From: Aquiflexum gelatinilyticum
GTDB lineage: Bacteria; Bacteroidota; Bacteroidia; Cytophagales; Cyclobacteriaceae
Direction of reading: 5' to 3'
DNA: 64,000 nt
Assembly (NCBI RefSeq): GCF_024741135.1
Contig: NZ_JANSUY010000007.1
Coordinates: 124,001 to 188,000 of the forward strand
Under the pieces are notes generated by a model, which did not search any database, was not told where the DNA came from, and saw only the letters and a program-made list of their open reading frames with translations. This document shows, piece after piece, positions 1 to 64,000 of this stretch (positions are counted from its first letter, which is position 1; each line of letters starts with the position of its first letter). The position numbers and the translations under genes were made by a program.

Positions 1-2
1 GG

Positions 3-1532
3 GTGAATATCAACCTGACGGAAGTTTTGACCAAGCAATCAAGGTTTGCAGAAGCATTGGATTATGCATTGGAGGCAGAATTACAAGCTAACAAAATCGG
101 TGACCTTCCACTTCAGACGGATACCAAGAGGCTTTTGGGGATATTATACAGGGAATTGGGAGATATGGAAAAATCCATTTCTTATTTCAATCAAGCCATA
201 GCCGGATTTGAAAAATCGGGAGATATACGGCGGTCCGTCAATACCGCTATCAGCCTCAGTATTTTATTGAGGAAAATGAACCTCCCGGACAGCAGCCTGA
301 CAGTGCTTGAAAAGTGTTTGACTTTGGCACAAAACCAACCCAATAATGATTACCAATTGGCCATGATAAGGGAACACCTTGGTGACAGCCATTATCAAAA
401 AGGTGATTTTAATGCTTCATTGGTGGATTATTTGGAAGCCTTCCAGCTGTTTGAAAAATTAGGAAATATGGCCGATGTGGCCTATGAAGCCATGGTGGTA
501 GGTAAAACCCAAGTTGCTTTGGGAAAGTATGAAGATGCAGACCGCTACCTTTCCATGGCCTATAAAGTCAGCGACAGTCTTGGCTTTACCAATTACCAAT
601 ATGATGCTTCGGTGGAATTAGCCTCTCTGTACCAAAAAACAGGTCAATGGGAAAAGGCCACCAAACAGCTCGGGATGTCGCTGCAGCTCAAAGACAGCCT
701 TGCCAATCAGATGCAGCTTCAGAAAATGGCAGAGCTCAAAGAAAAATTTGAATCTGAAAAGCAAGAACAGGAAATAGCCTTACTCAAGGCCAACATTGAC
801 CTCGAAAGCAGCAAGTCCCGACGAAGAATGCAGCTGCAATATTTTGTTGTTGCAGTTTTTTTGTTGGCAATCATCTTGGCCTACCTTATTTTCAACAGAT
901 ACCAGCTCAGCCAAAAACTCAAAGAGCAGGAACTGAGAAACCAGATTTCCTCAGACTTGCATGATGATCTTGGCTCCACTTTGTCAAGCATAGACATCAA
1001 CAGCAGGATCGCTTTGCTCAAAATTGATGACGGCACCCTCGTCGCTTCTCAACTCCAAAAAATTCAGGAAAACAGCAAGACCATTTTGGACAGTCTTTCG
1101 CATATCGTTTGGTCGATCAATCCTTCCAATGACAGTGTCCAAAAGGTGATTTCCAAGATGAAGGATTTTGCCTCCGAAGTATTCGAATCTCAGGGCATCC
1201 TTTATAGGTTCAAGTCCGATGAAGAAGATTTAGAATCGAAAATCAATCCCTTGATCAGAAAAAATATTTACCTGATATTCAAAGAAGCGGTAAACAACTG
1301 TGGCAAATACAGTTTTGCAGAAAATGTGGAGATAGAAGTTGGGTTCAAAAACCAATGGTTTCACCTTTCGATCATAGATGATGGAAAGGGGTTTGATATC
1401 TTTGAATCCGGCGAAAAGGGAAACGGACTAAGAAATATGCGCCTGCGTGCGGAGCAGATCCAGGGAGATTTGACGATCAATTCCCAAGTCGGCCAAGGAA
1501 CTTCCATCCACTTCAAAGTTCATATCCCCTGA
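3..1532 (+). CDS. TPR sensor histidine kinase, 5' end cut by window edge
   Basis: The reading frame is open at the left window edge, so the first visible GTG is probably internal and the N-terminus is missing. Visible residues 1-240 are tetratricopeptide repeats. A charged coiled coil follows, then one membrane span (about 279-300). The kinase core has a DLHDDLG box with the phospho-acceptor His near residue 320, an N-box (KEAVNN) and ATP-binding G-boxes (DDGKGF, GNGLRNMRLRAE). This layout is the Bacteroidota TPR version of the NarX/LytS-like kinases that pair with LuxR-type regulators. The TPR part probably senses a protein or peptide signal, which is inference. A LuxR-type response regulator begins 58 bp downstream on the same strand, so the two very likely form one two-component system. 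The signal is not evident. Confidence 0.9.
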   Translation: MNINLTEVLTKQSRFAEALDYALEAELQANKIGDLPLQTDTKRLLGILYRELGDMEKSISYFNQAIAGFEKSGDIRRSVNTAISLSILLRKMNLPDSSLTVLEKCLTLAQNQPNNDYQLAMIREHLGDSHYQKGDFNASLVDYLEAFQLFEKLGNMADVAYEAMVVGKTQVALGKYEDADRYLSMAYKVSDSLGFTNYQYDASVELASLYQKTGQWEKATKQLGMSLQLKDSLANQMQLQKMAELKEKFESEKQEQEIALLKANIDLESSKSRRRMQLQYFVVAVFLLAIILAYLIFNRYQLSQKLKEQELRNQISSDLHDDLGSTLSSIDINSRIALLKIDDGTLVASQLQKIQENSKTILDSLSHIVWSINPSNDSVQKVISKMKDFASEVFESQGILYRFKSDEEDLESKINPLIRKNIYLIFKEAVNNCGKYSFAENVEIEVGFKNQWFHLSIIDDGKGFDIFESGEKGNGLRNMRLRAEQIQGDLTINSQVGQGTSIHFKVHIP

Positions 1533-1590
1533 TTTGGGTATTGTAAATAGCTTTGCCAATCGATAGCTTTAATGTTAAAATGTTTTTCCT

Positions 1591-2220
1591 ATGCCGACCA
1601 AGATTTTGATTTATGACGACAATACAGACCTGAGGGAAGGCATTTGTCATTTGTTGAGGTTAAGGGAGGAATATGAGGTGGTAGGCGAATTTGGAGACGC
1701 CAAAAACGTCCTCAAAGAAGTCGGCTTTTTGAAGCCTGATGTGATTTTGATGGATATCGAAATGCCGGGAATCACAGGGGTAGAAGCGGTCAAAAAAATC
1801 AGGACAATAGACAGGAATGCCCAAATCATCATGTTGACGGTCTTTGATGACCAAGGCCATATTTTTGAAGCGCTGCAATCCGGCGCCAACGGCTATTTAT
1901 TGAAAAGAAATGCCTCGGACAGGTTGGTGCAATCCATAGAGGAAGTTTTATCCGGCGGAGCTCCCATGAGTCCATCCATTGCGCGTCTCATCATCTCAGA
2001 AATGCAGCTAAGGAAACCCCAAGAAAACTACCAGCTTTCTATCCGTGAAAAAGAAATTCTAAAATCCCTGGCCACCGGCAACAGCTTCAAACTGATTGCC
2101 TCCGACCTGCAGATCAGCCTGGAAACTGTCAGGACCCATATCAAAAAGATCTATGAAAAGCTGCAAGTACACTCTCAGATCGAGGCCGTCAGCAAAGCTT
2201 TGAATGAAAAACTGGTCTGA
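1591..2220 (+). CDS. LuxR/NarL-family response regulator
   Basis: This 209-residue protein has an N-terminal receiver domain and a C-terminal LuxR helix-turn-helix. The phosphorylation site is Asp55 in LMDIEMPG, with acidic residues in IYDDN at the start and the conserved Lys in LLKRNA. The DNA-binding part runs from about residue 145 to 205 and carries LSIREKEILKSLATG and the recognition helix ETVRTHIKKIYEKL. Length and order are standard for the family. It follows the TPR histidine kinase by 58 bp on the same strand and is the likely partner. The next gene downstream, an IPT/TIG lipoprotein, lies 156 bp away and may be a target, but no operator was recognised. Confidence 0.93.
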   Translation: MPTKILIYDDNTDLREGICHLLRLREEYEVVGEFGDAKNVLKEVGFLKPDVILMDIEMPGITGVEAVKKIRTIDRNAQIIMLTVFDDQGHIFEALQSGANGYLLKRNASDRLVQSIEEVLSGGAPMSPSIARLIISEMQLRKPQENYQLSIREKEILKSLATGNSFKLIASDLQISLETVRTHIKKIYEKLQVHSQIEAVSKALNEKLV

Positions 2221-2376
2221 TTTTTTGATTCTCTAAAATTTTTATCACCCTATTAGGGTATTGTGGGTTGTTACCCGATTCTGCACCTTTACTTTATGCA
2301 AATCATTCAGGTTGAAGTATTGACAGGCTGTCTATTAAAGTTTTTAGAATATTTCCATCATTTAACTTAATCAGTT

Positions 2377-3519
2377 ATGAGAAAAATTATCTTCCCATAT
2401 TTCAAAAAAATCCTCTTAAGGCTGCTGCTTTTCGTCTTGATGTTGGGGTCACTTGCTTGTTCTGAAGAGGAGGGACCAAACAATGTAAACAATCCCAACC
2501 CTCAGCCTACCACCAAGCTCGAAATCACAGAAACCTCTCCTGAGTTCGTGTTTTGGGGAGAAGAAATCACCATCAAAGGAACAGGATTTAGTACCAAGAC
2601 TGAGGATAACTTTGTGTGGCTCAAAGGTGAATCCCAATCTTTTGGTAACTGTGCGTTAACCAACAGGACAGATTCACTTGGATGGAGAAAAGCAACTGTT
2701 ATCAGCGCTACTACTACTTCCCTGACGGTAAGAATTCCTTATGTCCCAGCCTCTCAAAATGCCAATAACAAACCTTGTGGAGTATATAATCCAAATCTTA
2801 GCATAACGGTAGCTGGCAAAACCGTCGTCAGCCCGCAGGTGAAACTTCTCGGAAAGCCGTTTATCAATGAAGTCTGTATCAGTAATTCGGGATTCAAAGG
2901 CTCAGGTATCATACCTGGCAAGCAATCCAACAATGTGATCAGCATTGGTGGTTTGGGAATGTTTGGATCGGCTTCAGGAATGGATGCCAAAATGAAACTT
3001 GCCATAGGTTCTGAAAATATTCCCCTGATCAAAACAGATCCGCCAATTGCCACCTGTTCCAATGGTTATAGTTTTACAATCCCAATTACAATGGCTTCAG
3101 GAGAATGTACACCTGATCCAATCAGGACCGGCAGATTCTCAAAAATGATGGATTTTGTTGCAAGTATAGAAGGTACCTCAATCCAGTCAGAGAAGTTTTC
3201 CTATCCTGTCGGCTCATTCCCTGATCAAAGTATAGAGTCTTTAGCTACGCAAAGAGCTTCAAAAAGTGCTGCGGGAAATCCTGAAATCAAAATCAAGGGC
3301 AAAGGGCTGAATTGGTACAAAGAAGCAAGATTTATCAGTACCAATAGCGCAGGATGCCCTATGGCAACAATTGCCCCTGTATCAAATGTTGCGGGTACAG
3401 AGCTAACGGTCTTAATTCCATTGGCACAGATGAACGCGAACTGTACCTATCAACTTTCGCTGATCAATACCTGCAATCTTTCAACAGGACAAATCGGACA
3501 AGTGATCATTGACCCTTAA
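2377..3519 (+). CDS. IPT/TIG-domain lipoprotein
   Basis: The 380-residue product starts with a basic, hydrophobic signal peptide ending in the lipobox LACS, so Cys28 is the likely lipidation site and the protein should be anchored in an envelope membrane. After a short Asn/Pro-rich linker, residues 48-130 read like an IPT/TIG immunoglobulin-like fold (ITETSPEFVFWGEEITIKGTGF). A second, similar strand-rich segment with KIKGKGLNW lies near residue 305. Several Cys residues suggest disulphides. Such proteins in Bacteroidota are surface or periplasmic and often bind glycans, but no specific function can be named. A strong terminator follows the stop codon. Confidence 0.75.
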   Translation: MRKIIFPYFKKILLRLLLFVLMLGSLACSEEEGPNNVNNPNPQPTTKLEITETSPEFVFWGEEITIKGTGFSTKTEDNFVWLKGESQSFGNCALTNRTDSLGWRKATVISATTTSLTVRIPYVPASQNANNKPCGVYNPNLSITVAGKTVVSPQVKLLGKPFINEVCISNSGFKGSGIIPGKQSNNVISIGGLGMFGSASGMDAKMKLAIGSENIPLIKTDPPIATCSNGYSFTIPITMASGECTPDPIRTGRFSKMMDFVASIEGTSIQSEKFSYPVGSFPDQSIESLATQRASKSAAGNPEIKIKGKGLNWYKEARFISTNSAGCPMATIAPVSNVAGTELTVLIPLAQMNANCTYQLSLINTCNLSTGQIGQVIIDP

Positions 3520-3543
3520 TTATAGCTTTTCTTTCAACCAATC

Positions 3544-3577
3544 AGGGATAAGGCTTTTGGCTTTATCCCTTTTTTTT
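3544..3577 (+). terminator. Rho-independent terminator after the IPT/TIG lipoprotein
   Basis: An inverted repeat (AGGGATAA-GGC / GGC-TTTATCCCT) with a small T-rich loop is followed immediately by a run of eight T residues. It lies 24 bp after the lipoprotein stop codon. Confidence 0.85.
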
Positions 3578-3597
3578 GGATTTCAGGTTAATTTCTG

Positions 3598-3632
3598 CCG
3601 CAATGGTCGCGAAGGTTTCGCAAAGTCCGCAA
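3598..3632 (+). repeat. short dispersed repeat, copy 1 (CCGCnATG..AAGGTTTCnCAAAG)
   Basis: This stretch matches 10799-10835 at most positions, sharing CCGC, ATG, AAGGTTTC, CAAAG and CCGC in the same order. It lies in an intergenic gap on the + strand. It resembles the short CGCAAAG-type intergenic repeats seen in Bacteroidota genomes; no coding function is visible. Confidence 0.55.
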
Positions 3633-3655
3633 TGGGAAGATCTCCGTTTCCCCGT

Positions 3656-3681
3656 TATCCTGCTTCTCCAGAAGCAGGATA
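3656..3681. repeat. palindrome, first of a tandem pair
   Basis: A perfect inverted repeat, ATCCTGCTTCT then CC then AGAAGCAGGAT, is followed by TTTT. The same 20-nt core recurs 70 bp downstream at 3729-3748. The two copies lie in the 311-bp gap between the IPT/TIG lipoprotein and the convergent serine hydrolase gene. They could be back-to-back terminators for both directions or short mobile palindromes. Confidence 0.7.
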
Positions 3682-3726
3682 TTTTAATCCTATGATAGCA
3701 TAGCACGCAACTAGAGGGTCTCTGCT

Positions 3727-3751
3727 AACCTGCTTCTCCAGAAGCAGGATA
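3727..3751. repeat. palindrome, second of a tandem pair
   Basis: The core CCTGCTTCT-CC-AGAAGCAGG is identical to the first copy at 3659-3678, and the flank ATATTTT is shared. It sits about 80 bp beyond the stop of the minus-strand serine hydrolase and could also terminate that gene. Confidence 0.7.
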
Positions 3752-3830
3752 TTTTTACTGCAAAGAATCTTCACTCAAACATCCCACAGAATTACCCAGG
3801 ATTTCATTCTTAATTCTAATTCCCCTCTTT

Positions 3831-5204
3831 CTAGGGAAGTAAAGCGATCACATCAGAAGCAAATTTATCCATACTGAATTCTCCTTTTGGGGTAAAACCA
3901 AGACGGACAATCACCAAATCTTTTGATGGAATCACCAAAATCCATTGCCCTTCAAATCCTCCGGCATAAAAAGCATCATTGGGTAGACTTGGGAATTTCT
4001 TTTCCTCAGGACGGCTAGGATTGCCGGCATTGAGCCACCATTGTGCGCCATATTCTCCCATAGGAGCGGCAGTAGCCGGTGTGGTCGCAAATTTCACCCA
4101 ATCTTCCGATAGAATCTGTTCGCCAAGCCAGTTTCCTTTACCCAACATCAGCAAACCCAATCTCGCAAAATCCCTTCCCGGGGCAAATACAAAGGAAGAA
4201 CCCACGAAGGTGCCGGAGGCATCTTTTTCCATGACTGTGTTGTGCATGCCTATTTTGTAAAACAATCCTTCATAAGGCAAACGCTGGTAATTTTCTTCGC
4301 CAAGTTGGTTGCGGAGAATCTTGGACATGATGTTGGTTGTCCCGCTTGAGTAGTAAAAGTATGTGCCCGGTTCGTACTTCAATGGCTTGGAAGCTGCTAC
4401 GGCTGCGGCATCAGGTTTAAGAAAAAGCATATTTGTCGCGTCTGAAACACCGCCGTAATCTTCCACCCAATCCAATCCGTTGGTGGCCTGAAGCATGTTT
4501 TGGAGGTTGATTTTACTTCTTTCATCTGTCCAATCAGGAAGTAGGCTGTTTTGTTCCAAATCCATGATACCCTTGTCTACCTGAAGGCCGATGAGGTTAC
4601 TGATGATGCTTTTTCCCATGGACCAACTTGTATGTTTGGTATTGATATTATGGTCATTGCCGTAGCCCTCGGCCACCAATTGTCCTTTGTGCAGAACGAC
4701 AATCATGTGGGTCAGATGGGTCTTCTTGACAGAATCTTCAAATTCAATATCAATCAAATCCTGGATTTTTTTGTATTGGGGAAGGTTCAGGATCGAATCA
4801 TTGAGCAGGTCTCCGTTTGGCCAACTCACGGTATCTTGACTCCAATTGGGTTTGGCTACTTCATAATAAACCTGATTTCGGACTTCCTCTTCCTCCATTC
4901 CGGACAACAAAGTACAGCCCTGGCCATCGCGGTAAATAGCCACTCTTTTGGCCAAACCAAAAACAGATCCCGTTACTTTTTTTCCTTCTCTGTCCACTTC
5001 AAAATCTCCCAAGCTGATCGGGAATGCCCTCAATTCCTGACTCATCACCGAATTTTCGTCCCTTTCCGCAAGGAAAATACAGCTGCACATGATCTTTGAT
5101 CCATAAGAACTGACAAGTGGAAATGATTTCCAGGCGTAGTTAATCCCATAGCCTAAGCCTGCTAAAAGGATCAAAAGGAAGGAATAAAGGATTTTCTTTT
5201 TCAT
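3831..5204 (-). CDS. serine hydrolase, class C beta-lactamase/NylB-like family
   Basis: The 457-residue product begins with a hydrophobic N-terminus (residues 5-25) that is a signal peptide or membrane anchor. The catalytic serine motif SxxK is Ser195-Met-Gly-Lys198 in HTSWSMGKSI, and the second motif appears as YYSSGTTN about 100 residues later. The C-terminus carries the glycine-rich GGFEGQWILV strand seen in penicillin-binding/esterase-like enzymes of this fold. This pattern is closest to 6-aminohexanoate-oligomer hydrolases and EstB-type esterases, not to drug-hydrolysing AmpC. The substrate cannot be read from sequence. It is a lone gene, convergent with the upstream lipoprotein. Confidence 0.85.
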   Translation of the reverse strand: MKKKILYSFLLILLAGLGYGINYAWKSFPLVSSYGSKIMCSCIFLAERDENSVMSQELRAFPISLGDFEVDREGKKVTGSVFGLAKRVAIYRDGQGCTLLSGMEEEEVRNQVYYEVAKPNWSQDTVSWPNGDLLNDSILNLPQYKKIQDLIDIEFEDSVKKTHLTHMIVVLHKGQLVAEGYGNDHNINTKHTSWSMGKSIISNLIGLQVDKGIMDLEQNSLLPDWTDERSKINLQNMLQATNGLDWVEDYGGVSDATNMLFLKPDAAAVAASKPLKYEPGTYFYYSSGTTNIMSKILRNQLGEENYQRLPYEGLFYKIGMHNTVMEKDASGTFVGSSFVFAPGRDFARLGLLMLGKGNWLGEQILSEDWVKFATTPATAAPMGEYGAQWWLNAGNPSRPEEKKFPSLPNDAFYAGGFEGQWILVIPSKDLVIVRLGFTPKGEFSMDKFASDVIALLP

Positions 5205-5373
5205 GGGTAAGGTGGGGGCTTTTATATTTCCTGAAATTTAAAGGTTTTATTATTTCAGATGGCATTTTTTTTATCGCAAATCTCTCTAAGGATTTACCAA
5301 GTATGAAAAGAACTCAAATGATTAGGCTAAACCTGTTTTTCATAGTTTTTTTCAATCAAAGAACCTTTACATT

Positions 5374-5391
5374 TTCGTGATTTTTTTGTGA
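5374..5391 (+). promoter_or_regulatory. candidate OmpR-type direct-repeat operator of the DM13 operon
   Basis: Two heptamers, TTCGTGA and TTTGTGA, are spaced with an 11-bp period, the arrangement bound by tandem winged-helix OmpR/PhoB dimers. The second heptamer ends 43 bp before the ATG of the first DM13 gene. The same pair (TTCGTGA, TTCGTGA, period 11) lies 43 bp before the OmpR-type regulator gene at 10703-10720 on the other strand. The match in motif, period and distance suggests common control. This is inference from two sites only. Confidence 0.5.
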
Positions 5392-5433
5392 TAACTCATA
5401 TGCAATTTTGGATCAAACAAAATCACATCTATT

Positions 5434-5877
5434 ATGAAAAAACTAATCTTATTCTTGTTTGTCGTCATTTTTGCTGCCTGTTCTGAAGATACCGAGCCGG
5501 TAATTATCGATTCAGCATTGCCGGATGGCACTTTGAGCGTTCTTCGCATGGGTACATTCATTGACCAAAACGGTGCCGGAAGCGCAGGCGCAGCATCAAT
5601 CGGTACAGATACCAAAGGGACAGTATTTTTGAGTTTCAACAATGCCTTCAGAACTGCCTTGGGTACAGGAACCGTCACAGTTTACCTGTCAACATCTGAC
5701 ACTTTCACGCCTGACCCGGCTAATGGCAACCCCAATCTATTATTGGTGGGACCTGTTAGAAATGCCGGTGAAAACTTCTTTAAAATCCCGACAGGAACTG
5801 ATTTGGCTAAATATACCCATGTTATCCTTTGGTGTGGATCAGTGGGTATTCCGTTTGGAAATGCAAGGTTGCAATAA
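5434..5877 (+). CDS. DM13-domain lipoprotein, first copy
   Basis: The 147-residue product has a short signal peptide ending AAC, with Cys16 as lipidation site. The remaining part reads as one DM13 domain: a glycine-rich start (GTFIDQNGAGSAG), a middle strand with GTVTVYLST, and the diagnostic end HVILWCGSVGIPFGNARL with Trp133-Cys134. DM13 domains occur with DOMON/cytochrome domains in eukaryotes and have been proposed to act in electron transfer through a conserved Cys; that role is unproven in bacteria. It is the first gene of a set that continues with an outer-membrane barrel, a Crp/Fnr regulator and a second DM13 lipoprotein. A candidate OmpR-type operator lies just upstream. Confidence 0.82.
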   Translation: MKKLILFLFVVIFAACSEDTEPVIIDSALPDGTLSVLRMGTFIDQNGAGSAGAASIGTDTKGTVFLSFNNAFRTALGTGTVTVYLSTSDTFTPDPANGNPNLLLVGPVRNAGENFFKIPTGTDLAKYTHVILWCGSVGIPFGNARLQ

Positions 5878-5891
5878 TCACTCTTCACCGA

Positions 5892-5912
5892 CATCCCGGA
5901 ATTTCCGGGATG
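5892..5912 (+). terminator. hairpin between DM13 gene and barrel gene (attenuator or processing site)
   Basis: A perfect inverted repeat CATCCCGGA-ATT-TCCGGGATG follows the first DM13 stop codon and precedes the barrel ATG by 15 bp. Only TTT follows, so it is a weak terminator at best. It may protect the upstream transcript or lower expression of the downstream genes. Confidence 0.55.
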
Positions 5913-5927
5913 TTTAAAGCTCCAATC

Positions 5928-6797
5928 ATGAAAAATCTAAAATTCTTACAGATAGCAGCACTGTTTTTTGTGGTTCAAGAGGTGGACGGGCAAAGTGGAT
6001 GGACCAAATCAAAAGGTGAAGGGTTTTTCCAAACTTCCTTTTCGACATTCAATTCCAAGGATTACTTCACCCTTGAAGGGGAAAAACTCCTCACCAATAG
6101 GTTTCATCAGCAAAGTATAGTCTTTTATGGAGAGTATGGGGTGACCGACAAATTCACGGTGATTGCCAATCTGCCCCTTCAAAACTTCAACGGTTTTGAA
6201 ACCACTGAAACTGTTTCCGGACTTGGAGATCTTAGACTGGAATTTAAACATTCCCTATTGAAAAAATTCCTGCCATTGGCCATCAGTGTGGCTCCGGAAA
6301 TTCCGACCGGTAGGGCCAATAATTTTGCCAACAGCATAGTCAATGATTTTGAAAGGATCAACCTTCCAAGTGGTGATGGAGAATTCAATGTTTGGACCAC
6401 TTTGGCCACTTCTTTTGCTTTGGGAGACTTTCCGTTTTATGGTTCTTTATTTGGGTCATATAATTATAGAACGCAGTATGACGGGATCTCTTTCAGTGAT
6501 CAGATGGCCGTAGGAGTGGAGTTTGGCTACAAGTTCTTTGATAAGGTTTGGGTCAATGCCAGGCTGAATGGGCTGACTTCTGTAGATGAGATTACAGAGG
6601 TGACGGATTTTGTAAGGGGGGATGGGACAGAATACACCAGTTACAGCATTGGTGCAAGTGTTCCGGTCTACAAGGAATTCCACCTCAATCTCAATTACCG
6701 AAACTTCAACGACCTCTTGTTCCAAAGAAAAAACATCTATTCAGGTGGAGTCTTTACTCTTGGGATCTATTATAACCTCAAACCTACGGCCGAATGA
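5928..6797 (+). CDS. outer-membrane beta-barrel protein
   Basis: I place the start at the ATG at 5928 because the protein then begins with a clear signal peptide (MKNLKFLQIAALFFVV..., predicted cleavage after VDG). An upstream in-frame ATG would overlap the preceding DM13 gene and add a non-signal N-terminus. The mature part (289 residues in all) alternates polar and aromatic residues in strand-length segments, contains many Gly/Asn turns and ends in a strand-like tail, as outer-membrane barrels do. No named family is recognised. It lies between a DM13 lipoprotein and a Crp/Fnr regulator whose ATG overlaps this stop codon, so these genes are probably co-transcribed. Confidence 0.72.
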   Translation: MKNLKFLQIAALFFVVQEVDGQSGWTKSKGEGFFQTSFSTFNSKDYFTLEGEKLLTNRFHQQSIVFYGEYGVTDKFTVIANLPLQNFNGFETTETVSGLGDLRLEFKHSLLKKFLPLAISVAPEIPTGRANNFANSIVNDFERINLPSGDGEFNVWTTLATSFALGDFPFYGSLFGSYNYRTQYDGISFSDQMAVGVEFGYKFFDKVWVNARLNGLTSVDEITEVTDFVRGDGTEYTSYSIGASVPVYKEFHLNLNYRNFNDLLFQRKNIYSGGVFTLGIYYNLKPTAE

Positions 6798-7456
6798 ACA
6801 ACAGCAATATAGTTTCGGGGTATACCTTCGGAAAAAACATTAACCCCGTCGGTTTGATGTTTATGCCTTCCGGAAAATTGGAAAAATTCCAGACTGTCTT
6901 CCATCAGGGGGATTTGGCAAACAAACTTTTTATCGTCAAAAGCGGCTTTGTCAAACTCTGTGAGTTGTCCCAATCAGGTGAAGAGATCATCCATGATATC
7001 AAATCTGAGGGTGAAATATTCGGTGAATGGGACAGTCTCTTCCATCCCGGAATTCATTTCAGGTATTCTGCCATTACCCTTTCAGATAATACTGAGGTTC
7101 ATGCTATCAAATTCTCAGAAACCTCCATTGAACAGCCTTTCAATTCCATCTCAGGACTTTCCAATCTGGTATTGGAAGATTTGAAAAAGCTTGCCCTCAG
7201 ACACCAAAGACTGCTAAACAATGATGCAGCATACCGGATCAAAGAAACCCTCCTCAACCTTGCCAGAAAAGCAGGTCAAAAATTCGGAGATGAAACCCTG
7301 CTCAAAATATGGCTCTCCCATGAAGATATCGCAAAACTCGCTGACACAAGCCGTCAGACTGTGACTGCAGTCATGAATCAACTTAAAAACAAAAATAAAA
7401 TCACTTACTCAAGGGACAGGATTCTTTTCAGAAGCCTGACCGATTTCCACAATTAA
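6794..7456 (+). CDS. Crp/Fnr-family transcriptional regulator (DM13 operon)
   Basis: The 220-residue protein has an N-terminal cyclic-nucleotide-binding-type jelly roll (about residues 20-130, with GDLANKLFIVKSGFVKL and EGEIFGEW) and a C-terminal winged helix. The recognition part is HEDIAKLADTSRQTVTAVMN, near the classical Crp form. This sets it apart from the other Crp-like proteins in the window, which end in IASYLGIT-type helices. Its ATG overlaps the stop of the barrel gene (ATGA), which indicates translational coupling. The conserved cAMP-binding Arg/Ser pair is not obvious, so the effector is unknown. It may regulate the DM13 genes that flank it. Confidence 0.88.
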   Translation: MNNSNIVSGYTFGKNINPVGLMFMPSGKLEKFQTVFHQGDLANKLFIVKSGFVKLCELSQSGEEIIHDIKSEGEIFGEWDSLFHPGIHFRYSAITLSDNTEVHAIKFSETSIEQPFNSISGLSNLVLEDLKKLALRHQRLLNNDAAYRIKETLLNLARKAGQKFGDETLLKIWLSHEDIAKLADTSRQTVTAVMNQLKNKNKITYSRDRILFRSLTDFHN

Positions 7457-7467
7457 ACTCAATCATT

Positions 7468-7908
7468 ATGAAAAAACTAAGCATGATTTTGGTATTGGCA
7501 ACATTCTGCCTTTTTTCTTGTCAAGATAAAGCTGACAAAGTTCCGGCCGATGATTCAGTTGAGGTCACAGGGCCATTGGAAGTAGTCAAAAGCGGTACCC
7601 TTTCCAATCAAAGTGGGGCAGGGACCAGAGGAACCGTTCAGTTGGTAAAAGACCAAGCTGGAAAATTCTACATTTCCCTGAGTGATAATTTCACAACCAA
7701 GTTTTCAACAGGAACTGTCACCGTCTACCTTTCCACTGCCTCTTCTCTTCGATTGAATGAAAGCGGTAGTTTCCAATTGCTTGGATTGGCCAATAGACCG
7801 GGAGCACATTTCTACGAACTGCAAGGCAATAAAGACGATAAGTTTACCCACGCTATCATTTGGTGTGGGGCAGCGGCAATTCCTTTTGGAAATGCCTTAT
7901 TGGAATAA
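7468..7908 (+). CDS. DM13-domain lipoprotein, second copy
   Basis: This 146-residue lipoprotein (lipobox FSC, Cys18) is a paralogue of the product of 5434-5877. Both share the order GTL/GTF start, GTVTVYLST in the middle, and the end FTHAIIWCGAAAIPFGNALL here versus YTHVILWCGSVGIPFGNARL there. The Trp-Cys of the DM13 signature is at 132-133. It starts 11 bp after the Crp/Fnr gene and ends at a strong terminator, which closes the operon. Two copies around one barrel suggest that the lipoproteins serve the barrel or share its substrate; that is inference. Confidence 0.82.
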   Translation: MKKLSMILVLATFCLFSCQDKADKVPADDSVEVTGPLEVVKSGTLSNQSGAGTRGTVQLVKDQAGKFYISLSDNFTTKFSTGTVTVYLSTASSLRLNESGSFQLLGLANRPGAHFYELQGNKDDKFTHAIIWCGAAAIPFGNALLE

Positions 7909-7940
7909 CATTTTGTTTGGTTTGTTTATTTGTAAAAATG

Positions 7941-7967
7941 GGGGATGACTATTCATCCCCTTTTTTT
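7941..7967 (+). terminator. Rho-independent terminator of the DM13 operon
   Basis: The stem GGGGATGA / TCATCCCC with a four-base loop is followed by seven T residues. It lies 32 bp after the last DM13 gene. Confidence 0.9.
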
Positions 7968-8221
7968 GTGGTCCTCTTTGAGAAAATGAATTATGATCCT
8001 ATCTATTCATTATTTTAAAGAATTAAACTAGAATAACTTTTGGTACGGATAATTGTCCGAGGTGAGCAATCCATAGTCCAAAAGATGTAATTATTAAAAT
8101 CATATCATTCCTTTTTTTTAATTAGAAAAAATGTGTGTCAGTATCGTTACACGTATCCGAATAATTCCGGAATTTTCTGCTTAAAACAGAACCTCATTTG
8201 TTCAAGGCGGGGAGGAATGAC

Positions 8222-8318
8222 CCCGAAACTTCGGGAGGCCGGCTCCGGCCTTGTGCGCTGATAGGATTCCGCCGTCTTGGCTTTTTTGGCTACTTTTTTT
8301 GCTAAGAAAAAAAGTAGC
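8222..8318. repeat. cluster of three hairpins in a gene-free stretch
   Basis: The gap 7968-8466 has no convincing gene. It holds CCCGAA/TTCGGG, then GGCCGG/CCGGCC, then a long palindrome GCTACTTTTTTT-GCTAAG-AAAAAAAGTAGC at 8289-8318. The last belongs to a type of A/T-rich palindrome that recurs in Bacteroidota intergenic DNA. The remaining bases of the gap show nothing I recognise. Confidence 0.5.
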
Positions 8319-8466
8319 TGTAAAAATGAGGAATCGATTTTCTATGTCATTAAGAATAATTTAAAGTTAATTTTGGTATGTGCATTCATCCGGATAAACA
8401 TATCAGAAAATAATGGAGTGGAGAAGATTTGTCCTAATCTAATGTTGATTAAAATAAATTCCTTTA

Positions 8467-9933
8467 TCAATTAGACTGCATCGGATCAAGCTCAAAAACA
8501 AATTCCGTAAAGGTGGAAGAATCAGAAAAGACCTGAATGGTGGAATCATGGACTTCCAATATTTTTTTGACAATGGCCAATCCCAAGCCTGATCCTTCAA
8601 TCCCTTTTTTGTCCCTATCGACCATGTAATACCTTTCAAAAAGTGAATCCAAATCCTTTTGTGGTATTCCCGAGCCTGTATTTTTGATACTCACACAGAC
8701 TTTGTAGGTAGTCTGACAATAAAAAGCTTTGAGCGTAATCTTTCCGTTTTCGGGAGCATATTTGACGGCATTGTCTATCAGGTTTTGGATCACCCGGTCC
8801 AATAAATAAAGATCAGCTTCCACGACAGGAAGGGAGGGCGAAATGTCTGCAACAAGGTCTATTTTTTTCGCTTTGGCCAATAGTTCAAATTTCAGACATG
8901 CATCAAAAAGCAATTCCTGAATTCGGAAGGGCTCCAGTTTTAACTGCATCTGACCGGATTCCAGCTTGGACAACTCAAATAAATCCGCGACCAATTTGGT
9001 AAGCCGGTCTGAGGAATCAGAGATTATTTTCAGGTATTGATCTCTTTCAGCTTCTGTGATCTGATCGCCTTTGATCATCATGGTTTCAACGTATCCGTTG
9101 ATTACTGCCAAAGGATTGCGGAGATCATGGGACACATTGGCGATCAATTCCCTTCTCAGGCTATCCACTTTTTTCAATTCATCCATATGGTGGAGGATAT
9201 TGTCGGCCATTTGGTTGAAGGTAGAGGCCAATACCGATAATTCTGAATTGGTCATTTTCTCAGGAATTCTTGCTTCCAAGTCTCCGTCTTTAAACTTCCG
9301 GACTGTGGCTACGATTTCCCTCAGGTTTTTTGTGAGCAGGATAGTCAAAAGTAAGGCGATCAATAAGGCTACGACCATGGTCACAATAAATGACTTCAGG
9401 GTCAGCTTCAGCCAATAACTGCCCAACAGTCCCGCGGCGGCCTCCTCAAACTTTTCACTAGCCAAAGTGATGTAAACATAGCCCAATAATTTTCCGTTTT
9501 CGGTCACTTCTGTTGCAGAGAAAATGGTCTGATATCCATTGGACCTTGGATCATCGCCAAGGATGAATTCTGAGCCTTTGGTTTGGATAAATTCCCGGAC
9601 AGGCTGGATATCGACTCTTTTGAGCTTGACCTTGGAATCCAAAACAACAAATGAGAGGATCTCGCCTTCGGGATCCAAAAGGTAAACCTCAATACTCGGA
9701 TTGACGGCCATCATGGAATGCATGATGACTCCCAATGCCTCTTCATTTACCTCACCGTTTTTGAAGGGCGGCGCTTCTTTGATCAGGTAATCCGCGATGG
9801 AAGCGTTGAGCTTTTGGGTGGTTTCGAGAAAATAATTTTTGGAAGCGATCGTGGTAATGATGATGTAGGCAAAGCCGACCACCATCATGACGAGTGTAAT
9901 CACTACAGAAATTCTCCAATAAAAACTTTTCAT
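8467..9933 (-). CDS. sensor histidine kinase (HAMP, HisKA, HATPase)
   Basis: I choose the ATG at 9933 (MKSFYWRISVV...), which places the first membrane span at residues 8-30; an in-frame ATG 57 bp further up would overlap the regulator gene. The 488-residue protein has a periplasmic loop of about 140 residues, a second span near 175-200, a HAMP linker, the phospho-acceptor His in VSHDLRNPLAVI, an N-box DNAVKYAP and the G-box GSGLGLAIVKKI. This is a classical EnvZ/PhoR-type kinase. It lies 28 bp downstream of its OmpR-type partner on the same strand. The periplasmic sensor loop matches no domain I recognise. Its partner may also act on the DM13 operon. Confidence 0.92.
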   Translation of the reverse strand: MKSFYWRISVVITLVMMVVGFAYIIITTIASKNYFLETTQKLNASIADYLIKEAPPFKNGEVNEEALGVIMHSMMAVNPSIEVYLLDPEGEILSFVVLDSKVKLKRVDIQPVREFIQTKGSEFILGDDPRSNGYQTIFSATEVTENGKLLGYVYITLASEKFEEAAAGLLGSYWLKLTLKSFIVTMVVALLIALLLTILLTKNLREIVATVRKFKDGDLEARIPEKMTNSELSVLASTFNQMADNILHHMDELKKVDSLRRELIANVSHDLRNPLAVINGYVETMMIKGDQITEAERDQYLKIISDSSDRLTKLVADLFELSKLESGQMQLKLEPFRIQELLFDACLKFELLAKAKKIDLVADISPSLPVVEADLYLLDRVIQNLIDNAVKYAPENGKITLKAFYCQTTYKVCVSIKNTGSGIPQKDLDSLFERYYMVDRDKKGIEGSGLGLAIVKKILEVHDSTIQVFSDSSTFTEFVFELDPMQSN

Positions 9934-9961
9934 AAAATCATGTTTTAGTATCCGCAAGTGT

Positions 9962-10660
9962 TTACCATTCGTCATTGAAGCGGTAACCAATCCCCCAAGT
10001 GGTCAGGATAAACCTTGGGTTGTTGGCATCGACTTCGATCTTGGATCTCAGCCGGTTGATGTGGGCGTTGACGGTGTGTTCATAGCCGCTGAAATCATAT
10101 CCCCAAATCAGCTCCAACAGTTCCGACCTGCTGTAACTTCTTCCCGGACTTTTGGCCAAAAGCATGATCAGGTCAAACTCCTTTGGGGTGAGGTCAATTC
10201 TTTTTTGGTTCAAAAGGACCTTCCTTCTTTTTTCATCGATTTCCAGGTTTTCATACCTGACGGCATCCTCATTTTTATTGCTCAGCAGGACAAATTGGTC
10301 TTGCCTTCTCATGATGGCTTTGACCCGGGCGATAAATTCCCTGATTTTGAATGGTTTGGTGATGTAATCATCCGCGCCCGATTCCAAGCCTATCACTTTG
10401 TCAATTTCTTCAGATTTGGCTGTAATCATCAGGATGGGGGTGAAATTGTCCAAGGCCCTGAGCTTTTGGCAAATGCTCAACCCGTCCATTTCGGGAAGCA
10501 TGATATCCAATATCATCAGGTCAAACTGTCCCGAGGAAGCGGATTCATAGCCTAAACGGCCATTGTTGGCTACCTGAATCTGATAACCCAAATCCTTGAG
10601 GTGGATCTGAATCAGTTGGCTGATATTTGGATCATCTTCGACTACCAATACCTTTTTCAT
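9962..10660 (-). CDS. OmpR/PhoB-family response regulator
   Basis: The 232-residue protein has a receiver domain with Asp52 as phosphorylation site (LMILDIMLPEMDG), acidic pocket VEDD, Thr in MITAKS and Lys in ITKPF. The winged helix at about 135-230 carries LTPKEFDLIMLLAKSPGR, EHTVNAHINRLRSKIE and ILTTWGIGYRF. It precedes the histidine kinase gene and both are read from the minus strand. A tandem TTCGTGA repeat with 11-bp period lies 43 bp upstream, suggesting autoregulation. The same motif lies at the same distance before the DM13 operon. Confidence 0.95.
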   Translation of the reverse strand: MKKVLVVEDDPNISQLIQIHLKDLGYQIQVANNGRLGYESASSGQFDLMILDIMLPEMDGLSICQKLRALDNFTPILMITAKSEEIDKVIGLESGADDYITKPFKIREFIARVKAIMRRQDQFVLLSNKNEDAVRYENLEIDEKRRKVLLNQKRIDLTPKEFDLIMLLAKSPGRSYSRSELLELIWGYDFSGYEHTVNAHINRLRSKIEVDANNPRFILTTWGIGYRFNDEW

Positions 10661-10702
10661 AATTGACTAGTTATAAATTCCAATAAAAGTAAACTGAAAT
10701 GT

Positions 10703-10720
10703 TCACGAAAGTATCACGAA
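10703..10720 (-). promoter_or_regulatory. candidate OmpR-type operator of the two-component system
   Basis: Read on the minus strand, two exact TTCGTGA heptamers are spaced by an 11-bp period and end 43 bp before the response-regulator ATG. The site pairs with the one at 5374-5391. Direct repeats of this period are typical of OmpR/PhoB-type binding; which protein binds here is inferred. Confidence 0.5.
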
Positions 10721-10798
10721 AAAATCTGTTCCATATAATGGCCTTGGAGGAATGATTCATCCTAATCCATATGGTCCTGGGAGGATGTTGATTTTTAA

Positions 10799-10835
10799 CC
10801 GCTATGTCCGCCAAGGTTTCACAAAGGGCCGCCAA
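10799..10835 (+). repeat. short dispersed repeat, copy 2 (CCGCnATG..AAGGTTTCnCAAAG)
   Basis: It matches 3598-3632 in order and spacing (CCGC, ATG, AAGGTTTC, CAAAG, CCGC). It lies beside the left edge of the A+T-rich insert. Confidence 0.55.
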
Positions 10836-11015
10836 GCTGTAATCCCAAAAAATCTATTTCTTCCATTCGTAAAAATACCCCGATCAAGGGATTTTTTGTT
10901 TGTCAAAGAAAAGGTAAGTTTGTGTTGGAAGGTTATTTCCAATAAATTTAAAAGTAATTGATATAAATAATTTTTTGGGAGAATCAAACAATGGGAAATT
11001 TAACAAAAAGCTTTT

Positions 11016-11948
11016 ATGATAAAACAAAACCCCTTTTCACTATATGATTTTTTAGGATATTTCATTCCAGGTGCAATTACGTTTTATATCATACTAATTT
11101 TAATGGTGGGAGATGATATTAATTCTATTCAAGATATAATCAAAATCGCTAGCGAAAACAAAGAATTTCAATTTGATAAAGCCCTTTTTTTTATTATCAT
11201 AAGCTATTGCCTTGGACACTTAATAAGCTATTTATCATCAATTACTATAGAAAATTTTGCAAATTGGAAATACGATTATCCTTCAAAATATTTATTAGGT
11301 TTAAATAGGGAACAGAAATATTTAATTAAAAAAGTAGAATGGCAAAAAAAAATGTTTAGAATACTCTTGGCAATAATTATACTTCCAGTTTCAATTTTAG
11401 ATTACATTCTTGGTGAATGGTTTTTATTCAAAAGATTTTATACTAAGAAACTAGATGATTTTTTAGTTAAAGTTATAAAAGAAAAAAAAATAGAATTACT
11501 TCAACAGTTATATCCGCTTAATTTTACAAGTATAGAAAATTATGATTTTCATAGAATAATTTCACATTACGTTTATGAGAATTCGAAAAATCATCAATTT
11601 AGGATGACTAACTATGTTTCCTTATATGGCTTTTTAAGGGCATTATGTTTAATATGTTGTTTCGTTTTTTGGTTATTTGCCTTCCGTGCATTACAAGAAA
11701 TTTGTATTTATTTAATGAATGTGGTCATTTATGAAAATTTCAACTTTTCAACTAAAGACTTTAATTGGGAATTATTTATTATTCTTATTTCATCATTTTT
11801 TATTTCCTATGTTTATTTTATGGGATTTATGAAGTTTTATAGAAGATATACATTAGAAGCCTATATGCTCGTTGCGATCGACCGCGAAATTGTAAATAAC
11901 TCAAAAAAATTTTCACCACCTATTAAAAAATTATTTTCAAAAAATTAA
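11016..11948 (+). CDS. hypothetical multi-span membrane protein, A+T-rich
   Basis: No family is recognised. The 310-residue protein starts with NPFSLYDFLGYFIPGA and has about five hydrophobic segments (near residues 13-34, 53-75, 110-130, 205-230 and 248-272), separated by Lys-rich stretches. The DNA is visibly more A+T-rich than its neighbours, and the codons are dominated by A/T third positions, as in the next gene but unlike the rest of the window. This suggests recent acquisition of both genes. Its partner 213 bp downstream has a HEPN-type motif. A membrane protein beside a HEPN protein recalls anti-phage gene pairs, but the role is not shown. Confidence 0.7.
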   Translation: MIKQNPFSLYDFLGYFIPGAITFYIILILMVGDDINSIQDIIKIASENKEFQFDKALFFIIISYCLGHLISYLSSITIENFANWKYDYPSKYLLGLNREQKYLIKKVEWQKKMFRILLAIIILPVSILDYILGEWFLFKRFYTKKLDDFLVKVIKEKKIELLQQLYPLNFTSIENYDFHRIISHYVYENSKNHQFRMTNYVSLYGFLRALCLICCFVFWLFAFRALQEICIYLMNVVIYENFNFSTKDFNWELFIILISSFFISYVYFMGFMKFYRRYTLEAYMLVAIDREIVNNSKKFSPPIKKLFSKN

Positions 11949-12121
11949 AAGCCTGCAAATGAAGTTGGTATATCAATATTTTGAATAAAAAAAGTTTTGT
12001 ATGATATTCATTACTATTGAAAATTTTATTTGAACAAACTTATTTTTTTAACTTTCTATACTTCTTAGAAATCTTAAGCTGAATAAAAAATAAGTGATGG
12101 AATCAATTAAACATATTTTAT

Positions 12122-12169
12122 ATGACTAAGGAGGAGGTAATGATTAATAAAGGGAGGGTAAATGAGTAA
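12122..12169 (+). promoter_or_regulatory. strong Shine-Dalgarno motifs and a 15-codon leader frame before the HEPN gene
   Basis: An ATG at 12122 opens a 15-codon frame that ends in TAA at 12167-12169, overlapping the HEPN-gene ATG at 12162. Inside it lie a purine-rich TAAGGAGGAGG (12127-12137) before a second ATG at 12140, and GGGAGG (12152-12157) four bases before the gene start. Such strong motifs are rare in front of Bacteroidota genes and are not seen elsewhere in this window. They may reflect a foreign origin or coupling through a leader peptide. Confidence 0.4.
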
Positions 12170-13484
12170 TTTAATATCTCCAACGCTTTTAATGAGAAAG
12201 CCAAATGAAAAAAAAGTGATTTTTAATGGATTCTGCAATTTGATTCACAAAGAAAATACTATTAAAACAAAAGTTAAGATTTTTTATGAGTGGATTCCTG
12301 ATATTAAAATTAAAATACATATTAAAAACATCCCTTTTATTATGGCACATTCATTTGCAGATTCTGGGGTAATAAAAGGGCCGAATTTTGAAATAACTAA
12401 ATTTTTTATTTCAAGTATAAGAGGTTTTATTAATGCCGATGTTACAGGCTATTTAGACGGAAACTTCAAGATTGGAGACATCAAAGAAAAACAGAAGATT
12501 TTTAAAATTGATTTTACATTATTGAATTTAAAAAGTTACTTCGGGAAAAATTTTTTTTATGAGAATTCAAAAGGAAAACATTGGTCACGAGGAGAGTTGA
12601 AGTTTTTTTCAAATTCTACTGAATTAAATATCCATCAATATTTTAAAGAAGAAACACAACAAGATTTGCTGAATAAGTATGGAGGATTTTTGTCCACACA
12701 TGGGGGGTGTATAATTTTTAAGGAAGGAATAAATCAATTTGAATATTCTTATTTCATAAAACGAATTGGATTGTTTTTTTCATTTATAAATGGAAGAAGA
12801 TCTTACCCAAATTTTTTGAAAATTTATGATATAAACGGAAAATTAATTTTAAGAGATTATACGACCTATTTTGTTGATAAAAATAAATATGTTAGTTCAT
12901 GGATTCCTCAAATTATAGATGCAGATTTCCAAGATTTATGGCCAAATTTTTTAGAACTAACAGAAAGTGAAGATGATTTTGAAAGAATGGACCTGATTAT
13001 TCATTGGTATTTAGAGGCTTTAAATAATTCCGGATTTATTAATGGATCAATCATCCTAATACAAAATTCATATGAATTGCTGTTTAACTGGATTTTTAAT
13101 GAGGAGAAAATTATAATTTCTTCTGATAGTTTAGAAAAAATTAGAGCCAGTGACAAACTCAGGCTTTTGCTTGATAAATTTGATCTTGAATTTAATCTTC
13201 CTGAAAAGTATTTAGAAAAATATAAAGATGAAATCAAGAAAGACCCAACTCTCAAAGATTTCCCATATCAATTCACTGAATTTAGAAATCATTTTGTTCA
13301 CTTTAAGATGTCCAAAAAATCGAAATTGAATAATAGACCTGAAGGATTTTCTTGGTCTCTACTCAATACTTCTATTTTTAACTTGGAACAAATTATTCTA
13401 AAAATATTAAGATATAAGGGAAAAATCAGATCAAGAGTACACAAAAATCTTTGGCGAGGCACAAATGAAATTGACTTAAAATAA
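12162..13484 (+). CDS. HEPN-motif protein of ApeA-like architecture
   Basis: The 440-residue protein is Lys/Ile/Asn-rich and A+T-rich in DNA. Its C-terminal helical part contains FRNHFVHF with Arg375 and His380 in R-x4-H spacing, which is the catalytic signature of HEPN ribonuclease domains. The preceding helices (LDLIIHWYLEALNNSG, IILIQNSYELLF) fit the same fold. The first 300 residues are strand-rich and resemble the N-terminal part of large two-part HEPN proteins such as ApeA; that likeness is by eye only. HEPN proteins often cut RNA in anti-phage or toxin-antitoxin systems. No antitoxin-like neighbour (MNT nucleotidyltransferase) is present. The upstream membrane-protein gene is the likely companion. 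Confidence 0.6.
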   Translation: MSNLISPTLLMRKPNEKKVIFNGFCNLIHKENTIKTKVKIFYEWIPDIKIKIHIKNIPFIMAHSFADSGVIKGPNFEITKFFISSIRGFINADVTGYLDGNFKIGDIKEKQKIFKIDFTLLNLKSYFGKNFFYENSKGKHWSRGELKFFSNSTELNIHQYFKEETQQDLLNKYGGFLSTHGGCIIFKEGINQFEYSYFIKRIGLFFSFINGRRSYPNFLKIYDINGKLILRDYTTYFVDKNKYVSSWIPQIIDADFQDLWPNFLELTESEDDFERMDLIIHWYLEALNNSGFINGSIILIQNSYELLFNWIFNEEKIIISSDSLEKIRASDKLRLLLDKFDLEFNLPEKYLEKYKDEIKKDPTLKDFPYQFTEFRNHFVHFKMSKKSKLNNRPEGFSWSLLNTSIFNLEQIILKILRYKGKIRSRVHKNLWRGTNEIDLK

Positions 13485-13534
13485 TTGGTTTTTCTACCCC
13501 GTCTGAGAGTAGTTTATACATTTTATTTAGGACT

Positions 13535-13614
13535 GGGTGGTGCCGATAGCTATCGGCATGTAATCCCACCCTTAAATTTTTTGGGATTTGAAATCCCGAT
13601 TCTGAGAAGTTCAA
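13535..13614 (+). repeat. hairpin repeat, fullest copy (two hairpins plus AATTCTGAGAAGTTCAA-like tail)
   Basis: It begins 50 bp after the HEPN gene. The outer stem GGGTGG/CCACCC encloses the inner palindrome GCCGATAGCTATCGGC. An A/T-rich spacer follows, then the palindrome GGGATTTGAAATCCC and the tail GATTCTGAGAAGTTCAA. Related copies lie at 16934-17006, 18938-19003, 22491-22530, 29209-29240 and, for the first hairpin only, 31562-31595. Base changes in the outer stem tend to occur on both sides, so the structure itself seems conserved. Confidence 0.75.
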
Positions 13615-13632
13615 TCCTTGGCTAATTCCCCA

Positions 13633-14062
13633 CTGAAAAAAATCCTGTATTCTTCTCAAGCCTCAAAAATGCCATTCTCTAGAACCGGGAGGCAGAAATA
13701 TTTTGCCCAAAGGGGGTACTTGCCAAGTGGAGGGGGGTACTTCCGAAGTACCCCCCCCCACTTCATTACCTACCCGAGTCACCTTTTTACCTACCCGTGT
13801 CACCTTTTTACTGACTCGGGTCGCCTTTTTACTGACACGGGTCGCCTTTTTGCTGACAGCGGTCGACTCGGAGGTGACACGTCTCACCTTTTTGCACCTC
13901 GCTGTCACCTTTTAGGTGACACGTCTCACCATTTTGGTAACTCGTGTCACCTTTTTGCTGACAGCGGTCGCCTCAGAGGTGACTCGTGTCGCCTTTTTGC
14001 TAAGCTGTGTCATCTTTTTGGCTCTCGCTGTCAGCTTTTAGGTGACTTGATGGTTCTCGGAA
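13633..14062. repeat. composite repeat element, long copy, with 21-bp minisatellite
   Basis: A conserved left flank (13633-13690, with GCCATTCT and AGAACCGGGAGG) leads into a G/C hairpin at 13727-13763 (GTGGAGGGGGGTACTTC and its complement). A tandem array of a 21-bp unit follows from 13770 to 14046, about 13 degenerate copies of CTGACnCGGGTCGCCTTTTT. The element ends in GGTTCTCGG, the inverse of the AGAACC in the left flank. A shorter copy with the same flanks lies at 31622-31880. The unit is seven codons long, so all frames give heptapeptide repeats (KKATRVS-like on the minus strand), but no start signal or normal gene context supports translation. Confidence 0.75.
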
Positions 14063-14087
14063 GTGGGTAAGGTGATATTTTTGGATA

Positions 14088-14123
14088 GACCTGTCAGGTT
14101 TTGGAAACCTTACAGGTCTTTTT
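14088..14123 (+). terminator. hairpin with T-run, GACCTGTCAGGTTT type
   Basis: The arms GACCTGTCAGGTTT and AAACCTTACAGGTC pair with one mismatch and are followed by five T residues. This motif recurs in Bacteroidota intergenic DNA. It lies just right of the composite repeat and could stop leftover + strand transcription before the minus-strand gene. Confidence 0.6.
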
Positions 14124-14139
14124 CTCAAAGTTTGGATAT

Positions 14140-14167
14140 AAAAAAACCGGACCTTTTCAGGTCCGGT
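14140..14167 (-). terminator. Rho-independent terminator of the minus-strand gene at 14205
   Basis: Read on the minus strand, ACCGGACC-TGAAAA-GGTCCGGT is followed by seven T residues. The stem is perfect and lies 37 bp after the stop codon at 14205. Confidence 0.88.
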
Positions 14168-14204
14168 GTAGTCTAAGTTCAAATCAAGGGTTAATCTTTT
14201 GCTT

Positions 14205-14675
14205 TTATCCGTTGTCGGATGGCTTCCTGCCTTGCTTCTCAAACCTCTTTCTGAGGTCTTCATAGATGGCTTTGGCATCGGGAGCATTCATTTTTGCAGC
14301 TTGCTTCACCGAATTGTAATAACTCAAGGCACCTTTATAGGCTTCCGACCCTGCTAGCATGGCAGTATCGCTCAAGGTGTCTTGGATCTGATCTACCATC
14401 CTCAACAATGGCATCAGTCCCGAAGTAGCATTCCAGTCTTTTTGAAGTTCCCCCAGACTGACATATGCGGGTAGAAATTCCGAATTGTTGACGGCATAGT
14501 CCATGACCTTGTCCACAAAAGGCTCTGTGCCGTCACTCATTTTTGGGATGGTTTTGCGCTGCTCGGGTGTGAGGGCGATGACATGGGGTGCCAATAGGCC
14601 CTGAATTTGCTGCAGGGCGGCCTTGATGGCCTGAAGATCCGCAGGTGGGATCTCGATGGAGATTCGATTTTCCAT
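14205..14675 (-). CDS. hypothetical helical protein, 156 residues
   Basis: I do not recognise a family. The protein has no signal peptide or membrane span and is predicted helical throughout, with PPADLQAIKAALQQIQGLLAP at the start and a charged tail (YEDLRKRFEKQGRKP). Its DNA composition is like the core genome, and a good terminator follows, so it is a real gene. The protein is probably cytosolic. It stands alone between the repeat element and the divergent FISUMP lipoprotein gene, about 285 bp from it. Confidence 0.7.
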   Translation of the reverse strand: MENRISIEIPPADLQAIKAALQQIQGLLAPHVIALTPEQRKTIPKMSDGTEPFVDKVMDYAVNNSEFLPAYVSLGELQKDWNATSGLMPLLRMVDQIQDTLSDTAMLAGSEAYKGALSYYNSVKQAAKMNAPDAKAIYEDLRKRFEKQGRKPSDNG

Positions 14676-14959
14676 TGATTGGATTGTTTAAAATGAAAGA
14701 ATATAACTGTAAGCACCTAGTACTTAGAACAAAATGTAGTTATTAAGGAAAAAATAAACAAGGGTTTAGGTAAAAATATTTGTGAACATTAGTTCAATGT
14801 CGTAAAATACCGTAGGAGGGAGGGTTTTTGGGATTTCTAGGCTAGTATTTCATGACCACTTTGGTTCAAATAATGATTTATCCGCCGGTAAAACTTTTTG
14901 GGAAGCTTTGATGGAACTGATCCATTTATTTTATATTTAAGCATATAATTTTGTCTTAT

Positions 14960-16915
14960 ATGAAAAAAGCCATCAATCATTGCCTTGTTTTTGTTTTTAT
15001 CCTATTTGGAAGCTGTTCTTTGTTTGAAAGCGAGGAAGAAAAAAGAGAGGGAGAAGCAGTGGAATTGGACAACCAAGACTTGAATCTTTCCATTTTTGAA
15101 ATAGTTACCATAAACCTTCCCGAGGGGCAATTTACCAATGGAGAAATCGAAGGAACTGTAGAAGGGGAGAACATAGAACTGACTATATCTGATAATACCC
15201 TGACTTTTATGGTTCCCAAACTCAATCAGGGATCTTACAAACTTATATTCCAAGAAAAAAATAAACCCTACAACATCGCTTTTCAGGTCAAGGCCCACAG
15301 TTTAAAAGAAACTCCCGCCAATTATATCCAAACCTATCTTGATAAGTCCCAAATGCAGGTTGAACGGCTGGAAAAGACTAAAAACTTACTTGTTGGGGAA
15401 AAGAAAATTGAATTGGAAAAAGACATCGCCGTCTTGAAGAAGTTTTTGGACGAGCAGTATGCCAAAGCAGCCTTATTGAAAGAGGATGAATTGGCGGATA
15501 TGGCATTTTTTATAGAGGCCAATAAAGAATGGATGGATGAATTGTCTGCGGCTGTGAACGAACTCAACGTTTCTTTTCCAAATGCACGCATTGCAGGGGA
15601 GGTGGTGACCAATATCGAGGCTTTGGGAAACAGGGTTTCTGGAAAATATGTAGCTGCTGTGATGACAGTGGTTAAGCATATACCAAAAATCGTGTCTGCA
15701 TTAACCATTGGTTATCTAACAGGATCTATTTTTGGCCCATTAGGGAGTTCTCTTGGTGCTGCTATTGGATTGGGGATTTCGCTTGGAAATTTATTATTGG
15801 ATTTAGAGGAACTTTTGGGAAGTATTGATGCAGTGGCGAATTTTGTACAGGTAGTCGCGGATAATATAATGGAAGTCAATCTAAAGACCCTTTATTCTTT
15901 TCAAAATAATGAATCCACTGAGCTTTTTGTGTCGAGAAATTACAGGACTGTTTACAGTGGGGATTTGAATTCTACTGTACCGTTTGTCAGGGATTTTATG
16001 GGAGGAATTAAAACCTTGATTGCAGAATGGCAAAAGATAATATCAAAAATCCCTTTGGATTTGGTATTTACACCGACAGATTATTCAGCTATTTCTACTT
16101 ACCAAACGACTAATCAAAGGGTACACAGTGACCATTTGAGTATATCAGGAATCACAAATCCCAAAGTTTCCGGCTCAGTCACAAAAGAAGAGGGAAGGTT
16201 ATTGGTAAAAATGTCCACAGCCGCAGAATCCGAGGAAACATTTAAATTCAATTTGGTTTATGACAATGCAGACTTTGGGAAACTCACGGAGACAAATGAT
16301 GGGGTGATTAATTCAAAATTTGTAGAAATAACAGACCCTCGGGATGGGAAAAAATACATGACCGTTAAGATCGGTAATCAAACCTGGTTTCGAAGTAATC
16401 TTCGCTACGTTGGAAACATTCCACAGGTTACCTCAGATGAAGCCTGGGCTGCAATTTGGAATAAAGGAAACCCGACCGGACAACCGGCATGGGCTTATTA
16501 TGAAAATAAGCCTGAAAATGAAATTTTTTCTGGTAAAATGTATAACTGGTATGCTGTTGCCAATGGAAATCTGTGTCCTCCGGGATGGCATGTGCCTACC
16601 ATACAAGAATGGCAGACATTAATAGATTTTTTGGGTGGACGATTCAGTGCTGGCAGTAAATTGAAGTTTCCGGGAGGCTGGAGTCCTGATTATTTTTCCA
16701 CAAATTCATCAGGGTTTACCGCTTTCGGAGATGGTGTTCGGTATGCTGATGACGGAAAGTTCATCTTTCAACTAAAGATTGGCTATTGGTGGAGTTCTTC
16801 TGAAAGCGAAGCGACAAAGGCAAATGCTTTATTTATGATTTATGATTCTAGTTCAGCTTTGCTTGGTTCAAATTTTAAGGCTACAGGAATGTCCTGCCGC
16901 TGCATCAAGGATTGA
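14960..16915 (+). CDS. FISUMP-domain lipoprotein with coiled coil and glycine-rich hydrophobic core
   Basis: I start at the ATG at 14960, which opens a signal peptide ending in FGSC (Cys19 lipidated); an in-frame TTG three codons up is less likely. The 651-residue protein has a strand-rich part (30-115), a coiled coil with MQVERLEKTKNLLVGEKK (about 130-180), a long glycine-rich hydrophobic stretch (ALTIGYLTGSIFGPLGSSLG, about 245-285), and a C-terminal FISUMP domain. The FISUMP signatures are IGNQTWFRSNLRY, MYNWYAVANGNLCPPGWHVP, WWSSSES and the final SCRCIKD. FISUMP domains are typical of Bacteroidota and Fibrobacteres surface proteins. The glycine-rich stretch inside a lipoprotein is odd and could insert into a membrane. 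A fragment of this gene's 5' end is repeated at 22691-22820. Confidence 0.85.
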   Translation: MKKAINHCLVFVFILFGSCSLFESEEEKREGEAVELDNQDLNLSIFEIVTINLPEGQFTNGEIEGTVEGENIELTISDNTLTFMVPKLNQGSYKLIFQEKNKPYNIAFQVKAHSLKETPANYIQTYLDKSQMQVERLEKTKNLLVGEKKIELEKDIAVLKKFLDEQYAKAALLKEDELADMAFFIEANKEWMDELSAAVNELNVSFPNARIAGEVVTNIEALGNRVSGKYVAAVMTVVKHIPKIVSALTIGYLTGSIFGPLGSSLGAAIGLGISLGNLLLDLEELLGSIDAVANFVQVVADNIMEVNLKTLYSFQNNESTELFVSRNYRTVYSGDLNSTVPFVRDFMGGIKTLIAEWQKIISKIPLDLVFTPTDYSAISTYQTTNQRVHSDHLSISGITNPKVSGSVTKEEGRLLVKMSTAAESEETFKFNLVYDNADFGKLTETNDGVINSKFVEITDPRDGKKYMTVKIGNQTWFRSNLRYVGNIPQVTSDEAWAAIWNKGNPTGQPAWAYYENKPENEIFSGKMYNWYAVANGNLCPPGWHVPTIQEWQTLIDFLGGRFSAGSKLKFPGGWSPDYFSTNSSGFTAFGDGVRYADDGKFIFQLKIGYWWSSSESEATKANALFMIYDSSSALLGSNFKATGMSCRCIKD

Positions 16916-16933
16916 ATTTCCACAACCTGAAAA

Positions 16934-17006
16934 GTGGAGCCGATAATTATCAGCATGTAATTCCACCTTTTTTTTGGATTTATAATCCCAATTCTGAGAA
17001 GTTCAA
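16934..17006 (+). repeat. hairpin repeat copy after the FISUMP gene
   Basis: It starts 18 bp after the stop codon. GTGGA...TCCAC encloses GCCGATAATTATCAGC, a T-run follows, then GGATTTATAATCC and AATTCTGAGAAGTTCAA. The G/C stem followed by eight T residues could also work as the terminator of the FISUMP gene. The rest of the gap, 17007-17355, shows nothing I recognise. Confidence 0.72.
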
Positions 17007-17355
17007 TCCTCATCTGGTTTTTGTTAAAAGTGCCAAAGAGTCGGTTTTTTATTTTTATTTGTTGTTTTTGAGAAACACACCCACCATTTCTTAACAAATT
17101 TTTTATGGAGAAACAGATGCTTTTCAATCGATTCCGAATGGTATTTTATTTCAAAATCAAAGCAAGGTTTGTTCTGATTTAGAATAAAATTCTGTTTTTG
17201 ACGCAGAAATAGCTACTTTTGAAGCTTCATACCTACTAGGTAATAACGGATGACCATCACTCCACCCTGATATTTTGATTTTTTGATACCATCTTATTCC
17301 CTCAGATGAGCGGAAGACCCATTGCCTATTTTCCATTTAATAAAGTTTAAGAATT

Positions 17356-18915
17356 ATGACGCAGATGTTTTATCGCCTGTTCAAACCGACACAGGTAAAT
17401 CTGAAAGACGAAGTATTGTCCGGCTTGACTGTGGCCTTGGCTTTGGTGCCTGAAGCAGTAGCTTTTTCATTGATTGCGGGAGTCAGTCCTTTGATTGGAT
17501 TATATACCGCATTTATTATTGGACTGATTACCTCTATTATGGGTGGCCGTCCCGGAATGATTTCCGGTGCAACAGGTGCCATAGCTGTAGTAGTAGTCGC
17601 TTTGGTGGTTTCTCATGGAGTTGAATACCTCTTTGCGGCAGTTGTCCTGATGGGATTGATCCAGATATTAGTAGGTGTTTTGAAATTGGGGAAATTGATC
17701 CGCTTGGTGCCGCATCCGGTGATGTTTGGATTTGTCAACGGATTGGCCATTGTGATTGCCATGGCACAATTTGCTCAGTTCAAAACTGTAAATGCCGAGG
17801 GAGTATCTGAATGGATGAGCGGAAATCCATTGTATATCATGATAGGCTTTGTCGTACTGACCATGGTCATTATTAAGTTCCTCCCAAAGTTGACTACAGC
17901 AGTTCCTTCAGCCTTGGTTGCAATATTGACCGTTTCCTTGATTGTTATTTTCGGAGGCATTGATACCAGAACAGTTGGTGATTTGGCATCCATCAGTGGA
18001 GGATTGCCGGAATTCCATTTGCCTTTGGTTCCTTTAAACATGGAGACCTTGATGATTATCCTGCCTTATTCTGCCATCATGGCGGGAGTTGGGCTGATAG
18101 AAAGTTTGCTGACCTTGACCTTGATAGATGAAATCACAGAGACGAGAGGTCATGGGAATAAGGAATGTGTAGCTCAAGGTGTGGCTAACATAACGACTGG
18201 ATTTTTTGGTGGAATGGGCGGCTGTGCGATGATCGGACAGTCATTGATCAATGTCAATGCAGGCGGAAGAAGCCGGATTTCGGGAATAGTAGCTTCTGTC
18301 GGTCTTTTGGTATTTATTCTTTTCCTCTCTGCTTATATCGAAATGGTACCAATGGCGGCATTGGTTGGGCTGATGTTTATGGTGGCAATAGGAACATTTG
18401 AATGGGCTTCATTGAAAGTATTCCGGAAAGTCCCAGCCCATGATGTGTTGGTGATGGTTATCGTTACATTGGTAACTGTCTTTTTGCATAACCTCGCTTT
18501 GGCTGTGTTGATTGGAGTCATCATTTCCGCTTTGGTCTTCTCTTGGGAGAATGCCAAAAGGATCAGAGCAAGGAAATATGTGGATGAAAATGGAGTCAAA
18601 CATTACGAGATGTTTGGTCCGCTCTTCTTTGCTTCTGCGATGGCTTTTGGGCAAAAGTTTGACCCGATCAACGATCCTGAGGAAATTATTATTGATTTTC
18701 AGGAAAGCAGGATTGTGGACCATTCGGGCATAGATGCCATCCACAAAGTAACCGAGCGTTATGAAAAATTAGGGAAAACTGTTTATATCCGTCATCTGAG
18801 CAGTAGCAGCAGGGTATTGCTCGAAAAGGCAGAGACGATCATCAACGTCAACTACACCGATGATGACCCAAGCTTTAAGATTGTCTTGGACAAAAGAGAA
18901 AAAGTGAGGTCCTGA
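17356..18915 (+). CDS. SulP-family anion permease with STAS domain
   Basis: The 519-residue protein has the SulP membrane domain, about 10-12 hydrophobic segments with the early signature [20 protein letters not shown] and [22 protein letters not shown]-terminal STAS domain begins near residue 430 ([20 protein letters not shown]). SulP proteins in bacteria move sulfate, bicarbonate or dicarboxylates, usually with sodium or protons. The substrate here is open: no sulfate-assimilation or carbonic-anhydrase gene lies next to it. The gene stands alone and ends before a hairpin repeat that can serve as terminator. Confidence 0.93.
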
Positions 18916-18937
18916 TGTTGATATGCAACCCTCCGCA

Positions 18938-19003
18938 GGGTGGAATTACAAATTCCACCCTTTTATTTTTTGGGATTTGAAATCCCAATTCTGAGAAGTT
19001 CAA
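18938..19003 (+). repeat. hairpin repeat copy after the SulP gene
   Basis: The first stem here is GGGTGGAATT-ACA-AATTCCACCC with a short loop and a T-rich run behind it. GGGATTTGAAATCCC and AATTCTGAGAAGTTCAA follow, identical in the last 17 bases to the copy at 16934-17006. It lies 22 bp after the SulP stop and probably terminates that gene. Confidence 0.75.
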
Positions 19004-19016
19004 CACATACTTTCTG

Positions 19017-19763
19017 TCAGATAGCAGTTTCCTTTTCTCCAGGTTTCTTTACCTGAAGTGCCCTTTTGGTAACTTTCAAATCTCTGAAATAACCGATCGT
19101 ACCGATATCCACATACAGTCCTACAAATCCCTTTTTGGTTTTGCCCAGCATTTTGTCTACGATAAAGGAGGAATACTTCATGTCATTGACATACATTTCG
19201 GCAGATTCACCATTGACTTCTATCCTCATGGTAATCCACTCATCGAGGGCCACTGGGGCAGAACCTTCATACCTGAATGGGGCAGTCTTCCGTAAGGTGT
19301 CAAATTTAAAGTCGGGATAAGAGAAGTACTGTACGGTGTGGTTTCTTCGCAGTTGGTTATCGGACCTTCCGACTTTTGGTCTCACATAAATACTTTCAAA
19401 GGCCGAATCATCTTCCTGAATCCTGAAATAAAGACCGATAAATCCGGCGATGCCTGAGTACGGGGCAGGGTTTTGTAATTGGCTGTACATCTTGACTTCA
19501 ATGGTTCCATTTTCGAAGTCATCCAATCCTACAAGCCGGGCATAATGGGGTTCATCCACCGTGGCCTCTACGCGTGTCGAATCAAAAGGGAGGGCATTTA
19601 AATCCCGTTCGATTTTTAAGACTTTTTTTCCTTGAAATTTCACCACCTCGCCGGTGACATTGTGAAGTTCAAACTCCTGGTTTTTGAGTTTCAGGTTTTG
19701 CGCATTGACACCCAAGGTGAAAAATGCCAAAAGAAGTATGATTGGGGATTTTTTTATTGACAT
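19017..19763 (-). CDS. secreted lectin-fold (concanavalin/LamG-like, DUF1080-like) protein
   Basis: The start at 19763 gives a clean signal peptide (MSIKKSPIILLLAFFTLGVNA-Q), while an upstream in-frame start adds 16 residues before it. The 248-residue product is strand-rich, with FENGTIEVKMY, GFIGLYFRIQ, DEWITMRIEVNGESAEMYVN and GFVGLYVDIGTIGYFRDLKV. These are the features of LamG/DUF1080-type jelly rolls that bind or cleave sugars. The full catalytic set of a hydrolase is not evident, so binding is as likely. It is convergent with the SulP gene and preceded, on the same strand, by a Crp/Fnr gene. Confidence 0.72.
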   Translation of the reverse strand: MSIKKSPIILLLAFFTLGVNAQNLKLKNQEFELHNVTGEVVKFQGKKVLKIERDLNALPFDSTRVEATVDEPHYARLVGLDDFENGTIEVKMYSQLQNPAPYSGIAGFIGLYFRIQEDDSAFESIYVRPKVGRSDNQLRRNHTVQYFSYPDFKFDTLRKTAPFRYEGSAPVALDEWITMRIEVNGESAEMYVNDMKYSSFIVDKMLGKTKKGFVGLYVDIGTIGYFRDLKVTKRALQVKKPGEKETAI

Positions 19764-19841
19764 GATTTTCTTTGTTGATGATAATAACATTACAAAGGTC
19801 AACATAATCAACGGCCTATACCCTTAATCTAGGTTAAGAAA

Positions 19842-20453
19842 TCAGCCCTTGGCTTGGAGGTTCTTCCGGATTTTGCTCAAAAATTCAGGGGTAATCCCGA
19901 GATAAGAGGCTATCTGCGTATTGGGAATCCTGTTAAAAAGATGGGGATATTGTTCCAAAAAACTCAGGTACCGTTCCTCCGCCGTAGAACTGAAAAGCTG
20001 TCCGATCCGTTCCTGTTGCTGCATAAAGTGGTTTTCCAACAATACCCGAAAAATCCTGTCAAACTTTGGGGCATGAATATACAGATCAAGCAAATCCCGG
20101 TGTGTGATGCGAAGTACCAAGGTATCTTCCAAAGCTTCAATATTCAAAGAGGATGGGATTCTTTTATGGAAACTTGTGAGGTCAAGAATCCAATAATTCT
20201 CTGTGGCAAACTGAAAAACGTGGTAATCTCCTTTTTCATCCACTTTAAAAAGCCTGAGACATCCTTTTACCACAAAATCAAAATGGTCACATACTTTACC
20301 CTCCTGTAAGGCAAACTGCTTTTTTGCAAAAGTGTGGGGATGGAATTTTGCTTCAACCAATTCTTTCTCCTCTTGCTTCAAAGGAATCAGCTTCCCGAAA
20401 TAATCGAGGAGCGGTTGGCAAGCAGCTGGATTTGAATCGATTTCCATAAACAA
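19842..20453 (-). CDS. Crp/Fnr-family regulator
   Basis: This 203-residue protein has an N-terminal cyclic-nucleotide-binding-like jelly roll (LQEGKVCDHFDFVVKGCLRLF, about 45-120) and ends in the helix-turn-helix TQIASYLGITPEFLSKIRKN. It belongs to the short Bacteroidota group shared with the products at 21814, 30535 and 31968. The classical cAMP contacts are not apparent, so the ligand is unknown. The MFS transporter gene begins 95 bp upstream on the same strand, and a second Crp-like gene lies beyond it, so a regulated transporter unit is plausible. A decayed copy of this gene's 5' end is found at 29295-29366. Confidence 0.88.
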   Translation of the reverse strand: MFMEIDSNPAACQPLLDYFGKLIPLKQEEKELVEAKFHPHTFAKKQFALQEGKVCDHFDFVVKGCLRLFKVDEKGDYHVFQFATENYWILDLTSFHKRIPSSLNIEALEDTLVLRITHRDLLDLYIHAPKFDRIFRVLLENHFMQQQERIGQLFSSTAEERYLSFLEQYPHLFNRIPNTQIASYLGITPEFLSKIRKNLQAKG

Positions 20454-20548
20454 AGAATTGCTAATTAGCCGTTCAAAGGTAAAAAGTTATGACCAATATG
20501 GGGGCTTTTTTGAATTGCAAAGCTACTCGGTCATTGAAATAAAAAAAC

Positions 20549-21766
20549 CTACTCCATCTTTACCGCGATCACCACAGCCGAAAGAATCGTCAGCCCTCCA
20601 ATGGCTAAAATTGAAATATCAATACCGAATGAATCTGCAATCAGGCCTGTGATGATTGCCCCGATGGCATAACCCAAATCCCTCCACAAGCGAAATATCC
20701 CGATACTTTTTGCCCTGTCCTGAGGATGGGTATTTTCAGCAACGGTTGCGAGAAATGTCGGATAGACCATGGCGGTTCCCCAACCCAATATGGCTGACAA
20801 GAACACGTAATGCGTCATGCTTTCTGCAAAAAGAAATAGACTCAATGCGATGCCCTGCAGCAGCATTCCGGTAAAGAGGAGGTACTTTTTATTGAAAACA
20901 TCTGCCATCCTCCCGGTAAAGAGTTGTCCAAATCCCCAAACAGCCGGATAGACAGCGGTGACGACACCGATTTGTTCCAGATTAAATCCTTTGGCTGCAA
21001 GTAATATCGGGAAAATCCCCCAAGCCATTCCATCATTGAGGTTATTGATCAAACCGGCCTGCGTGACAGCGCCCAGGTTTGGATGTTTCCAGGTAGTATC
21101 CCAAAAAGGATTTTTCAATTTTGGAACATCAGAAAAAGAATTCTCAACTTCCACATGCTTCCGTGTGTCTTTGACAAGGAAAATGGAGCCGGCTAATCCC
21201 AATAGAGAAAGGCCTATTCCAAGGTAAAAGGGATAAGGTCTCAAACCGTATTCTGCCGCGATATATCCTGTCAAAAACGCAACCAAAGCCACAGCAAGGT
21301 ATCCGGCAAATTCATTCAAGCCCATGGCAAAACCCCGCTGTTTTTCGCCAACAAGGTCAATTTTCATGACCACGGTACTGCTCCAAGCCAATCCCTGATT
21401 GATTCCAAGCAGGATGTTTGCGGCGACAATCCAATCCCAACTAGGAGCAAACATCAGGATAAAGGGAACCGGAACTGCAAACAGCCAACCGATGGTAAGC
21501 AGGTTTTTTCTCCCTACTTTATTGGCGAAAACTCCGGCAAAGTAATTGGTGATGGCTTTTACAATCCCAAAAACAATGATAAAAGAGAGTATGGCAGTTT
21601 TGGCTGCAATGTAAAATTCCTGTTCGGCAATCTGAGGCAGGATGCTCCTCTCCAGGCCTACCATCCCGCCTACAAAGGCATTGATGATGACCAAAAGTGT
21701 AAATTGCTTCCAGTTTTCTCTAAGACCCAGTTCTATTTTTTGCACTATCCCTCCATTTGAATACAC
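20549..21766 (-). CDS. MFS transporter
   Basis: The 405-residue protein has about 12 hydrophobic spans with the MFS loop motif after span 2 (GVFANKVGRKNLLTIGW) and its second-half counterpart (GRMADVFNKKYLLFTG). Length and topology fit a drug/sugar-type major facilitator. The substrate cannot be told. It lies between two Crp/Fnr genes read from the same strand, 47 bp from the one upstream, which suggests joint transcription or control of transport by one of them. Confidence 0.9.
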   Translation of the reverse strand: MYSNGGIVQKIELGLRENWKQFTLLVIINAFVGGMVGLERSILPQIAEQEFYIAAKTAILSFIIVFGIVKAITNYFAGVFANKVGRKNLLTIGWLFAVPVPFILMFAPSWDWIVAANILLGINQGLAWSSTVVMKIDLVGEKQRGFAMGLNEFAGYLAVALVAFLTGYIAAEYGLRPYPFYLGIGLSLLGLAGSIFLVKDTRKHVEVENSFSDVPKLKNPFWDTTWKHPNLGAVTQAGLINNLNDGMAWGIFPILLAAKGFNLEQIGVVTAVYPAVWGFGQLFTGRMADVFNKKYLLFTGMLLQGIALSLFLFAESMTHYVFLSAILGWGTAMVYPTFLATVAENTHPQDRAKSIGIFRLWRDLGYAIGAIITGLIADSFGIDISILAIGGLTILSAVVIAVKME

Positions 21767-21813
21767 AAAATTCGTGGAGGCTCGGGTCGATTCCTTTTAC
21801 AAATGTTAAATAA

Positions 21814-22419
21814 TCAACGTTGGGCGCGGATCCGGCTGAGGCTGACCTGAGTGATGCCTAGGTATGAAGCAATGTACTTCAGGGGTATTCTTTTCAAAAA
21901 ATCGGGGGATTCCCGGGTCAGGGCATGATACCTTTCTTCCGCACTGTGAAATTGGAGACTCTCAATCCTGTTGACAGTTTCGACATAAGCAGATTCAAAG
22001 ATTTTGCGGAAAAGACGTTCTATGTCAGGAAATTGGTCATAGAGATCAAAAAGTAAGGGAGAACTGATTCCGATAAATTCGGAATCTTCCAACACCTGAA
22101 TGCCTTTCTTGCTCGGCTTTCCTGTAAAAAGGCTTTCCACCCTTGCAATCAGGGAGTTTTCGAAGGCAAAAGATTCGGTGATGTCTGTTCCGTCTTTGTA
22201 GTAATAGATCCTGGCGATTCCTTTTTTGACAAAATAAATGGTGCGACAGGTGTGGCCGATGGATTGGAGGTCTTTGTTTTTGGGGATCTGGGAAAGGCTA
22301 CAAATGGCTGCTAATGCTTCCTTGGCTTCTCCGGAAACCCTATGAAAAGTATCAAAATAATCAAAGAGCGGGGAATAGTCTTTTGAAAAGTGATTGGTTT
22401 GAGTCGGCATATTATTCAA
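21814..22419 (-). CDS. Crp/Fnr-family regulator
   Basis: The 201-residue protein has the jelly-roll effector domain (IYFVKKGIARIYYYKDG, about 60-130) and the helix-turn-helix KYIASYLGITQVSLSRIRAQ at the very end. It is a paralogue of 19842, 30535 and 31968. It sits 47 bp before the MFS transporter on the same strand and may control it. Effector unknown. Confidence 0.88.
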   Translation of the reverse strand: MNNMPTQTNHFSKDYSPLFDYFDTFHRVSGEAKEALAAICSLSQIPKNKDLQSIGHTCRTIYFVKKGIARIYYYKDGTDITESFAFENSLIARVESLFTGKPSKKGIQVLEDSEFIGISSPLLFDLYDQFPDIERLFRKIFESAYVETVNRIESLQFHSAEERYHALTRESPDFLKRIPLKYIASYLGITQVSLSRIRAQR

Positions 22420-22490
22420 AGTTAAACCTCTGAAAGGGAAATTTCATTTAATTTTTTTTGCTATTGTTTCATTCTTTGGTTTTTAAAAAA

Positions 22491-22530
22491 TTTGAATATT
22501 AAAAATCCTAATTCTAAAAAGTTCAGTCCT
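22491..22530 (+). repeat. degenerate hairpin-repeat copy
   Basis: TTTGAATATTAAAAATCC followed by TAATTCTAAAAAGTTCAGT is a decayed version of the GGGATTTGAAATCCC-AATTCTGAGAAGTTCAA unit. The G/C stem is lost. It lies near the left side of the duplicated FISUMP fragment. Confidence 0.5.
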
Positions 22531-22690
22531 TGTGGGGATTTAGGATAGAATTTAATTTATTACTTTTTCTTTGGTTAAAGCCTAAAACCCTCTCTTCATT
22601 TTTTTATCCACCAGCTAAAGCAGGTTGCCATTAAATCCAAATCCATACCTCTGCTTAATGTCATTCTTCATTCAGAATTATTCATTTATT

Positions 22691-22820
22691 TGGCTAAAGA
22701 AGGTAGCAATTAACCATTGCCTTGTTTTTATCCTATTTGGAAGCGGTTCTTTGTTGGAAAGTGGGGATGAAAAAAGAGAAGGAGAAGCAGTGGAATTGGA
22801 CAACCAAGATTTAAATCCCG
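22691..22820 (+). pseudogene. duplicated 5' fragment of the FISUMP lipoprotein gene
   Basis: This stretch nearly repeats the first 45 codons of the gene at 14960: VAINHCLVFILFGSGSLLES here versus AINHCLVFVFILFGSCSLFE there, followed by the shared EGEAVELDNQDLN. The copy lacks two codons, has lost the lipobox Cys (Ser-Gly-Ser) and has no proper ATG at the matching place. It runs into unrelated sequence after DLNP. It is a gene relic left by a partial duplication or by recombination between paralogues. The rest of the gap 22420-22879 has only the degenerate repeat. Confidence 0.78.
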
Positions 22821-22879
22821 TGCAGCCTGTAGTATACTGTTGTGCTTTCGACAAAGTCGTGAATAACAACTTTAATTAA

Positions 22880-23308
22880 TTAAGGTCTTATTGCCAGTTG
22901 TAACCAAAACTGCTCAATTTTTTTGATTACATTAAAAAATTCCTCTATCTCCAGAGGCTTTTTCAAATAGCTGTTGCAATGATTGCTGTAAGCTATGTTT
23001 ACATCCTTAGGATTGGAAGAGGTGGTTAGCATAATTACCGGTATTTTTTTGAGACTTGAATCCATTTTGATTTGCCGCAATACTTCATGACCGTTATATA
23101 TTGGCAAGTTGATATCCAACAGGATAAGGTCTGGCTTTGGTGAATGAACAAATGATCCTTTTCTGAATAGAAAATCAAGTGCTTCCTGCCCATTCCTTGC
23201 CACACTGATCTCAGAAACCAATTTACTTTCTTCAAAGGCTTCTAAAGTGAGTAGGATGTCACCTTCATTGTCTTCCACCAGAAGTATATGTGCAGGTTTT
23301 AATTTCAT
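22880..23308 (-). CDS. single-domain CheY-like response regulator (Rcp1 type)
   Basis: The 142-residue protein is a receiver domain only: acidic pocket VEDNEGD, phospho-acceptor Asp65 in LILLDINLPIYNG, Thr in MLTTSS and Lys in LKKPLE. The NEGD after the acidic pair is typical of Rcp1-type regulators that work with phytochrome-like or PAS-rich kinases. It starts 12 bp after the giant PAS kinase on the same strand, so the two are an operon and the regulator is its likely phosphoacceptor. There is no output domain; it may act by protein contact or pass phosphate on. Confidence 0.93.
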   Translation of the reverse strand: MKLKPAHILLVEDNEGDILLTLEAFEESKLVSEISVARNGQEALDFLFRKGSFVHSPKPDLILLDINLPIYNGHEVLRQIKMDSSLKKIPVIMLTTSSNPKDVNIAYSNHCNSYLKKPLEIEEFFNVIKKIEQFWLQLAIRP

Positions 23309-23320
23309 TTTTTCTTCAAT

Positions 23321-26300
23321 TTATTTTGCAACAGTAAAATAAAACGTGCTTCCAACTCCGGGAACAGATTCTACCCATATTCTGCCACCCAAAAACTCCA
23401 CATGCTTTTTTGCAATTGATAAGCCGATTCCGGTACCTTCAAACTCGTCATGGTTGTGCAGTCTCTGAAAGATACCGAATATTTTATCAATAAAATTTGG
23501 ATCAATACCAATTCCATTGTCTCTGATGGAAAATTCCCATTCCTTTTCTTTTTCGATTGAATGGATATCAATTTGCGGAGGAACGTCTTCTTTCGAATAT
23601 TTGATAGCATTGTCCAATAATGCATGCAATACTTGGGTAATCCCAGCGCTGTACGTTGTAAGGGAGGGAAGAGGTTGGTAAGAAATGGATACTGACTTTT
23701 CTGAAATGACTGTTCTTCTTAATTTTTTATATTCATCGAGGATTTCATTTAGGTCAACCAATTCTTTGCCTTCGGAAGAACTGCTTGCCCTTGAATACTC
23801 CAATAATTCCAATATTATCTGCTTCATTCGTTTTGCTCCATCTATTGCAAAATGGATGTATTGGATTGCTTTTTCATCCAATTGTGAACCATATTTCCTT
23901 TTGAGGAGATCCATAAAGCTCGAAATCATCCTTAGGGGCTCTTGAAGATCGTGAGAGGTGACAAAGGCAAATTGTTCCAGCTCTTCGTTTGAGCGCTCGA
24001 GTTCTTTGGCGTACTTTTGAAGAGATTCATTAAGGGACAGTAATTGAAGTTCAGAATTCTTCCTTTCCGTAATGTCATTCATGGCACCAATTACCCTGAT
24101 CACTTTTCCTTCGCTATTTCTAATAAAAGTAGCGCGGTCAATCACAAAAGCTATGGTATGGTCATTTTTTAAGAAACGGTATTCCTCATACCAATCCTTG
24201 AGTTCAGGATCCGACATAAAGCGATTTACTTTGTTGATGATCCTTTCCCGGTCCTCTATGTGAATACATGACATCAACAATTCAAATGTTGGATTTATTT
24301 CATCAGGATTGTATCCAAACAACGTAAAAAATCCCTTCCCCCAAAACAACGTATTGTTTACAGCATCAAAATCCCAAATTGCGTCGTTGGTGGCTTCAGT
24401 CACTTTTTCAAATCGTTCATTCGCTTCCAAAAGACGAAAATCTGCTTCTTTTCTAAGGGAAATGTCTCTAAAAAAAACCGTGATCCCCTCTTCCGAAGGA
24501 TATGCATCCACTTCCAGCCACTTGCCAAAATTGTCCTCAAAGTGAATAGCTTCTCCTGTTTCCAGAACCCTATGGTAATTAATATAGGAAGGAAGGGTCA
24601 CTGCATCAGGGAAGAGATCCCAAAGATTCCTACCGATAATTTCTTCTCTTTTTACACCAAGAAGTTTCTCGGCAGCATGATTCCAATAAGAGACAATGCA
24701 ACCGCTGTCCATGGTAAAGAAGGCATCTGCAATACTTTCTATGATGTTGTTTTTTTCCTGAAAAGCCTTCTTTAATCCTTCTTCCGCTTTAATCCGATCA
24801 TCTATATTTTTAAAAAAGGCAGAAACACCTCCTTTAGAAGGATATGCGGTGATTTCATACCATTTGCCATCAACAGGGTAATTGTATTCAAATGTTTTTG
24901 CTGCTTTGGACTTTGCAACACTTTCCAATTTGGATTTTAATCCTGTTTCTTCCCCTTGAGGGAAAACTTTCCAAAAATTTTCTTTATTGAATTTACCCCC
25001 GCTTTTTCTTTTGAGTAGATTTTCAGCTTCAGTATTAAAATAGGTAAGGTTCCAATGTTCATCTACGGCATAAAATGGATCGGAAATACTTTCCAAAATC
25101 TCGAGAATTTGAAGCTCTAATGATTTTGGTAAATCTATATCCTGAAAACTCCCAAAAATACGTTGACATTTACCTTCTATAAATTCCCCAATTCCTATGA
25201 CGCGAACCCATCGTTCTTTCCTAGTAGCAGTCACAATTACTGCCTCAAAATCAAATGATTCACCTTTCTCTATACATTTTGACAATTTTTCAGTGACAAC
25301 TTCATGGAAATCTTCCCTGTAAAAATGAATGGCAGTTTCCCAATCAAGTTCATAGGAATTAGGATCTGTTTCATGAAGCTCGTGGACCATATCTGACCAG
25401 AATATTTTACCTCTGTGCAAATCGATTTCCCAACTTCCAATTTTTGCCATACTGGTAGCTTGTCTCAACAACTCCTCATTTTCGACTTCCTTGGTAATAT
25501 CCATCACCATGGAATTAAAAAGCACTGTCCCATCAGGTAAAAAATCAGGAGAGCCTAATCCTTGAAGTGTCCGCCTTTCACCGCTTGGAGATACTGTTCT
25601 GTAGCGTGCTGTCCATTTGGACCTGTTTTTTACAGAATCCAAAATACTTTGTCTCACCTGATTGAAATCACCGCCGGCTTTGGTTTGATTCCAAACCAAA
25701 TGAACATCGTCCATCACTTCTTCAGGACTATATTCCCAGATCTTTTTGGATCCTTTGCTCACGTTTCTTAAAGCATCTGTGCCATCAGGAAACAATAAAT
25801 ATTGAAAAACCACCCCAGGTAAGTTATCAGCCAAAGACTGATGGCGTAATTCCGCAGCTTTTCTATCCGTGATATCTTCACAAATAGCCACTGTCCTTAC
25901 AGGCTTACCCATTTTGTCCCTTATAAATGCAACGTGTAAGCGAACCCAAACAATGGAACCGTCTTTTTTCACATAACGCTTTTCATTTCTGTATTCTCCT
26001 TCCCCTAGGGCAGCTTTGCTGAAAATTTTCCAATCTTTTTCTTTGTCCTCCGGATGGGTAAGGTCCGGAAATTTCATGTTTAAAAGTTCAGATTTAGAAT
26101 AACCTGTGATGGATTCATAATAGGAATTGACTAAAATTATTTGGCCGTTTGAAGGATCAACCTGTGCAATACCCAAAGTAGCAATCTCAAAGATGGTTCT
26201 GAACCTTGCTTCACTTTCAGCCATGGCTATTCCTGACATTTTAAAATCATGTATATCCTGAAAACTGCCATAAACGCGTGTGCATACCCCATCCATAAAT

Positions 26301-28558
26301 TCTGCTTTCGCAGTGGTGCGTACCCAAAGTTCTTTATTGCCGGAAGTGACGATAACCGCCTCAATCGTATATGGCTGTTGGGTTAGAATACATTTTTCAA
26401 AACTTGATCGTGCTAGATGGCGATAATCCTCTCTGTAAAAATTAAAAGCCGCTTCCACATTTGGCACAAAGGACTTGGGGTCTGTCCCATAGATTTGATG
26501 AACTTCATCTGACCAAAAGATGGTGTTATTTACTGCATCAAACTCCCAACTTCCTATTTTAGCGAGTTTGCCAACTTGACGGTTTAATTCTCTTAGGTTC
26601 TTCTCTTCAGTAATGTTTTTGGCAACTGCATATACAACACCTTGTTCCGGAGAGGAGGTTGAAGTCCAACTCAACCAAATTACTTTACCTTGTTTTGTGA
26701 CATAACGATTTTCAAAGTTTCTTATATTTTCACCATTATAAAGTTTCAATTGAGCGTCACTTGTCAACAATCTATCTTGCTCGTGTAAAAATGAGATGAT
26801 GGGCCTAGAGCATATTTCTTCCAGGGTATAACCTAACAAAGCTAGGCCTGCTGGGTTGATTCGTTTTATATAGCCATCGAAACCTGCCATGCAGATTAAA
26901 TCGGGTGTAAAGTCAAAAATTTGAGCCAATTCGATTTCAACTTTCTTTTTGCTTAGTTCACTTCCAATCGCTGACTCTAATTTTCTCAATAAGTCGATAT
27001 ATGGAGTCAGCGCTGATTTTGGTTTAACAGTTCCCAATAAAAGAACACCTATTACCTCATCTTTATTTTTTAAAGGCACTCCCATCATGGCTTCAAAGCC
27101 TGCCTTTTTAGCAGCTAATTTTCTTTTTATAAGCCATTCTCCCTCAACATTTCCCCAAATTTCGATTGTTTTGTTTTGCCAAACATTGCCCGGTAACCCT
27201 TCCCCCAGAGCGCAAGAGGTAATTTGCTTCGTTGCCTGATAAAAGGTACTTCCTGTTATTCCCTTCGCATGATGAGCTACGCGATTGATGCTTTTACCAT
27301 CAATAGCAGGTAGCCATATTTCAGAAAGATCAAAATCACCAATCTTGATAATGTGTTCGCAAAGATTTGAAAGGCATTTTGTTAAATCATTATCAATGCT
27401 TTGATGGAAAATATCACTTATGGTATTGATGAGGTCTTTTTCTAATTCTTTGTTTTTTTGCTCCGTCACATCCCTTTCGATAGCAATCCAGTGTGTATAC
27501 CAGCCTTTTTCATTGGCTACCGGGATTACAGAAAAATTGATCCAAAATTCCTCTCCGTTTTTTTTGTAGTTGATGGTGGTGATTTCATAGGGTTGCCAGT
27601 TTCGGATGGATTTGCTGAGCACTGCCAATTCTTCTCTATCTGAATTTGGACCTTGAAGGATTCGGGGAGATTTACCGATTACTTCTTCGGAAGTGTAACC
27701 TGTCATTTTTGTAAAAGCCTCGTTGACATAGATTATCCTTGGACCAGGTTCGTCAAATAGTTCAGCTTCTGTGATCAGAACAGCATCATTGGTATGGGTG
27801 ATCACACTTTCAAGCAACTTCAGCCGCTGTTCTTCAGCTTTTTGCCTTGTAATATCCTGTACAGTTCCTTCAAAGGCAATCGGCTTCCCATTTTCATCCT
27901 TTATCAATCTACCCAATTCGTGTACCCACTTGATACTTTTATCGGGAAGAATGATCCTGTGTATATAATCGAGTTCTTTTTCTCCTGAGAATGCATCATC
28001 TTGTTCCTTCATTAATCCTTGAAGGTCGTCAGGATGAATGCTGCTCCTGAAATTTTCAAAGTTGACTTCAAAGCTGTTCTTGTCCCTGCTCCAAATATTA
28101 TAAACCTCATCTGTCCAGGTTAAGGTTTTGCCATCTATTTCCAACCTCCAATAGCCAATCTTAGCCATTGACGATATAGACTTTAATTTTTCTTCCGTTC
28201 TTTTCAGTTCTAAAACCTGATTTTCCTTTTCTGTTACATCAAGGCACACCGCTAACATACATGGTCGATCAAAGTAGTCAACTTTGTTCGCATTGATTTC
28301 CATCCGGATCAGCTCACCTGATTTCTTTTGGTGGGTGAAAACCCCAAAATTAATATTCCCCTCAGGTTGATCCCGGCCCGCGTTAATTTCCAAGATTTCC
28401 TTTTTGGGATGGATATCCTTTAAGGTCATCGAAAGAAATTCTTTTCTTGAATATCCATAATGGTTGATGGCAGCAATGTTTACCTCTAAGATTTCTTGAG
28501 TCACATAGTCAAAGATCCATGATGGGATAGGATTAAGGCTGAAAAGGTTATTGGTCAT
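23321..28558 (-). CDS. giant multi-PAS sensor histidine kinase
   Basis: From the ATG at 28558 the protein has 1745 residues; ATGs at 28573 and 28765 are also in frame, but the first PAS domain starts right after 28558. I count about eleven PAS domains and one GAF domain: three PAS, the GAF at about 386-533, eight more PAS, then a HisKA domain with His near 1534 (TSHDLQEPLRM) and an ATPase domain (about 1640-1743) with DNAIKYS and GTGIGLSIAKKHVE. Several PAS copies are close paralogues (KIGSWEFDAVNNTIFWSDEV and KIGSWEIDLHRGKIFWSDMV), showing internal duplication. No membrane span is seen, so it is probably cytosolic and senses redox, ligands or light through bound cofactors. The Rcp1-type regulator follows at once. 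Confidence 0.93.
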   Translation of the reverse strand: MTNNLFSLNPIPSWIFDYVTQEILEVNIAAINHYGYSRKEFLSMTLKDIHPKKEILEINAGRDQPEGNINFGVFTHQKKSGELIRMEINANKVDYFDRPCMLAVCLDVTEKENQVLELKRTEEKLKSISSMAKIGYWRLEIDGKTLTWTDEVYNIWSRDKNSFEVNFENFRSSIHPDDLQGLMKEQDDAFSGEKELDYIHRIILPDKSIKWVHELGRLIKDENGKPIAFEGTVQDITRQKAEEQRLKLLESVITHTNDAVLITEAELFDEPGPRIIYVNEAFTKMTGYTSEEVIGKSPRILQGPNSDREELAVLSKSIRNWQPYEITTINYKKNGEEFWINFSVIPVANEKGWYTHWIAIERDVTEQKNKELEKDLINTISDIFHQSIDNDLTKCLSNLCEHIIKIGDFDLSEIWLPAIDGKSINRVAHHAKGITGSTFYQATKQITSCALGEGLPGNVWQNKTIEIWGNVEGEWLIKRKLAAKKAGFEAMMGVPLKNKDEVIGVLLLGTVKPKSALTPYIDLLRKLESAIGSELSKKKVEIELAQIFDFTPDLICMAGFDGYIKRINPAGLALLGYTLEEICSRPIISFLHEQDRLLTSDAQLKLYNGENIRNFENRYVTKQGKVIWLSWTSTSSPEQGVVYAVAKNITEEKNLRELNRQVGKLAKIGSWEFDAVNNTIFWSDEVHQIYGTDPKSFVPNVEAAFNFYREDYRHLARSSFEKCILTQQPYTIEAVIVTSGNKELWVRTTAKAEFMDGVCTRVYGSFQDIHDFKMSGIAMAESEARFRTIFEIATLGIAQVDPSNGQIILVNSYYESITGYSKSELLNMKFPDLTHPEDKEKDWKIFSKAALGEGEYRNEKRYVKKDGSIVWVRLHVAFIRDKMGKPVRTVAICEDITDRKAAELRHQSLADNLPGVVFQYLLFPDGTDALRNVSKGSKKIWEYSPEEVMDDVHLVWNQTKAGGDFNQVRQSILDSVKNRSKWTARYRTVSPSGERRTLQGLGSPDFLPDGTVLFNSMVMDITKEVENEELLRQATSMAKIGSWEIDLHRGKIFWSDMVHELHETDPNSYELDWETAIHFYREDFHEVVTEKLSKCIEKGESFDFEAVIVTATRKERWVRVIGIGEFIEGKCQRIFGSFQDIDLPKSLELQILEILESISDPFYAVDEHWNLTYFNTEAENLLKRKSGGKFNKENFWKVFPQGEETGLKSKLESVAKSKAAKTFEYNYPVDGKWYEITAYPSKGGVSAFFKNIDDRIKAEEGLKKAFQEKNNIIESIADAFFTMDSGCIVSYWNHAAEKLLGVKREEIIGRNLWDLFPDAVTLPSYINYHRVLETGEAIHFEDNFGKWLEVDAYPSEEGITVFFRDISLRKEADFRLLEANERFEKVTEATNDAIWDFDAVNNTLFWGKGFFTLFGYNPDEINPTFELLMSCIHIEDRERIINKVNRFMSDPELKDWYEEYRFLKNDHTIAFVIDRATFIRNSEGKVIRVIGAMNDITERKNSELQLLSLNESLQKYAKELERSNEELEQFAFVTSHDLQEPLRMISSFMDLLKRKYGSQLDEKAIQYIHFAIDGAKRMKQIILELLEYSRASSSSEGKELVDLNEILDEYKKLRRTVISEKSVSISYQPLPSLTTYSAGITQVLHALLDNAIKYSKEDVPPQIDIHSIEKEKEWEFSIRDNGIGIDPNFIDKIFGIFQRLHNHDEFEGTGIGLSIAKKHVEFLGGRIWVESVPGVGSTFYFTVAK

Positions 28559-29208
28559 AGCATCAATTACCATATATTTTGAAGGTTTTGGGCAAATCGG
28601 AAAATATAAGATTGTATTAAAAATTCGTTGTGAAGGAAATAGATATAAACGAACTGTCGAGTTTGGGCTTTCCTTGGCTTGGGTTATCGCAGGGAGATAC
28701 TCGAATCCAATAGTTGCTGTTAAACTTCTAGCCAAAAAAACAGACAATCCGGTGGAATTAACCAATGTATTATAAGCATTATTTGACCTTTAATCAATTA
28801 TGTTGTGGTTATATATGTTTGGTTTTGATGATCAATTTATTGACCCTTTCAGTTCGAATTTTTCTACTCTCACTATCATTTCTTGGCAGATATTAATTAA
28901 ACTTAGTTTTTTTTAACTGTAAATCCAACTGCCACTGCAAACTATTATTTAGGATAATCCAAACCATAAAAACATTCTGTATCGGTAAGAATTTGAGGAC
29001 AGGATTCTAGGGTTACTACCACCGTATTTCAAACATATATGATAAGCTGATAGTATTTCGTTAAGCAAAAAAATAAAGCCAAGTATTAGCTTCCTACTTT
29101 CATTATTTCTAAATCAAAAGAATCATTGGACTTCAACCGGTATTGAAGTACTTTACAGCTTTGCTTATGAGTCTATTGATTTATATGATATCAATTAATC
29201 CCCCTATT

Positions 29209-29240
29209 GGGATTTGAAATTCTCATTCTGAGAAGTTCAA
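29209..29240 (+). repeat. hairpin-repeat copy, second half only
   Basis: GGGATTTGAAATTCT followed by CATTCTGAGAAGTTCAA matches the 3' half of the repeat family. The first hairpin is absent. It lies 55 bp from the Crp relic. Confidence 0.65.
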
Positions 29241-29294
29241 CTTATGCCTTCAACTGAAGAATGAAAAATCCAATTTGATTCCATAAACCACACA

Positions 29295-29366
29295 CTACAA
29301 AAGAATCAGTTTCCCGAAATAATCAAGCAGCGGTTGGCAGGTTAACGGTTTTGTTTTCTTATCCAT
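29295..29366 (-). pseudogene. truncated Crp/Fnr gene relic
   Basis: A 23-codon frame on the minus strand contains CQPLLDYFGKLI, the same run as in the N-terminus of the Crp/Fnr protein at 19842, preceded by its own ATG and followed by an early TAG. The DNA match continues only over this stretch. It is the remains of a paralogue whose larger part has been lost. Confidence 0.7.
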
Positions 29367-29775
29367 TAATCGGAATTTTCTTTTTAAAATAAACAACCAA
29401 ATTTAAAAATTATTAATTGCTTCTTTTCCACAACTTCATTGTGGTGAACAATCTAAAACACCTCCATAGGACAGGAAGCTGATGATTGTTTTTGTCAAAT
29501 TCCGGTAAATCCAGACAGGGTCGAATCTAATACCTTTGTCAAAAAGGATGGAATCTTTAGCTTAATCTTGTTTTTTTGAAGTAAATGGATATTCCTGATT
29601 TGCATATCCTCAGCAATAAACCAGAATCATCTCGTTCTTTGTCCCCCAATTTTTTCCTGATTTGGGTTTAACTTTTGGACTCAATATCAGTATCGGTTGT
29701 CCATTTGATCTAAGAAATAGGAAATGCTACAATAGCAAAGGGTATCAGGAAATTCCGCCTGATACCTAAATAGAA

Positions 29776-30483
29776 TTATTGAAAAGCCCAACCCACAAAG
29801 ACTCCGTAATTTGGTTTGAATGTTTTTTCAGGACCATATTGGTCAAGATTTCCTCCCAAGCCAAAATTGAAAGCATTCTTTTTTAATCCGGCTCGGATTT
29901 GAAGAAAACTCCTTGCATGCAGGTTGTCACGCGTACTGTGGATGTACAACATTTGGATCCTAGTGTATAAATTGGTTTTGGGAGTAAGGGTGGGTTTATA
30001 CTCATAGATCCCAAAAAATTCTACATTTCTTTTGGAATGAAGAAATGCCGAAACTATAGTCACGGCTACCCATTCCTTATTGGTAAATGAATGTTGCGCA
30101 CCAAGCAGCGGGGCAAAACCCACCGCATTGTTGATCGAAGTTCCGCCGACCAAACCAAATCCTTTATAGATATTATAGTTGATCAATACCGGGCTAGCAA
30201 AATCCAGATCTTCCATATCATTATCATAGCTTGCAGCTATAGAGGATACACTCAAAAATCCGAATCTACTCTCAGGAGTAAACTTTTTCTTGACCACCAT
30301 CTGAAAAAACATCCTGTTGTTACCCGCCATAAATTCAACAGGGGTGGGGACTTTTGGGACAAATTCCTGAGCCAAAGCTGATTGAAAAACTCCAATAAAA
30401 AGCAATATTGTCAGAAGTGGTAATAAGTATCTTTTTGATTTTAGGTTTGAAACTTGCATAAGTTTTTCATTTAGTTTATGCAA
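29776..30483 (-). CDS. predicted outer-membrane protein
   Basis: The 235-residue product has a signal peptide with the hydrophobic run LLPLLTILLFIGVFQSALA and likely cleavage before QEF. The start could also be the ATG eight codons further in (MQVSNLKSKRYLL). The mature part is Gly/Asn/aromatic-rich with alternating strands and ends in NYGVFVGWAFQ, whose last Phe next to the end fits a barrel assembly signal. No named family is recognised. A Crp/Fnr gene lies 51 bp upstream on the same strand and may control it. Confidence 0.68.
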   Translation of the reverse strand: MHKLNEKLMQVSNLKSKRYLLPLLTILLFIGVFQSALAQEFVPKVPTPVEFMAGNNRMFFQMVVKKKFTPESRFGFLSVSSIAASYDNDMEDLDFASPVLINYNIYKGFGLVGGTSINNAVGFAPLLGAQHSFTNKEWVAVTIVSAFLHSKRNVEFFGIYEYKPTLTPKTNLYTRIQMLYIHSTRDNLHARSFLQIRAGLKKNAFNFGLGGNLDQYGPEKTFKPNYGVFVGWAFQ

Positions 30484-30534
30484 ATTTCAGAAATCAAAAA
30501 ACAGTAATAGTTGCTCTATATCAACGTTTTGATA

Positions 30535-31104
30535 CTAGAGCTGGGCTTTTAACCGGCTAAGTGTATAATGTGTGATACCTAAATAACTGGCGATTATTTT
30601 ATGAGAGATCCTGCTTAAAATTTTGGGCTGATGATAAATCAGCGATCTCAACCTTTCCAGGCTATCAGTCCCTTGAAAATCATAAATTCTCCTCTGGGTC
30701 GTGATGTAAGCAGATTCCAAAATATTCCTGTAGATTTTATTAACAGAAGGTTCATTTTCCACCAAGAAATAAAAATCCTCTTTACTGATATAAAGTAGGG
30801 TGGATTTTTCCAGGGCTTGGATATACTCTATAGAAGGCTGTCCGGTTATCAAGCTTGTAAAAGAGGTTCCAAATTTACCTTCAAATGCTATGTACCTTGT
30901 ATTTTCAAACCCTTCATTGTTTACAGAAAACAACCTCAAGCAACCTGATATAACAAAATAATTGAATTTGCAGACTTCACCTTCCTTGAGTAAAAATTCG
31001 TTCTTTTTTACTTTTTTTTCTTTGAAATAAGGAGATAGCGATTCGAGTTTTTCCTCCTCGATTTTGGTGAGGTTATGAAAATAGGATTTTAAAACTTCAT
31101 GCAT
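30535..31104 (-). CDS. Crp/Fnr-family regulator
   Basis: The 189-residue protein has the jelly-roll domain (LLKEGEVCKFNYFVISGCLRLF, about 38-60 onward) and ends in HKIIASYLGITHYTLSRLKAQL. It is one of the short Crp paralogues of this window. It is followed after 51 bp by the outer-membrane protein gene and is divergent from the DUF427 gene, so either could be a target. Confidence 0.87.
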   Translation of the reverse strand: MHEVLKSYFHNLTKIEEEKLESLSPYFKEKKVKKNEFLLKEGEVCKFNYFVISGCLRLFSVNNEGFENTRYIAFEGKFGTSFTSLITGQPSIEYIQALEKSTLLYISKEDFYFLVENEPSVNKIYRNILESAYITTQRRIYDFQGTDSLERLRSLIYHQPKILSRISHKIIASYLGITHYTLSRLKAQL

Positions 31105-31264
31105 GATCTAAATTAATTCATTTTGTTAAAAATAACAGCAACCTTATCCATTGTTTAAATGATTGACAGATGGATTGGCTGAACTTTTATGTTCAAATGG
31201 GTCTTATAATCAAACATTACAAAAACTTTTAAATCAATAAATTACTAATCATAAAAATACGATC

Positions 31265-31546
31265 ATGAAGGCCTTCTGGAAAAACCAAATTTTAGCTGAA
31301 AGCGATAAAACAATTCAAATTGAGGGAAATCATTATTTTCCTGCTGACAGCATCAAGAAGGAATTTTTCAAATCCTCCATAACCCATTCAACCTGTCCTT
31401 GGAAAGGGATAGCTTCTTATTACACCATTGAAGTTGACGACGAGGCAAACAAAGATGCTGCGTGGTTTTATCCCGAACCTAAGTCAGCTGCCAATGAAAT
31501 CAAAGGCTATGTCGCTTTTTGGAAAGGTGTGGAGATAAAACATTAA
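31265..31546 (+). CDS. DUF427 domain protein
   Basis: This small protein (93 residues) covers one DUF427 domain: WKNQILAESDKTIQIEGNHY at the start, the core THSTCPWKGIASYYTIEVD, and AAWFYPEPKSAANEIKGYVAF. Family members are small cytosolic proteins of unknown reaction, common in bacteria and fungi. Length is typical for a single domain. It is divergent from a Crp/Fnr gene 160 bp away. Confidence 0.88.
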   Translation: MKAFWKNQILAESDKTIQIEGNHYFPADSIKKEFFKSSITHSTCPWKGIASYYTIEVDDEANKDAAWFYPEPKSAANEIKGYVAFWKGVEIKH

Positions 31547-31561
31547 TAGTAGTCCACACTA

Positions 31562-31595
31562 GGTGGTGGCGATAGCTATCAGCATCTAATTCCAC
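31562..31595 (+). repeat. hairpin-repeat copy, first hairpin only
   Basis: GGTGG and ATTCCAC flank GCGATAGCTATC, matching the first hairpin at 13535-13571. It lies 15 bp after the DUF427 stop codon. The second palindrome and the AATTCTGAGAAGTTCAA tail are missing here. Confidence 0.65.
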
Positions 31596-31621
31596 GCATT
31601 TATTTTCTAAGACTGAAGTCA

Positions 31622-31880
31622 GTGGAATAAAAAATCCAGTAATCTTCCCAAGCTGCTGAAATGCCATTCCTGAGAACCGGGAGGTAAAAATAATTTATTC
31701 TTCAAAGATAATTCCCAAGTGGAGGGGGTACTTCTGAAGTACTCCACTTCATTTTCTACCCGAGTCGCCTTTTTGCCGACAGCGGTCTCCTCAGAGGTGA
31801 CACTTTTTGCCTTTTTGGTAACCCGTCTCACTTTTTTGGCTCTCGCTGTCAGCTTTTAGGCGACACGATGGTTCTCCCAA
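31622..31880. repeat. composite repeat element, short copy, with 21-bp minisatellite
   Basis: The left flank (GCCATTCCTGAGAACCGGGAGG) and right end (GGCTCTCGCTGTCAGCTTTTAG, then GATGGTTCTC) match the long copy at 13633-14062. Between them lie the hairpin AAGTGGAG...CTCCACTT at 31717-31749 and about five 21-bp units from 31756 to 31867. The units present correspond to the first, some middle and the last units of the long copy. Both termini carry GAGAACC as an inverted pair. The element fills most of the gap between the DUF427 gene and the next Crp gene. Confidence 0.75.
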
Positions 31881-31967
31881 ACCCAAATTCAAAATGTGGA
31901 TAAAGCGCTAAAAACTAATTAAAGAAATTTTTGTTCCTTTATCATCTTTGGCAAAACCAAAACTTCA

Positions 31968-32546
31968 ATGGAAAATTTAAGGCAGGCAATGCGACAAATG
32001 ATTGACATTTCGGAACAGGAATTGGAGGTGTTTTTTGGGAAAATTTTTTCCAAAACATTCAAAAGACAGGAGATTCTATCAGCTCCCGGAATTGTTCCCG
32101 ATGAGATCTTTTTTATTGTAAAAGGCATGGTCAGGGTAGTAGTCACCGACCATGCAGGAACAGAACATACTGTCCACTTTGCGATGGAAAATCAGTTCAT
32201 TGCCGATTACACCAGCTTTTTGACCAACCAAGATTCTATCTACACCTTGCAGGCCTTGGAAGAAACCACCGTTGTGGTATTGCCCCGAGAGGCAGTTTAT
32301 TGGGGTTATGAGAACCTTAAAGAAGGCCAAAAGATGGGTAGGTTGATTGCCGAATTCTATTTTGTGTACCAGGATACAAGGGTGAGAAATATGTATTCAC
32401 GGACATCCAAGGAAAGGTATGACAGCATTTCTGAGGTTTTTCCCGGTATTCATAACAGGGTTCCGCAGCATATGATTGCCTCTTACCTAGGCATCACCCC
32501 GGTTCATCTCAGCAGGTTGAAAAAAGCAGACAGCCAAAAAGTCTAA
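31968..32546 (+). CDS. Crp/Fnr-family regulator
   Basis: The 192-residue protein combines the jelly-roll effector domain (PDEIFFIVKGMVRVVVTDHA, about 45-65 onward) with the end HMIASYLGITPVHLSRLKKA. It is the fifth intact Crp-like gene here. It is followed on the same strand by an SRPBCC protein, an FAD oxidase and an alpha/beta hydrolase, and may regulate them. Effector unknown. Confidence 0.88.
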   Translation: MENLRQAMRQMIDISEQELEVFFGKIFSKTFKRQEILSAPGIVPDEIFFIVKGMVRVVVTDHAGTEHTVHFAMENQFIADYTSFLTNQDSIYTLQALEETTVVVLPREAVYWGYENLKEGQKMGRLIAEFYFVYQDTRVRNMYSRTSKERYDSISEVFPGIHNRVPQHMIASYLGITPVHLSRLKKADSQKV

Positions 32547-32610
32547 ACATTTGTTATCGTTTTGGGGAGTAAGTAGGGGGTAAGTTTGTGCTGTAATAAA
32601 TGACAGACAA

Positions 32611-33174
32611 ATGAATAAATACCTTATCCTGACTTCTCTTTTTGCATTCGCTTTGGGCATTGAGGCCACTGGGCAAAAAAAAGACCTAAAAGACCGAACC
32701 CCTCTGATTTCGTGGCCGACCGAATTTGAACCTGAAAAAAGTAAGTTTTTTGTTCACAATGAAATCGAGATTTCAGCTCCGCCCGAGGTGGTATGGAATA
32801 TCCTGATCGATGCCTTGACATGGGAATCATGGTATGTTGGGGCAAAAAACGTCTCCCTTATTAATCCGTCGGACAAAGTTCTCCAAGCTGATTCCCAATT
32901 CAACTGGGAAACGATGGGATTGAAATTCCCAAATACCACCATCAAGGAATTTGAACCCAACAGGCTGCTGGCTTGGGAATCCAGAATCAAAAGTATTCAG
33001 GGGTACCATTTTTGGCTGATCGTGCCTACTGCTGAAGGGTGCAAAGTCATCACCGAAGAAGCACAAAACGGTTGGCTGACGTTTTTTGAGAAGACCTTTC
33101 AGGGCAAAAAGCTCCACCAACTCCATGATGTTTGGTTAGGAGAAATGAAATTGAAGGCTGAAAAGGTAGATTAA
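32611..33174 (+). CDS. SRPBCC-fold protein with signal peptide
   Basis: The 187-residue product begins with a signal peptide (MNKYLILTSLFAFALGIEATG-Q) and continues as a START/polyketide-cyclase-like fold: EIEISAPPEVVWNILIDALT, WESWYVGAKN, FPNTTIKEFEPNRLLAWES and a C-terminal helix. Such proteins bind hydrophobic ligands. Export of this fold to the periplasm is less common. It lies 64 bp after a Crp gene and 124 bp before an FAD oxidase. Confidence 0.82.
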   Translation: MNKYLILTSLFAFALGIEATGQKKDLKDRTPLISWPTEFEPEKSKFFVHNEIEISAPPEVVWNILIDALTWESWYVGAKNVSLINPSDKVLQADSQFNWETMGLKFPNTTIKEFEPNRLLAWESRIKSIQGYHFWLIVPTAEGCKVITEEAQNGWLTFFEKTFQGKKLHQLHDVWLGEMKLKAEKVD

Positions 33175-33298
33175 ACAAAAAGGGTATGAATTCGAATAAA
33201 GTTTGATTGCTTGAAGGATACCGGGATTTTCAGATACAAAGTTGAGTTTCTATGTTTGTTCTTTATGGATTGAACTACCTTTAGGAAAACATCAGAAA

Positions 33299-34357
33299 AT
33301 GCGTGAAATCATCGTTATCGGAGCTGGACTGAGTGGGCTTACTGTTGCTTATAACCTTCGGAAACGGGGGATTTTTTGTAAAATATTAGAAGCACAGGAT
33401 AGGATTGGGGGAAGGATTCAAACCGTATTCGGGAAGGCTGGTACTCCCATGGAAATGGGGGCGACTTGGTTTGGAGATGTCCATGTACATCTTTTAAAGC
33501 TGCTTCAGGAGTTGGAAATCGGCTTTTTCAAGCAAAAAGAAGAGGGCATCGCCTTGTTTGAGACCATGTCCTTTGAGCCTCCCCATCAATATTATATCCC
33601 CGCTTCGGAGTCTTCTTCCTACCGGGTTCAGGGGGGTACTTCGTCTCTGATCTCCGCTTTGGCAAAATATGTAAGAGAGGAAAACATCATCCTCAACACG
33701 CACATTCTTGAAATAAGCGAAGACAATGATCAACTCATACTGATGGACCAAAATGGCAAGGAAAACCTTTGTCATCATCTTGTGGTTGCGATGCCTCCTA
33801 GGATTTTTTCCTACGGCATCAAGGTACATCCTGAGCTGCCCCGAGAAGCTTCCGAAATCCTTCAAAACGTTCAAACTTGGATGAGTGGCTCGGTAAAATT
33901 TGCTGTGGAATATGCTTCCCCTTTTTGGAGAGAAAAAGGATTTTCAGGGAACGTTTACAGCCAATCAGGGCTGGCAACTGAAATATATGACCACACTGAT
34001 TTTGAGGAGTCAAAGTTTGCCCTCAAAGGATTCTTGAACGGCAGCGCATCTCATTTTAGTCCGGAAGAGAGGAAGAAGAGGGTTGTTCAACAACTTGTAC
34101 AATACTACGGGCAGGAAGCGGCAGAATTCCTCAGCTACTCCGATAAAATCTGGGACGACAAATACATCAAGTCTCCCCAAGACGGGTTTTTGCTTCCCCA
34201 TCAGAACAACGGCCATCAGGTTTTCAATGGATCTTTTATGGGAGGCAAGCTCTTTTTGTGTGGAGCTGAGACTGCCAAAACCTATGGTGGCTATATGGAC
34301 GGTGCGGTAAAGGCAGCCAATGTGGTCTCAGAAAATTTATTCAGCCAAATCTTATGA
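33299..34357 (+). CDS. FAD-dependent amine oxidase family protein
   Basis: The ATG at 33299 puts the dinucleotide-binding motif at the very start (MREIIVIGAGLSGLTVAYNL), as usual for the family; an upstream TTG would add an unlikely tail. The second signature, LEAQDRIGGRIQT, follows near residue 33. The C-terminus carries the FAD-contact motif LFLCGAETAKTYGGYMDGAV. With 352 residues it is shorter than most monoamine oxidases (about 450), so part of the substrate domain is reduced. The stop codon overlaps the next gene's ATG, so the two are coupled. Substrate unknown. Confidence 0.87.
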   Translation: MREIIVIGAGLSGLTVAYNLRKRGIFCKILEAQDRIGGRIQTVFGKAGTPMEMGATWFGDVHVHLLKLLQELEIGFFKQKEEGIALFETMSFEPPHQYYIPASESSSYRVQGGTSSLISALAKYVREENIILNTHILEISEDNDQLILMDQNGKENLCHHLVVAMPPRIFSYGIKVHPELPREASEILQNVQTWMSGSVKFAVEYASPFWREKGFSGNVYSQSGLATEIYDHTDFEESKFALKGFLNGSASHFSPEERKKRVVQQLVQYYGQEAAEFLSYSDKIWDDKYIKSPQDGFLLPHQNNGHQVFNGSFMGGKLFLCGAETAKTYGGYMDGAVKAANVVSENLFSQIL

Positions 34358-35166
34358 AAAAACTTTTGTTGCAGATCGCCTCGGTCTTATTGCCCAACAT
34401 GGTCGTAGGAAGGGCATATCAGGCACTGACCAACCCACAGATCAAGATGCTACGTGCACATGAAATCGAAATTCTGGAAAGGGCAGAAAAAGAACAGATC
34501 CATTTCAACGGATTTTTGATCCAAACATACAAATGGGGAAGTGGCTCCAAAAAAGTCCTTTTGATCCATGGATGGGAAGGTCAGTCCGGGAATTTTGCTG
34601 AAATCATAGAGGGTCTGTTGCGTGCCGATTACACCGTCTTTGCTTTTGACGGTCCCTCACATGGTAACAGTTCCAAAGGTCCGACAAGTCTGATGGAATT
34701 CACCAAATTGGTGGGAGAGATGATCAGAAAGTTTGAGGTGAGCAAGTTGGTCAGCCATTCCTTTGGAGGTGTAGCCACGACATATTCACTGAGTACCAAT
34801 CCCGACATCCGGATCGAAAGATATGTCTTGCTTACTGCGCCAGATAAGTTTTCTGAGCGGATTGACCATGTTGCAAAACAGATGGGGATTTCTGAAAATG
34901 TAAAAAGAAAACTGATACAAAGGTTAAAGAAAGAAACCGGGATGGAAGTGAGTGAGTTGAATGTTTCTTTGTTTGTCAAAAAGATTAACGTAGTAAAAGG
35001 GTTGATCCTTCAGGATAAAAATGACAGGATTGTACCTCTTTCCCAATCCAAGGCAGTACATCTAAACTGGAAAGCTTCGACTTTGGAAGTCCTTGAGGGA
35101 ACTGGCCACTTCAGGATTTTGCGTGATCAAAAAGTAGTGGACAGGATTGTAGCTTTCTTGGGATAG
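34354..35166 (+). CDS. alpha/beta hydrolase
   Basis: The 270-residue protein has the oxyanion-hole motif LLIHGWEGQSGNF near residue 70, the nucleophile elbow VSHSFGG (S-x-S-x-G form) near 130, an Asp in QDKNDRIVPLS near 225 and the catalytic His in GTGHFRI near 248. These are the complete triad of the fold. Its ATG overlaps the stop of the FAD oxidase gene. The reaction could be an ester or thioester cleavage; nothing in sequence decides. Confidence 0.88.
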   Translation: MKKLLLQIASVLLPNMVVGRAYQALTNPQIKMLRAHEIEILERAEKEQIHFNGFLIQTYKWGSGSKKVLLIHGWEGQSGNFAEIIEGLLRADYTVFAFDGPSHGNSSKGPTSLMEFTKLVGEMIRKFEVSKLVSHSFGGVATTYSLSTNPDIRIERYVLLTAPDKFSERIDHVAKQMGISENVKRKLIQRLKKETGMEVSELNVSLFVKKINVVKGLILQDKNDRIVPLSQSKAVHLNWKASTLEVLEGTGHFRILRDQKVVDRIVAFLG

Positions 35167-35202
35167 TCACCTCAGAAGGTTCAATGGCTAAAATTGAGAA
35201 TC

Positions 35203-35835
35203 TTAGCCGCCATTGACTTTCATGGTTTCATTGTCAAACCTGTAGACGACACCATTGTCCAATTCTATTTCCAAATCAAAAATAAGTTCTAAGTTCCCGG
35301 AAGGTACGCCGATAAATTTGAGGTAAAGCCGCTCATTCTTGAGGAATCTGTGTCTGTTGTTAATGAAATCGGTCAGGTTATATTCCTGCTGAAAATTCTG
35401 GGTAAGGACGAATTTTTCATTGATCACAGCGCCTTCCTCCAAGGTTTCGTTTTCATTGACAATAAGATTTTTTTTATTGATGATCCTGATTGACCTCAGC
35501 GTTTCAATGGAGTAAGATTCAGGTGGGCTGCAGGCATAGGCTGTATTCAAAAAGAAAGAAACCTTTTCTTGGCTTTTGATTTCGCTGACAGGCTTCAGTC
35601 CTGAGACCCAAAATGCCTTGTATAAAGTCTGATGGAAATAGTACCGGTTTGGATCAAAGGCAAAATTCTTGTCAGCGCGAAACAGTGTTTCTATAGAAAA
35701 AGTGGTGATGGCGAAATCTTCTGTTTCAAAGACAGGATTACAGCCACAGGGACCGTTGCATTGGTCGATACAGGAAACCGGCACAATCCCCATAAATAGT
35801 AACAGTAATAAACCGGAGGCAAGATTCTTTGTCAT
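35203..35835 (-). CDS. hypothetical lipoprotein
   Basis: The 210-residue product has a signal peptide ending VSC with Cys22 as lipid anchor, followed by a Cys-rich start (CIDQCNGPCGCNP). The rest is strand-rich with no recognised domain. It is a likely surface or periplasmic protein and stands alone, convergent with the hydrolase gene. Confidence 0.68.
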   Translation of the reverse strand: MTKNLASGLLLLLFMGIVPVSCIDQCNGPCGCNPVFETEDFAITTFSIETLFRADKNFAFDPNRYYFHQTLYKAFWVSGLKPVSEIKSQEKVSFFLNTAYACSPPESYSIETLRSIRIINKKNLIVNENETLEEGAVINEKFVLTQNFQQEYNLTDFINNRHRFLKNERLYLKFIGVPSGNLELIFDLEIELDNGVVYRFDNETMKVNGG

Positions 35836-36137
35836 TATACTTGGATTTTGGGAATTAATTTAACCAAACCTAATAGTTTTGAAACAAAAAAACTGATAAG
35901 AAGTTTTGATGTCTTTTATAAAATATTTGACAAAGAAGACTTTTTCAATAGTGATTGGATTAAATGATCAAATGGTTTTTTGATCAGTGTTTTTTAAGTA
36001 TTGAATTTCCCGATTCTTAATTATGGATAGCGCTTAGGGAATCACTTTAGCCATTTTGTCAATTTGAAAGCTATAGGATGGGATATTTTATTCATAGTTT
36101 CTATATTCATATTCTTTTTAATTTAACCATAAACCAC
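35836..36137. other. gene-free gap
   Basis: About 300 bp between divergent genes. It is A+T-rich and must carry promoters for both sides, but I see no clear motif, repeat or small gene. Confidence 0.5.
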
Positions 36138-36602
36138 ATGTCCCTAATCCAAATCAACGAAAGACCGGAGTTTACATCAAATGAAAAGATCAACAAAAGG
36201 ATCAATTGTTTTTCGAACCTGATCCATGAATTAAGGAAAAGACAGCTTTCAGAAAAGGAGGTGGAAACCATCAATGCTGAAATCCAAAACATCAATTCCA
36301 TCTCTATTTCTGAAAAAGACTTCGCCAAGGCCCTCACCAAATCACAAAGCAATGTGTTAAAGGTGATTGAAAAGGAGTCAAAGCTTGTGGTAAAGAACCA
36401 TTACCGTAACCTGTGGCTTGTCCTGGGCATGTCAACTTTTGGAGTTCCTCTCGGTGTTGCATTTGGGATTTCCATAGGGAATTTGGCCTTCCTTGGTTTA
36501 GGGCTTCCGATTGGAATGGCTATCGGAGTTGGATTTGGTATTACATTGGATGCCAAGGCAGCCAAAGAAGGAAGGCAACTAGATGTGGTTTTGACACCCT
36601 GA
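36138..36602 (+). CDS. small protein with glycine-rich hydrophobic C-terminus
   Basis: I choose the ATG at 36138 (MSLIQINERPEFTSNEKINK); an in-frame ATG 60 bp up would add an unusual tail. Residues 1-95 are charged and helical, and 105-145 form two hydrophobic stretches rich in glycine (GVPLGVAFGISIGNLAFLGL, GLPIGMAIGVGFGITL), like a glycine zipper or hairpin membrane insertion. No family is recognised. It precedes the two MDR oxidoreductases on the same strand. Confidence 0.65.
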   Translation: MSLIQINERPEFTSNEKINKRINCFSNLIHELRKRQLSEKEVETINAEIQNINSISISEKDFAKALTKSQSNVLKVIEKESKLVVKNHYRNLWLVLGMSTFGVPLGVAFGISIGNLAFLGLGLPIGMAIGVGFGITLDAKAAKEGRQLDVVLTP

Positions 36603-36641
36603 TTTGATCTTTTATCCACCCGGTTTATGTAAATGACCTAT

Positions 36642-37604
36642 ATGAAAGCTGCTGTATATTATCAATATGGACCTCCTGAACTGATTCAGGTCAAGGAAAT
36701 TCCTAAACCCATACCTAAGCATGACGAGGTACTTGTTAGGGTTCATGCCACGACAGTAAACAGAACAGATTGTGCGATTCTCCGTGCCCATCCTTTTATC
36801 ATGAGATTTTTCACAGGATTGACCAAGCCAAGTAATCCCGTGCTGGGGACTGATTTTGCAGGAATGGTAGAGGGGCTTGGCAAATCCGTAAAAGGCTTTA
36901 GATTCGGTGATCGGATTTTTGGCTTTACTGACCAGGGAATGAGTTCTCAGGCAGAATACCTTGTCTGCAAAACAGAGAAATTCATTAGCCACATGCCCAA
37001 AAACATAAGTTTCCAACAGGCCGCTGCAAGTATAGAAGGTGCCCACTATGCCATCAACTTTATCAACAAAGTCAAGTTGGAAGTGGGACAAAGGGCTTTT
37101 GTCAATGGTGCAAGCGGTGCCATCGGGTCGGCTATGGTGCAGCTGTTGAAGTATCAAGGTCTCCATGTAACGGCTACCTGCACATATAAAAACTTGGGAC
37201 TGATCAGTTCTTTGGGAGTAGATAAAGTCATTGACTATGAAAAGGAAGATTTCACGCTAATCGGGGAAACTTTTGATTATGTTTTTGACGCTGTAGGTAA
37301 AAGCAGTTTTGGAAAATGCAAACCAATTCTGAAGCCTAAAGGGATTTACATTTCCTCAGAGTTGGGACCCAAAAACCAAAACCCAATCTTAGCACTTGTC
37401 ACGCCTTTGATGGGGGGAAAGCAAGTCAAATTCCCTTTTCCTTACGACATTAAAACAAGTTTGGCTTTGGTGAAGAATATGATGGAAGAAGGAAAGTTCA
37501 TGCCACTTATAGACAGAGAATATTCATTAAATGACATTTCCAAAGCATATGCTTATGTCGAAACAGGTCAAAAAACAGGGAATGTAACCATCAACCTTTT
37601 TTAG
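36642..37604 (+). CDS. NAD(P)-dependent MDR oxidoreductase, first of a tandem pair
   Basis: The ATG at 36642 (MKAAVYYQYG) fits the family start. The 320-residue protein has the quinone-oxidoreductase-like N-terminal barrel with HATTVNRTDC and LGTDFAGMVEG, and a Rossmann part with the motif VNGASGAIGSAMVQL. The residues that bind catalytic and structural zinc in alcohol dehydrogenases are missing, so it belongs to the zinc-less quinone reductase/enoyl reductase branch. A close paralogue follows 42 bp downstream. Substrate unknown. Confidence 0.88.
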   Translation: MKAAVYYQYGPPELIQVKEIPKPIPKHDEVLVRVHATTVNRTDCAILRAHPFIMRFFTGLTKPSNPVLGTDFAGMVEGLGKSVKGFRFGDRIFGFTDQGMSSQAEYLVCKTEKFISHMPKNISFQQAAASIEGAHYAINFINKVKLEVGQRAFVNGASGAIGSAMVQLLKYQGLHVTATCTYKNLGLISSLGVDKVIDYEKEDFTLIGETFDYVFDAVGKSSFGKCKPILKPKGIYISSELGPKNQNPILALVTPLMGGKQVKFPFPYDIKTSLALVKNMMEEGKFMPLIDREYSLNDISKAYAYVETGQKTGNVTINLF

Positions 37605-37646
37605 AAACAGCCGTTTTTCCAATCAATTTTCCACTAATCTCTTCCA

Positions 37647-38609
37647 ATGAAAGCCATTGTTAATTCTAAATATGGGACACCTGATGTCCTTCAATTGATG
37701 GAAGTCCCAAAACCTGTTCCAAAAGATACTGAGGTTTTGATAAAAGTCCATGCCACCACAGTCAATAGAACAGATTGCGGATTTAGAAAGCCGGATTACT
37801 TTATCATCAGATTGTTCAATGGCTTTTTTAAACCTAAAGTAAAAATCCTGGGATCAGAATTTGCAGGAACAGTGGAGTCTTTTGGTTCCAAGGTCAGTGG
37901 CTTTAAAACAGGCGATGAGGTATTTGGATTAAGTACCAAAAAATTCGGGGCACATGCCGAATATATCTGTGTTCCGGAGTCAGGTTCTATAGCTATCAAA
38001 CCTGTGAACTTTACATTTGAGGAGGCGGCCGCAGTTTGTGACGGACTGATGCTTGCAAATGGATTCCTTAAGGATCTCGATTACTCCAAACCTCAAAAAA
38101 TCCTCATCAATGGTGCATCAGGGTCAATAGGGACAGCTGGAGTGCAATTGGCGAAATTCTTTGGGGCTGAAGTAACGGCAGTTTGTAATACCAAGAGTAT
38201 GGACCTTGTCAGGTCATTGGGAGCAGATGAAGTCATTGACTATACAAAGAAAGACTTTACACTTGCAGGCAATGACTTTGATTTTGTCTTTGATGCGGTG
38301 GGGAAAAGTTCCTATTTCAAATGCCGAAAATTACTCAAGCCAAATGGCGTGTATGTTTCGACAGAATTTGGTTACCTAGCCCAAAATGTATTCCTGACCC
38401 TATTGACACCTTTATTCGGAGGAAAAAAGGTTAAGTTCCCGATTGTGACAGACAGTAAGTCAGACATTGTTTTTTTCAAAGAACTGATCGAATCAGGGAA
38501 GTACCGGGCAGTAATTGACCGGCGGTATCCTTTGTCTAAAATCATTGAAGCCACCAAATATGTAGAGACAAAGGAGAAGGTCGGCAACGTAGTGATAGAT
38601 ATAGGATAA
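37647..38609 (+). CDS. NAD(P)-dependent MDR oxidoreductase, second of a tandem pair
   Basis: This 320-residue protein matches the preceding gene product along its whole length: HATTVNRTDC, LGSEFAGTVES, INGASGSIGTAGVQLAKF, KVIDY/EVIDY and the end GNVVIDI. Zinc ligands are absent here too. The pair arose by tandem duplication and may have split substrates or form heteromers. A VOC protein gene follows after 48 bp. Confidence 0.88.
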   Translation: MKAIVNSKYGTPDVLQLMEVPKPVPKDTEVLIKVHATTVNRTDCGFRKPDYFIIRLFNGFFKPKVKILGSEFAGTVESFGSKVSGFKTGDEVFGLSTKKFGAHAEYICVPESGSIAIKPVNFTFEEAAAVCDGLMLANGFLKDLDYSKPQKILINGASGSIGTAGVQLAKFFGAEVTAVCNTKSMDLVRSLGADEVIDYTKKDFTLAGNDFDFVFDAVGKSSYFKCRKLLKPNGVYVSTEFGYLAQNVFLTLLTPLFGGKKVKFPIVTDSKSDIVFFKELIESGKYRAVIDRRYPLSKIIEATKYVETKEKVGNVVIDIG

Positions 38610-38657
38610 GGGTTTTTTGGAATCCTTATATTTCATTTTTTTTTTCAGATCTTTAAT

Positions 38658-39167
38658 ATGAATATTGACCAATTTGCCATGAAAAAATTGAGCTTCTATA
38701 TCTTGGGAATAATAACAGCTTTTTGTTTTGGGTTTCTGATAAAACCTACAGAGTCGATTTCAAACCAAATCAACAACGACGAAACTTTAGAAAATATGAA
38801 ACTAGGTGCATTTTCAGTCAGTCTGAGTGTCAAGGACCTGCAAGCTTCCAAGGCTTTTTATGAAAACCTTGGGTTTACACAATTTGCAGGCTCCATGGAG
38901 CAAAATTACCTCATCATGAAAAATGAAAAAACCCTTATCGGACTGTTTCAGGGAATGTTTGAAGGAAACATCCTGACATTTAATCCCGGATGGGATGAAA
39001 ATGCGGTTGAACTTGAATCCTTTGATGATATTAGAGCCATCCAAAAGCATTTGAAATCAAAAGGTGTCAAATTGGATGCTGAAGCAGATGAGAATTCTTC
39101 CGGCCCGGCAAGTTTGATGCTAAGAGATCCCGACGGGAATTTGATTTTGCTGGACCAACACCTGTAA
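38658..39167 (+). CDS. VOC-family (glyoxalase-like) protein with N-terminal hydrophobic anchor
   Basis: The 169-residue protein carries a hydrophobic segment (FYILGIITAFCFGFLI, about residues 12-27) before a VOC domain from about 50: LGAFSVSLSVKDLQASKAFY, NLGFTQFAG, and the end GPASLMLRDPDGNLILLDQH. The ATG at 38679 is a second possible start. VOC domains bind metal and small ligands or act as lyases and dioxygenases. The anchor, which may be a signal peptide, is unusual for the family and points to a place at or outside the inner membrane. Confidence 0.82.
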   Translation: MNIDQFAMKKLSFYILGIITAFCFGFLIKPTESISNQINNDETLENMKLGAFSVSLSVKDLQASKAFYENLGFTQFAGSMEQNYLIMKNEKTLIGLFQGMFEGNILTFNPGWDENAVELESFDDIRAIQKHLKSKGVKLDAEADENSSGPASLMLRDPDGNLILLDQHL

Positions 39168-39456
39168 TTGAGGTAGGTTGCTTAAAATCAAAAAAAGAAA
39201 CCTATATGCCTTGATCTTTTTGTTCAATTCATTGTAGACAAAGTTTTGGAAGGGAAACTTTATTTTTTTGAAAAGTATTGTGTTATTTTTTAGTAGTATG
39301 CTTAATGGTAAAAAATTTAAAAAAATGATTTTTACTCCATGTTTTAGGCTATTTGTATGCAAAATTAACCTATTGAATAATACGCATTTACAATTATTTT
39401 TCTAAATTGCTAGAGAAGTTTTTAAAATTCATCACTTAACTTATTTAATCTTAGAT

Positions 39457-39795
39457 ATGCCAATAATCAAAGAGATTACAATTTCGGGCATTCAACCAAA
39501 TGGAGATCTTGTTTTGCCTAATAATGGAATTACCGAAGTGGAAAAAGGAGATAAAGTGATTTGGATCATAGGCCCCACCTCAGGTGTTAAAAAAATAAAT
39601 AAAATCGAAAAAAGTGGAGGAGATGAGGTATTTAGTAAAAAACCTGCTAAGAAACTTTTTTCAAAAAGATGGGTGGGTACTATAAGCAACACTGTTCGGA
39701 ATGGCGCAGAGCAAAAGTATGATATTCATTATACAGCTGAGGGAAGCACAGAAGTAGTTGTATTTGATCCAAAAATTATAGTGAACTCCCGATAA
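39457..39795 (+). CDS. small beta-rich protein, first of a paralogous pair
   Basis: This 112-residue protein has no signal peptide and no family I recognise. It aligns over its length with the next gene product: EITISGIQPNGDLVLPNNGI / YITIEGIESRGKLKLSDKGI, then GDKVIWIIGPTSGVKKINKI / GDLVIWDIVPDEGVVRVNKI, WVGTI / WLGVI, YDIHYTAEG / YTIEYTAKD and FDPKIIVNS / FDPKIQVNS. The strand pattern suggests a beta-sandwich, perhaps cupredoxin-like without the copper ligands. The pair precedes an adenylate cyclase gene and may supply or modulate its input; that is inference. Confidence 0.72.
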   Translation: MPIIKEITISGIQPNGDLVLPNNGITEVEKGDKVIWIIGPTSGVKKINKIEKSGGDEVFSKKPAKKLFSKRWVGTISNTVRNGAEQKYDIHYTAEGSTEVVVFDPKIIVNSR

Positions 39796-39987
39796 GTCAA
39801 GTGTAAAAAAACAGAAAGGGAAGTTTTGAACCTGCCTTCGGGTAGACCAAGATTCAATTTAATTAAAGGTTTTTTTTCGAAAAAACCGAATAATATTTGT
39901 TCAAGTTCTCTGAATTTCAGAGCAGGATTATTTTGATTTGCTTATTATTTGTCATGAGTCCATTTTCAACCATAAATTTTTAAAGCC

Positions 39988-40314
39988 ATGAAAATTCATT
40001 ATATCACCATTGAAGGAATAGAGTCTAGAGGAAAATTAAAGCTCTCGGATAAAGGAATCACAAAAGTGAATCCGGGAGATTTGGTGATTTGGGATATAGT
40101 TCCTGACGAAGGAGTCGTCAGGGTGAACAAAATCCTTAAAGACGAAAACTCCAACAATGTTTTCAGCATTGGGCCGGTAAGAATAAAAAACTCCACAGCA
40201 TGGTTGGGGGTGATAAATCCAACAATTCCTCAGGCTGAGGAAGATTATACCATCGAATACACCGCAAAAGACAAGGATTTTAGATTTGATCCTAAAATTC
40301 AAGTTAACTCTTGA
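39988..40314 (+). CDS. small beta-rich protein, second of a paralogous pair
   Basis: The 108-residue protein is the paralogue of the 39457 product, with conserved GDLVIWDIVPD, NVFSIGP, WLGVINPTIP, YTIEYTAKD and the end FDPKIQVNS. There is no signal peptide. Its stop codon lies eight bases before the cyclase ATG, so co-transcription with the cyclase is likely. Function unknown. Confidence 0.75.
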   Translation: MKIHYITIEGIESRGKLKLSDKGITKVNPGDLVIWDIVPDEGVVRVNKILKDENSNNVFSIGPVRIKNSTAWLGVINPTIPQAEEDYTIEYTAKDKDFRFDPKIQVNS

Positions 40315-40322
40315 CCCCGCTT

Positions 40323-42107
40323 ATGAGATTCAAGATTAAAAGACATTTTTTTTCATTGACATGTTTTTTCTGTCTTTTATACCTCCATGTTTTTGCGCAA
40401 GATCAAAAACTAGCAGATAGTCTTGCAAAAGTTTATGAGCAAGGAAATGTGCCTGATGAAGATAAACTTGAGCTTTTAAGAAATCTCTCTTTCAATGAAA
40501 TGAGGGATCTTGACTTGGGTCTGCGCTATGCTGAGGAACTGATTGATCTGTCAGAAAAGCTTGGAAATGACCTTTACCTATATCGTGGGTATTTGCAAAA
40601 AGGAAATAAAATCAGGTACCAAGGTGATTTGGACTTGGCATTGGATGCTTATTTTAAAAGTGCTCAGGCAGCCAAAAAAGCCAAATACAAAATAGGGGAG
40701 GGAACGACATACATTGCAGTAGCTGATGTTTATTCTTTTTCCAACAACCCTACCAATGCGATGCTTTATTACCATAAGGCGATTTCCACTCTCAGGGAGG
40801 CAGATGATTCCGTTGCATTGGCTTCTGCTATACTCAATGCAGGAGATGAGCACCTTAATTTGAAGAATTATGATTCTGCTTTGGTTTATTTTAGGGAATC
40901 AGAATTGATTTTTGAAAATGTGGATTATCCGACAGGGAAAGCCTTTAGCCTAGGAAATTTAGGAATGGTTTACGCCAATTTTGGGCAAAGCGACCTGGCT
41001 GAAAAAAACATCAACGAAGCGATTTCAATTTTGGAAGAATTGGGAAATTTTTATCCTATCTGCACCTACCTTATCTCCATGTCAGATATTTATTTGGAAA
41101 AGGGCGATATCCTTATGGCGATGAACTACGCAGCAAGAAGCTTAAAACTTGCACAAGTTCATGGACTTAAGGAGCAAATTTCTGATGCAAACCTCAAACT
41201 TTCTGAACTATATGAAAAAGAAGGGGACTTAAAAAAGTCCCTTGTCTATTTCAAAGACCACATAGCATATAGGGACAGCATCAATAACCTTAAATCTGTT
41301 CAAAATATGGCTGATCTCAGGACTGATTTTGAGGTTTCTCAAAAACAGATTGAAGTAGATCACTTAAATAAAGAAAGGGAAAACCAAAGAATAATCCTGA
41401 TTTCTTTGGTAGTCATAATGGTTTTGGGGATTATTATTTTGGCGACCTTGTTTTGGTATTATAAAAATATCCAGAAAGAAAAGAAAAGGTCTGAAACCTT
41501 GTTGCTCAATATCCTGCCTTTAGAAACTGCCAAAGAGCTGAAATTAAATGGAAAAGTTGAAGCTGTCAAAGCGGAAAAGGTAACTGTGTTATTCACTGAT
41601 TTTGTTGAGTTTTCTACTTTGGCAGAAAAAATTGAGCCAGAAAAATTGGTGCAAAGCATAGATTTTTATTTCAAAAAATTTGATGAAATCATCACCAAAT
41701 ATGGACTCGAAAAAATCAAAACGATTGGAGATTCATACATGTGCGCCGGAGGGATTCCAACTCCTAAAGAGGGCCATGCTTTCAGCATGGTCATGGCGGC
41801 TAAAGAGATGATGGCTTTAGTAGAGAATTCCAAGAATAATAATGACGGCTTGCCCCACTTTGAAGTTAGGATAGGAATACACACAGGACCTGTCGTAGCT
41901 GGAATTGTCGGCATCAAAAAATGGCAATATGATATATGGGGGGATACTGTAAACATTGCCTCAAGGATGGAATCCGCTTCTGTTCCGGGTAAGATCAATA
42001 TTTCTGAAAGTACCTATAATGAAATCAAAAATGAGTTTAAATGTGAATATAGGGGGGAGATTGAAGTGAAAAACAGGGGACTGTTGAAAATGTATTTTTT
42101 GACCTGA
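40323..42107 (+). CDS. TPR class III adenylate cyclase, membrane-anchored
   Basis: The ATG at 40323 gives a signal peptide (FFSLTCFFCLLYLHVFA-Q). TPR repeats fill about residues 50-330 and should lie in the periplasm. A membrane span follows (IILISLVVIMVLGIIILATL, about 360-380), then a cytosolic class III cyclase domain. Metal-binding Asp is in VLFTDFVEFS and in KTIGDSYMCAGG. The specificity pair reads Lys (EKIKTIGD) and Asp (QYDIWGDTVN), which is the adenylate, not guanylate, pattern. The order matches the TPR histidine kinase at the window start with the kinase replaced by a cyclase. cAMP made here could feed the Crp/Fnr proteins nearby, but their cAMP sites are not evident. Confidence 0.9.
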   Translation: MRFKIKRHFFSLTCFFCLLYLHVFAQDQKLADSLAKVYEQGNVPDEDKLELLRNLSFNEMRDLDLGLRYAEELIDLSEKLGNDLYLYRGYLQKGNKIRYQGDLDLALDAYFKSAQAAKKAKYKIGEGTTYIAVADVYSFSNNPTNAMLYYHKAISTLREADDSVALASAILNAGDEHLNLKNYDSALVYFRESELIFENVDYPTGKAFSLGNLGMVYANFGQSDLAEKNINEAISILEELGNFYPICTYLISMSDIYLEKGDILMAMNYAARSLKLAQVHGLKEQISDANLKLSELYEKEGDLKKSLVYFKDHIAYRDSINNLKSVQNMADLRTDFEVSQKQIEVDHLNKERENQRIILISLVVIMVLGIIILATLFWYYKNIQKEKKRSETLLLNILPLETAKELKLNGKVEAVKAEKVTVLFTDFVEFSTLAEKIEPEKLVQSIDFYFKKFDEIITKYGLEKIKTIGDSYMCAGGIPTPKEGHAFSMVMAAKEMMALVENSKNNNDGLPHFEVRIGIHTGPVVAGIVGIKKWQYDIWGDTVNIASRMESASVPGKINISESTYNEIKNEFKCEYRGEIEVKNRGLLKMYFLT

Positions 42108-42241
42108 TTTACCAAAAGTAATTCTGGCAAACCGATGCCCCCAAGGATCAATTATTGATCACTTTATTTGGTTTGAATCTTATTTTCGTCTTATCATTGA
42201 TAAGATTTATTTTAAAACTTTAACATCAAGGATACACAATC

Positions 42242-42601
42242 ATGCATAAAGTCAATCTCTCAGAAAAATTTTCACTTTTTCAGGATTATTGGAATCCTAG
42301 AATAGTAGGAGAGCTCAATGGACAACAAGTAAAACTAGTCAAATTCAAGGGGGAGTTTGTCTGGCATAAACATGACCTTGAAGACGAATTGTTTTTTGTG
42401 GTCGCCGGACAATTCAGGATGGAGTTTAGGGATAAAACCGTTGAATTGAAAGAGGGTGAATTTTTGATAGTCCTTAAAGGGGTCGAACACCGTCCTGTGG
42501 CTGAAGAAGAGGTTTCTGTAATGCTTTTTGAACCAGCGACAACATTAAATACAGGCGATCAAAAAGGCACATTGACAAAAGAAAGCCTAGAGAAAATCTA
42601 A
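42242..42601 (+). CDS. cupin-domain protein
   Basis: The 119-residue single-domain cupin has motif 1 as WHKHDLEDELFFVVAGQFRM, with His residues and Glu as metal ligands, and motif 2 as GEFLIVLKGVEHRPVA. Small cupins of this type are isomerase-like or bind small ligands. It stands alone and is convergent with an SDR gene 21 bp away. Confidence 0.87.
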   Translation: MHKVNLSEKFSLFQDYWNPRIVGELNGQQVKLVKFKGEFVWHKHDLEDELFFVVAGQFRMEFRDKTVELKEGEFLIVLKGVEHRPVAEEEVSVMLFEPATTLNTGDQKGTLTKESLEKI

Positions 42602-42622
42602 TTAGGGATTGAAAAAAGGATG

Positions 42623-43375
42623 TCAGACTTTTAGCCCCATAAATCCTCCATCAATATTGAAATTGCTTCCTGTTATGAAGGAGGCATCATCAGAACCAAG
42701 GTAATAAACCATGGCAGCGATTTCCTCAGGTTTTCCCATCCTTCCTATCGGTTGGGTTGCTGCTAATTTTGCAAACATTTCCTTTTCTTGGCCCGGATAG
42801 TTTTTTGCCAAGAAACCGTCCACAAAAGGTGTATGGACCCTGCCGGGAGAAATGCAGTTGCAACGAATATTTTGGCTTACATAGTCTCGGGCTATAGATA
42901 GGGTCATAGACATTACAGCCCCTTTGGTCATGGAATATGCAAACCGGTCAGGAATTCCTATTGTCGCTGCTACTGAACACATATTGATTATAGCCCCGCC
43001 GCCATTGGCTTTGAGCTTCGGAATTGCTGCCTGACTACAGGTAAACACGCCTTTTGCGTTGACTTGAAAAACTCTTTCAAATTCTTCTTCTGAAGTATTT
43101 TCCAGATTTCCGATATGCGAGATTCCGGCATTGTTTACCAAGACATCGATCTTTTCAGGAGTTCTTTCAAAGGTTTTTTTGACCTCCTCTAAATTCGATA
43201 CATCAGCTTGGAGGAAAGTAACCTTATTTCCTTTTTCTAGTAGGTCTTTTTCCACTTCTGTTCCCAAAGACTCATTGTAATCAATGAAGTAAACATTGTT
43301 TCCCTTTGATGCAAAAAGCGTGGTGATGGCCAAGCCAATACCACTTGCCCCTCCCGTGATGATGATGTTTTTCAT
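42623..43375 (-). CDS. short-chain dehydrogenase/reductase
   Basis: The 250-residue protein is a classical SDR: cofactor motif TGGASGIGLA at residues 6-15, NNAGISH near 86, catalytic Ser in MCSVAA near 136 and Tyr-x-x-x-Lys in YSMTKGAV near 150. The C-terminal SPGRVHTP and GSNFNIDGGFMGL are typical. The Asp at the end of strand 2 (YFIDYNE) suggests NAD over NADP. It is divergent from an AraC-type regulator 353 bp away, which may control it. The substrate, perhaps a sugar acid or polyol, is not known. Confidence 0.92.
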   Translation of the reverse strand: MKNIIITGGASGIGLAITTLFASKGNNVYFIDYNESLGTEVEKDLLEKGNKVTFLQADVSNLEEVKKTFERTPEKIDVLVNNAGISHIGNLENTSEEEFERVFQVNAKGVFTCSQAAIPKLKANGGGAIINMCSVAATIGIPDRFAYSMTKGAVMSMTLSIARDYVSQNIRCNCISPGRVHTPFVDGFLAKNYPGQEKEMFAKLAATQPIGRMGKPEEIAAMVYYLGSDDASFITGSNFNIDGGFMGLKV

Positions 43376-43728
43376 AGCCTAAATATAGGAAGGTGATTCC
43401 AAAATAGTAACCTGCGGTGGAGTGGGGGAGAGGCTATTTTGAGGTTTTTTTTATTTTTTTCTTTTCTAATGAATCCAATTGAAATTCAACAAGCAAAAGT
43501 TTAGGAACAACATTTGGGAAAGGAAATAAACTGAGGAATTGAAATCAGTCTTTTGTTTTCCAAAATCAATCGTTTAAAGTGAAAAATGAATAGTTATATA
43601 ATTATGCTATAATAAACTCAAAATATAGATTTTTTGGACAAAATAAAGTCAGAATTAGCAAAAAAACAGTAAGATTGAGAAACATTTAATGCGGAATTTG
43701 AATCTTTAGAAGAGTCGATAATTCCCCC
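43376..43728. other. divergent intergenic region between SDR and AraC genes
   Basis: It must hold promoters for both genes. It is A+T-rich with no repeat, hairpin or small gene that I can support. Confidence 0.5.
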
Positions 43729-44595
43729 ATGAAAGCAAAATTACTAGAGCGAAGGAAGCCATTTGACAAATCCTTTATCTCAGCCATCCACAACTACCCC
43801 CATTTTCTCAATATCTGGCATTACCATCCCGAGCTAGAATTGGTCTTTATGATCAAAAGCAAAGGTACACGGTTTGTTGGAGACAGTATACTGCCATTTT
43901 CTGAAGGTGAATTGGTTTTGATAGGTGAAGATGTGCCCCACATGTGGCAAAACGACAAGGAATATTTTGAAAAAGAAAGCAATCTTACTGCTGAGTCCAT
44001 CACGCTGCATTTCAGGAAGGATTTTGGAGGGGAACAATTGCTTGATATTCCCGAAATGATCCAAATCAAAACACTTTTTGAAAAGGCTTCACAAGGCATC
44101 CTTTTTAAAGGACCTATTTTGGAGACTGCAAAGGAGAAGTTACTTGCGATCCATAATGCTGAGGGATTTTCAAGGTGGATAGGTTTGGTAGAGTTTTTGC
44201 AAGAATTGGCCTTGGAGACTGATTTTAGGTATCTTTCATCAAAAGGTTTCCAACATCCTAAAGAAAAAAACGGGGATAGCAGAATTGATAAAGTGTATTC
44301 TTTTACATTCAACAATTTTCATAGAAACATCACGTTGGAAGAAGTAGCTGATATTGCAAACCTCAATCCAACAGCATTTTGTAGGTTTTTTAAGAAAAAT
44401 ACCAAGAAAAACTATTCCAAATTTCTGAATGAAATCAGAATAGGATATGCCTGTAAGATGTTGCTTGAAGAGAAGATGAATATCTCAGAAATAGGTTACG
44501 AATCTGGATTTAATAACCTTTCAAATTTCAACAGGCAATTCAAAGCCTCGATGGGGCTTTCTCCCTCTGAATATCTTTCAAAACACAAAAAGTAA
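43729..44595 (+). CDS. AraC-family transcriptional regulator
   Basis: The 288-residue protein has an N-terminal cupin-like sensor domain (WHYHPELELVFMIKSKGTRF, PHMWQND) and a C-terminal AraC double helix-turn-helix: LEEVADIANLNPTAFCRFFK and ISEIGYESGFNNLSNFNRQF with the end GLSPSEY. This is typical of sugar-responsive regulators. The divergent SDR gene is the nearest candidate target. Confidence 0.93.
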   Translation: MKAKLLERRKPFDKSFISAIHNYPHFLNIWHYHPELELVFMIKSKGTRFVGDSILPFSEGELVLIGEDVPHMWQNDKEYFEKESNLTAESITLHFRKDFGGEQLLDIPEMIQIKTLFEKASQGILFKGPILETAKEKLLAIHNAEGFSRWIGLVEFLQELALETDFRYLSSKGFQHPKEKNGDSRIDKVYSFTFNNFHRNITLEEVADIANLNPTAFCRFFKKNTKKNYSKFLNEIRIGYACKMLLEEKMNISEIGYESGFNNLSNFNRQFKASMGLSPSEYLSKHKK

Positions 44596-44686
44596 TTAAA
44601 GTAAAACTTTAATTAAATTACATTAACTATTTGGCATACTATTTGGTAAAGTAAATTTCCCAAGCTTTTATCAAAACCAAATAGCC

Positions 44687-45463
44687 ATGAGTAAGAGATT
44701 AAGCGTTTACATTCTTTTAATTTTTAACCTATTGGGTTCCTGTATGCCGGGTTCGGAGGAAGGTGACCTCAGTCCTATCTATGATGATTATTTGGTGCTG
44801 ATGGTAATTGATGAAAGCAGCATAGATAATGGTATCGAGCCTAATAATTTTTCTGAAACAGATGTCAACGACCAAATCGCTTCTGTAGGGCAGAGGGCGC
44901 AACTAAAGTTTTTTAAAGATAATGTGGGTAAAACCATTGACCTGAATACAGGTCAAGTAGGGGATGAAGGATGGTTTGCATTGAAAAATATTCCCAATAG
45001 ATGGGTTAATGCAGGTCCGACTGACAACGGCGCTCAGAATTACCTGACCCCAGGTCCAGGTTTGGGTGCCCCAAATATTGATGGCGAACAAGATATATTG
45101 TTAGACGAAATTCCTTTGGTTGCTCCGATGAGGGCTACAGGTTTAAAAATGCTTGTAGGTTCCAAGGTTTTGGCAGTAGTGTATGACAGCGATATCAGCA
45201 TAAACTATTCCCCTTTGGAAGGAAATCTTCAAGGTGCGAATCTTGGATTGGTAGCTTTTGAGGTATTGGAAGTGAAATCAAAAATCGGCAGCAGCGACTC
45301 TGAACTTCCTGTTGTAACTATAAAAATTTTGAATGTAGAGTCAACAACTCAGTTTGGTATTGTGCTGTTCTCAAATGCCCCCGAGCCGTTTTCCTCTTCT
45401 GAACCTAAGGATACCAATCCACCTGCAACAGTCGATATGCCTGTTTTTGTTTTGGCAAATTAG
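44687..45463 (+). CDS. hypothetical lipoprotein
   Basis: The 258-residue product has a signal peptide ending LGSC (Cys19). The mature part starts with acidic residues, and its middle is Gly/Pro/Asn-rich (LTPGPGLGAPNIDGEQDILL), with no recognised domain. It follows the AraC gene by 91 bp on the same strand and is convergent with the CPBP-like gene. Confidence 0.7.
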   Translation: MSKRLSVYILLIFNLLGSCMPGSEEGDLSPIYDDYLVLMVIDESSIDNGIEPNNFSETDVNDQIASVGQRAQLKFFKDNVGKTIDLNTGQVGDEGWFALKNIPNRWVNAGPTDNGAQNYLTPGPGLGAPNIDGEQDILLDEIPLVAPMRATGLKMLVGSKVLAVVYDSDISINYSPLEGNLQGANLGLVAFEVLEVKSKIGSSDSELPVVTIKILNVESTTQFGIVLFSNAPEPFSSSEPKDTNPPATVDMPVFVLAN

Positions 45464-45482
45464 AATCTTTTCATTTATTTTT

Positions 45483-46175
45483 TTATTTAACCGTTTTCCA
45501 CATTTGGTCCTTTGAAAATTTCCAGAAAAAACCACCTTCATAACCCATAAACAAACTGAGGTGAATGAAGATAGCAGGCCAAACCGCCTCTAAATAAATT
45601 ACCAAGACGCAAAGGATCAGACCAAACCCAAGGCTAGACCAGGCTTCTTTTGGCGGAGCAAAAATGTGGATCAAGGCATAACATATAATATTGACGAGGA
45701 TTCCTACAGGTAAAGAGGTAATTAATAACAAATCATTTAGAAAAAATCCCCTAAACCATATTTCGTAAGAAATCAGGAATAAAATACGAAACAGCAAATA
45801 TGTAAAAATTGTAAATGTTGCAGGGTGCGGCTGGAATACATGGAATTTAAAATCTGATTTATTCACTTGAGATTTTCCGACCAAAAAGGCCAAAATCCCC
45901 AAAATAAGGACTAAAAAAACCTGAAAGTAGGTGGGTATAATTGGACCAAAAAGAAGCAGATAGGAATAGGTCATTTCGGATTTGGTCAAAGGAATAATTC
46001 CCCACAGCAAAATCCCTGAGGCCAATAAAAAAAATTGGATCTTATTATTTTTTGACCATCTATTTTCAGAAAAAAACTTAAGACTTTTGGTATGGTAAGC
46101 CCACCAACTTATCAAAAACAGAATGAAATACGCAAACCCATGATAAACAAATCCAAGGTATAGGTTATTGATCAT
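45483..46175 (-). CDS. CPBP-like membrane protein, protease motif partly degenerate
   Basis: The 230-residue protein has about seven hydrophobic spans. The region YEIWFRGF matches the EExxxR signature of CPBP (Rce1/Abi) proteases, but the first Glu is Tyr. YALIHIF and AIFIHLSLF fit the second and third motifs with their His residues. It may be an active variant or a non-catalytic relative. It ends 11 bp before the Gfo/Idh gene on the same strand as read leftward, so the two are probably co-transcribed. Confidence 0.62.
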   Translation of the reverse strand: MINNLYLGFVYHGFAYFILFLISWWAYHTKSLKFFSENRWSKNNKIQFFLLASGILLWGIIPLTKSEMTYSYLLLFGPIIPTYFQVFLVLILGILAFLVGKSQVNKSDFKFHVFQPHPATFTIFTYLLFRILFLISYEIWFRGFFLNDLLLITSLPVGILVNIICYALIHIFAPPKEAWSSLGFGLILCVLVIYLEAVWPAIFIHLSLFMGYEGGFFWKFSKDQMWKTVK

Positions 46176-46186
46176 GGATTAGGGAG

Positions 46187-47260
46187 TTAAAAGAAGACAG
46201 TCTTTCCTGATTTTACGGATTCATCACATGCAAATGCGATTTTAAGGCTATTGATGGCATCCTCCAAGTGGTCAGTCAGGTCAATATTTTCCTGAATAGC
46301 TTTTAGAAAATACTGTTGTTCCCTATCACAAAGTCCCTGATGATCAGGTTCGTCAGTCATGTCGATCCAAAAATCTTTTTTTGTAAAATGATTTTTTCCA
46401 TCCAAATCTGAATGGTGTACTTTGATACTTTCGGTTTTGGTATGGGAATCCACATCATCTGATTTTCCAACTGATCCTGCTGATTTGGCTACGATAGATA
46501 CGGCGCCTTTTGGCCCGAAAACGTCTTTGATAAAGAAGGCATTGTCGGAAATCATCGGACCCCATCCTGCCTCATACCAACCTACTGATCCGTCCTCAAA
46601 CCTGATTTGTAGTTGTCCATAGTTGTAATTGTCAATGGGAATTTCATCCGTTAGTCTTGCGCCAATGGCCGACACCGAAACAGGCTTTGAGCGGGTCATC
46701 TGACACATCACATCAATATAATGTACGCCACAATCAACGATTGGACTTAGACTTTTCATGAGATTTTTATGGACATCCCACATAAAGCCATGACTTTGTT
46801 GATTGAGATTCATCCGCATGACGAGTGGTTTTCCAAGTTTATGTGCTTCCTTGATGAACCTCTCCCAAGATGGATGATGCCTCAAAATATACCCCACGAC
46901 TACTTTTTTATCAGCTTTTTTGGCAGCATCTATGATCCTTTGCGATCCTTCGACTATGTCTGCCAATGGCTTTTCGATAAAAACATGGCAGCCATTTTCC
47001 AGAGCTTTGATGGCCATTTCCTCATGGGTATCGGGATAGGTAGAAATACACACCGCATCAGGTTTTGATTTGGTCAAGCCCAATTCAAAATCATCGTATA
47101 AAGGATAATTTGAACCTAATTTTTCATTCAGTTTGACTTTGCTTTCTCCCCTGGCTACAAGGCCACAGATTTCAAATTCAGGCATATTGTGATAAGAAGT
47201 GGCATGGGAAGCACCCATATTTCCACATCCGACTACAAGGATTTTAAATGGTCTTGACAT
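46187..47260 (-). CDS. Gfo/Idh/MocA-family oxidoreductase
   Basis: The 357-residue protein has the NAD-binding motif VVGCGNMGASHATSYH at the start, the family motif FIEKPLAD near residue 95, and the substrate-domain His in VDCGVHYIDVM near 180. Enzymes of this family oxidise or reduce sugars and inositols with NAD(P). The neighbouring WbsX/GH99-like gene, also on the minus strand and 1.6 kb long, fits a carbohydrate context. Confidence 0.92.
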   Translation of the reverse strand: MSRPFKILVVGCGNMGASHATSYHNMPEFEICGLVARGESKVKLNEKLGSNYPLYDDFELGLTKSKPDAVCISTYPDTHEEMAIKALENGCHVFIEKPLADIVEGSQRIIDAAKKADKKVVVGYILRHHPSWERFIKEAHKLGKPLVMRMNLNQQSHGFMWDVHKNLMKSLSPIVDCGVHYIDVMCQMTRSKPVSVSAIGARLTDEIPIDNYNYGQLQIRFEDGSVGWYEAGWGPMISDNAFFIKDVFGPKGAVSIVAKSAGSVGKSDDVDSHTKTESIKVHHSDLDGKNHFTKKDFWIDMTDEPDHQGLCDREQQYFLKAIQENIDLTDHLEDAINSLKIAFACDESVKSGKTVFF

Positions 47261-47313
47261 TTATTTTGATGTTTATGGCTCTAATTTTTTCAAATCCGGA
47301 AGTCAGAATATTT

Positions 47314-48927
47314 TCAATTTCCCTTTGCAAAAACCTCCTTGATAGCTTCAAGGTAGTCAAATCCATGACCTTCTGTAGGTTCAATGTGATTTCCTTCCAG
47401 ATATTCATTCCAGCAACAAACCATCACGGTATTTCCATTGGAGGCTCTATATTTTTCGGAAAACTTTTGTGCTTCCAAAAGTTTGGCTTTGAAAGTTGAT
47501 TTGGTACTATGGACTTTGTCTTTGTATGGTTCACTCGGAAAACCTGTGGCTTGGGGCCATGTACCGCCCATAGGCCTCATATCCCAACCCATGGCCACAG
47601 GAATTTGGTATTCAAAATCTGAATCTCCATTAAACTTCTCTGACCACATTTCCCAATGACTTTTATAATTATTGCGCATATCATCATAAGACCTATTGTC
47701 TTTATCCATAAAGCTATGATAAACGTATGCCGTCATTCCTTCAAATCCCATCCCTTTCAGTCTAGGGACATAATCCTGAAAAAGTAATTTGTCAGTATAG
47801 TTTCCTCCACGCCAAAGCTCTCTAGGATTATTGGCCACCCATTTCGTGGGCAAAGCATATTGTCTCTCTCTTTCAGCCATAGCACCTGCAGCCACTGCTA
47901 TGAATTTAATTCCTTTCAAGCCTGCTTTTTGCGCCAGGCTTTTGGATCTGTCAAGCAACTCTTTCATGGTTATGCCATAGACAGAAGCCCTAGCCTCAAG
48001 GTCTTGCGGAAAATAAAGGTAAACAATTGGTCTCCCTTTATCATCCTTGAGATAATCCTTCCTATTGAAATATTTGTCAATCCATAACTGGGTGATTTTA
48101 TCATGAACTTGAAGGTAAAGTTGACGATCAGGAACCTCACCTCTATAATTTCTACCTGCTGATAAGCTAGCTGGTGAGCCTACATCAAGCCAATGTCTCC
48201 ACCTTTCTTCACTGTCATCAACCCAGTTTATGGCCCACTTCATTTGTTTTTCGGCAGGAAGTTTTTCGTTTTCGCTTAATAATACAGTCAGTTGCTCATT
48301 CCATTCTTCCATTCCCGGAACAGCGGTTCTCCCATCTTTGGTAGGATCAGTTTTCCAACCTTTGGGATAGTATGTTTTTGCCTGTGGAGCAAAATTCATA
48401 TGATAGTAATAGTGCCTGCCAAAAAACCAATCGTATGCAAAAAAATCTATGCCATAGCTTTTCATATATTCAAGTTGCTTTTTCGCGACTTGAGGATCAT
48501 TTCTTTTATAAAACCCTTTGAGACTAGGATGTGGTTTTCTTTCCAAAAATGGACCTTCATAAGGATTTTGAGCATTATAAATCCTTCCCTTTGGTCCCCA
48601 TATCGCCGTATTGTTGAGGTGTCCGCAATTCTCTCTTCCTGTCAGACAAGCCCAAAAGCTGTCAATATCTTTGTTTGGGTCAGGAGAAAGATTCCAAGAT
48701 GGCATAAAATAAACACCTACAAGATTACTCTTTTCTGTTTTTTGATTTTGCCCTTCATCGCTTTCTAAAGGGTCCAAAGCAATTGAGTTTTTTGAGTTGC
48801 CCAACAAAGAAGGGGAAGATTCTGGTTCAAATACAGTGGATTGCAGGGTAGTTTTCTTTGAAGAACAGCTTTCGGGACCATACATGAGAAAGGTCAAAAG
48901 AAAAAGATAGGGCAGTAATTTGATCAT
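47314..48927 (-). CDS. WbsX/GH99-like lipoprotein, probable glycoside hydrolase
   Basis: The ATG at 48927 gives a lipoprotein signal peptide with Cys in PESCSS; an upstream in-frame start overlaps the transketolase gene and a terminator. The 537-residue protein opens with GVYFMPSWN, has DFFAYDWFFGRHYYYHMNFA in the middle and ends with MVCCWNEYLEGNHIEPTEGH. These are the signatures of the WbsX/GH99-like barrel, where the second set carries acidic residues thought to be catalytic. Relatives cleave or remodel mannan-type or O-antigen sugars. The lipid anchor and the length suggest an exported enzyme that acts on external glycans. Confidence 0.83.
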   Translation of the reverse strand: MIKLLPYLFLLTFLMYGPESCSSKKTTLQSTVFEPESSPSLLGNSKNSIALDPLESDEGQNQKTEKSNLVGVYFMPSWNLSPDPNKDIDSFWACLTGRENCGHLNNTAIWGPKGRIYNAQNPYEGPFLERKPHPSLKGFYKRNDPQVAKKQLEYMKSYGIDFFAYDWFFGRHYYYHMNFAPQAKTYYPKGWKTDPTKDGRTAVPGMEEWNEQLTVLLSENEKLPAEKQMKWAINWVDDSEERWRHWLDVGSPASLSAGRNYRGEVPDRQLYLQVHDKITQLWIDKYFNRKDYLKDDKGRPIVYLYFPQDLEARASVYGITMKELLDRSKSLAQKAGLKGIKFIAVAAGAMAERERQYALPTKWVANNPRELWRGGNYTDKLLFQDYVPRLKGMGFEGMTAYVYHSFMDKDNRSYDDMRNNYKSHWEMWSEKFNGDSDFEYQIPVAMGWDMRPMGGTWPQATGFPSEPYKDKVHSTKSTFKAKLLEAQKFSEKYRASNGNTVMVCCWNEYLEGNHIEPTEGHGFDYLEAIKEVFAKGN

Positions 48928-48960
48928 AGGAAAATGACTTGATTGATTATTTCTTAAAAA

Positions 48961-48993
48961 TAAAAAACCGTGATGGAAAAGCCACCACGGTTT
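48961..48993 (-). terminator. Rho-independent terminator after the transketolase genes
   Basis: Read on the minus strand, AAACCGTGGTGG and CCATCACGGTTT pair with one mismatch around a short loop, followed by T-rich sequence. It lies 22 bp after the stop of the transketolase C-terminal subunit gene and separates it from the WbsX-like gene. Confidence 0.87.
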
Positions 48994-49015
48994 AAATTTA
49001 TTACACAATCTTATT

Positions 49016-49984
49016 TTATTTTCTTGCAATAGCTTTTTTGGCTGCCTTCACAATATTCTCAGCGTTCAAACCATATTTTTCCAGCAATTGCGTTGGGGTC
49101 CCGGATTCGCCAAATGAATCCAAAACACCGATATATTCTAGTGGAGCCGGGTTGTTTCTTGCCAAAGATTGGGCAATACTGTCTCCCAAACCGCCATTGA
49201 TCTGATGTTCTTCGGCAGATACAGCACAACCTGTCTTGGCGATAGATTCCAATACTGCAGCTTCGTCAAATGGCTTGATGGTGTGGATATTGATCACTTC
49301 TGCATAGATGCCTTCTTCGCGGAGCATGGCTTCAGCTACAACTGCTTCCCAAACAAGATGTCCTGTTGCAAAGATGGAAACATCCTTTCCTTCGATCATT
49401 TTCCATGCTTTCCCGATTTCAAATTTTTGGTCTGCCGTTGTGAAAATTGGCCAAACAGGACGTCCAAATCTCAAATATGCCGGACCCACATGGTCTACCA
49501 AGGCTAAAGTTGCAGCTTTGGTCTGATTGTAATCGCATGGATTGATGACGGTCATATGCGGCAACATTCTCATCATGCCCACATCTTCCAAAATTTGGTG
49601 TGTTGCACCGTCTTCTCCCAAAGTCAAGCCTGCATGGGACGCACATATTTTGACGTTTTTGTCGGAATAAGCCACAGATTGCCTGATCTGATCATAAACC
49701 CTCCCTGTGGAAAAGTTGGCAAAAGTTCCGGTAAATGGGATTTTTCCTCCAATAGCCATACCTGCAGCCAAGCCTATCATGTTTGCTTCAGCGATACCTA
49801 CCTGAAAAAATCTTTCAGGAAATTCTTTTTGAAAAGCCCCCATTTTCAATGATCCAATCAGATCAGCACAAAGTCCTACGACATTTGGATTTTTGCGTCC
49901 TGCCTCAAGCAATCCATCTCCAAATCCTGAGCGGGTATCTTTTTTATCCGTGTAGGTATATTTTAAGTCTAAGGTCTTTTCCAT
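49016..49984 (-). CDS. transketolase, C-terminal subunit (split form)
   Basis: The 322-residue protein holds the pyrimidine-binding and C-terminal transketolase domains: RFFQVGIAEANMIGLAAGMA, ASHAGLTLGEDGATHQ, and INPCDYNQTKAA. Together with the gene just upstream it makes a complete transketolase in two chains, a form common in bacteria and archaea. It moves two-carbon ketol units between sugar phosphates in the pentose phosphate path, with thiamine diphosphate. The gap to the N-terminal subunit gene is one base. A strong terminator follows. Confidence 0.93.
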   Translation of the reverse strand: MEKTLDLKYTYTDKKDTRSGFGDGLLEAGRKNPNVVGLCADLIGSLKMGAFQKEFPERFFQVGIAEANMIGLAAGMAIGGKIPFTGTFANFSTGRVYDQIRQSVAYSDKNVKICASHAGLTLGEDGATHQILEDVGMMRMLPHMTVINPCDYNQTKAATLALVDHVGPAYLRFGRPVWPIFTTADQKFEIGKAWKMIEGKDVSIFATGHLVWEAVVAEAMLREEGIYAEVINIHTIKPFDEAAVLESIAKTGCAVSAEEHQINGGLGDSIAQSLARNNPAPLEYIGVLDSFGESGTPTQLLEKYGLNAENIVKAAKKAIARK

Positions 49985-49985
49985 A

Positions 49986-50837
49986 TTAATAGTCTCCTAA
50001 AGTTTCTTCCAATTGGCCCAAAGCGTTTTCAAGTTCAGCATCACTCGGTGCCACACCATGCCATTTGTGGGTGCCTACCATGAAATCCACGCCATATCCC
50101 ATTTCGGTATACAAAAGAATCATCACAGGTTTTCCTTTTCCTGTAAGGCTTTTTGCTTCAGCCAGGCCGTTTACCACTGATTCTACATTGTTTCCTTTTT
50201 TTATTTCGATCACATCCCAGCCAAATGCTTCCCATTTTGCTTTGAGATTTTTCAGATCCATGATTTTTGAGGTTGGTCCATCTATCTGCTGGCCGTTATA
50301 GTCAATGGCCGCAATCAGGTTGTCCACCTTGTGGTGCGCAGCGTACATGCCGGCTTCCCAAACCTGACCTTCCTGTTGCTCGCCGTCACCCATCATCACA
50401 TAGACAAGCTTGTCGTCCTTATCGATTTTTTTGGCTTGGGCAACACCGATGGCTACAGAAAGTCCCTGTCCCAATGAACCGGAAGCGATTCTGATTCCCG
50501 GAAGTCCCTCATGAGTAGCCGGATGCCCCTGAAGCCGTGAATTCAATTTCCTGAATGTCCCCAATTCCTCTGTGCTGAAGTATCCGCTTCTAGCCAATAC
50601 ACTGTACCAAAGTGCAGAAACGTGCCCATTGGAAAGAAAGAACAGGTCTTCATCCTTACCGTCCATCTTGAACTTGTTGTCGTGGGTCATCTCATTGAAA
50701 TAGAGCGCGACAAAAAATTCAGTGAGACCTAGGGCGGCGCCAGGGTGTCCTGACTGTACGGCATGTACCATACGGAGGCAATCCCTTCTAACTTGAGAAC
50801 AGATTTGTTTGAGTTGATCGATAGATTGTTTTTCCAT
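49986..50837 (-). CDS. transketolase, N-terminal subunit (split form)
   Basis: The 283-residue protein carries the thiamine-diphosphate-binding domain: AVQSGHPGAALG, RLQGHPATHEGLPGI, and the GDG motif in MMGDGEQQEGQVWEAGMYAA with Asn in DYNGQQ. It is the first gene of the split transketolase pair, and the product needs the C-terminal subunit for activity. A peroxiredoxin gene lies 9 bp upstream on the same strand, so the three may share a transcript. Confidence 0.93.
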   Translation of the reverse strand: MEKQSIDQLKQICSQVRRDCLRMVHAVQSGHPGAALGLTEFFVALYFNEMTHDNKFKMDGKDEDLFFLSNGHVSALWYSVLARSGYFSTEELGTFRKLNSRLQGHPATHEGLPGIRIASGSLGQGLSVAIGVAQAKKIDKDDKLVYVMMGDGEQQEGQVWEAGMYAAHHKVDNLIAAIDYNGQQIDGPTSKIMDLKNLKAKWEAFGWDVIEIKKGNNVESVVNGLAEAKSLTGKGKPVMILLYTEMGYGVDFMVGTHKWHGVAPSDAELENALGQLEETLGDY

Positions 50838-50846
50838 TAGTTGGAA

Positions 50847-51296
50847 TTATTTGAGTATTTGATTGGTATGGTTTTTAGTATCTACTTTTTCGATTATTTC
50901 TGTCAAAACCCCCTCTTCATCAATGACAAAAGTGGTTCTGGCAGTTCCCATATACTTTCTGCCATACATGGATTTTTCTACCCAGGTACCGTATGCTTCA
51001 TGGACTTTGAGGTCTTCATCGGCAATGAGCGGGAAGGGGAGGTTTTGTTTTTCGATGAATTTGAGATGTGATTTTTCGGAATCTGAACTTACTCCAAGCA
51101 CGATAAAACCTGCTTTTTGCAATGCTTCATAATTGTCTCTGAGGTTACAGGCCTGTGCTGTACATCCCGGTGTGGCGTCTTTTGGATAAAAATAAAGGAT
51201 AACTTTTCTACCTTTGAAGTCGGATAGTTTGATGATGTTTCCGTTTTGGTCTTTTGCTTCAAAACTTGGCGCTGGATTTCCTACTGCTAATGACAT
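50847..51296 (-). CDS. bcp: thioredoxin-dependent thiol peroxidase (BCP/PrxQ)
   Basis: The 149-residue protein has the catalytic motif TPGCTAQAC with peroxidatic Cys45 and a second Cys50 five residues on, the PrxQ/BCP pattern. It keeps YFYPKD and the conserved Arg in ARTTFVIDEEG. It reduces hydrogen peroxide and organic peroxides with electrons from thioredoxin in the cytosol. It is followed by the transketolase genes, whose pathway supplies NADPH for this reduction. Confidence 0.95.
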   Translation of the reverse strand: MSLAVGNPAPSFEAKDQNGNIIKLSDFKGRKVILYFYPKDATPGCTAQACNLRDNYEALQKAGFIVLGVSSDSEKSHLKFIEKQNLPFPLIADEDLKVHEAYGTWVEKSMYGRKYMGTARTTFVIDEEGVLTEIIEKVDTKNHTNQILK

Positions 51297-51325
51297 AATG
51301 TTTTTTGTTTAAAGTTGAAGATTGA

Positions 51326-53182
51326 TTAAAGCTTGGTGGTATAGCGTTTTTCATTCCCTGCCATATCCCTTACTATCAATAGAACTTCTCCTTTGAATGG
51401 TTGTTTATCTAATTTTTCGGACCAGATCACACTTTGTTTGTGTTCATACCTCATCAGTATCCATTTTCCATCCACATAAGCTTCAAAATCTTTGATCCCG
51501 GATTTATCATCTTTGATCACAAATCTCATTTCAGCTGTGTTGACTCTTACAGGTGCTATTGTGGGAGCCGTCTTGTCTACGTCCAAAACAAAAGTACCAA
51601 AATTTCTGGTTTTGAATCTGATATCTTCATTTTCCCATTCACCACCAACAAATGATTTACGTCCATTATCCGCTTGAAAATAGATATGGGTGTTTTTTTT
51701 ATCCCCTGTAAATCCTGTATTTCTGATCAAAACCTCCATGTTGCTTTGAAGGTATTCAGAAGGACTGTTGATTCTGATGGATGGCCCATTGCCATTTTTT
51801 TTCCTTTCTATGCGGAGGAATAGGTCATCCAAAAGGGTGTTTTCTGAAAATTTGATTTCGACATCATTATTTGCAAAAGAGATTTCTTCGCCAAAGGGAA
51901 TTTTGACAAGAACTCCCGGTTTTATGATTTCTGTACAAAGGTCTACCGAGTCAGGAACACCATAGCGCATATCCCAAAGGTAGTTTCTTCGGCCATCTTG
52001 GATATAGGCAGGAGGGATTTCCATTTCAAGACTGTTTACAAAAACCTTGGCCAAAGTACCCCATTCTGAACCAGCAGTCTGGATGGACATCACTTCCCTA
52101 TTGAATGATATATTGGTAGTCTTATTGGCAGAAATGGCCTGGCTTCCTATCTGGGTTTTTGTATCTTCTCCCTCGACCTGCAGACTTAGAACCCGTGCAT
52201 TGCCGAAGTAGTCCTTCATCGTGACTTTGAGCTGCTTTTTCTCCCCTGTTTTGGCAGAGATAGCGCCGGCAGTCAGGGAATCCGGTTCGTATATCTTGAG
52301 TTGATTGTTGGGATACTGATAGAGTCTGATAAACCTGTTTTGGTACATATGACTCAAAAAGAACCTCCCTTTATTGAAGTCGACATGGTCAACATTGATA
52401 CGGTAAAGCGGTTTTTCGTTTTCGAGCATTTCTATGACCGGAATTCCAAAAACATTATTGACACCGTCCATTTTATCCACCGCATAGATTTCTACACCGA
52501 CCCGTCCAGTGATTTTTACAGGTTGGTGAAGAATATACCTTCCGCCTTCGATGATGGGGGTAAATTCTTGTCTTTGATATCGGCCATTGACCCTAGCATC
52601 AGAATCGAGTGGGCTTAGGGCGATTCTGTATAAAACCGGAGGTGTTTTGTCTACCACTTCTTTGAAGCCAAAAATAAATGGGTCTATGGCCCTGTCAAGG
52701 CTGTCTCTGATTTCAAAATGCAAATGCGGTCCACCCGAACTCCCTGTATTGCCGCCGTTTCCTATGATTTCCCCTTTTTTGATGGGGAGGAATTCAGGAT
52801 CCGGAAATACTTCCAATTCGTTTTTCTGGGCAAAATACATCTCCTTCCGCATGAATTCCATGATCTTGGGAGAAAGGTTCCGGAGATGGGCATACACGGA
52901 AGACTGGCCGTTGGTATGCTTGAGGTAGATGATATTGCCATAACCAAAGGAAGAAATTTTGATCCTGTACACGTATCCATCAGATATGGCGAGAACCGGT
53001 TCTCCATCGACACCGCCGATTTTGACGTCTATTCCTGAATGGAAATGGTTGGGACGGATTTCACTGAAATTTCCTGATAGGAGATTCCTGCTTCCGGGCT
53101 TGACCGGAAAAAGGTATTCCTGGGCATGGAGGAGGAAAGGAAAAAATAAAAATAAAATGAGGAGGTATTTACTTGACTTCAA
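51326..53182 (-). CDS. M23-family metallopeptidase
   Basis: The 618-residue protein has a signal peptide (MKSSKYLLILFLFFPFLLHA-Q) and an N-terminal M23 (LytM) domain: HFHSGIDVKIG with zinc ligands His and Asp, and GPHLHFEIRD with the other His residues, all within residues 40-160. The remaining 450 residues form strand-rich modules that resemble Ig-like folds. It should cut peptidoglycan cross-links or related peptides in the periplasm. Its start overlaps the end of the FAH gene by 14 bp, so both are transcribed together. Confidence 0.92.
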   Translation of the reverse strand: MKSSKYLLILFLFFPFLLHAQEYLFPVKPGSRNLLSGNFSEIRPNHFHSGIDVKIGGVDGEPVLAISDGYVYRIKISSFGYGNIIYLKHTNGQSSVYAHLRNLSPKIMEFMRKEMYFAQKNELEVFPDPEFLPIKKGEIIGNGGNTGSSGGPHLHFEIRDSLDRAIDPFIFGFKEVVDKTPPVLYRIALSPLDSDARVNGRYQRQEFTPIIEGGRYILHQPVKITGRVGVEIYAVDKMDGVNNVFGIPVIEMLENEKPLYRINVDHVDFNKGRFFLSHMYQNRFIRLYQYPNNQLKIYEPDSLTAGAISAKTGEKKQLKVTMKDYFGNARVLSLQVEGEDTKTQIGSQAISANKTTNISFNREVMSIQTAGSEWGTLAKVFVNSLEMEIPPAYIQDGRRNYLWDMRYGVPDSVDLCTEIIKPGVLVKIPFGEEISFANNDVEIKFSENTLLDDLFLRIERKKNGNGPSIRINSPSEYLQSNMEVLIRNTGFTGDKKNTHIYFQADNGRKSFVGGEWENEDIRFKTRNFGTFVLDVDKTAPTIAPVRVNTAEMRFVIKDDKSGIKDFEAYVDGKWILMRYEHKQSVIWSEKLDKQPFKGEVLLIVRDMAGNEKRYTTKL

Positions 53183-53780
53183 AATCCAATAGCTTTTTAT
53201 CTTCTATAAATGCTTCTAACCTATCTCCAATAGAGACTTTTCCAACCCCCGCAGGAGTTCCGGTAAAGATGAGGTCTCCTTTTTTCAAGGTGAAAAATTG
53301 GGAAACATATTCAATGATTACAGCAAAATCAAACAGCATCATGGAAGTATTTCCTTTTTGCCTCAACTCCCCATTGATATGGAGGTGGAAATTGATATCT
53401 GCAAAATTTTCAAACTCGGACACAGGTAAAAATTCCCCGATGGGAGCGGATCCGTTAAAAGCTTTGGCGATTTCCCAGGGAAGTCCTTTTGCTTTGCACT
53501 TATCCTGAATGTCTCTTGCAGTGAAGTCAATTCCAATCCCGATTTCATCAAAGTACCGGTCAGCAAATTTTTTTTGGATATGTTTGCCTTCCTTACACAC
53601 CTTCAAAACCAATTCTACTTCATGGTGGATATTCTCCGAAAAGTCAGGATGGTAAAAGGGAGCGTTATTTTTGAGAACAGCAGTATCAGGTTTCAGAAAC
53701 ACCACAGGAGCAGTTGGGCGCTCGTTTTTCAGTTCCTCAATATGTTCTGCGTAGTTTCTTCCGATTGCAATAATCTTCAT
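53169..53780 (-). CDS. fumarylacetoacetate hydrolase (FAH) family protein
   Basis: The 203-residue protein starts with MKIIAIGRNYAEHIEEL and has the metal-binding Glu residues of the fold (HHEVELVLKV), GIDFTARDIQ and the end IFTGTPAGVGKVSIGDRLEA. Members split or decarboxylate 2-keto acids such as oxaloacetate or acylpyruvate with Mg. At this short length it is close to the YcgM/FAHD1 acylpyruvase group. It precedes the M23 peptidase with a 14-bp overlap. Confidence 0.92.
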   Translation of the reverse strand: MKIIAIGRNYAEHIEELKNERPTAPVVFLKPDTAVLKNNAPFYHPDFSENIHHEVELVLKVCKEGKHIQKKFADRYFDEIGIGIDFTARDIQDKCKAKGLPWEIAKAFNGSAPIGEFLPVSEFENFADINFHLHINGELRQKGNTSMMLFDFAVIIEYVSQFFTLKKGDLIFTGTPAGVGKVSIGDRLEAFIEDKKLLDFEVK

Positions 53781-54030
53781 GGAAAAGGGAGTTTTTGGCT
53801 ATGGCAAAGAAAGGGATTTTTTGTGGAAAGACATAGGGATATTGTACAGCAAAAAGATTAAAAAATTGGAAAAAGAGATGGTTTTTTTATCCTAAGGTTG
53901 CATTTAAAACGTGTTTAAAGAAACCACTATTTTAAGATTTGATTTACTTTTTGAACGAAAAAATCAAATTAGAACTTGCAAAAAGTTTGGGGATTTTTGA
54001 CAATTACCCGACAAATTACGTGATTTTTGA

Positions 54031-54454
54031 ATGGAGAAGAAACCCTCAATCCTAAGTGAGCCCGGTATAGCCAACTACAAAAAGTCCCTATTGTCTGCCC
54101 ATGACATTTTGAATGTGGAATTGTAAGGTTGGATAAACCATTCCAAAGAGTGGAGACTTTCCGCAAAGGTTTGAAGAAAAGATCCGTTGAGGGATTGAAA
54201 GAAATATCGGGTCTTGATAATAACACTTTGGAAGCTGAATTGTCTCTCTCTGCCAAGACCCTTCATAGAAAAGATGTTTTTGATGAAGATCAATCTGAAA
54301 AGATGTATGAATTGGCAGAGTTATATGCTTTGGGTACCAATTATTTTGGCAGTGGGGGTTTTGAGCGTTGGATGGAGAGGCCACTTTTTACCATTTGAAA
54401 TAGAATTCCCCTTGATCTTCTTGATGTTTCTGAATGGCTTGATATTCTAAAGAC
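54031..54454 (+). pseudogene. broken Xre/MbcA/ParS-type antitoxin gene
   Basis: Three pieces of one antitoxin can be read. An ATG at 54031 opens about 30 codons (MEKKPSILSEPGIANYKK) that end in TAA. After a frameshift, 54129-54398 gives FRKGLKKRSVEGLKEISGLD, LSLSAKTLHRKD, SEKMYELAELYALGTNYFGS and FERWMERP, the Xre-like and toxin-binding parts. The frame then continues past a TGA into IPLDLLDVSEWLDIL, the usual PLDLLDT-like end. One frameshift and one stop inactivate it. A RES-toxin remnant follows directly. Confidence 0.78.
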
Positions 54455-54592
54455 CGAGATTATGCGCCTGCTGTGCGTTCTATTGTTGATAAAACTTCAA
54501 TCAACTTTGTGATCAATCCATTATCCCAAAATTTTCCTTCAGTTTCTTTCCGGGTTTATCCTCTAAATTTAGATCTAAGGATTATCTGTTAA
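54455..54592 (+). pseudogene. C-terminal remnant of a RES-domain toxin gene
   Basis: Forty-five codons in a different frame read VRSIVDKTSINFVINPLSQN and FRVYPLNLDLRI, the typical end of RES toxins (VPSxxxxxxxNxLINPxHxDF and FxFDxRL). The first two thirds of the toxin gene are gone, deleted together with the end of the antitoxin. RES toxins cleave cellular NAD. The rest of the gap 53781-54030 shows nothing. Confidence 0.72.
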
Positions 54593-54629
54593 AAAAGGAA
54601 AAAGGCTCAAGATTTGATCTTGAACCTTT
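54591..54629 (-). terminator. Rho-independent terminator of the 38-residue membrane protein gene
   Basis: Read on the minus strand, AAAGGTTCAAGAT and ATCTTGAGCCTTT pair with one mismatch, followed by T-rich sequence. It lies 13 bp after the small gene's stop codon. Confidence 0.75.
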
Positions 54630-54642
54630 CAAAGGAAAAATT

Positions 54643-54759
54643 TCATTTCTTCTTTTCATCGGTTTTTTTTTCCGGTAACATCAGTTTGATTATAAAACTA
54701 AAGCCTATGATCAGGTGGAGAAGAATCAGAAATAGGATTATTTTTGTACCGAAGGTCAT
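54643..54759 (-). CDS. 38-residue single-span membrane protein
   Basis: The small frame encodes a short polar start (MTFGTK), one hydrophobic span (IILFLILLHLIIGFSFIIKL) and a Lys-rich tail (PEKKTDEKKK), so the N-terminus should be outside or the tail in the cytosol. A hairpin terminator follows directly, supporting a real transcript. It lies 144 bp downstream of the SerB-SerA gene on the same strand and might be read from that promoter. From memory, similar tiny proteins occur in Cytophagales; I could not check this. Function unknown, perhaps a subunit or regulator of a membrane complex. Confidence 0.6.
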   Translation of the reverse strand: MTFGTKIILFLILLHLIIGFSFIIKLMLPEKKTDEKKK

Positions 54760-54903
54760 GATTTTATTTGTGGATTGGTCTAATATCATCAAAGCCCAAG
54801 GAAATTCTGTCAATTTAGGACAAATTCACTATGATTATCAGCAACTTGAGTTTCGAAATCCTGATACTATTTCAACTTTATGCCAACAATATTTTTATCT
54901 ATT

Positions 54904-56796
54904 TCAATATAATACCCTAAACCTGATTGTGCCGGGAATTTCTTTCATGGCTTCGATCATTTCCGGTGAATAAGCTTTGTCAATATCCGAAATCACATAT
55001 CCGATTTTTTCATTGGTCTTAAGGTATTGACCGACAATATTGATATTATAACTGGCTAGGATTTGGTTGATTTTTGCCAATACACCGGGTTCGTTTTGGT
55101 GGACGTGGATCAACCTGTGTGCATCTCTTAGGAAAGGCAATTGGATATTGGGGAAGTTTACAGAGTTGTAAGTATTTCCCGTATTGATGTATTCCATTAT
55201 TTTGCCCGGGACAAATCTTGCTATGTTTTGTTGCGCTTCTAGGGTAGATCCTCCGATGTGGGGTGTCAAAATGGTATTTTTCATGCCGATCAATTCAGAT
55301 GCAAAAGGCTCATCATTATTTTTAGGTTCATGCGGAAATACATCCACTGCAGTACCTGCGATATGTCCTGATTCCAAAGCTGCTTTCAGGGCAGGAATAT
55401 CTACAACATGACCTCTGCTAAGATTTACCAAGTAGGAGCCCTTTTTCATCAAATCAATTTTGGATTTATCGATAAGACATTTGTTGTCTTTTCTGCCATC
55501 CACATGTAAGGAAATCACATCACAGGTCTTAAGCAATTCATCCAAAGAATCAATTTTTGTTGCATTTCCGAGCGCAAGTTTTTCGATGACATCATAGTAG
55601 TAGACATCCATGCCCATGTTTTCTGCCAAAACTGAGAGTTGGGCACCGATATTTCCATATCCTACGATTCCTAATTTTTTACCTCTGATTTCAAAACTGC
55701 CTGAGGCAGATTTATCCCATATACCTTTGTGCATGCCATGGCTTTTGTCATGGAAGCCACGCATCAGGAATATGATTTCGGCAATTGCCATTTCCACTAC
55801 TGAACGGGTGTTGCTGAAAGGCGCATTAAATACCGCGATTCCCTTTTCGGTACAGGTTTCCAAGTCAATCTGATTAGTGCCAATGCAAAAAGCACCTATG
55901 GAAATCAACCTGTTGGCATTTTCCAAAACTTTCTTGGTTACATTGGTTTTGGAACGGATGCCAAGAATGCTAACATTTTTGATTTTTTCTGCAAGTTCAT
56001 CCTCACTTAGTGCAGAACTGATCACTTCTACATTATAGCCTTCATGTTTCATCAATTCCACACCAATAGGATGGACATTTTCAAGCAAGAGGACATTGAT
56101 TCGGCTTTTTGGGTAGGAAAATTTTTTGTTCATCTTATTGACGTAAAGGATTTCATCTAAACTTGGTGCTATATGATCTGCTTTTGAAGTTACTTTTGGT
56201 CTTTCCACATTTTCTGTAAAGGCATAGAATTTGTTGGCCAATCCCGATTCTTTGATTTCATAATCTGTGTAGCCGTCTCCTATTACATAGATGTCACCTT
56301 CGAGATTGAGGGTTTTGATGGTTTTGGATTTGCCACCGTTTTTAGAAAGTACGTTTTCACGGTTGAAGTCAATTATTTTGCCCGCATCATCATATATAAA
56401 CTCATTCGCAAAAACATTTTCAGCTTTGATTCCATACTCCCCGACTATGGGAGTGATAAAATCCTTAAAGCCGTTAGAAATGATGATGATGTTGTCAGCG
56501 TTTTCTTCAAAAAATTCTTTGTTCCGCTGGAAGGATTTGGAGACTTTGGTTTTCAGTTCAGAGATCAATTCCGAAATCTGAGGCTTGGAAGCTTCCAATA
56601 TATCCAACCTTCTTTCAAGGCTTTCGCGGAAGTTGAGACTTCCTTCCATCCCAAGGTCTGTGATGTTTTTGATGGCCTGTATTTTTTCAGCTCTCTTTGG
56701 ATCATTTTTTAGGCTGATTTCTCCCAATACATCCAATGCTTCGACTTGGGTAAAAGTACTGTCAAAATCAATGATAAATTTCTTGCTGCTGGGCAT
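54904..56796 (-). CDS. phosphoserine phosphatase - phosphoglycerate dehydrogenase fusion (SerB-SerA)
   Basis: From the ATG at 56796 the protein has 630 residues; an in-frame ATG 42 bp up gives a less likely start. Residues 1-220 are a HAD phosphatase with FIIDFDSTFTQVEALD (nucleophile Asp), IIISNGFKDF and VIGDGYTDYEI. Residues 235-545 are D-3-phosphoglycerate dehydrogenase: GIRSKTNVTKKVL, LGIVGYGNIGAQLSVLA, VNLSRGHVVDI and TPHIGGSTLEAQ. An ACT domain follows (NEPGVLAKINQILASYNINI). It joins the first and last steps of serine synthesis; SerC acts between them. The ACT domain suggests serine feedback. Confidence 0.93.
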   Translation of the reverse strand: MPSSKKFIIDFDSTFTQVEALDVLGEISLKNDPKRAEKIQAIKNITDLGMEGSLNFRESLERRLDILEASKPQISELISELKTKVSKSFQRNKEFFEENADNIIIISNGFKDFITPIVGEYGIKAENVFANEFIYDDAGKIIDFNRENVLSKNGGKSKTIKTLNLEGDIYVIGDGYTDYEIKESGLANKFYAFTENVERPKVTSKADHIAPSLDEILYVNKMNKKFSYPKSRINVLLLENVHPIGVELMKHEGYNVEVISSALSEDELAEKIKNVSILGIRSKTNVTKKVLENANRLISIGAFCIGTNQIDLETCTEKGIAVFNAPFSNTRSVVEMAIAEIIFLMRGFHDKSHGMHKGIWDKSASGSFEIRGKKLGIVGYGNIGAQLSVLAENMGMDVYYYDVIEKLALGNATKIDSLDELLKTCDVISLHVDGRKDNKCLIDKSKIDLMKKGSYLVNLSRGHVVDIPALKAALESGHIAGTAVDVFPHEPKNNDEPFASELIGMKNTILTPHIGGSTLEAQQNIARFVPGKIMEYINTGNTYNSVNFPNIQLPFLRDAHRLIHVHQNEPGVLAKINQILASYNINIVGQYLKTNEKIGYVISDIDKAYSPEMIEAMKEIPGTIRFRVLY

Positions 56797-56930
56797 TATT
56801 GCTGTGGATTTTTTATGATCTAAGCTCAAAATTAGCATATTATTAAAAAGTAAACCCTTTTATTGAACAAAATACTTTTGTGATTTTTGGCACTTACCCT
56901 TGAAATCGATTGAGAAGGTTGTATTTACAT

Positions 56931-57422
56931 TTATCCGATGAGCCTTTCGCCTGTCAACTCATAGACTAACCATTTGATATCCATGTTTTCATCATATTCA
57001 GAATCAAGAACGAATTTTTCTTTGTCCAATAGAAATCGGTAAATAAACCAATCTGTTTTTGGTGTTGGAATATTTAGGATATCATTGAAATGTATCCATT
57101 CCAAGGTCCCTTCATTGCATTCAGGAGGAGGGATTTTTTCGATTTCAGCCCAATACACATAATTGATCCAATTATAGTTGATAGGGGAGGTTTCAGTCAG
57201 GATACCACAAAATTCCATGGTCTCTACCTTGATTCCAGCCTCTTCCCTAGTTTCTCTGATAGCTCCTGTCAGCGGAGTTTCAAAAGGATCCAACTTGCCA
57301 CCAATTGGTGTATAAAGGTCCTTATTGGGTTCCTTTAACCGCTTCAATAGTAAGAAGCTGTCTCCGTTTTTGAGCACGCATATTGTTGCTGTTTTTTTTA
57401 TTCCAAGTGGTACGTTACTCAT
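56931..57422 (-). CDS. Nudix hydrolase
   Basis: The 163-residue protein carries a full Nudix box, GGKLDPFETPLTGAIRETRE then EAGI, at about residues 41-65. It matches the MutT-like group that cleaves nucleoside diphosphate compounds with Mg. Its ATG overlaps the stop of the acetyltransferase gene (ATGA), so it is translationally coupled to it. Substrate unknown. Confidence 0.92.
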   Translation of the reverse strand: MSNVPLGIKKTATICVLKNGDSFLLLKRLKEPNKDLYTPIGGKLDPFETPLTGAIRETREEAGIKVETMEFCGILTETSPINYNWINYVYWAEIEKIPPPECNEGTLEWIHFNDILNIPTPKTDWFIYRFLLDKEKFVLDSEYDENMDIKWLVYELTGERLIG

Positions 57423-58042
57423 CTATTGAGTTGTTTTTGAAATGCTTCAATAAATAGACCTACATCATGTCCGTCCATCAGTGCATGGTGCACATGGATT
57501 GAAACGGGCATGGTTTTGATTCCTCGTGATTCTGTTACTTTTCCAAATGAGATCTTTGGACAAGAATCGGGAAAAGAAAAACTTCTCGCATGTGACAATG
57601 AAGTGAAGTCTATCCATGGTATCGATGAAAAGTGAACCACGTTTTCTCCTGAGCCTGCAGGAATTAGACCAGTGCTGTTTCTAACTTTTTCTATTTCTAT
57701 TTTGGCAGATTTTTCAAATTCTATAAAATCTTCGAAGTAATCCAAATAAGAAAAGCCAAACGTCCCATTTTCCCTATTGATAGTTGGAGATGCATTGATT
57801 TTATCAAAGACAAGGACTTGACCGTTTTTGATTCTGTACCTGAATGCTTCTATGGAATTGACTGCCTGAAGAGAGGAATGTAGATAATAGAGAAAGAATG
57901 AGCTGCCTTTTGATTTGGAAGTCTCATATGCTTTTGTGCAATCCATCCTGACTGTCAATCCAAAAAACGGTTCTTCAAATTTACTGAAAAACAAGAAGTG
58001 GTCTTTTCGGGACCACTTTTCGATATCAAGAATCCTGTACAT
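57419..58042 (-). CDS. chloramphenicol-acetyltransferase-like (CatA-fold) enzyme
   Basis: The 207-residue protein has the CAT fold with the catalytic His in SIHVHHALMDGHDVGLFIEA (HHxxxDG), near residue 187, and the upstream YRIKNG and FTSLSHARSF motifs. Length fits type A trimeric CATs. Housekeeping relatives that acetylate other substrates are common in Bacteroidota, and no mobile element is near, so drug resistance should not be assumed. It is followed by a coupled Nudix gene and preceded by a DUF2911 gene 10 bp away. Confidence 0.88.
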   Translation of the reverse strand: MYRILDIEKWSRKDHFLFFSKFEEPFFGLTVRMDCTKAYETSKSKGSSFFLYYLHSSLQAVNSIEAFRYRIKNGQVLVFDKINASPTINRENGTFGFSYLDYFEDFIEFEKSAKIEIEKVRNSTGLIPAGSGENVVHFSSIPWIDFTSLSHARSFSFPDSCPKISFGKVTESRGIKTMPVSIHVHHALMDGHDVGLFIEAFQKQLNR

Positions 58043-58052
58043 TCTTAATTTT

Positions 58053-58904
58053 TTATTTGATGGATTTAATCAATCTTTCATTTAGACTCACATAATCTGG
58101 GTTTTTAGCTTCCTTTGCCATTTCCATGGATTTGGTTGCACTTTCAATGGCTTCTTTTTTCTTACCAAGTGCCAATTCAATTTTGGCTTTCAAGTGCATC
58201 GTCCAGTATTTTGGATCTTGATTGACAGATTTCGAGATCCAATCAAAGGCCTGGTCCATGTCCTTGTTGTTGGTAAAATAATAATTGGCTGCCTGATAAA
58301 GTAACCCCGGATTCTCTGCTTCTTTATCTATCACCAAAGCCTTTATTTCTGCCATCACTATGCTGTCCACTTCGGTCTCTATCCGGAATTTCACCCTAGT
58401 GTTTTCCCATTTCATTGCGATGGTAGCTCCGGTATCCGTCATGTCCACGAAATTGATTTCCATGGTTTCATATTTTTGACCGGTTTTTCCGGGCTTCACA
58501 TTAAACCTTACTAGGTCATCTTTTGGATCATATCCTACGGCACCCCACAATTTTGTATTTTTAGAAAGAATAATTGTCCATTCTGTCTTACCGGGAATGG
58601 AATAAAGCGCGTAAGATCCAGCTGGAATTAAATTCCCTTCAACTTTTGCCTCATTTTTAAAATTGATAATCGTAGCGGCATTTGCCCCTGTTCTCCAAAC
58701 TTCCCCGAATGGAACTAATTCTCCAAATATTTTTCTTCCCTTCGTACTTGGACGGCTATATTCAATTATGACATCAGTAAGTCCAATTTTTTGGCTGATG
58801 GTAGCCGAAGGACTCGCCTGTGGCATTTGGATTTGTTGCCCTATTGCTAGGGTTGAAAATGTTGCAAATAATATAAATTGCAATAAAATGGATTTGGTTT
58901 TCAT
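58053..58904 (-). CDS. DUF2911-domain protein with C-terminal TPR-like helices
   Basis: The 283-residue product has a signal peptide (MKTKSILLQFILFATFSTLA) and the DUF2911 domain: SPSATISQKIGLTDVIIEYS, RPSTKGRKIFGELVPFGEVW and RTGANAATIINF, up to about residue 165. The last 110 residues are helical and TPR-like (AFDWISKSVNQDPKYWTMHL). DUF2911 is common in Bacteroidota and has no known reaction. It is periplasmic by prediction and starts a minus-strand run with the acetyltransferase and Nudix genes. Confidence 0.9.
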   Translation of the reverse strand: MKTKSILLQFILFATFSTLAIGQQIQMPQASPSATISQKIGLTDVIIEYSRPSTKGRKIFGELVPFGEVWRTGANAATIINFKNEAKVEGNLIPAGSYALYSIPGKTEWTIILSKNTKLWGAVGYDPKDDLVRFNVKPGKTGQKYETMEINFVDMTDTGATIAMKWENTRVKFRIETEVDSIVMAEIKALVIDKEAENPGLLYQAANYYFTNNKDMDQAFDWISKSVNQDPKYWTMHLKAKIELALGKKKEAIESATKSMEMAKEAKNPDYVSLNERLIKSIK

Positions 58905-59107
58905 TTTTTTGTATATTAATTTAGTTAATCTAGATTTAACAATTGTAAAGATAATAATTTATTCAATGTGTATTATTTAAAGCCTTTTGAAAAGGTGGTA
59001 CGGTTAATTTTAAATAATAGGTCCTTTTGTAACCGCTTAAAAAATTGTTTTTTTACTTAAGGAGATAGAAAAGCAATTTTGAACCGAATTAAATTTTAAA
59101 AAGTCAA

Positions 59108-60028
59108 ATGAGTATAGCAATAATTTCACCTGGGAGAGACGTAAGTTCTTGGGTAAAAACATTTGAAAAGGTTGATTCAGGAATTGATGTTCAGGTTTTT
59201 CCAAATATAATTGACAAGAAATCTGTCGAAGTCGTCATTCTGTGGCAGCATCCAAAGGGGATTCTCAAGGAATTTCCAAATCTCAAATTGATCTGTTCTA
59301 TGGGTGCTGGAGTTGACCATATTTTGAGTGATTCTGAAATACCCTTTTCAATGCCAATCACAAGGATTGTTGACCCTGGACTTACTATTCCTATGACAAA
59401 TTATGTGGTCATGGCTACATTAAATTTTCAAAGGCAGCTTTTTAGGTATCAAACAAACCAAAAATTAAAAATTTGGGATATGAGCAATCCTGAACTGGAG
59501 ACAAGAGTGGGAGTGATGGGGGTAGGTGCTTTGGGAAGTGATGTCATCGAAAAATTAAAGTTGCTTCGGTTTCCTGTTTTTGGATATGGAAACAGCCCAA
59601 AGTCAGGTACAGATTATCCTTATTACCATGGTGATGAACTTCCTTTATTTTTGAAAGAGGTAAATTTGATTATATGTATGTTACCCTTAACACCTAGAAC
59701 CGAAAATATCCTTGACATGGGTTTTTTTCGTAAATGCAACAAAGGGACATATATAATTAATGTAGCGAGGGGTAACCATCTTGTCGAAGAGGATTTATTG
59801 GCCGCAATTGATGAAGGAATCATTTCAGGTGCTTTTTTGGATGTTTTTAGAAAAGAACCTTTACCAAAAGAGCATCCGTTTTGGAATTCTGATAAAATCA
59901 CAGTCACCCCGCATATAGCAAGTGTTACCAATCCGGATTCAGCTATACCACAAATAATTGAGAATTATAAAAGAATCAAAAACCATGAACCACTTCTGAA
60001 CAAGATAAACCCAATTTTAGGATATTAA
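59108..60028 (+). CDS. D-2-hydroxyacid dehydrogenase (glyoxylate/hydroxypyruvate reductase A-like)
   Basis: The 306-residue protein has the family layout: LICSMGAGVDHIL, the NAD-binding motif VGVMGVGALGSDVIEKL, the catalytic Arg in INVARGNHLVEEDLL, a Glu in VFRKEPLPKEH and His in VTPHIAS. The pattern matches the GhrA branch that reduces glyoxylate and hydroxypyruvate with NADPH. A universal stress protein gene follows after 12 bp. Confidence 0.9.
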   Translation: MSIAIISPGRDVSSWVKTFEKVDSGIDVQVFPNIIDKKSVEVVILWQHPKGILKEFPNLKLICSMGAGVDHILSDSEIPFSMPITRIVDPGLTIPMTNYVVMATLNFQRQLFRYQTNQKLKIWDMSNPELETRVGVMGVGALGSDVIEKLKLLRFPVFGYGNSPKSGTDYPYYHGDELPLFLKEVNLIICMLPLTPRTENILDMGFFRKCNKGTYIINVARGNHLVEEDLLAAIDEGIISGAFLDVFRKEPLPKEHPFWNSDKITVTPHIASVTNPDSAIPQIIENYKRIKNHEPLLNKINPILGY

Positions 60029-60040
60029 CCAGTAAACAAA

Positions 60041-60883
60041 ATGGACACTACTTTTAAGATTGTTTGCCCAACAGATTTCTCAGAATGTTCACTCAATGCC
60101 ATTGAATATGCTGCTAAGCTAGGGGAAATGTATAATGCTGATTTATTTTTATTCCATGTGCCTGATAAAGAAGATTATCAAAAACTGGCTTCAAATGAAT
60201 TTCACTCAGGCGATCAATATTCTTTTATCCAAAAGAAATTGGACAGTTTGGTAAATATCGTTAGCCAAGAAAGTATTCCAAAAGGTTTGAAATCGTGTCA
60301 AAGCGAATTCATTGAAGGCAAAACGGTAAATACCATATTGGAGTATGCTGATGTCCAAAATGCCGATCTTATCATCATGGGGACTGAGGGAGTCAATGAT
60401 TTTAAACAGAATTATATCGGGACAAGGGCAAGTAGACTTGTGGAAAAATCAGACAGAGATGTAATGGTCATTCCTCGAAAGGTATTTTTCAAATCACCAA
60501 AAAAATTGGTTTATGCTACTGATTATCTTGAGGAGGATAAACTCGCGATTCAAAAAGTGGTGGACCTAGCCCGAAATTGGGATAGTGAAATAGATATTGT
60601 TCATGTGAGTACCAAAATGAAAAACATAGATAAATCACTGCACATGACTATGGTTCAGGAGCTTAAACCATTTTTAAAATATGAAAAAGTCAACTTTGTT
60701 CTCAAATCCTACAGAGACGAACCCGGTTTGGGATTAGAAAATTATCTGATCATATCCAAAGGAGATATCCTGATTACATTGAGTAAAAAGAAGACATGGT
60801 TTGAACAGATATTTTCTAATAATCTCTCCCGAAAGATGTCATATTTCATCAATAAGCCACTCTATGTAATCAAAAAAGTTTAG
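60041..60883 (+). CDS. tandem universal stress protein (UspA family)
   Basis: The 280-residue protein holds two Usp domains. The first has KIVCPTDFSECSLNAIEYAA at the start and LIIMGTEGVNDFKQ near residue 107 before DVMVIP. The second starts at LVYATDYLEEDKLAIQKV (about 151) and ends PLYVIKK; its nucleotide loop is weaker. Such proteins act in stress adaptation in the cytosol. It follows the hydroxyacid dehydrogenase by 12 bp. Confidence 0.9.
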   Translation: MDTTFKIVCPTDFSECSLNAIEYAAKLGEMYNADLFLFHVPDKEDYQKLASNEFHSGDQYSFIQKKLDSLVNIVSQESIPKGLKSCQSEFIEGKTVNTILEYADVQNADLIIMGTEGVNDFKQNYIGTRASRLVEKSDRDVMVIPRKVFFKSPKKLVYATDYLEEDKLAIQKVVDLARNWDSEIDIVHVSTKMKNIDKSLHMTMVQELKPFLKYEKVNFVLKSYRDEPGLGLENYLIISKGDILITLSKKKTWFEQIFSNNLSRKMSYFINKPLYVIKKV

Positions 60884-60888
60884 TGATT

Positions 60889-61629
60889 TTATTTGGGTTC
60901 ACCATTAAATTTTGATTTTATAAAACCAATAAATTCCTGTCTGGTGGAAGTATTTGTAAAAACCTTTTTGATTACTGAAAAATAACCTTTTACAGTAATC
61001 TTTTTTGGCCCTTCTTCGCGTTGAGTCTCGTTGGTACCCCCAAATGAATCTTTTGTTTGTGCAGATTTTTGTTCAGTATTTTTATTTGGTTCATATCCGA
61101 TTAGGTCATCTGCCTTTGAAAAACTTGATTTGGCTCTTTCCTGATAGCCAAGTTTTTCTTCAAGCAATCCTTTGTTGTTGTATGCTACTGCATCCTCAGG
61201 ATCAAGCTCAATGGCCCTTTCATAATCTTCAATAGCTCCTTTCACATCTCCGATTCTATCCCTAAAATACGCTCTGCTTGAAAAACGGTATGGATTTTTT
61301 GGGTCGAGGTTGATAGCTCTGTCAAACTCAGCCAAGGCTTCCTCATCATTTTTCATCAAATGAAGTACCACTGCCCTGTCATTGATATAGCTCGGATTGT
61401 AGGGGTCCAAGTCAATCAGTTTATTGAAATCTGCCAAAGCAGAGTCAAAATCACCCAAACGTGAAAAAACACGGGCCCGGAAAAAATAGTATTCTGTATT
61501 GTTTCCGTCTTCCTTGATGCAAAAATTAATTTGGGAAAGGGCATCTTCGAATTTGCCTTCCTTGAAATGAGCGATACTTAATTGAAATTCTTTCACTTGC
61601 TTGACTGTTAATTTCTGAAGTAAATACAA
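60889..61629 (-). CDS. tetratricopeptide repeat protein
   Basis: The 246-residue protein has at least five consecutive TPR units from about residue 15 to 175, such as FFRARVFSRLGDFDSALADF, AVVLHLMKNDEEALAEFDRA and GLLEEKLGYQERAKSSFSKA, with the repeated LDPxNP linker. A charged tail follows. There is no signal peptide. It is a scaffold for protein contacts; partners are unknown. It is convergent with the universal stress gene. Confidence 0.88.
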   Translation of the reverse strand: MYLLQKLTVKQVKEFQLSIAHFKEGKFEDALSQINFCIKEDGNNTEYYFFRARVFSRLGDFDSALADFNKLIDLDPYNPSYINDRAVVLHLMKNDEEALAEFDRAINLDPKNPYRFSSRAYFRDRIGDVKGAIEDYERAIELDPEDAVAYNNKGLLEEKLGYQERAKSSFSKADDLIGYEPNKNTEQKSAQTKDSFGGTNETQREEGPKKITVKGYFSVIKKVFTNTSTRQEFIGFIKSKFNGEPK

Positions 61630-61725
61630 AACTAGGGCTAATAAAGTTTAAAATTAATCAGACCTTATTCAGGTATTCTTTCCCTAAAATGTTTTCTTTA
61701 TATATTTGAATCGAAAACTCAAACC

Positions 61726-62748
61726 ATGGCCAACAAAGCAGAAGATGTATTAAAAGACCTTAAGTCAGGAAAATATGCACCTATCTATTTTTTACAGGGA
61801 GAGGAACCGTTTTTTATAGATCAAATATCAGATTTCATCGAATCCAATGCCCTTCAGCCGCATGATAAAGGGTTTAACCAAGTGGTTATGTACGGCAAAG
61901 ACGTAACGGTCCCTGATATACTGAACAATGCAAGGAGGTTTCCTATGATGGCAGATAGGCAGGTTGTCATAGTCAAAGAAGCACAGAACATCCCCCAACT
62001 TGGTAAAGATGAAATAGATCAAATGCTGATCAATTACATCAAAAATCCACTTCCGAGTACAATTTTAGTGTTTGCCCACAAATACAAAAACCTTGACGGC
62101 AGAAAGGCATTGGCTAAGGAGTTGGAAAAAAGTGCAGTTTTTGTAAAATCTGAAAAGATTAAAGACAACATTTTGCCATCATGGATTGAAAGTTTTGTAA
62201 AGAGCAAAGGACATGCTATTGACAATGCAACTTCATTTTTTTTGGCGGATAGTATTGGAAACAATCTTGAAGTGATTTCCAACGAACTTTCAAAGATGTT
62301 TCTCAACCTTCAAGGCGAAACAAAAATCACCAAAGATCATATTCAGAAGTTTATCGGGATTAATAAGGAGTACAATAACTTTGAGCTAACCAAAGCTATG
62401 GGAGTAAAGGATGTCGTCAAGGCAAATAAAATCATCCATTATTTTTCCCAAAATCCCAAAAACCATCCTCTTATACCAATTATTGCGCTGGTTTATGGAT
62501 TTTTTAGCAAAGTCGCTTTGGTACATTTCAACAAACAAATGGCTGATGCCGAACTTGCAAGAATAACCGGTGTTCATCCCTATTTTCTCAAAGAATATAG
62601 GATAGCTGCAAATAATTACCGCTTAGGCAAGGTTATTGATTGCTTCGCATATATAAAAGAAGCGGATTTGCGTTCTAAAGGAGTCGATGCAAACGGAATG
62701 GAGAGTAAGGAGATTCTTAGAGAATTAGTATTTAAAATCATGCATTAA
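61726..62748 (+). CDS. holA: DNA polymerase III subunit delta
   Basis: The 340-residue protein has the HolA order: IYFLQGEEPFFIDQISDFIE at about 18-40, RRFPMMADRQVVIVKEAQ near 65-82, LVFAHKYKNLDGRKALAKEL near 105-125, and the helical C-terminus with GNNLEVISNELSKMFLNL. It opens the sliding clamp as part of the clamp loader. Length is typical. A TPR protein gene follows after 16 bp, an arrangement often seen in Bacteroidota as far as I recall. Confidence 0.93.
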   Translation: MANKAEDVLKDLKSGKYAPIYFLQGEEPFFIDQISDFIESNALQPHDKGFNQVVMYGKDVTVPDILNNARRFPMMADRQVVIVKEAQNIPQLGKDEIDQMLINYIKNPLPSTILVFAHKYKNLDGRKALAKELEKSAVFVKSEKIKDNILPSWIESFVKSKGHAIDNATSFFLADSIGNNLEVISNELSKMFLNLQGETKITKDHIQKFIGINKEYNNFELTKAMGVKDVVKANKIIHYFSQNPKNHPLIPIIALVYGFFSKVALVHFNKQMADAELARITGVHPYFLKEYRIAANNYRLGKVIDCFAYIKEADLRSKGVDANGMESKEILRELVFKIMH

Positions 62749-62764
62749 AAGGCATTATTCACCC

Positions 62765-64000
62765 ATGAGGAAAAGTTTCATATTGTTTTTGATATTGTGG
62801 TGTGTCCACAATTTAAGTGCGCAGACAGGTTTATACCAATCAGGAAAGCAGGTTACTTTGGATGATAATTTTGAATTATTCAATAAGCACCTGTTTAGTG
62901 GTTCAAGATTTGAATATGAAGAGCTAAAAAATTCTGATCTAAACAATAACCAACAGGTTTTGGTAGATTTTTACCATTCCGTATCAGCACTTAAGATTGA
63001 AAATCCCGGTTCAACAGATCTCGTTAACCATTTTATAAGGAATTATCCCAATCATCCCAAAAAGAATGAAGCAGCTTTTATTTTGGGAAGTTTTTATTTT
63101 GACAGGAAAAATTACCGTGAGGCCATTCCGGCATTTCAAAAAATCGAAGCTTCGGCCATCAAACCTGAGAAAAAATCTGAGATCTATTTCAAAACAGGTT
63201 ATTCTTATTTTTTACTGAAAGACTTCAAAAACGCACTTAATTATTTCAATCAGGTAAAAGTCGAGAAAGGGGGATATTCTGCAGATGCATACTATTATGC
63301 AGGTTTTATTTCTAAAGAATCAGGAAACTATGATCAGGCAATAAAGGATTTTAAAGAAGCGGAGAAAGCCAGTTTTTATGCTTCAAAAGTCCCGTACATG
63401 CTTGCAGGAATTTATTATCAACAAGGATATTTCGATGAATTGATTGCTTATGCTGAGCCTGTACTGAAATCCAGACCTAATCTTGACAGAAAAGAAGAAA
63501 TCCACTTGTTCCTTGCAGAGGCTTATTTTGAAAAAAGAAATTTTGCAGCTGCAGCTCAAAATTATGACCTATTTGTAAATGCCAGAAAAAGGGATTTGGA
63601 CAGGTCACAGGTTTATAAAGCAGGAGTCGCCCAATTTGAAACCGGAAACTTCCAAAGAGCCAGTGATTATTTTAAAGTGTCTGCAGTCATCGAAGATGAG
63701 ATCGGGCAGGTTTCCAGCTACTATCTTGGACATGCATATTTAAAATTGAATAACCCGCAATTTGCCTCAACGAGTTTTAATGCTGCGTATAAAAATACCA
63801 GCAATCCAAATATCAGAGAAGATGCCTTGGTGAATTTCGCCAAAGTCAACTTAGAAAGAGGGAGTTTTCAGGAGGCGGTCAATGCGTTGGATGCTTATTT
63901 GGATAACTATCCAAATGGGATTTATGCCAATGAAGCAGAAAATCTGCTTACGGATGCATTGATCAATACAAACAATTACCTCAGGGCAATCGAACATATT
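62765..64000 (+). CDS. secreted TPR protein, 3' end cut by window edge
   Basis: From the ATG at 62765 the frame stays open for 412 codons to the window end, so the C-terminus is missing. A signal peptide (MRKSFILFLILWCVHNLSA-Q) is followed by many TPR-like units: FILGSFYFDRKNYREAIPAF, GYSYFLLKDFKNALNYFNQV, GVAQFETGNFQRASDYFKVS and NLERGSFQEAVNALDAYLDN. It should lie in the periplasm as a helical scaffold. It follows holA by 16 bp. Confidence 0.88.
   Translation, partial: MRKSFILFLILWCVHNLSAQTGLYQSGKQVTLDDNFELFNKHLFSGSRFEYEELKNSDLNNNQQVLVDFYHSVSALKIENPGSTDLVNHFIRNYPNHPKKNEAAFILGSFYFDRKNYREAIPAFQKIEASAIKPEKKSEIYFKTGYSYFLLKDFKNALNYFNQVKVEKGGYSADAYYYAGFISKESGNYDQAIKDFKEAEKASFYASKVPYMLAGIYYQQGYFDELIAYAEPVLKSRPNLDRKEEIHLFLAEAYFEKRNFAAAAQNYDLFVNARKRDLDRSQVYKAGVAQFETGNFQRASDYFKVSAVIEDEIGQVSSYYLGHAYLKLNNPQFASTSFNAAYKNTSNPNIREDALVNFAKVNLERGSFQEAVNALDAYLDNYPNGIYANEAENLLTDALINTNNYLRAIEHI

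Follow-up and report, generated by a model that had tools for sequence, protein, structure and literature searches.

A Shared Direct Repeat Upstream of a Two-Component System and a DM13 Lipoprotein Operon in Aquiflexum gelatinilyticum: A Predicted Surface-Lipoprotein Regulon

Described Systems and the Locus Studied Here

PhoB bound at Pho boxes takes the place of the -33 element and activates transcription. WalK/WalR (YycG/YycF) and MtrB/MtrA both act on the cell envelope, and in CpxRA/CpxP circuits an OmpR-type two-component system regulates its own genes along with envelope targets. The Pho box consists of two 11-bp direct repeats, each with 7 conserved bp followed by 4 less conserved bp (PMC2648988).

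The window analysed here, a stretch of 64,000 nucleotides of the A. gelatinilyticum genome, encodes a sensor histidine kinase and an OmpR/PhoB-type response regulator next to an operon for DM13 lipoproteins (Table 1). As with PhoB, a regulator of this type is found together with two 11-bp direct repeats; however, the half-site is TTYGTGA rather than the CTGTCAT of the Pho box, and, unlike in the case of PhoB, the promoters carry a Bacteroidota -7 box and the targets are of the lipoprotein type. Both the receiver domain (PF00072) and the Trans_reg_C winged helix (PF00486) of the regulator score above the Pfam cut-offs. Its identification as PhoB was rejected (TIGR02154, 201.1 versus a cut-off of 296.2 bits; NF053854, 197.3 versus 270 bits), as were WalR/YycF (NF040534, 221.3 versus 340) and MtrA (NF040689, 234 versus 300), and the CpxR score amounts to 149.2 against an equivalog cut-off of 341 bits. 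The WalK/WalR and MtrB/MtrA models score highest among NCBIfam models for the kinase and the regulator, although the kinase reaches only 225.4 against the WalK equivalog cut-off of 725, and the lipoprotein-type targets set the present system apart from both. A Foldseek search with the kinase model, dominated by the catalytic core, lists the WalK-YycH model 9a5d first, and a Pfam search with the sensor part of the kinase gave nothing useful. On the best reading, the regulator resembles PhoB/OmpR in its manner of working, yet falls below every named NCBIfam cut-off given here.

Among the operon products, a Pfam search with the 289-aa protein found nothing up to E 5, and the fold search with DM13 gave no match at E 0.001, the best being the heme-transfer protein Shp (E 0.047) and the superoxide dismutase SOD5 (E 0.052). 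Trp133-Cys134 of DM13 is invariant, and His129 is nearly so.

Table 1. Features of the two loci, with positions in the window.
Feature	Position	Strand	Remarks
Degenerate third unit of operator 1	5365..5369	+	CTTTA; 11 bp ahead of first half-site
Operator 1 (predicted)	5374..5391	+	TTCGTGATTTTTTTGTGA, TTCGTGA-N4-TTTGTGA, 11-bp period; upstream of DM13 operon
-7 box of DM13 promoter	5403..5410	+	CAATTTTG; TAnnTTTG, one letter off
DM13 lipoprotein, 147 aa, first operon gene	5434..5877	+	Pfam PF10517, E 5e-10; lipobox read by eye
289-aa protein ("barrel" in the original prediction)	5928..6797	+	Homologue near DM13 in 76/77 loci
Crp/Fnr-type regulator, 220 aa	6794..7456	+	Pfam cNMP_binding and HTH_Crp_2
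Second DM13 lipoprotein, 146 aa	7468..7908	+	Pfam PF10517, E 3.8e-6
Sensor histidine kinase, 487 aa	8470..9933	-	HAMP, HisKA, HATPase_c
OmpR/PhoB-type response regulator, 232 aa	9962..10660	-	Response_reg, Trans_reg_C; proposed binder of both operators
-7 box of regulator promoter	10684..10691	-	TACTTTTA; TAnnTTTG, one letter off
Operator 2 (predicted)	10703..10720	-	TTCGTGATACTTTCGTGA, TTCGTGA-N4-TTCGTGA; upstream of response regulator gene

The Repeats in the Window and the Genome

Both repeats are present as originally predicted, on opposite strands and with an 11-bp period. Their reported position before the genes also holds, the last base of each site lying at -43 of the start codon, so that 42 nt separate each repeat from its gene (DM13 ATG at 5434; regulator ATG at 10660). 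The description of these codons as the first ATG does not strictly hold for DM13, where an out-of-frame ATG at 5400 lies between the repeat and the gene's own ATG.

That the window holds no further clear tandem copy was borne out, as all other matches have at least two mismatches; with up to three mismatches allowed, 33 matches were found versus 34.25 expected, which is the chance level. In the whole assembly (4,999,169 bases, 57 contigs), TTYGTGA-N4-TTYGTGA occurs exactly twice, at these two places, and the scatter of exact copies through the genome that would have spoken against the prediction did not appear. By chance, 0.42 occurrences in the genome and 0.0053 in the window are expected under a first-order Markov model derived from the window sequence, and the reversed-pattern control has one exact match in the genome. 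The shorter core GTGA-N3-TTTYGTGA finds only the same two places versus 2.4 expected, and because of this expectation the claim of rarity rests on the longer pattern. With up to two mismatches, 179 genomic matches were obtained versus 147 for the control; among the 28 of 177 inexact matches inspected, including all eight with one mismatch, none had a -7 box and a lipoprotein gene in place.

Conservation in Related Bacteria

The expectation that the motif would be conserved ahead of orthologous genes proved correct for both gene sets. Upstream of the regulator, 60 of 70 loci retain both GTGA cores, or 58 of 68 without the window and a record present in duplicate. Information content reaches 2.4 bits inside the repeat versus at most 0.31 bit in 50 upstream columns, and in regulator and DM13 promoters alike the conserved columns follow an 11-bp period, within the 10-11 bp of tandem direct repeats. 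In the other ten of the 70, one or both cores are not intact: L040 keeps one, while L047, L178-L182, L274, L284 and L285 show no recognisable site.

Ahead of DM13 orthologues, both cores are intact in 48 of 77 loci. Fifteen of the remaining 29, all from Maribacter or Zobellia, carry the variant CTTGA-N6-CGTGATA, followed at an unchanged spacing by the box TATGTTTG. A site score of at least 15/19 was found in 52/77 DM13 loci versus 10/1540 random windows of the same loci, the latter including real sites. In 3 of the 56 DM13 loci scoring at least 15 in the analysis of -7 box spacing (L238, L239, L255), the match fell on the upstream unit pair and not on the pair beside the -7 box; the core-intact counts (60/70 and 48/77) were made per locus, and some DM13 scores of at least 15 represent drifted sites or the wrong unit pair. 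One genome (G002, locus L210) has the repeat ahead of the regulator and lacks it ahead of DM13. Many loci in both comparisons come from close relatives and are not independent.

The association extends to genomes in which the two genes are apart. At 32 DM13 loci the stretch examined contains no regulator; 22 of their genomes were searched, and 20 of these encode a regulator of at least 50% identity away from DM13, with the repeat ahead of it in 17 of the 20. In L241, a small Maribacter bin (2.6 Mb), the variant repeat is present, and the search for the regulator did not find it. The recognition-helix region GYEHTVN[AS]H[IV]NRLR is kept in 20/20 orthologues and differs in the three paralogues, the other full-length OmpR-type regulators found at E 1e-15 in the organism's own genome, which also lack the repeat.

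A stricter, extended pattern matched 35 times in 98 genomes of the family versus 4 times for the reversed control. Sixteen matches precede the regulator, six DM13, nine other lipoprotein-type genes and four lie elsewhere, which places 31/35 directly upstream of the regulator or a lipoprotein-type gene. In relatives, the repeat is thus also found ahead of lipoprotein-type genes other than DM13. Of the 26 genomes in which the pattern matched, 23 have the kinase at E 1e-90 or better, versus 38 of 98 overall.

Promoter Layout

The Bacteroidota -7 box has the consensus TAnnTTTG at positions -12 to -5 (PMC9723704). Both -7-like boxes in the window lie at an equal distance after their repeats, each missing one of the six letters, and predict transcription starts near 5415 for DM13 and near 10679 for the regulator. 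Across loci in which the repeat was found, TAnnTTTG peaks at a single spacing, 11 bp past the 18-bp core. Among promoters with a site score of at least 14/19, 31 of 61 for the regulator and 42 of 63 for DM13 have, at a single offset, a box with at least five of six letters, as expected for Bacteroidota sigma-A; TTTA or GTTA occupies the place of the third unit in 37 of the same 63 DM13 promoters. The distance from repeat to ATG ranges from 25 to 177 nt in loci with both cores intact, and the equal 43-nt distance, rejected as a general rule, holds among close relatives only (clade-specific). The 11-bp spacing from repeat to -7 box is the wider constraint.

Proposed Circuit and Alternative Explanations

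Very probably, both repeats are operators of one regulon, in which an autoregulated two-component system activates surface-lipoprotein operons. The original prediction that the regulator governs itself and the DM13 operon through the shared repeat is supported by the conservation described above; the causal step is one that we infer from sequence. Since the repeat recurs ahead of these genes in relatives, the arrangement looks like a small circuit that controls surface proteins. Once phosphorylated by the neighbouring kinase, the response regulator would occupy the two half-sites (core YGTGA, spaced by 11 bp) as a tandem dimer and switch on two operons, its own and DM13/barrel/Crp/DM13. Relative to the predicted start, the half-sites would span about -41 to -24 and leave 11 bp up to the -7 box, so that a regulator bound there would replace the -33 element in the manner of PhoB. 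Such a circuit, with positive autoregulation, would most likely couple an envelope signal to surface lipoproteins, because an extracytoplasmic domain is predicted for the kinase.

The same regulator might act on both sites in the opposite direction, repressing by occlusion of the DNA directly ahead of the -7 box. The repeat immediately precedes this box, where a bound protein could obstruct polymerase, and conservation would look the same if the protein bound there were a repressor. However, both promoter classes favour 11 bp between repeat and -7 box, which, combined with the 11-bp tandem, corresponds to the PhoB-type layout (PMC2648988). We therefore consider repression unlikely and activation the probable direction.

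It is less probable still that the Crp/Fnr-type protein of the operon, and not the response regulator, binds the repeat. TGTGA is a Crp half-site, and Crp sites are inverted repeats. TTTGTGA contains this pentamer and a Crp-type gene sits in the operon, whereas the half-sites here form direct repeats. Moreover, a Crp gene lies near DM13 in 27 of 77 loci, yet 41 of the 50 others still score at least 13/16 (a threshold without a control of its own; the 41 include L259, an artefact of a contig start), and the repeat precedes the response-regulator gene where the DM13 locus has no Crp gene. On this distribution of the Crp gene across DM13 loci, the Crp/Fnr protein was rejected as the binder. The chance occurrence of two functionless look-alikes, which the near-control number of matches with up to two mismatches and the single exact match of the reversed control might suggest, has a negligible probability and was rejected on conservation upstream of the regulator and DM13, as the repeat is kept before the same two genes across families at a preferred spacing to the promoter box.

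Beyond the activated regulon favoured here, it is conceivable, though rather doubtful, that the two-component system and its operator class are kept across much of Bacteroidota while the controlled lipoprotein is swapped between lineages, and that this lipoprotein itself belongs to the sensing loop, e.g., as a feedback ligand of the extracytoplasmic domain of the kinase. The lipoproteins concerned are DM13, spondin-like, RskA_C-like, DUF7482 and Ig-like plus DM13.

Concluding Remarks

The regulon is not described in the titles and abstract openings among the matches listed in a literature search, which scarcely covered subscription journals. If the proposed circuit is true, the operator of a two-component system of environmental Bacteroidota would be defined, its promoter layout predicted and its targets narrowed to a short list that can be tested. 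The DM13, DUF7482, RskA_C-like and Spond_N-like lipoprotein-type families would then be tied to one regulator, which would provide a handle on their role.

Conservation of the Direct Repeats

The original prediction placed two similar direct repeats before an OmpR/PhoB-type response regulator gene and a DM13 operon, each ending 43 bp ahead of a start codon. Both repeats are present in the window sequence at these places and on the predicted strands, with the last base at -43 of the start codon in each case.

Features of the window and of two related loci
Sequence	Feature	Position	Strand	Remarks
Window	Third degenerate unit	5365-5369		CTTTA
Window	Left site	5374-5391	+	TTCGTGA-N4-TTTGTGA
Window	DM13 lipoprotein	5434-5877	+	Gene 1 downstream of left site
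Window	Barrel protein	5928-6797	+	Gene 2; 289 aa; label from original prediction; no match in Pfam search
Window	Crp/Fnr-type regulator	6794-7456	+	Gene 3
Window	Second DM13 lipoprotein	7468-7908	+	Gene 4
Window	G+C-rich intergenic stretch	8190-8340		Between second DM13 gene and kinase gene
Window	Sensor histidine kinase	8470-9933	-	HAMP/HisKA/HATPase; downstream of right site
Window	Response regulator	9962-10660	-	OmpR/PhoB-type; downstream of right site
Window	Right site	10720-10703	-	TTCGTGA-N4-TTCGTGA
L129	Protein with weak YHS and PepSY matches	6765-7643	-	With a DoxX-like protein, lies downstream of two-component genes and after a weaker operator copy
L158	About four tandem 11-bp units	9581-9622	+	Before RskA_C-like gene divergent from two-component genes

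The exact pattern TTYGTGA-N4-TTYGTGA matches twice in the 4,999,169-base assembly, both times in the 64-kb window, with one match for the reversed-pattern control; a first-order Markov model of the window predicts 0.42 matches per genome and 0.0053 per window. The shorter core GTGA-N3-TTTYGTGA finds only the same two sites, and with 2.4 expected and one in the control it is not rarer than chance. When up to two mismatches are allowed, the genome matches (179) are near the control level (147).

Homologues of the kinase (E 1e-90 or better) were found in 38 of 98 family genomes, and both GTGA cores of the repeat are intact in 28 of the 30 regulator loci returned at this level, the window's own included. 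The exceptions are L040, with one altered core, and L047, without a recognisable site; at L046 an intact site lies 176 nt upstream of the regulator. At the order level the kinase (E 1e-100 or better) was found in 23 of 291 genomes, and both cores are present in 15 of 20 new loci, the five without them (L178-L182) belonging to families f5 and f11. Additionally, 32 of 77 DM13 loci had no regulator in the stretch examined around DM13; 22 of these genomes were then searched. A single regulator with at least 50% identity is encoded in 20 of them, and the site precedes it in 17 of the 20, including genomes of Maribacter, Zobellia and Cellulophaga. Pooled, both cores are intact in 60 of 70 regulator loci, or 58 of 68 minus the window and a duplicate record (L058/L282). 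Information content in the regulator promoters does not exceed 0.31 bit in any of the 50 columns preceding the repeat, climbs to as much as 2.4 bits within it and is again high at TA..TTTG.

The 77 DM13 loci were obtained by scanning named genomes (Aquiflexum, Cognataquiflexum, Algoriphagus, Pararhodonellum, Marivirga, Fulvivirga, Saprospiraceae, Maribacter, Zobellia, Cellulophaga and others), and 48 of them retain both cores intact. In 52 of the 77 loci the 220-bp window contains a site scoring at least 15/19; this score was reached in 10 of 1540 windows drawn at random from these loci, a control that contains real sites. Some of the 52 sites are drifted. The variant CTTGA-N6-CGTGATA occurs in fifteen Maribacter/Zobellia loci, where TATGTTTG always follows at the usual spacing. 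Of the 63 DM13 promoters with a score of at least 14, 37 have a third degenerate unit (TTTA or GTTA) 11 bp further upstream, and extra GTGA/TTTA units 11 and 22 bp upstream occur in at least three loci. These Zobellia loci (L238, L239, L255) have an apparently longer array of 11-bp units (GTGA, TTTA, CTTGA, CGTGA), the last at the standard distance to TATGTTTG. In two Flammeovirgaceae bins (L223, L224) the site before DM13 is a drifted form with GTTA/GCGA cores. The regulators of these bins, the most distant of those found in the searched DM13 genomes (50% identity), have no clear site upstream, which suggests that regulator and site may have drifted jointly. Among the 77 promoters, no site could be recognised in L210, L231, L246 or L257; the regulator in the L246 genome (L274) likewise lacks one, and a search of the L257 genome found no regulator.

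Promoter Geometry

For sites with a score of at least 14, the Bacteroidota -7 box TAnnTTTG (at least 5/6 letters) appears at one offset, 11 bp past the 18-bp core, in 31 of 61 regulator promoters and 42 of 63 DM13 promoters; thus, at this stringency the box is seen in roughly one half to two thirds of all promoters, not in every one. Other offsets give at most 5 each, except offset 16 (15 of 61), which coincides with the operator's own second half. As a Flavobacterium psychrophilum study places the box at -12 to -5 (PMC9723704), the repeat would sit at about -41 to -24 of the start. Intact sites lie 25 to 177 nt from the ATG, the 43-nt distance being common to Aquiflexum, Cognataquiflexum and some Algoriphagus.

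Predicted Wider Regulon and Candidate Binder

The extended pattern YGTGA-N3-TTTYGTGATA gave 35 matches in 26 of the 98 family genomes (reversed control, 4): 16 precede the regulator, 6 DM13 and 9 other lipoprotein-type genes, and 4 lie inside or away from genes or at a contig end. Seven of the nine lipoprotein-type genes were recognised by a lipobox pattern and two (L111, L143) by eye. A Pfam cut-off is exceeded by three of the nine (two RskA_C, one DUF7482), another three have sub-threshold Pfam matches (two DUF7482, one Spond_N), and the remaining three gave no usable match. Further Spond_N, RskA_C and DUF7482 matches are preceded by weaker sites near two-component genes. The kinase is present in 23 of the 26 genomes with the extended pattern; three of 60 genomes without the kinase have a match, two of these outside any promoter position.

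The three other full-length regulators in the genome (E 1e-15; 32-40% identity) reach upstream scores of 10-12/16 at best, carry no more than one GTGA core there and have different recognition helices. The Crp/Fnr-type gene was found near DM13 in only 27 of the 77 loci; its product could provide a further level of regulation. The response regulator is not classed as PhoB, WalR or MtrA, since it fails to reach the cut-off of any of the 25 NCBIfam models among the matches listed (25 of 81).

In the kinase model (mean pLDDT 77.7, pTM 0.44) two long N-terminal helices flank some 105 residues of alpha/beta structure, an arrangement that we interpret as a putative extracytoplasmic sensor domain. The DM13 model is all-beta (pLDDT 85.0), and its fold search returned no significant match; all 41 sequences compared share Trp133 and Cys134, and His129 is almost invariant among them.

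The predicted control of the regulator over itself and the DM13 operon is supported by phylogenetic footprinting; we infer that the regulator binds the repeats and activates transcription. The proposed regulon is new, and its kind is already known.
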